Assembly: GCA_016788215.1 (NCBI GenBank)
Contig: JAEUSJ010000013.1
Location: forward strand, 1 to 32,072
Source: a bacterium
GTDB lineage: Bacteria; CLD3; SB21
DNA length: 32,072 bases
Reading direction: 5' to 3'
Shown here: positions 1-32,072 of the stretch, one piece after another
Position numbering within the stretch: the stretch's first letter is position 1
Layout: the number at the start of each line of letters is the position of its first letter
Program-made: the position numbers and the translations under genes
The notes under the pieces: generated by a model
Databases searched by the model: none
What the model was told of the DNA's origin: nothing
The model's input: the letters and a program-made list of their open reading frames with translations, nothing else

Positions 1-1081
1 TTCTTACTTCAGCAAAAGTCAACGTGTACTTTCCGCTAACTGGGTCTAAAGGATGCAGCCCATAAGGTGTTGACGCGTTCAAATCTCCAATGGATGCGGA
101 CGTACTTCCGAAAACTGAAGAAGCAGGCAGCAGAACATATTGGATGCTGTCTTTGGTTTCCTGATAATAAAGCCTGGCTCTTGCGCCAGTTACCGCGCTG
201 AGGATTAGTGTATCCACAACCGGCAATACTGTCGGATTGGGATATAGAAACGTAAAGTAAGGAATTGACGTGACGTAGGGGATATTGCCTGTAATGACTT
301 CTGAACCGGTAATGCCTGCTACGCTTGTCAAAGCGTCTGTATACATATCAGGAAAGTTCAGCGTCGTCGGAAAACCAAATGCGGTAGCTTCGGCTTGGCT
401 GCGTGGAGTATAAGGGGGAACACCTGCAATAGCTGTGAACGCACCATTAAGCCCGGCGCCATTGGTAGCATAGCCTAAAATATCATTATGGCCTTCCCAC
501 CAAATGATAAATGTCGGATTCAGAGTCTGGAGTTGTGTAAATTGTGACCCTGAGCCCCGTAAGATCGCGTCGAAAAGTGTATTAGGAGAAGATCCAAGCA
601 CACCAGCGACCCAAGAAGTGGCAGAAGACGTTCCATTTTTGAAGTCATAAATAAAAGCACCCGGAATACCCAAATTATCATATGCTCTTGCCAATGTGGC
701 ATTAATGAAGCTGTTAGATGGATTGGTTACCGCGGCTGGTTTCGTCGTTGTTAAATTGAGCGTAAGTATGCCGCTTGTTCCGGGATCGTCAACCAACGGC
801 TGTTCAAAATCAGAACCCAATTCGCCGCCGTTTTCTAAACCTAGTTGCCTTGATATTTGCGCTCCATAACTGTTAACCTGAAATTGTTCAGACAAACCTC
901 CGTTTTGATAGCCGGCCGTTAGACTATTTCCGGCGACGACAAATTTTGTGAAATTAGCCGTTCCGCTCGTTGTAATCAGCGGTAACGGTTTTTCAGTGCT
1001 GGACGGGTAATCTACCGAGCAGCCGGCATAGACTATGGCGGCAATAAGCAACGATAGACCGTGTTTGAGCATTGTTTTCAT
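1..1081 (-). CDS. SGNH/GDSL-type hydrolase lipoprotein, 3' end outside window
   Basis: Probable secreted esterase/lipase-like lipoprotein; 360 codons are visible and the gene runs off the left edge, so the C-terminus is missing. The N-terminus is a lipoprotein signal ending in the lipobox YAGC with Cys21, so export and lipidation are expected. GNSLT at residues 51-55 matches the GDSL block with Ser53 as nucleophile (Asp replaced by Asn). A GHND motif near residue 197 matches block III. The catalytic Asp/His block should lie in the missing part. The start is set by GGAGG five bases before the ATG. It lies 33 bases after the FadL-type gene on the same strand, a pairing common in Bacteroidota, which suggests a joint role with hydrophobic substrates. 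The substrate is unknown. Confidence 0.85.
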   Translation of the reverse strand, partial: MKTMLKHGLSLLIAAIVYAGCSVDYPSSTEKPLPLITTSGTANFTKFVVAGNSLTAGYQNGGLSEQFQVNSYGAQISRQLGLENGGELGSDFEQPLVDDPGTSGILTLNLTTTKPAAVTNPSNSFINATLARAYDNLGIPGAFIYDFKNGTSSATSWVAGVLGSSPNTLFDAILRGSGSQFTQLQTLNPTFIIWWEGHNDILGYATNGAGLNGAFTAIAGVPPYTPRSQAEATAFGFPTTLNFPDMYTDALTSVAGITGSEVITGNIPYVTSIPYFTFLYPNPTVLPVVDTLILSAVTGARARLYYQETKDSIQYVLLPASSVFGSTSASIGDLNASTPYGLHPLDPVSGKYTLTFAEVR

Positions 1082-1114
1082 TTTTACCTCCAAAAAATTT
1101 TCAATATGTTGTTG

Positions 1115-2464
1115 TTATTTTGCGCCAAAGTTATAGCCAAATCCCAAAGAAAATAAATTAACGTGAGAATTATATACTCCATCATATCCATCAACATTTG
1201 TAGATTTAGTACTTCTTTCCTTAAACATGACTGCAAGATATGCAGCATCAATGTGCCATGCGTCATTGATCTTGTATCCAAAACCAATTCCGATATCGTT
1301 ACGATCTGCGTCCGGAAGGAGAGGATTAAGGGTTTCAGTTGGTGCTGGTGTTTTATCATATATGTAACCGAGGCGTGCATAGAGTTTCTCATTAACTGCG
1401 TATTCGGCGCCAAAACGTATCTGCCAGGTATTTTTATAATTTTCTTCAAGAATACTCGTAGGTAAAATGCCAGATTCCGGGAACTCAATTTCGACGGTCT
1501 CAAAAACGCTCCAACCGGCATATACATAATCTAATTCAATCGACAATTTTTCAATCGGCTTGTACGCAACACCAACGACCAGACTGCTTGGAAATTCCAC
1601 TGATGTATTGCCGTTTTGTTTTAGGCCGCCGTAAAGAGGGTTTGCAAGTGTTGATGCGACGTTTGCATCCAGTGCAGAAATGCCCGTATTGATCTGGCGG
1701 AATCGGGCAGTACCTTTATACTCATTATTAACCGAGTGTTTGTAATCAACGCCAAACGATAGTTTTTCATTCACCTTTGCATAACCTGCAAGGTGAAATC
1801 CGAACGATCCTTTGTCTTCTCCTTCAAGTTCCACACTGATGACATCATAAAGACGATTTTCGTTGCCATTATTGAACATGGCTCCACTGTGACGCTCCAA
1901 GGCAACTTTGGAAAAAACATAATCGATACCTACGCCAACGCCAAACATGTCATTGATCTTGTAAGAAAATGTCGGGGAAATGTAAACAGCCTGAATATCT
2001 GCCAAAATCGATCTAAAACGACCGCTGTAGGTGTTGTTCTTATTTTCCCATTCAGTTCCTAGGCCAAAAGGGGTTGTAATGCTTAACCCGGCGGCCATCT
2101 TGTCGTTAATCTGATATATTCCGTAAGCATAGAATGGTGGAAACCATTTATCTTTGGCTTTTTCCTTTACACCGGCACCGGGAAATTCATCAAGTCCTGA
2201 GAATTTCGATAATGACTGGACAGGGGTGATACCGGCATATACGCGCCATTGTCCAGGCGTACCGTAAAACGCGAGACCCGCCGGATTATAAAATGCCGCG
2301 GAGGCATCCCACGGTCGGGCTACTACAGCGCCACCCTGAGCCGTTGCGCGCCCGCCTTGTTCATAAATCGAAAAGCCGCCGGCCAATACTTGTTGCGACA
2401 GTAACATCGCAACCAGCATACCCATTGCAGCTTTTGCAAAAAACTTTGTTCGACATGAGTTCAT
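1115..2464 (-). CDS. OmpP1/FadL/TodX-family outer-membrane transporter
   Basis: Predicted outer-membrane beta-barrel for uptake of hydrophobic molecules such as long-chain fatty acids or aromatics. The 449 residues are typical for FadL proteins. A signal peptide of about 28 residues (basic start, hydrophobic core, cleavage near VLA-GG) is followed by GGFSIYEQGGRATAQGG, then ASAAFYNPAGLAFY, the conserved N-terminal hatch region of the family. The rest alternates polar and aromatic residues as in barrel strands and ends GFGYNFGAK, with aromatic residues near the end. An AGGAGGATC ribosome site sits just before the ATG. The GDSL-type lipoprotein gene follows by 33 bases and is probably co-transcribed. 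The family call is firm; the substrate is not known. Confidence 0.93.
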   Translation of the reverse strand: MNSCRTKFFAKAAMGMLVAMLLSQQVLAGGFSIYEQGGRATAQGGAVVARPWDASAAFYNPAGLAFYGTPGQWRVYAGITPVQSLSKFSGLDEFPGAGVKEKAKDKWFPPFYAYGIYQINDKMAAGLSITTPFGLGTEWENKNNTYSGRFRSILADIQAVYISPTFSYKINDMFGVGVGIDYVFSKVALERHSGAMFNNGNENRLYDVISVELEGEDKGSFGFHLAGYAKVNEKLSFGVDYKHSVNNEYKGTARFRQINTGISALDANVASTLANPLYGGLKQNGNTSVEFPSSLVVGVAYKPIEKLSIELDYVYAGWSVFETVEIEFPESGILPTSILEENYKNTWQIRFGAEYAVNEKLYARLGYIYDKTPAPTETLNPLLPDADRNDIGIGFGYKINDAWHIDAAYLAVMFKERSTKSTNVDGYDGVYNSHVNLFSLGFGYNFGAK

Positions 2465-2597
2465 CTGTGATCCTCCTGAGGTTAGTTTTTTTCAGTAGAT
2501 AAGACGTTAAGAGAATAAAATAGAAGAGCTATTAAATTAAAGATTATTACTTAACAAGAACATGTTGAGACAGGAAGGCACACGAATTTGCTTGGAA

Positions 2598-2626
2598 AAA
2601 CTACCTAAAAAGAAAATGATTGTCAA
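2598..2626 (-). promoter_or_regulatory. Candidate sigma70-type promoter for the FadL/GDSL unit
   Basis: On the minus strand TTGACA (2626-2621) is a perfect -35 box, followed by 17 bases and TAGTTT (2603-2598) as a weaker -10. Transcription would start near 2591 and leave a leader of roughly 125 bases before the FadL ATG. The -35 is convincing; the -10 has only half of the consensus bases. Confidence 0.4.
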
Positions 2627-2641
2627 CATAATTTTTTGACA
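2621..2641. promoter_or_regulatory. Inverted repeat over the -35 box (possible operator)
   Basis: TGTCAA and TTGACA form a perfect 6-base inverted repeat separated by 9 bases, and one arm is the -35 box of the candidate FadL promoter. A regulator binding here could block polymerase. In an AT-rich gap a 6-base dyad can also arise by chance. Confidence 0.25.
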
Positions 2642-2674
2642 TAAGTATTTAATGTAATTGAAATAATTAAAATG

Positions 2675-2693
2675 CTGGACAAGTAATTGTCAG
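2675..2693 (-). terminator. Weak candidate terminator after the metalloprotease gene
   Basis: About 45 bases after the protease stop codon the minus strand can fold CTGACAA with TTGTCCAG (one bulged C, 4-base loop), followed by CATTTTAATTATTTC. The stem is short and the T tract is interrupted, so this is only a plausible intrinsic terminator. Confidence 0.3.
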
Positions 2694-2736
2694 ATTGAAA
2701 GCGGCAATGATAACGGGTAGCAGCAATAAATTAATA

Positions 2737-4518
2737 CTATGGCTTAAAAATGGTAAGGTCGTCAAACGCAATTTTTACTTCAGGCAAAACCGCAAGACCG
2801 ATATTCCCATATATGAACGTATCATCAGTGACTTCAGTTATCTGTTGGTCATTTATATAAAGTGTGAAACGGTTTCCGGTACATTTTGCGGTCAGTATAT
2901 TGACTCCTTCCGAATTGATCGCCTCGGAAAAGTCCCACGGCGCCAGATATTTCCAGTTTGAATTGACGTATTTGCCGAAAGCATATTGCCGGTGTTTATT
3001 TATAAAAAAAATATATCCGTCCGTTGCGGTTTTAACGCGCACCATCAATCCGTAGCCGCTGGCTGCAGAGCCTTGAAGCCACAGTGTTCTGACAGAAGCG
3101 GTGAAGTCATAATAATCCTTATCGAGCCATGACGAACTACCGTAAACAGAATCATACATTATATAGGCACCGTTCTTCATGTAATTATTGTGATCTTCGA
3201 ACCATTCATTGTGACCGACGAAATTTTCATAGAACATTAGTTTGGGCGTCGTGGGCAATTCAGATTCCGTCACCATCTTTTCGCGATGGTAGACTGAGCT
3301 GACGTGTCTAACATCCGAATCAAAGACACCGTCATGATCCAAATCTACCCATCCGATTTGCGCACGGGTACGGTCGCATAAAAAAAGATCATTAGATTTC
3401 ATCATGCAGGCATCTTGAATCTGCTTGCCTGGGTTTTGCAGGCCTGCCATGTCCAAAATTGAAGCGGTATGCTGCGTGACTCTATTTTCGTACTCATCTG
3501 TTGCGTTGAACACATGTCCTGTTTCGTGCGCAATTACCTTCCAAATCTGATTATAGCCCCAGCCGTTACATTTGTTCGGGATGACCATATACGGGCCGCC
3601 TACATAGGCCCACGCGACTCCGGATTTATTTCCGAAATAACCATCGTCATCGTTTTGTGCAGGCACAACAAATATTAAAAAGGACCAGTCGGTTTTATAT
3701 TGCTTTCTCAAAACCTCCGAATAGGCACGGGTCCGCTCATAGTCTTCACCCTCAGTATAGCCTAATTGGTTCATACAGTCTTTGACCCAAACCGAGCTTT
3801 CTTCTCTGCTTCGTGTTATGGGTTCATATCCGGTAGTGCACCGTTTGATATCATACGTCCAAGACAGATTTGCGCGATAACCTCCCGCCTGCGACCACCA
3901 CTCCATGGCACCGTAAATTTGCTCGGTAATATGTTCCATATCATTTGGCGTCCATGTCTCGGTCTTAGGGTCCGTAGTTCCATTTGATTCTACAATAATT
4001 ATTCCCACACTTACCGACCCAATTAGGTAGTCGCTCGTGTTTAAATTTTTCGAATTCAGTATTGCTGATTTATTATTCGCAGCGGTTTTCGTGGGCCTGC
4101 GAGGGATTTCGCCAGGGTTTATTTTTATAGCAATTTCATGCGGTTTTACAGTGGTGATGAATAATTTGTTCCAGTTGCTGACACCCATTTCTTCTGCCGT
4201 ACTCATGTCTTTCAGAGTTCCTGGATCAATCGGCTCTTCCGCAATGAGTGTGATTATTCCGCTTAAATTTAAAGCTAATTTACTTTTTTCGGTAAGATAA
4301 GCTTGAAGGATCCGAGGTGGGTATATATGAACAACATGTCCGCCGTTGGACTCAATAACTAATCTTGTTGGTTGGAGCTGGCCGGTATCTTTCAGGACGA
4401 TGAGAACGCGTTTTCCTTCGAAAGCGGATTGTCCGCATAAAACTGAAGTGAATAAGATGAAATAAAACAGCGTAGTGAGGTAAGTTAATACTGATTTAGT
4501 AAATGGCTGCGAGCGCAA
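2737..4518 (-). CDS. Secreted zincin-type metalloprotease with C-terminal lectin-like domain
   Basis: Probable exported zinc protease of 593 residues. Hydrophobic residues about 10-28 form a signal peptide. A pro-region-like segment (about 34-105) precedes the catalytic part, which carries HETGHVFNATDEY at 331-343: two His ligands, the catalytic Glu332 and a DEY that may supply the third ligand. The C-terminal 165 residues look like a concanavalin/LamG- or DUF1080-type beta-sandwich (FYENF start, FDDLTIF end), often used for carbohydrate or surface binding. A longer reading frame exists, but it overlaps the upstream gene; a TTG start at 4518 fits better because AGGA lies 5 bases before it and the signal peptide then begins at residue 1. 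It starts one base after the upstream stop, implying translational coupling to the kinase/phosphatase gene. The exact peptidase family is uncertain. Confidence 0.85.
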   Translation of the reverse strand: MRSQPFTKSVLTYLTTLFYFILFTSVLCGQSAFEGKRVLIVLKDTGQLQPTRLVIESNGGHVVHIYPPRILQAYLTEKSKLALNLSGIITLIAEEPIDPGTLKDMSTAEEMGVSNWNKLFITTVKPHEIAIKINPGEIPRRPTKTAANNKSAILNSKNLNTSDYLIGSVSVGIIIVESNGTTDPKTETWTPNDMEHITEQIYGAMEWWSQAGGYRANLSWTYDIKRCTTGYEPITRSREESSVWVKDCMNQLGYTEGEDYERTRAYSEVLRKQYKTDWSFLIFVVPAQNDDDGYFGNKSGVAWAYVGGPYMVIPNKCNGWGYNQIWKVIAHETGHVFNATDEYENRVTQHTASILDMAGLQNPGKQIQDACMMKSNDLFLCDRTRAQIGWVDLDHDGVFDSDVRHVSSVYHREKMVTESELPTTPKLMFYENFVGHNEWFEDHNNYMKNGAYIMYDSVYGSSSWLDKDYYDFTASVRTLWLQGSAASGYGLMVRVKTATDGYIFFINKHRQYAFGKYVNSNWKYLAPWDFSEAINSEGVNILTAKCTGNRFTLYINDQQITEVTDDTFIYGNIGLAVLPEVKIAFDDLTIFKP

Positions 4519-4519
4519 G

Positions 4520-7108
4520 TTATTCCTGTGACACGGGTCGCTCGGTTTTTTCAGGTTCTGATTCGCCTGTTTTTCGTTGTTGAAGTATTCTGTCAACAAT
4601 GGAGTCGGTTGAGCCGCTGCTCTTGATGACTTCACCGTCCATGGTGAGAAGAGGCGTTCCGGGTAATTTGAATTTCCGTTTTGATTTAGTGCGTTGTGTA
4701 ACAAAGGCCTGACGTTTCTCTTGAGTGTTTAACCGCATACGAATCAGTTCATCATATATACGTTTTTCAGATAATACGGTAAATCCATATTTTTCCGTAT
4801 TCATCATGTCGCCGATCAACTTCGGCCCAAGATCGGGGTTTTCACGAATAATATCGAAAATTTTTGCCTTTTGTTCTATGCTTAAATGCCGGGCTTCGAT
4901 ATCGGAGCCGTCGTCCTTGTTCCTTAATCCTTCATCTCCTAATTCGGCAAAACGTTTTTTATATTTGTAGTACGTTGAAGTTGAAATTCGTGCCTTCTTA
5001 CAGGCATCTTTAACGCTCATGCCGCCTGCTACATCATCGAGGAGGGTCTTGCGTAAATTAAACAAGACGTCACCGGAGGCCATATTCTCTTTAATTGCAA
5101 CAAAAGTTATGTCGTCGTTTTGCGGGGCGCCTTCAGTAAACGACAAAATCTCCTGACGCATGTTTTCCACAAAACCCTTGGCGTCATTCAATGCAAATCT
5201 TCGAATACTCTCGAGAAAACGTTCATCGCTAAATAGGTCGCGGTTCGTATTCATCGCTTCCGTGATTCCGTCTGTATACGCAATGAGAACATCGTCCTCA
5301 AGCAGCTTGATGCTGTCGGTTTGAATGGATTGGCCGAACAATTTACGATCCGGCAAAGAAATGCCTACCGGAAACCCGCGGGGGTTCAAATAATAGGTTT
5401 GTTTCGTAGACGCACGGTGCAGGATCATCGGATTATGGCCGGCGCTGGCGTAATGAATGGTTCGATTTCGTGAATCCAGAATAATATAGAACATCGTAAC
5501 GAACATTCCTTTTTTCATGTCGTCAACGACAAAATCGTTGACACGCGCCAGCACATCTCCGGGGTTTTTGTTTCCACGAGCCTCAAGCCGTAATGCGGTT
5601 CGAATCATAGTCATAACTAATGAGCCGGGAACGCCTTTACCGGAAACGTCAGCCACAACTATTCCGATGGTATCTTCATCGACGCTGATAAAATCAAAAA
5701 GATCACCGCCGACTTCTTTTGCGGATTCATAATAGGTGGAGATATCGTAACCCTGTACTTCAGGAAAACTGGTCGGGAGCAGCATATGCTGAATTTCCTG
5801 AGCAACCTGGATTTCTTTTTGAAGCTGTTTCTGCTGAACAAGGCCGATCTGGGCTTTACGAAATTTGGATGCCATGTCGCTAAAAGCCTGCGCGATTTCA
5901 CCGACTTCGTTCGTAGTGTCTATATCCATATCATCGGTGATCGTCTCATGGCCCGCTGATCGGATCCAATCGGTTAGCTTTTGGAACGGACTGATAATAC
6001 GCGCAACTAATATGGCGATTCCGGAATAACCCAATAGAAGAATAAGCGTAGCAAGCACGATACCCAATAGTTTCAACGTCGCCATTTCGCTTTGAATCGT
6101 TTGTTCCTTTACAATGACACGTGAATATCCCAGTAAGTTTTGCTGATCAATTATATTAGAACGATAAATTGGCGTATGGACGTCAAAAACATATTCATCA
6201 TCCCACAGATATTTGTATATCTGTGCAGTCTGTAGAAGTGCCGGGTTAGATATTTTTTCAGCCAAACTGTCCGGCAACTCTTGGCCATCCTGAATTCCTT
6301 GAACCTCAATTACTTCATAATCTGAGGGAATCTCATATTTACCCAAACTCTGCCGCCTGGACGACGCAAAAATACGCTCCTCTTTGTCCACAACGAAGAC
6401 GTCAACGATAAGGTTCTCGTTCTCTTTTTTAAGCGCATCAACAATCTGGAAAACGGACAGGTCATTGAAATCTGCCATATATTCAGAGCTTGAAGTAGAG
6501 GTAGTCGCGGAAATGGCCGTAATTCGCTTTAATATCTGACCCTCCAGGTTTTCCGTCTGAACTTTCTGAAATGCAATGTATCCTGCAACGACGAACAACG
6601 TCAAAGCGGCTGAGGAAATGATGGCATATCGGTTTCTAAGGTTGACCTGGCTTAAAAATGTTTTTCGTTTCGATTTTGCAGTACGATATTTGACAAGGCG
6701 TAATTCGTTACCTTCGCTCGTTACCTGATAGTCAATTTCATCCATCAGCTTTTGGAGCATGAAAATACCAAGGCCGCCTTTCTTGCCGATCTTGATATAT
6801 TCCTTCATGTCCGGAGCTTTGGCATTTCGTGGGTCGAAGGTACGTCCCTGATCAATCAGCACAATGGTGAGGCTTGATGTCTTGACGATCGAACGCATGG
6901 TGACAAAGCCTCTTCCCGGAGTCTCTCGATAGGCGTGGCGAATGATGTTAGTCACCGCTTCATCCGTGGCGAGCTTTAACGAGCCGATAACCTTGTCGTC
7001 AAATCCGTTTTTCCTTCCGATGTTAACCACAAAATCACGAAGATCGGCGAGATACTTCATGTCTGCAGGAACTTTCAGTTCTTCTTTATGTGAACTCTTA
7101 AACAGCAT
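4520..7108 (-). CDS. Membrane RsbW-like kinase / sensor / HAMP / RsbU-SpoIIE phosphatase / HTH fusion
   Basis: Single 862-residue signalling protein. Order: GHKL ATPase of the anti-sigma-factor (RsbW/SpoIIAB) type at 10-140 with N-box DEAVTNIIRHAY (49-60), DQG at 86-88 and GKKGGLGIF (108-116); membrane helix 160-180; extracytoplasmic sensor about 181-343; membrane helix 345-369; HAMP about 366-420; SpoIIE/RsbU PP2C phosphatase about 450-672 with metal-binding GGD (467-469), D487 in ADVSGKG, SAGHNP (555-560), D613 in YTDG and NDD (664-666); then a helix-turn-helix region (about 685-800) resembling the paired DNA-binding domains of IS3/IS481-type transposases, and a charged tail. All kinase and phosphatase motifs look intact. 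In known partner-switching systems such domains set phosphorylation of an anti-sigma antagonist; no separate STAS protein or sigma factor is in this window. It follows the PorV/TPR gene by 17 bases. The HTH fusion is unusual. Confidence 0.93.
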   Translation of the reverse strand: MLFKSSHKEELKVPADMKYLADLRDFVVNIGRKNGFDDKVIGSLKLATDEAVTNIIRHAYRETPGRGFVTMRSIVKTSSLTIVLIDQGRTFDPRNAKAPDMKEYIKIGKKGGLGIFMLQKLMDEIDYQVTSEGNELRLVKYRTAKSKRKTFLSQVNLRNRYAIISSAALTLFVVAGYIAFQKVQTENLEGQILKRITAISATTSTSSSEYMADFNDLSVFQIVDALKKENENLIVDVFVVDKEERIFASSRRQSLGKYEIPSDYEVIEVQGIQDGQELPDSLAEKISNPALLQTAQIYKYLWDDEYVFDVHTPIYRSNIIDQQNLLGYSRVIVKEQTIQSEMATLKLLGIVLATLILLLGYSGIAILVARIISPFQKLTDWIRSAGHETITDDMDIDTTNEVGEIAQAFSDMASKFRKAQIGLVQQKQLQKEIQVAQEIQHMLLPTSFPEVQGYDISTYYESAKEVGGDLFDFISVDEDTIGIVVADVSGKGVPGSLVMTMIRTALRLEARGNKNPGDVLARVNDFVVDDMKKGMFVTMFYIILDSRNRTIHYASAGHNPMILHRASTKQTYYLNPRGFPVGISLPDRKLFGQSIQTDSIKLLEDDVLIAYTDGITEAMNTNRDLFSDERFLESIRRFALNDAKGFVENMRQEILSFTEGAPQNDDITFVAIKENMASGDVLFNLRKTLLDDVAGGMSVKDACKKARISTSTYYKYKKRFAELGDEGLRNKDDGSDIEARHLSIEQKAKIFDIIRENPDLGPKLIGDMMNTEKYGFTVLSEKRIYDELIRMRLNTQEKRQAFVTQRTKSKRKFKLPGTPLLTMDGEVIKSSGSTDSIVDRILQQRKTGESEPEKTERPVSQE

Positions 7109-7125
7109 ATCTTACGATGGTTGTA

Positions 7126-9123
7126 CTATTTCTTCCGCAAATTATTTTGTTTCTGCACGCGCAATTGTTCTTCTGCCTTATCCACAGCTTTAAGAACGCG
7201 TTTATTTAGAGGGTCTTTTTCCAGAATTCTCTGCCAGATAATGATCGCCTGCTCATATTTGCCTTCGACATAAAGATCGACGCCCTGTAGATATGTTTTT
7301 TCCTGGTCGCCTTCCAGATTCTTAAAGGTGGCAAAGCCTCGAACAATTGATTTTTTGTGATATTCTTTTACCGTTTCATTGCTCGGATCGATGAGTAGGG
7401 CCTGTTCAAACGCCTCCATGGCGGCCTGATAATCCGCCTTTTGATAAGCGTCCAAACCGCTTCGTGTTGACTCGAGAAAACTAAGTCGGTTACTGATTTT
7501 CTTAAGTTCAGTATCAATCTCTTTTTGAATGGTCTGATTGGTCGGATCAAGGCCTCGGGCTTCGCTCAGAAGTTTTAACGCCTCCGCAAAATTATTTGCA
7601 GCCGCGCTGGATCGTGCTTTAGCAATATAAGATCCGATCTTCTGATCTAAAAGTCCACGGGTCTCGTTCAGGGCTTTTGCAAGTTCTGAATTGTTTGGAG
7701 AACGGTCTAATGCATTCTGGTACTCACTGATGGCACCAAGGTAATCGCCCTTTTGAACGAGTTGCGAGCCTTTCTTGTAATGATCCCTGATGAACTTGTC
7801 GTTTTCTTCATTAATCGTAAGCGACTTGACCGCGTTGGCCGTATCGGAAAGCTGTGCCGCTAGTTGTTCGTCCATCAGCATGTTTACGCTGTCAATGTAA
7901 TATTTTGCCTGTTCGTTGGCCGGGTCAAGCTGGAGAACCTGTTCAAATTGAACTAAGGCGGGGAGCAGTTTGTTGTCTTTAAAAAGTTCTTTACCTTGAG
8001 CATGATGTTCTTTGAGCGCACGGGCTTTTGCCGCTTCCTGATTTTTTGTGATCAATTTCTGATCTTCCTCAAGTCGCTGGGCGCGCGCGATCTGAATTTT
8101 TTCTTCTACAGTCTTGCCGAAGTTCATGGTCAGCGACAAACGATGCAACGGTGTTCCAAACGGATTGCCGATATTAACGGAATAGTCCACCTGAAATCGC
8201 TGGAATTGATTGAACTCTGTGCCCATACCGACAGTCATCTGTCCTGCCATCAATCCGAGGCGGGCGACAAGAAAGCGGTTATATGTGAATTCAGCGCCGA
8301 GATTAAACGACGGGCTGGGTGTTTGTTGATTTTTATTCATGTCGACAGCCAGCGTAAATTTCTTTAACGTCTCATCGCCAAAGAAAATATCTTTTGCGAT
8401 GCCGAATTTAATATTATAAGGGTCGGTATCACTTAGGTCCACCAACTTGATGCTAGGCCTCACCACATTCTGAAAATTTAGTCCGACGGATAAATTACGC
8501 AAAATGGTATTGTCATAATCAGGGCGCCACATGGCACCGATATCGAGACCGAATCCTGTACCGGATACCGTGTTTACCTGGTCGCTCACTAGATTTGCAG
8601 ATGAAGTGTGGTCTACCTTAAAAGTGGTTCCCAGCGCCAATCCAAACCATGGCAATTTCTTTCCGTACGAAAAGTAGTACTCCTCTTTGGTCCATGATTG
8701 ATTTGAGGAAATCACGGTAAAATCGTTTGTAAGACTTATACCGTCTACACCAACCCTCGCAACGCCTACGCCGACCGAACCGAATTGGACAAAAGGAAAT
8801 GTGACGCTTGCGAAATTGTAGAAACTTCCAGCAACAAGTGTTGAATGAAATAAGACGAGATTGGACTGACTCAAATAGTCAAGACCTGCAGGATTCCAGA
8901 ATACAGCGGAACCGTCATTGGCCGTCGCAACGAATGCATTGCCAAATCCTTGAGCCCGTGCACCCATACCGGTTTCAATAAAAAGACTCTGAGTGCCATC
9001 TGCCGGTCCAATCGTTTGAGCATCAATTTTTGAACTACTCATCGTAAACATGGCGAAAATAGCGACCAATACGAAAACTCGCAAAACAGTCGACGAGATA
9101 TATTTTAACAAACGTCGGGGCAT
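7126..9123 (-). CDS. PorV/PorQ-type outer-membrane barrel with C-terminal TPR repeats
   Basis: Protein of 665 residues. A signal peptide (hydrophobic 13-29, cleavage probably near DAQ at 34-36) is followed by FIETGMGARAQGFGNAFVA and a GSAVFWNPAGL motif at 71-81, the signature of PorV/PorQ/UPF0164 barrels. The barrel runs to about residue 335 (ending near LSLTMNFGK). A charged linker leads to about five TPR-like units (roughly 370-655), each with a DP/SP-N turn such as LDPANEQA, LDPTNQT and IDPSNET. PorV in Bacteroidota is a type IX secretion shuttle, but no other T9SS gene is present, so a secretion role is only a possibility. The TPRs should face the periplasm and bind partners. It heads a tight operon with the kinase/phosphatase fusion and the protease. 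Confidence 0.92.
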   Translation of the reverse strand: MPRRLLKYISSTVLRVFVLVAIFAMFTMSSSKIDAQTIGPADGTQSLFIETGMGARAQGFGNAFVATANDGSAVFWNPAGLDYLSQSNLVLFHSTLVAGSFYNFASVTFPFVQFGSVGVGVARVGVDGISLTNDFTVISSNQSWTKEEYYFSYGKKLPWFGLALGTTFKVDHTSSANLVSDQVNTVSGTGFGLDIGAMWRPDYDNTILRNLSVGLNFQNVVRPSIKLVDLSDTDPYNIKFGIAKDIFFGDETLKKFTLAVDMNKNQQTPSPSFNLGAEFTYNRFLVARLGLMAGQMTVGMGTEFNQFQRFQVDYSVNIGNPFGTPLHRLSLTMNFGKTVEEKIQIARAQRLEEDQKLITKNQEAAKARALKEHHAQGKELFKDNKLLPALVQFEQVLQLDPANEQAKYYIDSVNMLMDEQLAAQLSDTANAVKSLTINEENDKFIRDHYKKGSQLVQKGDYLGAISEYQNALDRSPNNSELAKALNETRGLLDQKIGSYIAKARSSAAANNFAEALKLLSEARGLDPTNQTIQKEIDTELKKISNRLSFLESTRSGLDAYQKADYQAAMEAFEQALLIDPSNETVKEYHKKSIVRGFATFKNLEGDQEKTYLQGVDLYVEGKYEQAIIIWQRILEKDPLNKRVLKAVDKAEEQLRVQKQNNLRKK

Positions 9124-9181
9124 ACCTATAGCGTAATAATGAGTGAATGTCTAAAGATTGGAACTCTTGAATATTTATAAA

Positions 9182-9210
9182 AAGATAGGATAATAGCTGC
9201 GTATTTGCAA
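9182..9210 (-). promoter_or_regulatory. Candidate promoter for the PorV-like operon
   Basis: In the 139-base gap after hflX the minus strand has TTGCAA (9210-9205), 17 bases, then TATCTT (9187-9182); both boxes match four of six consensus bases. Transcription would start about 50 bases before the ATG at 9123. This is the only larger gap between 2737 and 19092, so a new transcription unit beginning here is reasonable. Confidence 0.4.
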
Positions 9211-9262
9211 TAAAAAACTAATAAAAACAATCAAATAAACTCAAAAAAATATTTGCCCACGG

Positions 9263-10555
9263 TTACAAGATCTTCAACCTGTCTTTGTTCTTATTTTGAT
9301 AGTCCTGAATTTTTTCAGCATCCTGTTTTCGGGAGCGAAATCTGATTGTGGTTGTCTTGCTTTTATGTTTTGTATCTATTATTTCCGCCAAATAATGTAC
9401 CATTGAAAACAGTTTTCCGTCGGCATTGTCTATCGTAATTGTTCTGATGACGTAATCAGCATTAATTTGTTTTATAATAGCATGCTTCAATTTGTCCAAA
9501 CCAATCTTTCGCTGCGCGGAGATAAACAGCGCTCCCTTAAATTCTTTTTTCAATTGCGACAGCAAGGCTTCGTCGGTTACTTTGTCGACCTTGTTAAACA
9601 CGATCATCATGGTGTCATTGGTTGCTTCCAGTTCTTTAAGAACCTGATTTACGGTTTCCATTTGTTCATGGAACTGATGATTACCGATATCCACGACATG
9701 CAGCAGAATATCGGCCTCTCGAACTTCCTCCAGTGTGGAACGAAAAGATGCAACTAAATGATGGGGGAGTTTACGAATAAATCCAACAGTGTCGGTAAAG
9801 AGACACGGATAATCGTTATCGAGGTGAACGCGCCGAACCGTGGCATCCAGAGTGGCAAAAAGCCGGTCTTCGACAAACACGTCAGCATCGGACAAAGCAT
9901 TTAGAAGAGTCGATTTACCTGCGTTAGTATAGCCTACGAGCGCGACTTTAAACATCTCGTCGCGCGTAGCGCGCTGAGTCTTACGCTGTTTTTCGATTTT
10001 TTTGAGTTCTTCTTTTAGAACGGCAATCCGGTTTCCTATCAGGCGTTTGTCCGTTTCAAGCTGAGTTTCTCCCGGACCTTTAGTGAAAACCCCGCCGCCT
10101 GCCTGGCGCTCAAGATGCGTCCACTGGCGTGTTAGGCGCGGTAGCAAATATTCCAGCTGCGCCAATTCTACCTGTGTTTTGGATTCCTTGGTTCGTGCGC
10201 GTTTTGCAAAGATGTCCAAAATAAGCGCGCTCCGGTCGATGGTTTTACATTTAACTTCTTTTTCAATGTTTTTGGTCTGGCCCGGTGAAAGATCATCGTC
10301 AAAGATCACAACCTCGATATTGTTTTCAAAAACCTTTTGCGCAATTTCATGAACTTTACCTTTGCCGATATAAGTTGACGGATCGACGTGTTTCAGGTTT
10401 TGGGTTGCGGTATCGACGACGTCCACGCCTGCGGTATCGGCCAATAAAGCTAACTCTTCAAGAAAATCCTCGACCGGAACCGTATCCTGGGGATGTGATA
10501 TCCCAACAAGTAGTGCGCGTTCTTTGACCTGTTTTGTTGAATGCGATTTATTCAA
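9263..10555 (-). CDS. hflX: GTPase HflX
   Basis: Ribosome-associated GTPase that binds the 50S subunit and splits or rescues stalled ribosomes, notably after heat stress in other bacteria. The 430 residues are normal. The HflX N-terminal domain has the TYIGKGK motif (61-67) and a glycine-rich segment with PGETQLETD (161-169). The G domain follows: GYTNAGKST (208-216), DTVGFI (255-260) and NKVD (321-324). The start is TTG at 10555, with AAGGA about 9 bases upstream; no ATG fits the conserved N-terminus. It lies 14 bases after the DUF2130 gene and ends the maintenance operon. Confidence 0.95.
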   Translation of the reverse strand: MNKSHSTKQVKERALLVGISHPQDTVPVEDFLEELALLADTAGVDVVDTATQNLKHVDPSTYIGKGKVHEIAQKVFENNIEVVIFDDDLSPGQTKNIEKEVKCKTIDRSALILDIFAKRARTKESKTQVELAQLEYLLPRLTRQWTHLERQAGGGVFTKGPGETQLETDKRLIGNRIAVLKEELKKIEKQRKTQRATRDEMFKVALVGYTNAGKSTLLNALSDADVFVEDRLFATLDATVRRVHLDNDYPCLFTDTVGFIRKLPHHLVASFRSTLEEVREADILLHVVDIGNHQFHEQMETVNQVLKELEATNDTMMIVFNKVDKVTDEALLSQLKKEFKGALFISAQRKIGLDKLKHAIIKQINADYVIRTITIDNADGKLFSMVHYLAEIIDTKHKSKTTTIRFRSRKQDAEKIQDYQNKNKDRLKIL

Positions 10556-10569
10556 TTTTTATTTCCTTC

Positions 10570-11739
10570 TCATGAGGTGTATTCGTCGTCGCTATTGTTA
10601 TCAATATCATCTAATGGGAGTTCCAGCATTTGAACCGGCGGCAGTGCATTGCCCATAATGCCTTCCAATTCGCCATGCATTTCTGATGTATTTTGAACGA
10701 CACGATCAATTTGTTTTTTTCTTTTTTCCCAAATTTTGTACATCGCGCGCTTTTCAGATTCAAGATCATCATTCATAGCTTTAAATGATTCTACAATTGC
10801 CTCTATGCGTTGACGAAATACCTGGCTTGATAAATAATTATACAATAAATCCTTTTTTTCATTTCTTCCCATCATGGAATTCTGCGTTTGTGTAATTTCA
10901 ATGATGTTTGTTCTTAACACGGCGGCTAATCCCATGGCCGTTGAAAAATCAGTGATCCAAACGCCTTCATTATTTCCGATATAACTGACATCTTTTGGTA
11001 AAACAGCGGACACGATGACGGCAATGCTGGCTTTAACCTCACGCTGATCGTCTTTCAATTTTTGGATCCAGCCGTCGCTCCAGTTTTTCGTACGTTTGGA
11101 TTCCCACAATATGGTTCCGCACAGCTGGCCGGATTTTGAATAGACATGCTGCATCACATCAGCGCCTTTTACGCCCTTTGGAACGGGTTCAATGTTGTCA
11201 TGGCGGAATGTCTGACGCAGTGCGTTCTCAAGTTCCACTTCCATAACTTCGCCCTGCGATTGCTGGGAACCTTGCTCGGCCTTCCGGTTCAATTCCTCGA
11301 TCTGTTTTCGCAGATCATTGATCTGCTTTTCCTTTTCAGCGTCTTTCATGCGGTGTTCTTCAGAAAGTTTTGACAAAACGTCATTACGAATTTTATTTCG
11401 TTCCTCGGTATGTTTTCGTTCCATTTCAAGTTTAAATGTATGTTCACGTTCTTCAAGATCCCGTTGTTTTTTTAATAAATCCAATTCCTTTTGTCGGGCA
11501 TCATTTAATTTATCAGTTTTCTCGTTGAGTTGTTCTTGAAGATCTTTGAGCTGTATACCTAACTCATCCTCTTTTTCCTTCTTGATTTTTGCTTCAAGTT
11601 TTCCCTTCTCATCTTTGAATTTCTGATTGAACTCAAGACGCAGTTTTTCTTCGATCTCTAAGCTGATCTGCGAAGATAATGCCTGATTTAATTCGATGAT
11701 TTGACCGCATTGCGGGCACTTGATAGTTTGTTCTTTCAT
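10570..11739 (-). CDS. DUF2130 coiled-coil protein with N-terminal zinc-ribbon half
   Basis: Cytoplasmic protein of 389 residues, function not established. It begins IKCPQCGQ, a CxxC knuckle at Cys8/Cys11, then has a highly charged coiled coil (about 28-165). The DUF2130 domain follows (about 170-345), including LWESKRTKNWSDGWIQKLKDD, where the acidic and Lys residues recall a restriction-endonuclease-like fold; that comparison is inference. The ATG at 11739 is chosen over a TTG two codons upstream, because GGGA is then at a workable distance. It sits 24 bases after dgt and 14 before hflX. Co-location with addAB-like genes and dgt makes a DNA-related role attractive but unproven. Confidence 0.9.
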   Translation of the reverse strand: MKEQTIKCPQCGQIIELNQALSSQISLEIEEKLRLEFNQKFKDEKGKLEAKIKKEKEDELGIQLKDLQEQLNEKTDKLNDARQKELDLLKKQRDLEEREHTFKLEMERKHTEERNKIRNDVLSKLSEEHRMKDAEKEKQINDLRKQIEELNRKAEQGSQQSQGEVMEVELENALRQTFRHDNIEPVPKGVKGADVMQHVYSKSGQLCGTILWESKRTKNWSDGWIQKLKDDQREVKASIAVIVSAVLPKDVSYIGNNEGVWITDFSTAMGLAAVLRTNIIEITQTQNSMMGRNEKKDLLYNYLSSQVFRQRIEAIVESFKAMNDDLESEKRAMYKIWEKRKKQIDRVVQNTSEMHGELEGIMGNALPPVQMLELPLDDIDNNSDDEYTS

Positions 11740-11763
11740 AAGCAATTATCCCAAAAGTGTTAA

Positions 11764-13047
11764 TTAAACTAAATCCATGATCGACCCGAAATCGGGATCG
11801 AATAGTCTTTTGTATGTGCGAATCGCGAAAACATCGGTCATTCCGGCAATATAATCACATAGTAAACGTGCACGACGAAGAATGTCTTTTTCGTTACGAA
11901 CATATTTTTCCGTAAATTCCGGCAGCAGAACGAATTTCGAATTCGGATCGGTTAAATAATGTTCCTGAAAAGCTTTGAAAATTTCTTTCAGCATATAATC
12001 TGCTTTGTATTCTAATTGGTATATTTGCGGCGACCAAAAAACGAGTTCGCGTGAAACCATGCCGAAAAGATCTGCTTCTGCGCGCACCGCCGGATCAATT
12101 TCAAGTTTGTAGGCATAACGCCGCGTTGTTTCGCTCATAAAATTGTTTGCCTCAACCAGCCTTGCAGCATGGATATACTCTCCGATTTTCCTGGCAAAGA
12201 AACGGTTGAGTTGCCGCTTGTGAATGGCTTCCAGAAGCGATTTGAGAGAATCCGTGAGTTCCGAGTTTAGAGATTTTTTTTTCGCCCATTGGTCGATCTT
12301 TTCAACTGTGATGAGTCCTGCTGCAAGCCCGTCCATAACATCGTTGATTGAATAGGCGGTGTCATCGGCCCAGTCCATGATCTGGCATTCGATACTGCGA
12401 AATGTATTTAAGTTTTTTTCTTCGTGGAATTCCGATGACACAACGGGTGTTCCGAATACAAACTGAGTATATTTTTCCTGATCATCATACAAGAAATGGT
12501 TTTTGGGCGGCTTCCCATCATGCATTATGTCTCGAAACAACATTTTATACTTCATTACACCGTCGGCAAATGCGCGTGTCGGATTCATGCCTTCGCGACC
12601 CAGTGAGCCGGAATAAATAGTCTCGGTGAGAATGCGTAACGTTTGGGCATTACCTTCGAAGCCGCCTAGATTTTTCATGAGCGCATTCAGCGTGTCTTCG
12701 CCGGCATGGCCGAATGGGGGATGGCCGATGTCGTGCGATAAACAAATTGCCTCTACCAAATCCGGATCGATATAGAAATCTCCACCCAACAATCCGCTTT
12801 CCTGCTGCAAGTAGTGACAAATTGAACGGCCGATTTGAGCTACTTCTATCGAGTGTGTCAGTCGTGTACGATAAAAATCATATTCGCCCGAGAAAAAAAC
12901 TTGTGTTTTGGCCTGAAGCCGCCGGAAGGAGGACGAATGAATGATTCGATCCCGGTCTTGTTGAAAGGGTGTTCTTTCATACTTGGAACGTGTTTCTGCA
13001 GCATGAAGTAGTTCCGTATCAAACGAATTATAGAATGAATTTTGCAT
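11764..13047 (-). CDS. dgt: Deoxyguanosinetriphosphate triphosphohydrolase (Dgt/HD-domain dNTPase)
   Basis: Hydrolyses dGTP (or other dNTPs) to the nucleoside and triphosphate, limiting dNTP pools. The 427-residue protein has the HD signature: His65 in RLTHSIEVAQ, then His105-Asp106 in LSHDIGHPPFGH, and a later acidic metal ligand in MDWADDTAYSIND. The N-terminal RTPFQQDRDRIIHSSSFRRL block is typical of Dgt. A TTG 12 codons upstream would overlap the addB-like gene; the ATG at 13047, two bases after that gene's TGA, is preferred, and translation is probably coupled since no clear ribosome site is visible. Substrate preference within the family cannot be read from sequence. Confidence 0.93.
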   Translation of the reverse strand: MQNSFYNSFDTELLHAAETRSKYERTPFQQDRDRIIHSSSFRRLQAKTQVFFSGEYDFYRTRLTHSIEVAQIGRSICHYLQQESGLLGGDFYIDPDLVEAICLSHDIGHPPFGHAGEDTLNALMKNLGGFEGNAQTLRILTETIYSGSLGREGMNPTRAFADGVMKYKMLFRDIMHDGKPPKNHFLYDDQEKYTQFVFGTPVVSSEFHEEKNLNTFRSIECQIMDWADDTAYSINDVMDGLAAGLITVEKIDQWAKKKSLNSELTDSLKSLLEAIHKRQLNRFFARKIGEYIHAARLVEANNFMSETTRRYAYKLEIDPAVRAEADLFGMVSRELVFWSPQIYQLEYKADYMLKEIFKAFQEHYLTDPNSKFVLLPEFTEKYVRNEKDILRRARLLCDYIAGMTDVFAIRTYKRLFDPDFGSIMDLV

Positions 13048-13049
13048 AC

Positions 13050-15908
13050 TCAATTTCGCCGGCAGAGTGAAATGTATTCGCAATTACGACAGCGCGTAAC
13101 GTCCTCGGTTTGCATGAATGCCGTTTGCGGATCTGTAACCTGCATCAAAAGTGTTTTCAAAACCTCTTCAAATTCCGAAAATAATTTTCCGTCAAGCGCA
13201 GTTGTGCCGTTAACCGATACCGGTTGTATCCCACTGGTCAGCTTCTTAAAAGGATGCACTGCAGAGACCATTTTGGGGTCGGACAACATTCCGGCGCGTA
13301 CGTAAATATATCCGTACATTAATAATTGAAAGCTCTTTGCAAGTCCCGGATCGCTGATGAGTTCGGAAAGTGCGCCAACGTTGAGTTCCTTGCTATCGAC
13401 CCGGCCTGTTTTGTAGTCGATTATAAAGAGATTTGATCCGACGCCGTCGATCCTGTCCATTTTTCCCTTTAATCTAACGATTTTTTTTTGATCATTCAAT
13501 TGGAAGTTAAGATCGCATGAAACTTCTTTCTCTAGAGCCAAGACGTGAACGGTTTTTCCACTTTGCTCGATGTCTGCTATGCGACGGGCTTCGAGTTTTA
13601 GAAAGTTCATGATTAGTTTTATTCCGACCTTGAGCATCAAATGATTTTTCCCGTGTTGGATGTCTCCGTTTTTAAGAAACCGCCGGAAAGCCTGTATCAA
13701 AAGCGGCTGAGCTTTGGCCGCCATTCCATCGACATCCTTTGACGTAATTATCTTTTCCTCGAAAGGCCTGTATAAATTTTCAAGAGTAAAATGCATTGCG
13801 CTTCCGAATGTTCCTGCCTCAATGGTTTCCTCGGTTTCGTCAGCTTCAGTTAGGCGAACAATGTATTTTAAGTAAAATTTGAGAGGACAATTAATGTAAG
13901 TATTTAAGGCTGTCGGGGAGAGGCCTTTCTCGAAAAGGTGGTCTATTTGCCGCACAACCCGTTCATTCTTACCTATTTTTATTTCAGCATCGGCAACGGC
14001 ATGCGCCGAAAATGTGCCGCCGGACAAAAAACTTTCCTTGATGTCGGCCGACTGCATGTGGGCATTAAACTTCGGCAGTTCAAAAATTAGCTGAGTAATA
14101 AATCGGCTCCGCTCGCCTTTGCCGAAATCGTCAGTTTCGGAATTATAGATCAGATAAATATTTTTAGCGCGTTGTATGGAGCGGTAGAAATTATACGCGA
14201 AAATGGCGTCTTTCTCTTTATGTGTGGGGAGGCGGTACGCCACCTTTATATCAAACGGAATCATCGATTGCTGGTTTTTTGAGGCGGGTAATATGTTTTC
14301 ATTCACAGACAACATAATCACATTTTCAAAATCCAGCGTTCGCGTTTCAAGCATTCCCATAACCTGCAAACCTTTAAGCGGTTCCCCCGAGAATGGGATT
14401 CGTTCGGAAGAGAGTATCTCCGTAAGCAGTAAACGCAGGTTTTTTAAATCCAAAGGCGTCTCATGGGTTTCTAACAGCGATTGTAATAAACGGATGGTCG
14501 AAAAGAAGCGGAAGAAAGACTCTAATTCGAAGTCCCATTGCGCTGTTTTTTCGACTGTTGCAATTTCTCGTAGCCATAGGGCAATGTCCAGCATGGAATG
14601 CAAAGCATACCGAGAATGGTTCCATTTGACAAAAAATATGTTTTTATATGAAGAATCTATTTCCTTAAGGAAAGTTTCTATTTCCGATGGACTTATGAAA
14701 AGGATGTTTTTTGTAATTATATCGCGTATCAGCCGTCGGCAGGCGTGGGTATTTTTTCGTTCGTTGCTCCCTTGAAGAAGGGGATGGCTCAAAATGGAAA
14801 TGACATCCTTATGATAGAATTTTGATTCCACGTTGCCATCGGTATCCTGGAACTCTCGTGCATTATCCTGCAAATCAAAAAGGGATTCGATCAAACTGTA
14901 AAGTGGGGTGAATTTTAAGGAAAGCCCCATACTGACATTGATGTTTTTTATCGATTCCGGAATGGAATGAAGCATGGGAAACAGCAGCGATTCGTCGGCC
15001 AGAATGACGGCGGTATTATTGATCTCAGCATCTGCATTATGTATTTTTTCTAAAAGATCGCCGGCCACCTTAGCCTGCCCGACGTGTTTTGCCGCGCCAA
15101 TAATGTGGATCTTCTTCCTTTCGGATAATAGAAAGTCTTTTTCCCATTTCGGATTGCTGATTTTCCATTCGCGCAGATATTTTCGAATATAATGCCCGGC
15201 TTCCTGTTTGTCATTGCGAATGTAATAGGCATCCATATCCCAAATGACGTCCGCGCGTTTCATCTTTATCAGCGACTTGAATATTTTTTCTTCCGAAAGG
15301 CTCAGTGCATTAAAACCTGCAAATATGATTTTTTTCCAAGTTTTTTGCGCGATCTTGCGCTCAATATTTTCTGCCACTTCCCGCAAAGCCATTCCTTTAT
15401 AAGCCATATGCCTCTGAATCAAATGTTCACGGAGTCCTTCATAAAGAGGTTCAAATGACTCCCAAAACCGGAGATACTGCAATTGGAAATCCGACAAGGC
15501 ATTTCCGTCAGGATCCCACTGCTCAATTGCTTTTGCTTCGTTAAGATGATGAAACAATTTGTCGGTCGGAACCAAATATGCATCGATCTCGTCAAAGTCC
15601 TTTAAGAGAATTTCTCCCCATTGTGCGAAATGATCGAATGAATCTGATCCTCCGGTTTTCTTATAGACTGTATAGAACTCAAATAAGAGTAACACCGGTT
15701 CGATGATCTGAACAGGGTTCAGTTCCAAAATAAACTCTTCTATAGTCAGCACTTTTGGAGCCCAAACGGTCTGCTCGATTTCTGCAGCCAGGAAATGTTT
15801 AAAGTACAGACATGCGCGGCGATTTTGAAAAACGATGCAAATCTCGCCGAGATCATCCAGGTGGCGGGAATAAATGTCTTTTGCTAGTTCTGATAAAAAC
15901 GAAACCAT
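13050..15908 (-). CDS. AddB/RexB-like PD-(D/E)XK nuclease subunit
   Basis: Second subunit of an AddAB/RexAB-type double-strand-break resection enzyme. The 952 residues are helicase-like in length, but no Walker A motif is visible near the N-terminus (ICIVFQNRRACLYF), so this subunit likely does not hydrolyse ATP. The C-terminal RecB-type nuclease has Asp818 in GKMDRIDG and IDYKTG with Asp831/Lys833. Cys674 (NCPLKFYL) with Cys940, Cys943 and Cys949 (CRNCEYISLC) forms the four-cysteine iron-sulphur signature of AddB-like nucleases. It begins one base after the stop of the AddA-like gene and ends two bases before dgt. The AddB assignment rests on architecture and neighbour. Confidence 0.9.
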   Translation of the reverse strand: MVSFLSELAKDIYSRHLDDLGEICIVFQNRRACLYFKHFLAAEIEQTVWAPKVLTIEEFILELNPVQIIEPVLLLFEFYTVYKKTGGSDSFDHFAQWGEILLKDFDEIDAYLVPTDKLFHHLNEAKAIEQWDPDGNALSDFQLQYLRFWESFEPLYEGLREHLIQRHMAYKGMALREVAENIERKIAQKTWKKIIFAGFNALSLSEEKIFKSLIKMKRADVIWDMDAYYIRNDKQEAGHYIRKYLREWKISNPKWEKDFLLSERKKIHIIGAAKHVGQAKVAGDLLEKIHNADAEINNTAVILADESLLFPMLHSIPESIKNINVSMGLSLKFTPLYSLIESLFDLQDNAREFQDTDGNVESKFYHKDVISILSHPLLQGSNERKNTHACRRLIRDIITKNILFISPSEIETFLKEIDSSYKNIFFVKWNHSRYALHSMLDIALWLREIATVEKTAQWDFELESFFRFFSTIRLLQSLLETHETPLDLKNLRLLLTEILSSERIPFSGEPLKGLQVMGMLETRTLDFENVIMLSVNENILPASKNQQSMIPFDIKVAYRLPTHKEKDAIFAYNFYRSIQRAKNIYLIYNSETDDFGKGERSRFITQLIFELPKFNAHMQSADIKESFLSGGTFSAHAVADAEIKIGKNERVVRQIDHLFEKGLSPTALNTYINCPLKFYLKYIVRLTEADETEETIEAGTFGSAMHFTLENLYRPFEEKIITSKDVDGMAAKAQPLLIQAFRRFLKNGDIQHGKNHLMLKVGIKLIMNFLKLEARRIADIEQSGKTVHVLALEKEVSCDLNFQLNDQKKIVRLKGKMDRIDGVGSNLFIIDYKTGRVDSKELNVGALSELISDPGLAKSFQLLMYGYIYVRAGMLSDPKMVSAVHPFKKLTSGIQPVSVNGTTALDGKLFSEFEEVLKTLLMQVTDPQTAFMQTEDVTRCRNCEYISLCRRN

Positions 15909-15909
15909 T

Positions 15910-18900
15910 TTATATTTTTTCTAGTGTTTTTTCGTCCGTGAAAATCAAATATTTTTCGACTGAGGAATAGCCCATACGATGAATTGCTTCGGCGTATTGA
16001 TTAAGTTGAATAACATAATTTTCATTTTGCATTTGTCCGGTTTTATAATCAATGACAATGGCGTCCTTGTTCTTAAGAATAACCCGGTCAATACGCAGCA
16101 TTTGCTTTTCGGCCAAAAATACTTCCGCTTCGGTTTTTACTGTGAGTCCGGGTTCAAAAAAAGGCCTGATGTTATCTTGACCTAAAAGTGAAGTTAGGTT
16201 TTGTTCTAACCGCAAGCTAAGCTCGGAATTAATCCATCCGGTTATTTCAAGTTCCTTAACGGCGTTATGAATATCTCCGACGGTAATAATTTTTGACAGA
16301 GCGGCATGGACAATATTACCCCACTCTGTTTTGCTTATTTCTGTCTGAGGCCAAAATTCGCTCGCCGTTTGTTTAATCCTTATTCTTGGTCGCCAGGAGA
16401 TTGAAGCAGGAGATGTGATAATATACTCGGATACCGTGTTTCGTGATTCCGGCTTTATGTGCGGTGCCTCGTCGCCAAAGTCATAAAATGTCGTATTAAT
16501 ATCCCATCGCGATATAGACTGCAGAAAATGAATAAATAGCGCATTTATTGAATGATTATTGTCGGGCACCTTCCGAACCCCGCTGCAAAATATATGAAGA
16601 CGCTGCTTTGCGCGTGTGGTGGCAACGTACAATAAGTTCAGATTATCTAGAAACGATTTCCGGACTTCTTCCTCAAATCTTTCTGCAAAATCAGTATACT
16701 TAAGATCTTTCTGACAAGCGACCAACGCATGTTCCAAGTCCGGGGCAAACGGAAGATCGGGTGAGATCCAAATTTCGTCTTTCGTGTTTTCAATTTTCCA
16801 ATCGGCTTTTGGAATAATGACTACGGGAAATTCAAGTCCTTTGGATTTATGAATCGTAAGAACGTGGACCGCATCGATTCCAAATGGCAGCGTGACGGAA
16901 TAACGGGCTTTGTTTTCTTCCCACCAGCCTAAAAAACTATCAATTGAATTGCCTTCCCGGATGGAATACAAAAGCACCACATCCAAGAAATGCTGAACAA
17001 AAAGGTTAGCCTCGCGATTTAATGAAAACGTCGATATTATCGTTTCAGCGATTTCATAGAGAGAAAGGAACGACAGGCTTCTGAAATAGATACTGAAGCC
17101 ATAGGATTCTATTTTTTTGAAAAAATAATCCGGTTCTTTTATTCCAGCAAATGAGTCGTCTAAGACGGCATCCGGGAATCCGGATTGTTCATGCAGATAA
17201 TGGAGTATCTCTGCTTTTGCAATGACGTTGGATGAATTAGTTAGGTGTTGAAATACGGAAACGATAAAACGGACGTCGGAAGATTTGTGAATAAGCACGG
17301 ACTCCGCCGAAACAACAGGAATTCCGTTTTGCATCAAAAAGCCCGCAATGGCTATCGCATCGTTATTCGATCTGGTAAGTATAGCGATTTCGTTTTTCGA
17401 AAACCCTTCTTCACGAAGCGATTCAATCAGGGACATGGTCTTGTCCAAAACATTCTTATTAAATGTATTTTCCTTATCCGGCTCAAGAAAATCTATAGTA
17501 ATGTATCCGCCTGTGTTTTCCGCAAGATGCTGTTGCGAGTGTTTACTATAAATTCCCTTATTGGATAGTTCAGGCAATTGGGAAAGAAACTCATACAACG
17601 CATTGTTAAAATTCACAATATTTTTTGAACTGCGGAAGTTAACTTCTAACAATCTGATATCATGATGCCGTATCAGCGACGCCTCAAATTCAGACACCGT
17701 CGGGTTATCGTCTTCATTACGTAGCTTAGGCAAGAGGGCGAATTGTTCAACATCCCCGTTTCTAAACCGATAGACGGCTTGTTTTCCATCACCTGCAACC
17801 ACGTTTAAATGGCCGGCTGCCATTGAATTATCGACCAATGGAAGCAGGTTAGACCACTGAAGAAGGGAGGTGTCTTGAAATTCATCGATCAGGTAATGTT
17901 CATATTTTTCACCGATGCGTTCGTAAATAAAAGGAATGGATTCCTGCGAAACCACTTTATGAACCCGTCTGTTGAACTCAGAAATTAAAATAATATTCTT
18001 CTCCTGCTTTACTTGCGCAAGCAGATCATTAATTTGATTCAAAACGCTTAAAGAATAAATACGCTGAAGGATAACTCGGGATAGTACATAGTTATTGAGA
18101 TTTTGTGCGACAATATGCTGAATAGATTTGAAATATTCTGTCAATTGCGGTTTGATAGATTCGATTTTTCTCCGATCATTTTCCTGAATTTGTCGGGTAT
18201 ACCATTTATGAGTCTCGATTGACTCTTTGGCATAACGGTTTGGGAATAAATGATCGACTGCAAAATCAGATTCCAATTTCCGAAAATAGCCTGCAATGCC
18301 TTTGCTGCGCTGATAAAAATCCATTTCCGATAGTCCGTTTTGATCGATAAGCTGTACAGCATTGGTCGCTATCGCATTAATTTGCGAGTCGATCTGTCTT
18401 GTAAAGGAAAAAAGCTGTTTACGGACACGTTCAAATATTTCCAGATCCATGTTGTTCAAACTATCGAGGTGCTGTATACTCTCATCGTCTAATAATGATT
18501 TGGCCAGTTTGTTAAGAGGATTTTCGATATGCCAATCTTTCTCATCCTCGGTTTGGCTTTCGACAAATCCGATGAGTGAACGCGTTAGCGGTTCGTTTTT
18601 CCCGACTGAGTCGATCAATAGATCTACAGTTTCCGACAGGATGTGTATCTCTTCGGTTTCAACTTCGAAATTCCACGACAACTTCAGGTCGCGGGCAAAA
18701 TGTCGAACTATGTTATGAACAAAACTATCAATGGTACTGACCGCAAAATCGGAATAGTTATGCAGGATATTTTGTAAAACACGATCGGAAGAGATCACGA
18801 TTTGTTCATCGGTAAGTCCGGTTTCCTTCTGCAAGTCTTGAGATAACGCGGCGGATAGCTTATCCGACGATCGGGAAGAAATGGCTGCCATTGCGTTTAT

Positions 18901-19092
18901 AATACGCGTTTTCATTTCTTCAGCCGCTTTGTTCGTAAAGGTGACGGCAAGGATACGGCGAAAGTTTTCGTCCGATGTCAATGCGATTTTGAGATACTCT
19001 TTGACCAGTGTATAAGTTTTGCCTGATCCGGCAGATGATTTATAAATTAAAAAAGGCATACGTTTGATATGAATGATATTGGTTTCAAGCAT
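15910..19092 (-). CDS. AddA-like UvrD/RecB-family helicase-nuclease
   Basis: ATP-driven 3'-5' helicase with a C-terminal nuclease, expected to process double-strand breaks for RecA. The 1060 residues carry the SF1 motifs in order: Walker A SSAGSGKT (19-26), AVTFTNKAAEEMKTR (motif Ia), LIDEFQDTSLLQW (motif II), VVAGDGKQAVYRFRNGD (III), EVNFRSSKNIV (IV), VHVLTIHKSKGLEFPVV (V) and LLYVATTRAKQRLHI (VI). The nuclease signature VIDYKTGQ lies at 1013-1020. Start choice is uncertain: ATG at 19092 or the Met at residue 12; neither has a good ribosome site. It heads the addA-addB-dgt-DUF2130-hflX run. It is probably the active motor of the pair. Confidence 0.93.
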   Translation of the reverse strand: MLETNIIHIKRMPFLIYKSSAGSGKTYTLVKEYLKIALTSDENFRRILAVTFTNKAAEEMKTRIINAMAAISSRSSDKLSAALSQDLQKETGLTDEQIVISSDRVLQNILHNYSDFAVSTIDSFVHNIVRHFARDLKLSWNFEVETEEIHILSETVDLLIDSVGKNEPLTRSLIGFVESQTEDEKDWHIENPLNKLAKSLLDDESIQHLDSLNNMDLEIFERVRKQLFSFTRQIDSQINAIATNAVQLIDQNGLSEMDFYQRSKGIAGYFRKLESDFAVDHLFPNRYAKESIETHKWYTRQIQENDRRKIESIKPQLTEYFKSIQHIVAQNLNNYVLSRVILQRIYSLSVLNQINDLLAQVKQEKNIILISEFNRRVHKVVSQESIPFIYERIGEKYEHYLIDEFQDTSLLQWSNLLPLVDNSMAAGHLNVVAGDGKQAVYRFRNGDVEQFALLPKLRNEDDNPTVSEFEASLIRHHDIRLLEVNFRSSKNIVNFNNALYEFLSQLPELSNKGIYSKHSQQHLAENTGGYITIDFLEPDKENTFNKNVLDKTMSLIESLREEGFSKNEIAILTRSNNDAIAIAGFLMQNGIPVVSAESVLIHKSSDVRFIVSVFQHLTNSSNVIAKAEILHYLHEQSGFPDAVLDDSFAGIKEPDYFFKKIESYGFSIYFRSLSFLSLYEIAETIISTFSLNREANLFVQHFLDVVLLYSIREGNSIDSFLGWWEENKARYSVTLPFGIDAVHVLTIHKSKGLEFPVVIIPKADWKIENTKDEIWISPDLPFAPDLEHALVACQKDLKYTDFAERFEEEVRKSFLDNLNLLYVATTRAKQRLHIFCSGVRKVPDNNHSINALFIHFLQSISRWDINTTFYDFGDEAPHIKPESRNTVSEYIITSPASISWRPRIRIKQTASEFWPQTEISKTEWGNIVHAALSKIITVGDIHNAVKELEITGWINSELSLRLEQNLTSLLGQDNIRPFFEPGLTVKTEAEVFLAEKQMLRIDRVILKNKDAIVIDYKTGQMQNENYVIQLNQYAEAIHRMGYSSVEKYLIFTDEKTLEKI

Positions 19093-19213
19093 ATATAAAA
19101 AAGTTTAACCATAAAACATATAAAAAAGTCAACCCTCGGGTCGCAGTTTTTATGTGGAATATTAGATAAAAAATTCCGATCATGTTAAAAATTCGAAATA
19201 AGTTTTACTATTC

Positions 19214-20023
19214 ATGGCTAAGTCTTCCGCAAAAAAAGCTTCAAAGATCACCATGGCGCGAAAGTCTGATGAAAATGATGCGATGAAGCAGTTTATACAA
19301 TTTATGGGCTGGCTGAAAGAAGATCGGACACTCAATGCCCGGAAAAAGGTAAATGACGAACTCCAGGAAGGTATTCGGCAGCTTGAGTGGGCTGTGTTGA
19401 AACTTGAAGCAGAGGAAAAAGGGGCGCTGACGTCGCTCAATCTTCAGTGGCATGAAAAACGCCTCAAAGCGGCTTCGTTAACAGATCTCGAAAAAGAATT
19501 AAAAGAGTTTACGCGCCAGTACCATAAATTGAAGAATCTTGAAAACCAACAGATGCAGATTACCGAAAAAGGTATGTATGAAAAAGCGGCAGTTGAACGA
19601 ATGGAATATGAGATCACATCACTGACTCGCGATCCGGATTTGATCAACGAGTTGAAAAGTGCATTGGAACTGAAAAAAACGGAAATCCAATCATTGCGAA
19701 ATGAGTATCTTCTCATTGAAGACCAGATTAAAAAACTGGAAGTTATTCCCAAACAAATGGCAACATTGGAATTGCTGATAGCCGATGCAAAAAGGGCGGA
19801 ACACGACAGCCAGACGCTACAGGAAGAAATTGAAAAAATAAAAAACCAACTATCTAAACAATCGTTTGCCAAACGAGAGCTTATGGCGATAGAGGATATG
19901 AAACGACAGATTAGTGCCAGTAACTACGATGCCGCACGTCACAGGGAAGTGAAGCAACTTATAGATCGGTACCTGGAGTTTGAATTGCCTGTATGGCTCA
20001 AAGAAGCCGGGCTTATTGAGTAA
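19214..20023 (+). CDS. Coiled-coil protein of unknown function, first gene before lolC
   Basis: Not recognised. A 269-residue soluble protein, without signal peptide or membrane helix. The N-terminus is rich in Lys and Ser, and residues about 45-250 are mostly charged helices with heptad-like spacing (LEKELKEFTRQYHKLKNLEN; later QTLQEEIEKIKNQL), indicating long coiled coils. It ends nine bases before the first Lol permease gene, so co-transcription is likely; whether it takes part in lipoprotein export is unknown. Two starts are possible, ATG at 19214 or at 19253; neither has a clear ribosome site. It starts opposite the addA-like gene across a 121-base gap. Confidence 0.85.
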   Translation: MAKSSAKKASKITMARKSDENDAMKQFIQFMGWLKEDRTLNARKKVNDELQEGIRQLEWAVLKLEAEEKGALTSLNLQWHEKRLKAASLTDLEKELKEFTRQYHKLKNLENQQMQITEKGMYEKAAVERMEYEITSLTRDPDLINELKSALELKKTEIQSLRNEYLLIEDQIKKLEVIPKQMATLELLIADAKRAEHDSQTLQEEIEKIKNQLSKQSFAKRELMAIEDMKRQISASNYDAARHREVKQLIDRYLEFELPVWLKEAGLIE

Positions 20024-20032
20024 CGGACATCA

Positions 20033-21274
20033 ATGTATTATCCATTTTTTATTTCGAAAAAATATCTGTGGGCAAAACGAAAAACGGGCTTCGTTTCTGT
20101 TATTGCATATATTTCTATTGCGGGCGTTGCTTTGGGTACGGCGGCTCTGATCATTACCATGTCCATTATTACCGGATTTGAGCGGGAACTGCGTTCCAAG
20201 TTCATTACGTTTGATTCTCATGTGCGTGTCAAAACGTTTGATGGAACGCCCTTAATTTCCGATTACGATGAGTTGGAATCAAAAATCCGAGCGGTTCCGG
20301 ATGTGAAAGGTGTTTCACCGTATGTGGAGAAAGAAGCGATGATACGGTCTAAACGCTCCACGGATGGAATCATTATAAAAGGTATTGACCAGGATAAAGT
20401 TGATCAGGCATTGGATATTCGCAGCGATGTAATCCTTTCCAAAAGTGAGAACAAAATAAATCTTAAAAGGAATACTCCGGGCGAGCTGCCCGGAGCTTTG
20501 ATGGGAAAAAAATTGGCGGACAAATTGTTCGTGTCTATTGGCGATAAGGTTACGGTTTTCAGCCTCCAAAACACATTAGCTTTCATAAAACAACCGAAAG
20601 TAAGCCAGTTTATTGTAACCGGGATTTATCGGAGCGGCCTTTCAGAATATGATAACGTGTATGTGTATATCGATATTACGGAAGCGCAGAAACTCTTTGA
20701 TTTCGGCAATTCCATAACCGGCGTCGAATTACGTCTAATGGATTTGTTTTTGGCGCAAGATGTGGGGAAAGAGTTGGGGGAGTTGCTGGGGTATCCGTTC
20801 TATGTGCGTACGTGGCTGGATATCCATCGAAATTTATTCGGATGGCTAGAGACAAATAACTTTATCATGATGATCATTTTTACGTTGATCATTATGGTTG
20901 CAGCGTTCAACATCATCGGAACTTTATTTATGATTGTTATTGAAAAAACTAAGGATATTGGCGTATTAAAATCTATGGGTGCCGGGGCCAACGGCATACG
21001 TAATATCTTCATCTTAGAAGGTTTTTGGATTGGACTGATCGGATCGGGCATCGGAAATATGCTCGCTCTTGCTTTGTGCTGGCTGCAATTAAAGTATAGG
21101 ATCATCTCTCTTAATTCCGATGTGTATTTTATGGACAGCGTTCCGATTGAAATGCGTTGGTATTATTTCTTGGGTATCACCGTTTTTTCAATCGGGCTGT
21201 GCGTGGCAGCCACGGTTTTTCCATCATATCGTGCGGCAAAATTAGACCCTGTCAATGCGATTAGGTACGAATAA
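20033..21274 (+). CDS. lolC: Lipoprotein-releasing ABC permease (LolC/LolE family), first copy
   Basis: Inner-membrane permease of the LolCDE complex, which detaches outer-membrane lipoproteins from the inner membrane and passes them to LolA. Its 413 residues show the family layout: one N-terminal membrane helix (about 20-42) followed by TGFERELRSKFITFDSHV, a large periplasmic domain, then three membrane helices in the last 140 residues. The loop VIEKTKDIGVLKSMGA (MacB/FtsX-type coupling region) precedes the last two helices, and it ends FPSYRAAKLDPVNAIRYE. Paralogous to the next gene. LolC versus LolE cannot be decided from sequence, so the symbol is provisional. Confidence 0.92.
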   Translation: MYYPFFISKKYLWAKRKTGFVSVIAYISIAGVALGTAALIITMSIITGFERELRSKFITFDSHVRVKTFDGTPLISDYDELESKIRAVPDVKGVSPYVEKEAMIRSKRSTDGIIIKGIDQDKVDQALDIRSDVILSKSENKINLKRNTPGELPGALMGKKLADKLFVSIGDKVTVFSLQNTLAFIKQPKVSQFIVTGIYRSGLSEYDNVYVYIDITEAQKLFDFGNSITGVELRLMDLFLAQDVGKELGELLGYPFYVRTWLDIHRNLFGWLETNNFIMMIIFTLIIMVAAFNIIGTLFMIVIEKTKDIGVLKSMGAGANGIRNIFILEGFWIGLIGSGIGNMLALALCWLQLKYRIISLNSDVYFMDSVPIEMRWYYFLGITVFSIGLCVAATVFPSYRAAKLDPVNAIRYE

Positions 21275-21291
21275 CCTCCAGAGGAACTAGT

Positions 21292-22512
21292 TTGAAGTTT
21301 GAGCATTTCGTAGCAAACAGATACCTGAAACCGCGCCGAGATAACCTCTATGTGACGTTGATCGGAGGAATTTCTGTCATCGGGGTAACCGTTGGCGTCA
21401 TGGCTATCGTCCTCGTCCTGTCTATTCTCAACGGGTTTGAGCGTGAGATTAAATCAAGGTTCATAGGTTTTGATTCACATATCAAGATTATGAAACCACA
21501 TGACGAGGGTATCACACGTTGGGATGACTTGGTTGACAGGATCCGTTCAGAAAAATCCGTGGTCGGAGTTTCGCCTTATGTTCTGCAAAAAGCGATGATC
21601 ACCAGTTCGTCCGGCAATCATGTGACGTTTGTAAAAGGAACCACAGAGGAAACAATCGTTCAGGTGACGACGTTAGGGAAAAGCATTCTGCATGGTAGCG
21701 TTGATTTTTCAAAGCAGGGCAGCGCTTTTAATGGTATGGTTGTAGGTTATAGTCTATCTCTCCAGCTGGATGTGAACGCCCTGGATACGTTGACGGTTAT
21801 CAGTCCCGCCGGAGTAACGAGTCCTTTCAGTATGCCGATCGCAAAACGATTCAGCGCATCGGGCATATTTAAGACGGATATGTATGAATACGATAATGCG
21901 TACGTATTTGTCGGTCTTAAGGATGCGCAAGACCTATTTGATATGGAGGATCAGATATCAGGAATAGATGTAACACTGGATCATATCGACAAATCATTTG
22001 AGGTGCGGGACAGATTAGCGGCGACGTTAGGAGAAAAATATGTAGTTGAAACCTGGTTTGATCAGCATAGCGATCTTTACAGCGCCATGAAAATTGAAAA
22101 ATGGGGATCGTTAGTGGTGCTGAGTCTCATCATTTTGGTTGCAGGTTTCAACATTGTCAGTACATTGATTATGGTCGTAATGCAGAAAACCGCGGAAATC
22201 GGCATATTAAAGTCGATGGGTGCAAGTTCAAAAATTATTTCTGGAATCTTTATGAGGCAGGGGTTAATGATAGGGAGTGTTGGAATATTGATGGGATGCT
22301 TGTTAGGCTACGGAATTTGTGTGATTCAAATACAATTTTCAGTTATCAAAATGCCGCAGGACATATTTTTTCTGGATGCATTACCTGTGGAACTAAAGTG
22401 GATAGATTTTTTTGCCATAGTGATCGTTGCGTTTTGTTTATGTCTTTTCTCCACCGTATATCCGGCACGTAAAGCGGCCAAACTATTGCCAGTAGAAGCG
22501 TTGCGATCATAA
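21292..22512 (+). CDS. lolE: Lipoprotein-releasing ABC permease (LolC/LolE family), second copy
   Basis: Partner of the preceding permease, 406 residues with the same one-plus-three membrane-helix layout. Shared blocks include NGFEREIKSRFIGFDSHIKI, GVSPYVLQKAMI, MYEYDNAYVFV and the coupling segment MQKTAEIGILKSMGAS; it ends YPARKAAKLLPVEALRS. The two genes look like an ancient tandem duplication forming a heterodimer. Translation starts at TTG (21292), with GAGGA six bases upstream; no ATG is suitably placed. It follows the first permease by 17 bases. The lolE label is by order only. Confidence 0.92.
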   Translation: MKFEHFVANRYLKPRRDNLYVTLIGGISVIGVTVGVMAIVLVLSILNGFEREIKSRFIGFDSHIKIMKPHDEGITRWDDLVDRIRSEKSVVGVSPYVLQKAMITSSSGNHVTFVKGTTEETIVQVTTLGKSILHGSVDFSKQGSAFNGMVVGYSLSLQLDVNALDTLTVISPAGVTSPFSMPIAKRFSASGIFKTDMYEYDNAYVFVGLKDAQDLFDMEDQISGIDVTLDHIDKSFEVRDRLAATLGEKYVVETWFDQHSDLYSAMKIEKWGSLVVLSLIILVAGFNIVSTLIMVVMQKTAEIGILKSMGASSKIISGIFMRQGLMIGSVGILMGCLLGYGICVIQIQFSVIKMPQDIFFLDALPVELKWIDFFAIVIVAFCLCLFSTVYPARKAAKLLPVEALRS

Positions 22513-22532
22513 ACTAATAAGGGGAATTATTC

Positions 22533-23393
22533 ATGAATTTCAAATCAGCCAAAGTTCACTTCTTTCTCATAGTTTTTCTGACTGGATTCCTGTCGTTTAA
22601 CGTCTATTCACAGAAAGCTAAATTCTACGTATTGGTTTATAAATATAAGGAAGGTGATAAATACCGGATAACGACCAGCACGTATAAAAATTTCGCAATG
22701 ACGGCCGGTGCGTTTACCAGAACTTTTTCGGGCGAAACGAGCTTCGATTTATTTCAGGAAATCGAAGGCGCGGACGATGAGGCGGCTGACATGAAAATCC
22801 GTATTGAGCTCACGCGTCAAACAGAAAACGGAAAGAATTTGACATATAAACTTTCCCATGTGTTTAAAGGCGACGAGTTTAGATTAACCTTCGACCGGTT
22901 CGGAAAGATTTTGCCCAAATCGGTGCAATACCAGTACTCGGATAGTCAGCGTGTGCATCAATCGGAAAATTTATCCCTCTTGCGTAATATTTTTATTCCG
23001 CTACCGGATCGAGCATTAAAAGCCGGGGACACATGGGATGTTACGGAAGTTTTCGAAGCCGAACAGTTGGCTGCGCTGGCAGGCTCATCATATGGGATAA
23101 AAAGGCCGGATGTACGCGGCCTGTATACGTTTGAAAGCGTAGATGAGGGTGTCGCCAAAATAGTTTTGCATCTTGAGGTTTCTGGAAACGGGAAATTAGA
23201 TGAATTGAAGGATAGTCCGGAACTTGATTTCTTATTACAAATCGAGGGAGTTTTCTATTTCGAAGTCGCACAGGGAAAAATCGTAAGCGGAAGTATTACA
23301 ACGGAAGCAGTTGGTGTGACAAGTATGGGAGATACAAACATTGACTTTAAGGGTTCGCTCGTGTCGACTTTCACTATAGAAAAATATAAATAG
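22533..23393 (+). CDS. Secreted protein of unknown function inside the lol cluster
   Basis: Not assigned to a named family with certainty; it resembles the DUF6263-like secreted proteins common in the FCB group. The 286 residues begin with a signal peptide (hydrophobic 9-23, cleavage near VYSQ) without a lipobox Cys, so it is periplasmic or surface-exposed. The rest is predicted beta-rich, with phrases such as YKYKEGDKYRI, LTFDRFGKIL, LPDRALKAGDTWDVTE and TFTIEKYK at the C-terminus. A strong AAGGGGAA ribosome site precedes the ATG. It lies between the two permeases and lolD with gaps of 20 and 12 bases, so it may be an accessory or a cargo of lipoprotein transport; this is inference from position. 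Confidence 0.87.
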   Translation: MNFKSAKVHFFLIVFLTGFLSFNVYSQKAKFYVLVYKYKEGDKYRITTSTYKNFAMTAGAFTRTFSGETSFDLFQEIEGADDEAADMKIRIELTRQTENGKNLTYKLSHVFKGDEFRLTFDRFGKILPKSVQYQYSDSQRVHQSENLSLLRNIFIPLPDRALKAGDTWDVTEVFEAEQLAALAGSSYGIKRPDVRGLYTFESVDEGVAKIVLHLEVSGNGKLDELKDSPELDFLLQIEGVFYFEVAQGKIVSGSITTEAVGVTSMGDTNIDFKGSLVSTFTIEKYK

Positions 23394-23405
23394 GACTTTG
23401 CAAAC

Positions 23406-24098
23406 ATGAATGCTGAATATATTGTTAAAGCGGATCAACTCACGAAATCATACGTTATGGCAAAGGGCGAATTGCCTGTTCTAAAGGGCATTACTCTGAA
23501 CATACAAGCAGGTGAAATATTATCTATTGTTGGCCCGTCCGGCGTCGGGAAAAGCACTTTACTTCATATTTTGGGAGCGTTAGACAGACCGAGCGAGGGT
23601 AGGGTGACGGTAGACGGTATCGCGGCGCATGAATTATCAGAGGAAAAAATGGCGCAATTTCGAAACGAAAAGATCGGTTTTGTTTTTCAGTTTCATCATT
23701 TATTGCCGGAATTTACAGCACTTGAAAATGTGCTGATGCCCTCGCTCATAGCGGGAAAATCGATTGATCAGTCAAGAAAGCGCGGCGAAGAACTTCTGAA
23801 AAATGTCGGTTTATCGGGCCGTATGAGTCATCGTCCGAATGAACTGTCCGGAGGGGAGCAGCAGCGAGTCGCAGTTGCAAGAGCTTTAATGAATAATCCA
23901 AAGCTGATCCTTGCGGACGAACCATCCGGCAATCTCGACAGAGAATCGAGCGAAAGCCTTCACGATCTTTTGTTTCAATTATGTGAGGAGAAGAATCAAA
24001 CCTTTGTTATCGTAACGCATAACGAAAAGTTAGCCGCACGCTCCCATCGTACAATAACCATGTTTGACGGTAAAATTAGTTCGGACACACACAGGTAG
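23406..24098 (+). CDS. lolD: Lipoprotein-releasing ABC transporter ATPase LolD
   Basis: Cytoplasmic ATPase that drives the LolC/LolE permeases. The 230 residues contain Walker [10 protein letters not shown] (43-51), the Q-loop Gln95 in [18 protein letters not shown] (the FQFHHLL variant is characteristic of LolD), ABC signature LSGGEQQ (147-153), Walker B LILADEP (167-173), the D-loop SGNLD and switch His205. All catalytic residues are present. It follows the unknown secreted gene by 12 bases and precedes the BatA-like gene by four. Confidence 0.95.
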
Positions 24099-24102
24099 AA
24101 CT

Positions 24103-26196
24103 ATGTTCACTTTTTTAAATACGATTATCCTATCCGCGCTTGCTTTGTCATTGATTCCAATCCTCATTCATTTACTAAATCGCAAAAAATCAGTAATTGT
24201 TCAATTCAGCACGCTTGCCTTCCTGAAATCGCTCCAAAAGAAAAAAATGAAGAAGATCAAGATCCGGCAAATACTGCTCTTGATTCTGCGAACTTCAATT
24301 TTGCTTCTGGCGGTTATGGCATTTGCCAGGCCCGTTTCGAAAATGGAGAGTCATGGTACGATTGACGCTCATGCAAAAACTTCCGTTGTTATAGTCATCG
24401 ACAACGGGGTTGGCGCATCCTATATTTCAGAAAACGGAATGATTCTTGACGCGATTAAGAATAAAGCAGAAGAAATACTGAATTACCTTAAGGAGGGAGA
24501 CGAAGCAGTGATCATTGCTGGAACCGGAACTTTGAATAGCGGTAGTGAGGGCTTCACGCAGAATTTTACGGAGTTAAAGGCGCTTGTAAAAAGTATATCA
24601 TTTAGTTATGCGAATTCCAATATCACTGAGTCGCTTTATTTGGCAAACAGGAAATTTGAATCGGCAAGAAACGTTAATCGGGAAATGTACGTTTTAACTA
24701 CTTTTCAGGCATCCAATTTTACTGACGAAAAAATTATTCTGCAAAACGATTGTAAACCAATCTTTATTGACTTTACTCCAAAGGAAATTAAAAATATAGG
24801 CATCCGCAGCGTCCAAGTAATGAGTAAGATCATTGAAATAAATAAGCCTGTCGAGATTCAGGTAATTATTAAGAACTTTGGCAATAACAATGCACAAGAT
24901 ATTTTGTTGAATGCTTTTATGGACGGACGCAGAGTTGGGCAATCGTCCGTCACGCTTAATGCCGAGGACGAGTCAGTCGTGGACATGAAAATCATACCTT
25001 CAAAATCCGGTTATATACAAGGTTCGGTTGAAATTGACGACGATGCTTTTGCCGCTGATAATAAAAAATTTTTTCACGTTTTCGTACCGAGCCGTATCAA
25101 TGTTTTGTTGGCAGGTAATAAATTATCTGATTTTGAATTTATAAAATTGGCCTTGAATCCCGCAGATCAAACGAACGCATTGATTCAAGTCAAGACGGTA
25201 AATGCTGTGCAGATGCCAATGGAAAACCTTAGTGATTTTGATGTAATTGTTTTGTCGAATATTCCGCGTTTAGATGGTTTATTCATGCGCAGATTAGAAG
25301 GGTTTCTAAATCAAGGGAAAGGTTTAATAATCATACCGGGCTCGGATGCCGATATATCTAATTATAACGCATTACTTTCAACGGTGGGTTTCGGTCAAAT
25401 ATTGAATTTGTCGGATAATTCAAATCGAAGTGACGTTTATATGAAATTTGGCAAGATAGATTATTCCCATCCGATCATCAGGGGTATGTTTGATCAAAAT
25501 ATTACATCTGAAAAACCATTGGAATCACCGAGTTTTCTGAAGTATTTTAATGTAGGCGGAAGCGCATCATCTCAGACAGTGATCGCGTACTCCAATAACG
25601 AGCCATTTTTAGAGGAGTCCGCCTCAAAGAAATTTGGCGCATTACTTTTTTTGAGTGCCGCCAATTTGACTTGGAGTGATTGGCCGATAAAAGGTATATT
25701 TGTTCCGCTCTTCAACCGTTCAATACATTATCTATATTCAAAAAATTATGGAATCAATGAAAGTTATAGTACAGGCGAGCCCATCGAATTGCGATTAAAC
25801 GCTGCGTCGCGCGAGAACATTAGTTTAATAGACCCGAGTGGGATAGAATTAAGACCAAAGATCAAACAAATTGGAGAGGATATTCTCATAAGCGTACCAA
25901 CGGCCGAAATACCGGGAACATACAGAGTGCTTAATAGGGGGGAATTGGAAGTCATGTTTGACGTGAATACTGCCGATGACCCATTTGGTTATCGGAAACT
26001 TGATCATAAAAAATTGGAGGAAATAATTTCTTCGAAGCAGTATGAAATTGTTGATGCATCCGAAGACATTTCTGCCTTTATTTTGCAGTCACGATACGGA
26101 GTCGAACTGTGGAAATGGTTTGTTTTTGGTGCGCTTGTTCTGCTCATAGCTGAGACTTTGATCTCACAAAGCCATCGAATCAATAAAAACAGTTAA
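24103..26196 (+). CDS. BatA-type membrane protein with degenerate VWA and GATase-like regions
   Basis: Large inner-membrane protein, 697 residues. Two N-terminal membrane helices (5-25 and 55-76) flank the basic KKKMKKIKIRQ stretch, the hallmark of the BatA (aerotolerance) N-terminal domain. A von Willebrand A-like domain begins near residue 93, but the metal site reads DNGVGAS at 100 in place of DxSxS, so metal-dependent adhesion is probably lost. A middle segment (about 340-440) with INVLLAGNKLSDFEF and GKGLIIIPGSDAD resembles DUF4350/glutamine-amidotransferase-like folds without an obvious catalytic Cys. A final helix (about 670-690) anchors the C-terminus. ATG 24103 is chosen over an upstream in-frame codon at 24064 that overlaps lolD; AGG lies just before it. 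Function unknown, perhaps envelope homeostasis. Confidence 0.9.
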   Translation: MFTFLNTIILSALALSLIPILIHLLNRKKSVIVQFSTLAFLKSLQKKKMKKIKIRQILLLILRTSILLLAVMAFARPVSKMESHGTIDAHAKTSVVIVIDNGVGASYISENGMILDAIKNKAEEILNYLKEGDEAVIIAGTGTLNSGSEGFTQNFTELKALVKSISFSYANSNITESLYLANRKFESARNVNREMYVLTTFQASNFTDEKIILQNDCKPIFIDFTPKEIKNIGIRSVQVMSKIIEINKPVEIQVIIKNFGNNNAQDILLNAFMDGRRVGQSSVTLNAEDESVVDMKIIPSKSGYIQGSVEIDDDAFAADNKKFFHVFVPSRINVLLAGNKLSDFEFIKLALNPADQTNALIQVKTVNAVQMPMENLSDFDVIVLSNIPRLDGLFMRRLEGFLNQGKGLIIIPGSDADISNYNALLSTVGFGQILNLSDNSNRSDVYMKFGKIDYSHPIIRGMFDQNITSEKPLESPSFLKYFNVGGSASSQTVIAYSNNEPFLEESASKKFGALLFLSAANLTWSDWPIKGIFVPLFNRSIHYLYSKNYGINESYSTGEPIELRLNAASRENISLIDPSGIELRPKIKQIGEDILISVPTAEIPGTYRVLNRGELEVMFDVNTADDPFGYRKLDHKKLEEIISSKQYEIVDASEDISAFILQSRYGVELWKWFVFGALVLLIAETLISQSHRINKNS

Positions 26197-26264
26197 ATAG
26201 AGTTAAGATCTTATATTATTAGGATTGATATTCATTTTATGATCTAAAACCGAGGGTACTTATT

Positions 26265-26819
26265 ATGTCAGATCAAAATTATAAGCTAAAAACGCGTTTA
26301 CTGGATGAGGCTGATTTTACTAGGGTCATAACCCGAATGGCACACGAAATGATCGAGAATAATAAAGGAACACAAAACCTGGCACTTATTGGTGTTCGTA
26401 CCCGAGGTGAGTTTTTGGCCAGGCGAATTGCAGAAAGGATAAAGAGTATTGAGGGGAGCATGCTTTCATTGGGAATATTGGATGTTAGTTTTTATCGCGA
26501 TGACACACGGGCAAAACTAAAACAGCCTCAGGTTCAAAGTACACACATCCCGTTTGATATTACTGATAAAAACATCATTTTAATCGACGATGTCTTATAC
26601 ACAGGAAGGTCGGTAAGGGCAGCATTGGATGAAATTATGGATTTTGGGAGGCCGGCTAAAGTCGAACTTGCGGTCTTGATTGACCGGGGCCATCGTGAAT
26701 TGCCCATACAGCCGGATTATGTTGGAAAAGAAGTAACCACGGCGTTCGATGAAGAAGTGAAAGTTAAAATGACGGAGCAAGATGGTCTGGACGAAGTAAT
26801 CATTGTCATCAAAGGTTAG
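26265..26819 (+). CDS. pyrR: Bifunctional pyr operon regulator / uracil phosphoribosyltransferase PyrR
   Basis: Phosphoribosyltransferase-fold protein that in many bacteria binds pyr mRNA leaders in response to UMP/UTP and also makes UMP from uracil and PRPP. The 184 residues fit the family. Seen are LIGVRTRGEFLARR (41-54), the PRPP loop LIDDVLYTGRSVRAA (106-120) and the PyrR-specific RGHRELPIQPDYVGK (141-155). GAGGG lies upstream of the ATG. No pyr genes and no obvious pyr attenuator are visible, so its target must be elsewhere or it acts mainly as an enzyme. Its stop codon overlaps the stop of the opposing receiver gene. Confidence 0.95.
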   Translation: MSDQNYKLKTRLLDEADFTRVITRMAHEMIENNKGTQNLALIGVRTRGEFLARRIAERIKSIEGSMLSLGILDVSFYRDDTRAKLKQPQVQSTHIPFDITDKNIILIDDVLYTGRSVRAALDEIMDFGRPAKVELAVLIDRGHRELPIQPDYVGKEVTTAFDEEVKVKMTEQDGLDEVIIVIKG

Positions 26820-27223
26820 TCTGAATATATAATCTCAAATTGGTATATCTTACTCAGTAACGTATCAAAAGCATATGGTTTACGGACTGCTTTTGTAAAG
26901 CTATCTTGTAACTCCAGAGCCGTGTCGTAATCGGAGCCTGTTACTGCGATGATTGGCAGAAAAGGTTTCACTTTCCGGATATTCTTAATCAGTTCCAGTC
27001 CACCCATTTTCGGCATCATCACATCGGTGATAATAAGATCAAATTTAGTCAGACACATTCTATCCAAAGCTTCAAGGCCATTTTCTGCACAAGTAACCTC
27101 GAAATTCATGATGCGCAAGAATTCGCACAATACGACGCTTAGGGTTGGTTCATCTTCAACAACGAGTATTCTCGATATTTTTGTTTGCTGGAATACTGCC
27201 GGGATGGCGGTTTTGTTTATCAT
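26816..27223 (-). CDS. Stand-alone response-regulator receiver protein (CheY-like)
   Basis: Single-domain receiver of 135 residues without output domain. Key residues are present: acidic pair Glu23-Asp24, phospho-acceptor Asp67 in LIITDVMMPKMGG, Thr95 in AVTGSD and Lys115 in VRKPYAF. It probably relays phosphate or controls a partner by contact. The start at 27223 is set by AAAGGGG eight bases upstream; longer readings lack this. A TPR-protein gene lies upstream on the same strand and a histidine kinase gene lies beyond it on the other strand, so the kinase at 28887 is a candidate donor, by position only. Confidence 0.92.
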   Translation of the reverse strand: MINKTAIPAVFQQTKISRILVVEDEPTLSVVLCEFLRIMNFEVTCAENGLEALDRMCLTKFDLIITDVMMPKMGGLELIKNIRKVKPFLPIIAVTGSDYDTALELQDSFTKAVRKPYAFDTLLSKIYQFEIIYSD

Positions 27224-27297
27224 AAAAGCCCCTTTCACATGAATTAATATACAAATGACGTGCCACATTGAAAAAATGGGTATTTTAGGCCATGTTA

Positions 27298-27311
27298 GTG
27301 ACGAGAGTCAC
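27298..27311. promoter_or_regulatory. Crp/Fnr-like dyad upstream of the receiver gene
   Basis: GTGACGAGAGTCAC is a perfect 5-base inverted repeat with a 4-base centre. Read with its flanks it is AGTGA-N6-TCACA, close to the TGTGA-N6-TCACA site of Crp-type regulators. It ends 75 bases before the receiver-gene ATG on the minus strand, a suitable place for an activator. A related dyad occurs at 31524-31537. No Crp-family gene is in the window. Confidence 0.35.
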
Positions 27312-27344
27312 AAATAGCGTCGGTTATTCTGTACTGCGGTATTA

Positions 27345-27369
27345 TTTTCGTATCAAAACGATACAAAAA
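27345..27369 (-). repeat. AT-rich inverted repeat, possible weak terminator of the TPR gene
   Basis: TTTTcGTATC and GATACaAAAA flank an AAAAC loop: a five-base core stem plus four A-T pairs beyond one mismatch. It lies about 155 bases after the TPR gene stop. Read on the minus strand it ends in an A-rich arm, not a T tract, so a terminator is doubtful. Confidence 0.22.
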
Positions 27370-27524
27370 GGGTGAGCGTTGCAAATAGTGTATGACGACA
27401 AAAATGAATTTGACGGATATTTGGTCAGTTTAATTTGTGGAAAATGAATGGAAGGAGAGTCCTGTGAAGCATCTTTTGAAGATGTCAGAGATATAAAGAG
27501 CACAACATAACAAAACGGAGATAT

Positions 27525-28673
27525 TTATTTCAAAATCGCACGCAAGAGATTCAAGAACTCACGCCCGTCGTTTTGTACTAAGCGGAAATTCTTATACGCG
27601 CTTTTGTATGAAGGATTGATCTCGTATGCCTTCTTGAATTGGGTCATGGCTTTCAAAAACAAATTGCGGCACTGGATTAAGTAAACCAAGCCCAATGAAT
27701 TATGAAGGTCGGCATACTGCGGATTCTCCTCAATATGCTTTTCTAATTTGCCGCGATAATCCATCAATACTTTTTCGTCTTTGCCTGCGCCTCCAAATAA
27801 GAATTTCAAATAGAAACCATGTATGGTTTCATCAAGGCTTGGACGTAGAATTGAATTTCGTATGTCCGAAATAGTTTCAATAGCTTGAGCATAAGCGTCA
27901 GTCTCAATATATTTCGCAATTTTTTCAAAGCGAAATGTGTAAAATCGATAATTTGCAAAATCGGGATTGGTTACTAAACTTTTCTGAAAGAGTTCCATGA
28001 CCTCGGTTTTACGGTCCGATACCGACGGAAGGCCGTTAGCTTCCGGTGAATTTTGAATACTTTGAAGATAGGTTTCACCGATGTTGAGGTGCACGAGAAC
28101 ATAATTAGGGTTGATTTTCAATGCTTCTTGATATTCATTCAGTGCTTCAATGTACATCTTAGCCTTACTGTAAGCGGCGCCCAGATTATTATGAAGATCC
28201 GCAAAATTGGGTTTCATATCCGTTGCGCGTTTTAGAATGGCGATGGCGTCTTTATAATCGCCACGCTGCATATAAGTAAGCCCAAGATTATTATACGCCT
28301 CAACCATGTCTGGGCTTTTTTCGATAGTAAACAAGAACTCAGTGATAGCTTCATCTAATAATCCTTTACGCAAAAACAATAGTCCGATTTTGCTGCTGGA
28401 TACCATGTGGCTTGTCGACCTTATCTTATCGCGCATGAAGAATAGAAGTTCAAGTTCCCAAGCGATCTCGTTGTGATAATTTTTCAGAAATTCATTGAAA
28501 TCGTCAGGTCCTTTCCCTTTACCGCCTTCATATTTTTTCTTTTGAACAAGAATTACCCTGCCGGCTTCAAAAATTTCAGACTGCACCATCAGATCATTCA
28601 GGCTTCCTGACGTCTGTATATGAAATATTTTCCCGCCCGCGTAAACGTTACTGTTAATTCCGATTTGATCCAT
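27525..28673 (-). CDS. TPR protein with a small N-terminal beta domain
   Basis: Cytoplasmic scaffold-like protein of 382 residues, no signal peptide. Residues about 9-47 (HIQTSG, IFEAGRVILVQKKKY) match in style a short N-terminal module seen in deltaproteobacterial signalling and motility proteins; that comparison is from memory. Residues 91-203 hold at least three good TPR units with LGLTYMQRGDYKDAI and LGAAYSKAKMYIEAL; a further TPR lies at about 318-365. The start at 28673 is chosen over a codon nine positions upstream because GGGGG lies eight bases before it. It is divergent from the histidine kinase gene and upstream of the receiver gene, so it may organise a signalling complex (inference). 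Confidence 0.9.
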   Translation of the reverse strand: MDQIGINSNVYAGGKIFHIQTSGSLNDLMVQSEIFEAGRVILVQKKKYEGGKGKGPDDFNEFLKNYHNEIAWELELLFFMRDKIRSTSHMVSSSKIGLLFLRKGLLDEAITEFLFTIEKSPDMVEAYNNLGLTYMQRGDYKDAIAILKRATDMKPNFADLHNNLGAAYSKAKMYIEALNEYQEALKINPNYVLVHLNIGETYLQSIQNSPEANGLPSVSDRKTEVMELFQKSLVTNPDFANYRFYTFRFEKIAKYIETDAYAQAIETISDIRNSILRPSLDETIHGFYLKFLFGGAGKDEKVLMDYRGKLEKHIEENPQYADLHNSLGLVYLIQCRNLFLKAMTQFKKAYEINPSYKSAYKNFRLVQNDGREFLNLLRAILK

Positions 28674-28771
28674 ATATGCCCCCAAGTAAAATTGTAGCAA
28701 CAGAAGATAACACTTTTATATTCGATTACACAAGAAAATTATTTTTTCCCGATAAATTAGGTTTGACTTTA

Positions 28772-28800
28772 CCTTTAAACAAATCTACTTTTGTTAAAGG
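28772..28800. promoter_or_regulatory. Long imperfect inverted repeat in the divergent TPR/kinase region
   Basis: CCTTTAAACAAA and TTTGTTAAAGG are complementary over 11 pairs with one bulged A and a 6-base loop (TCTACT). It sits between the divergent TPR gene (28673) and kinase gene (28887), just upstream of the candidate kinase promoter, and is the best dyad in the gap. It could be an operator serving both directions; an RNA hairpin is the alternative. Confidence 0.4.
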
Positions 28801-28810
28801 AATATTTACA

Positions 28811-28839
28811 TTAGAGATTATTCGAAAAGCGTTTATAAT
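28811..28839 (+). promoter_or_regulatory. Candidate promoter of the histidine kinase gene
   Basis: A perfect -10 box TATAAT (28834-28839) stands 47 bases before the ATG. At 17 bases spacing the -35 would be TTAGAG, which is poor, so activation by a bound factor is possible. An alternative is TTGACT (28763-28768) with TACTTT (28786-28791), also 17 bases apart, which would run through the inverted repeat. Confidence 0.35.
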
Positions 28840-28886
28840 ATAATGGCGACTTACAAATAGTCTATTTAAACAGTTGGGTAGAAATA

Positions 28887-30377
28887 ATGTTAGTCAGATT
28901 TTTTGATAAACTTGCGGGATTTGACAGCGTTGAGATTGACAGGTTTTTTCAGGATTCACCCGAAGCCACAGCGCAATATACTTCGTTGATGAATGATCGA
29001 AATGTTCATAACTCGGTCGTTTTTCTTTACTTCGTCATTTTTAGCCAGATTATCGTGGCGTACGGCCGGATAGTCGGTAACCTCGGATTTCCATATTATA
29101 ATACTTTTCTCTCCGGCCTTGCGTTCATGCTGATATTATTGTCGCGTTACGCCTTTTTTAAAACAAATATCCGGAGTATCTCGCTGTTTTTGTTTACCGC
29201 ATGGGCGGCAACATTTCCTTTTTTTATAATTCGTCTCGGGGGCTATGATTCACCGACATATCCGATTTATATACTAGTAATCATATATATAATTGCGTTT
29301 TTTTATTTTTCATTCTGGGAATACGTTTATGTGTTCATCCTGATATTTGGATCCAATTTGGCGATTGTCTTTCTACAGCAGAACGTGAACACCGATGATT
29401 TTCTCTACCGCCAGGTAGTTATGCTGATGGCAACCGTTGCGGGCTTGGCGGCTTCGTACATAAATGTCAATCTTCGTCGAAAAGATTTTTACAATCAATT
29501 CAGCATAGAAAAAAAGAAAAACGAATTGGAAGCCGCATACAAACAACTGGAAGCAACGGAATTACAATTAATTCAATCCGAGAAACTCGCCTCACTCGGG
29601 AAAATGACGGCCGGTATCGCCCATGAGATAAATAATCCGCTGGGTTTCATCCATGGAAATTTGGAGAATATTGACGGCTACTTGAATGACCTTAAAGAGC
29701 TCGTTCGACTTTACGACACCTCCCCGAAAACGAACGATGACGTGAACAAACGTATTCAGGCATTCAAACAACAGATTCAATACGATTTTATTGTTGACGA
29801 CCTGGCAAAGATAATTCAATCGTGCGAACACGGTACATCGCGTATAGCGGAGATAGTGAATAAATTAAAAAATTTTTCAAGGTTAGACGAATCTGCAAAA
29901 AAACTCGTGGACATTCATGAAGGACTTGACTCCACCATTGACCTTTTTGCTAGACAGAACCAACACATTATGATTAATAGAAATTATTCTGAAATTCCTA
30001 AAGTTGAATGTTACGCGAGTCAACTTAATCAAGTCTTCTTTTCTTTGATCGAAAACGCGATGGACGCGCTCGCAAAAAAGAATGACGGCGGTCAAATTAC
30101 GGTTATTACCGGTATGGTAAGTGACGGTAACATAAGCCATGATGCAGAAAATTACGAAGCGATACGAATTCAAATTTCCGATAACGGCTGTGGAATTCCC
30201 GAGAGTATCCAATCCAAAGTATTCGATCCTTTTTTTACTTCCAAGGATGTCGGCGAAGGCAGGGGGTTAGGCCTCTCGCTTGCCTATGGTATTATGCAGC
30301 AGCACCGCGGTCGTATTTATTTTAAATCTGATCCGGGCCGTGGTACAGATTTTTTTATTGAATTACCTTCCGGTTAA
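28887..30377 (+). CDS. Multi-pass membrane sensor histidine kinase
   Basis: Inner-membrane histidine kinase, 496 residues. About six hydrophobic helices lie between residues 43 and 193 with very short loops, so the signal is probably sensed within or at the membrane. A coiled-coil linker (205-232) leads to the HisKA domain with phospho-acceptor His246 in GKMTAGIAHEINNPLGFIHG, then the ATPase with N-box Asn390 (FFSLIENAMDAL), G1 DNGCGIP (432-438), F-box FDPFFTSK and G2 GEGRGLGLSL (456-465). All catalytic boxes are present. There is no fused receiver and no adjacent co-directional regulator; the orphan receiver at 26816 is the nearest candidate partner. The start has GGGTAG upstream. Confidence 0.93.
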   Translation: MLVRFFDKLAGFDSVEIDRFFQDSPEATAQYTSLMNDRNVHNSVVFLYFVIFSQIIVAYGRIVGNLGFPYYNTFLSGLAFMLILLSRYAFFKTNIRSISLFLFTAWAATFPFFIIRLGGYDSPTYPIYILVIIYIIAFFYFSFWEYVYVFILIFGSNLAIVFLQQNVNTDDFLYRQVVMLMATVAGLAASYINVNLRRKDFYNQFSIEKKKNELEAAYKQLEATELQLIQSEKLASLGKMTAGIAHEINNPLGFIHGNLENIDGYLNDLKELVRLYDTSPKTNDDVNKRIQAFKQQIQYDFIVDDLAKIIQSCEHGTSRIAEIVNKLKNFSRLDESAKKLVDIHEGLDSTIDLFARQNQHIMINRNYSEIPKVECYASQLNQVFFSLIENAMDALAKKNDGGQITVITGMVSDGNISHDAENYEAIRIQISDNGCGIPESIQSKVFDPFFTSKDVGEGRGLGLSLAYGIMQQHRGRIYFKSDPGRGTDFFIELPSG

Positions 30378-30526
30378 TTTATCTCTGCAACATTCTCCGT
30401 CTAACACACTGTCTCACAGACGATTCCGCAGAACCACAGCAATATTTTGGTGAATTTTCCCATCAAATCAAAAGCAAAATAACAATATTTGTAATCATAT
30501 TTTATAGTATATTCCAATAAATCTCA

Positions 30527-30555
30527 TTGACAAATCAATTTTGATAAACTACATT
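30527..30555 (+). promoter_or_regulatory. Strong sigma70-type promoter of the nucleotide cyclase gene
   Basis: TTGACA (30527-30532, perfect), 17-base spacer, TACATT (30550-30555, four of six). The upstream 50 bases are very AT-rich, as an UP element would be. The spacer holds the perfect dyad ATCAATTTTGAT (30534-30545), a possible repressor site. Exactly 94 bases separate the -10 box from the ATG. In the leader, TGAGATA (30580-30586) can pair with TATCTCA (30612-30618). Confidence 0.55.
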
Positions 30556-30649
30556 TAGTTGCCAACAGACGTCAATTTATGAGATAGTTGCTAAGGCAAA
30601 TTAACATGTTTTATCTCAATCGGCTGATTTAGTCTAAAACCTTAAAAAT

Positions 30650-31453
30650 ATGAGTTCATACGAAAAGCGCGATGCCTCCTCTCTGATGTTCGACCTAAGA
30701 AATTTTACGCCGACACTGCAGAAATTTGAACAGGATGGGCCTGACCGTTTTTTATCATTTCTTCAGTCTATAACAGTTGATGCATTGAAACTTTTAAAAA
30801 TCGTAGAAGGGCGAGAGCGTTCATATTACACTTCAACGGGTGACGGGTTCCTTTTATGTTTTTTTGGAGAATTCCACTATGTATCTGCATTTCTTTTTGC
30901 GCTCGTTTTTGAGAAAGTAGCGAGCGCACGCGTTAAACAATTTGAAAAAGAAAACGGATACCCGCTTGGTTTTGGCATGGGTTTGGAAAGCGGTTCATTA
31001 CGCGGTGTTCAAGTCGTGGAATCCGACAGGCAGGTCGTTACATACATTGGCCAAGTAATTAATACTACAGCCCGTATCGAGTCGGTTACAAAGATGCTCT
31101 CGCGAACCAATCTGATAATCGGACAGGAGATGAACCAGAAATTGGTCAAATTGCTATTCAATGCAGACTATTCAGAACTGATAAATCAGACTTTAAATGC
31201 TAAAAACTCCGAAGAAGCGGCAAAGATCATTCTGAAGATGAATGAGCTTAATCAAAAGCTGCTGGTTGCCTATATTTTTGAACATAATCTGAAAGGTGTG
31301 GAGAGCGCTCAGCCGCTTTTCAGGCTTTCACCCAGTCTAGCGCAGTCAGAAAAACCCGCGGTGAAGGACATGATTAAAAAATTAACCGAAATTCTAAGGA
31401 TAGATTATAGCATCCTGGCAAAGGGTTTTGATGAAAAGTTCTGGCAAAAATAA
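30650..31453 (+). CDS. Free-standing class III adenylate/guanylate cyclase
   Basis: Predicted nucleotide cyclase of 267 residues without fused sensor or membrane part. Metal-binding aspartates are Asp15 (LMFDLRNFT) and Asp65 (TSTGDGFLLCF). The dimer-interface transition-state residues are present as Asn138 and Arg142 in YIGQVINTTARIES. The usual substrate-selecting Lys before the second metal Asp is absent (Thr61 by alignment) and the position normally Asp or Cys is Thr131, as in class IIIb cyclases, so ATP versus GTP cannot be told. The last 95 residues are helical and unassigned. No Shine-Dalgarno is visible (ACCTTAAAAAT before ATG), but the first beta strand requires this start. Confidence 0.88.
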   Translation: MSSYEKRDASSLMFDLRNFTPTLQKFEQDGPDRFLSFLQSITVDALKLLKIVEGRERSYYTSTGDGFLLCFFGEFHYVSAFLFALVFEKVASARVKQFEKENGYPLGFGMGLESGSLRGVQVVESDRQVVTYIGQVINTTARIESVTKMLSRTNLIIGQEMNQKLVKLLFNADYSELINQTLNAKNSEEAAKIILKMNELNQKLLVAYIFEHNLKGVESAQPLFRLSPSLAQSEKPAVKDMIKKLTEILRIDYSILAKGFDEKFWQK

Positions 31454-31523
31454 CTTTCCTTCCATTTCTATCTTAGCATAGTATTCACCTTATTACGAAT
31501 TTGTGATCAATGGTCAGTAAAAC

Positions 31524-31537
31524 ATGACGAATGTCAT
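31524..31537. promoter_or_regulatory. Dyad adjoining the -35 of the small unknown gene
   Basis: ATGACGAATGTCAT is a perfect 5-base inverted repeat with a 4-base centre; its last T is the first base of the -35 TTGACA. Ten of 14 bases equal the dyad at 27298-27311, sharing the pattern TGACGA-N2-GTCA, so one regulator may bind both. The ATGA-N6-TCAT spacing is that of Crp/Fnr-family sites, though the half-sites are not canonical. Confidence 0.35.
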
Positions 31538-31565
31538 TGACAAAAATTCAATGCGTATGTATTTT
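31537..31565 (+). promoter_or_regulatory. Strong sigma70-type promoter of the small unknown gene
   Basis: TTGACA (31537-31542, perfect), 17-base spacer, TATTTT (31560-31565, four of six). The -35 context TCATTGACAAA is identical to that of the cyclase promoter at 30527, and the -10 box is again exactly 94 bases from the ATG. This supports the reality of the following small gene. Confidence 0.55.
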
Positions 31566-31585
31566 TCATTGCCTTCGTAGTTTAT

Positions 31586-31599
31586 CAGCATGTATGCTG
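31586..31599. promoter_or_regulatory. 14-base palindrome in the leader of the small unknown gene
   Basis: CAGCATGTATGCTG: two 6-base arms around GT. It lies about 14 bases after the predicted transcription start, a typical place for a repressor operator. As RNA the loop would be too short, so a DNA-binding site is the better reading. Confidence 0.35.
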
Positions 31600-31627
31600 T
31601 TGGGGATGACAGATTGGCTGCCCCCAA
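31600..31627 (+). other. Predicted leader hairpin
   Basis: TTGGGG (31600-31605) pairs with CCCCAA (31622-31627), with an inner CAG/CTG stem. It sits 33 bases before the ATG at 31660. It may stabilise the mRNA or affect translation; no known riboswitch class was recognised. Confidence 0.35.
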
Positions 31628-31659
31628 TTTCAACTGAAGCATAATATTATTGAATAGAA

Positions 31660-31968
31660 ATGCCGCAATTTATCACAAATTCATTTATCACAGTTAATCT
31701 ACCTTTTATAACCCGTCTATCAGATGTTTTTCAGGCAGAGGAACAGATCGCAGTTGAATGGATTTCGCCTGAAGACAACAGGGTGTCGCTATTCGACGGG
31801 CTCTATGAATATGAACAGAATACAAGCGAGACTTTTACTATTAGAGGTAAGCCGGGTTTTTGTTCTGCCGTTACGGAGGAATTGGATAAGCATGGCAGAA
31901 TTGTAGATAAGCGCCCACAGAACCCATCAGTTAAATTTTGGATTCACCTCAGCGGTAAGCGCGCATGA
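31660..31968 (+). CDS. Small protein of unknown function (102 residues)
   Basis: Not recognised. A 102-residue soluble protein, no signal peptide or membrane helix, with alternating hydrophobic and polar residues suggesting a small beta-rich fold (EEQIAVEWISPEDN, TFTIRGKPGF, VKFWIHLSG) and one Cys. No Shine-Dalgarno precedes the ATG, as for the cyclase gene. Evidence that it is real: a near-consensus promoter with the same geometry as that of the cyclase gene, lack of competing larger frames and ordinary composition. Its place after the cyclase and the shared promoter style suggest common regulation; a functional link is inference. Confidence 0.6.
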   Translation: MPQFITNSFITVNLPFITRLSDVFQAEEQIAVEWISPEDNRVSLFDGLYEYEQNTSETFTIRGKPGFCSAVTEELDKHGRIVDKRPQNPSVKFWIHLSGKRA

Positions 31969-31999
31969 TTATTATTCAAGCCACCGGTCTGAATTGTTT

Positions 32000-32072
32000 A
32001 TGAAGCATATGTTACTCCCTTTACGAGTTATTTATAAGATTTATTATCTAACCTATTTCGTTCTTTCATTTC
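32000..32072 (+). CDS. Possible 5' end of a further gene, cut by window edge
   Basis: An open frame of 24 codons runs to the right edge from ATG 32000 and reads MKHMLLPLRVIYKIYYLTYF, a basic then hydrophobic start like a signal peptide or membrane helix. No ribosome site is clear and a second ATG is at 32009. It is only a candidate; 24 codons can stay open by chance. Confidence 0.3.
   Translation, partial: MKHMLLPLRVIYKIYYLTYFVLSF

Follow-up and report, generated by a model that had tools for sequence, protein, structure and literature searches.

A membrane kinase/phosphatase with a transposase-like double helix-turn-helix and a candidate STAS partner that shares one of its domains

We identified a multidomain protein in a 32,072-nucleotide stretch of bacterial DNA (hereafter the window; contig JAEUSJ010000013.1 of assembly GCA_016788215.1, GTDB lineage CLD3; SB21). 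From the N- to the C-terminus, it contained an RsbW-type kinase domain, a transmembrane (TM) segment, a Cache-like sensor, a further TM segment, a HAMP domain, a SpoIIE/PP2C phosphatase domain and a double helix-turn-helix (HTH). A gene for an outer-membrane barrel protein was located 17 bases upstream. The features of the locus are as follows.

4520..7108, minus strand: whole gene (kinase-TM-sensor-TM-HAMP-PP2C-HTH), ATG start, 862 aa
6689..7072, minus strand: RsbW/SpoIIAB-type GHKL kinase, residues 13-140 (Pfam HATPase_c_2, 8.9e-27)
6566..6628, minus strand: membrane helix 1, residues ~161-181 (hydropathy; AF2 helix 157-212)
6089..6565, minus strand: extracytoplasmic Cache-like sensor, residues ~182-340 (AF2 fold)
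5987..6088, minus strand: membrane helix 2, residues ~341-374 (hydropathy, ~340-375)
5864..6010, minus strand: HAMP domain, residues 367-415 (Pfam 9e-5, just under the cut-off)
5090..5677, minus strand: SpoIIE/RsbU PP2C phosphatase, residues 478-673 (Pfam SpoIIE, 1e-48)
4916..5053, minus strand: first HTH (HTH_28), residues 686-731 (Pfam 1.2e-6, over the cut-off; AF2)
4685..4888, minus strand: second HTH, residues ~741-808 (AF2; hhalign to the C-terminus of the STAS partner)
4622..4672, minus strand: K..PGTP.LT.DG.VI motif, residues 813-829 (conservation)
7126..9123, minus strand: PorV/PorQ-family outer-membrane barrel with C-terminal TPRs, 665 aa (NCBIfam PorV_fam)

A called ORF at 2737-4704 on the minus strand, with weak matches to metallopeptidases and 3-keto-disaccharide hydrolases, overlaps the 3' end of the kinase/phosphatase gene by 185 bases; its real start probably lies after 4520. 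Elsewhere in the window, at 13050-19092 on the minus strand, adjacent genes for a PD-(D/E)XK nuclease and a UvrD helicase-nuclease form an AddAB-like pair.

A preliminary description of this DNA had listed these domains, with intact motifs in a single frame, and both Pfam/NCBIfam matches and the invariance of the catalytic residues bore this out. The kinase domain matched the NCBIfam RsbW model (E 1.1e-22) and aligned to the RsbW structure 6m36. Residues E50, N54, D86, G88, G112 and G114 were invariant in 37 full-length homologs, and the domain has the GHKL fold with the N-box E/N, G1 DxG and G2 GxG by which RsbW/SpoIIAB serine kinases are recognized in sequence. The PP2C motifs GGD, D487, TDG and DD, including the metal-binding Asp residues of SpoIIE/RsbU phosphatases, were likewise invariant in 37 full-length homologs, and the domain matched the structures of SiaA, RssB, Rv1364c (3ke6) and SpoIIE. 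In the AF2 model, the sensor region consisted of a long helix followed by a five-stranded sheet and looks like a Cache domain. This assignment comes from the predicted fold and from homologs, such as L069 (sCache_3_2 match of 1e-4, below the cut-off); a Pfam search with the sensor of the window protein itself gave no match.

The transposase-like nature of the C-terminal region, suggested by the same description, was upheld. Besides HTH_28, Pfam HTH_23 scored over its cut-off, HTH_32 matched residues 712-785 below its cut-off (4.9e-6), and positions 7-116 of the 284-residue NCBIfam IS481 transposase model aligned to residues 691-802 (E 3.2e-12). The IS481 match was below the whole-protein cut-off of that model, as expected for a protein without the DDE part; by Pfam and by coverage of the IS481 model (positions 7-116 only), neither the DDE catalytic part nor an integrase-core family was present in the 862-residue protein. 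By sequence comparison, the double HTH is related to the IS481 transposase N-terminus. It resembles IS481/IS3 transposases in sequence and predicted fold, and differs from them in lacking the catalytic part and in being joined to a signaling enzyme. A check of HTH match and fold set beforehand gave, besides the significant match, a confident AF2 model of residues 676-850 with two tri-helical units (100 residues with pLDDT >= 90). The nearest Foldseek neighbors were TnsB, Pax paired domains and Mos1/SETMAR, all of which are bipartite DNA-binding modules; the best E-value was 0.011 and none was under 0.001. The second HTH is neutral in charge (12 basic and 12 acidic residues), which, together with the weak Foldseek matches to DNA-bound paired-type folds, makes DNA binding uncertain. 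The HTH-bearing protein also has a basic tail (KSKRKFK). The K..PGTP.LT.DG.VI motif that follows the double HTH was conserved in KSB1 and in the window's family, and not in homologs with fused STAS domains.

On the kinase/phosphatase, the HTH occurred in every one of the seven family genomes of the window's lineage; both genomes of the sister family lacked it. Outside the family, genome G053 had a copy with 47% identity, and all 82 genomes searched in its phylum gave a match, most of them near full length. We take this phylum to be KSB1, since its copies match named KSB1 loci. About 40 named HTH-bearing loci emerged when GTDB contigs were scanned, mainly in KSB1 and also in Krumholzibacteriota, Latescibacterota and Calditrichota; a search for the same domain order thus recovered it in the family genomes and in these four phyla. 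Three apparent additional phyla, represented by L066 (a Cloacimonas MAG), L051 (Actinomycetota) and L065 (CSSED10-310), were not relied on because the tree places these sequences among KSB1; they may be mis-binned. In a phosphatase-domain tree built by a quick method, the HTH-bearing proteins fell to the same side of one branch (SH-aLRT 88). In a second KSB1/Caldithrix paralog (L070, L071, L072, L073; 1638-1993 aa), the first HTH is weak, the TPR arrays are long and the barrel gene is missing upstream.

These data also bear on the origin of the ORF. Given the transposase-model matches of the HTH and a fragmented MAG (estimated contamination 8.75%), one might have suspected an assembly error or frameshift by which a phosphatase gene and part of a transposase were joined. 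However, dozens of independent assemblies, spanning several phyla, have the same in-frame fusion, and within the genus the HTH region had a dN/dS of 0.02-0.04. An artefact is therefore scarcely conceivable, and the 862-residue ORF is genuine, neither a frameshift nor a chimera; the separate-gene or sequencing-error origin that the preliminary description had named as a risk is refuted.

The upstream protein scored 102 bits against NF033709 (PorV_fam; cut-off 90), which places it in the PorV/PorQ family. Of 36 testable HTH-bearing loci, 34 had a homolog immediately upstream of the kinase/phosphatase gene, as did all seven family genomes (in L011, a contig end leaves only its C-terminal part). 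The barrel was also adjacent to four sequences scored as HTH-less, three of which were cut by contig ends or runs of N, leaving L077 as the only barrel-adjacent sequence truly without a recognizable HTH. Mainly in KSB1, the barrel was preceded by a large protein with Ig/CARDB-like repeats (L054:1-3993, L064:3-3569, L067:2-3988, L095:2-4024 and 28 more loci), several of which had weak C-terminal matches to type IX secretion system (T9SS) sorting domains or PorZ. This repeat protein was not found in the window, and at least 29 matches to T9SS type A sorting domains scored over the cut-off in the window's genome. The suggestion that the protein is linked to the state of the envelope thus gains support from a conserved PorV-TPR neighbor. 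We looked ahead of the operon for a palindromic binding site and dropped the idea: positions 9110-9270 contained no inverted repeat, and conservation there was limited to AT-richness.

A candidate substrate was found by gene neighborhood. In KSB1, a STAS protein of ~230 aa was encoded ~100 bp downstream of the kinase/phosphatase (24 of 34 testable HTH loci). The second HTH of the enzyme has a homolog in the C-terminal ~70 residues of this protein (hhalign probability 97.6%, E 3.4e-12; 71 columns with 30% identity). In Krumholzibacteriota and Latescibacterota, three STAS domains were fused after the HTH. The gene is not adjacent to the kinase/phosphatase gene in the window's lineage; the window's genome encodes a full-length ortholog of 237 aa elsewhere (contig C521, 7605-8315; E 9e-85 against the KSB1 family). 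Of the nine STAS matches in that genome it is the best, and the eight others are possible alternative substrates. Full-length STAS-HTH proteins were detected in six of the seven family genomes, and in G053 and G017 the gene was beside the kinase gene. At the same threshold, ordinary STAS matches or none were obtained from the sister family and the remaining genomes searched, and no full-length STAS-HTH protein. Ser58 of SpoIIAA is the phosphorylated residue, and the serine aligned to it (S61 in the STAS-HTH protein) was invariant in 15 sequences. By genetic association, the system has a dedicated STAS partner with a serine at the phosphoacceptor position, as is required of a partner switch, and the STAS-HTH protein is likely the substrate of the kinase/phosphatase. 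The idea of a one-polypeptide switch is not supported in the form first given: for the window's lineage, the protein that is probably the STAS substrate is encoded separately, on another contig, and only in the Krumholzibacteriota and Latescibacterota homologs is it part of the same chain. G017 contained the barrel, the kinase/phosphatase and the STAS-HTH partner, but its kinase had no HTH, which makes this domain dispensable for the core. That core may consist of the barrel, the enzyme and the STAS-HTH protein, with the enzyme HTH confined to some lineages.

Two additional loci are mentioned here. G053 contained a second STAS-HTH paralog (L155:1459-2970) followed by a gene that, by eye, resembles a polysaccharide export protein, which may hint at an output. 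The window's genome also encodes an ordinary three-gene partner switch with separate kinase, STAS and phosphatase (G000:C585:4996-6812), which offers a natural control.

On balance, we favor a membrane partner switch that sets the phosphorylation of a STAS-HTH regulator, probably with a PorV-type link to the envelope. The Cache-like periplasmic sensor would act through HAMP to shift the balance between the N-terminal RsbW-type kinase and the PP2C phosphatase, both of which would act on one serine, the equivalent of SpoIIAA Ser58, of the dedicated STAS protein. Its phosphorylation state would then change the pairing of STAS with the kinase/phosphatase, the DNA held, or both. The output would be the HTH-bearing STAS regulator and not a SigB/F sigma factor, and the PorV-TPR barrel of the same operon would feed in the state of the outer membrane or of type IX secretion. 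A link to transcription is plausible. As a tentative extension, the switch could be sigma-free, STAS phosphorylation directly bringing a DNA-bound regulator to the membrane or releasing it from there through the shared transposase-derived domain, with the PorV barrel reporting envelope or type IX secretion state in several phyla.

A more conventional partner switch would also fit part of these observations. The kinase might double as the anti-sigma factor of a sigma-70-type factor, with STAS as the anti-anti-sigma factor and the HTH as an accessory. The kinase and STAS domains do match RsbW and SpoIIAA, HsbR/CrsR-type fusions bind RpoS (PMC6482189), and the window's genome encodes two sigma-70-type factors, both below the SigBFG cut-off. 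However, no SigB/F/G-type factor exceeded the TIGR02980 cut-off in this 94%-complete MAG, no sigma gene occurred among the conserved neighbors identified, and the HTH common to the enzyme and its STAS partner would be left unexplained. The missing SigB/F/G match and the shared HTH together favor direct regulation by the HTH proteins, and we consider control of a sigma factor unlikely. The double HTH could instead be a protein-pairing module, in which the shared second HTH recruits STAS to the enzyme in the membrane, with an output at the protein level, in control of the envelope or of secretion. The occurrence of this domain in both proteins would agree with such a role, as would its neutral charge, the weakness of the DNA-binding fold matches, the TPR extensions in KSB1 and the membrane location of the enzyme. 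The kinship to IS481/IS3 DNA-binding regions, the DNA-bound transposases and paired domains among the top fold matches, and the basic tail argue against it, and we regard a pure pairing role as somewhat doubtful.

If the favored membrane partner switch is correct, it would provide an envelope-to-transcription route in phyla with almost no studied regulators, and a further case in which a transposase DNA-binding region was reused in regulation. The PorV-TPR barrel, the kinase/phosphatase and the STAS-HTH protein form a small set that can be tested. To our knowledge, no other partner switch has a DNA-binding-type domain common to the STAS substrate and the kinase/phosphatase. A search of open-licence PMC articles found nothing on the HTH-bearing form, the STAS-HTH pair or the PorV-TPR operon, and neither the presence of an HTH on each of the two partners nor the operon or the range of phyla appears to have been described before.

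The fusion of kinase and phosphatase is already known from HsbR, CrsR and Rv1364c. The classical RsbW/RsbU/RsbV and SpoIIAB/SpoIIE/SpoIIAA systems have kinase, phosphatase and STAS families in common with the window system; however, these are separate proteins with a dedicated sigma factor and without an HTH. In Pseudomonas and Shewanella, HsbR/CrsR combine opposing PP2C and kinase/anti-sigma activities in one protein that acts on one STAS protein, HsbA/CrsA (PMC6482189), and in this opposition within one chain they are like the window protein. Unlike it, they are soluble Rec-PP2C-kinase proteins that control RpoS/FlgM and have neither a membrane sensor nor an HTH, whereas the order in the window protein is kinase-TM-Cache-HAMP-PP2C-HTH, Pfam detected no receiver domain in it, and its STAS partner has an HTH. 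In Rv1364c of M. tuberculosis, a single chain comprises sensor, phosphatase, kinase and STAS domains (PMC9138534), and the protein resembles the STAS-fused forms of Krumholzibacteriota and Latescibacterota; it differs from the window protein in its soluble PAS sensor, its domain order, the lack of an HTH and its SigF target. For the envelope side, the closest comparison is PorXY-SigP with PorA/PorV of P. gingivalis, in which a CTD protein on the cell surface binds PorV through its CTD and, upstream of PorXY-SigP, signals inward to control T9SS genes (PMC7712824). PorXY-SigP is a two-component system with an ECF sigma factor, without kinase/PP2C/STAS or HTH, and its likeness to the window system is one of analogy only.
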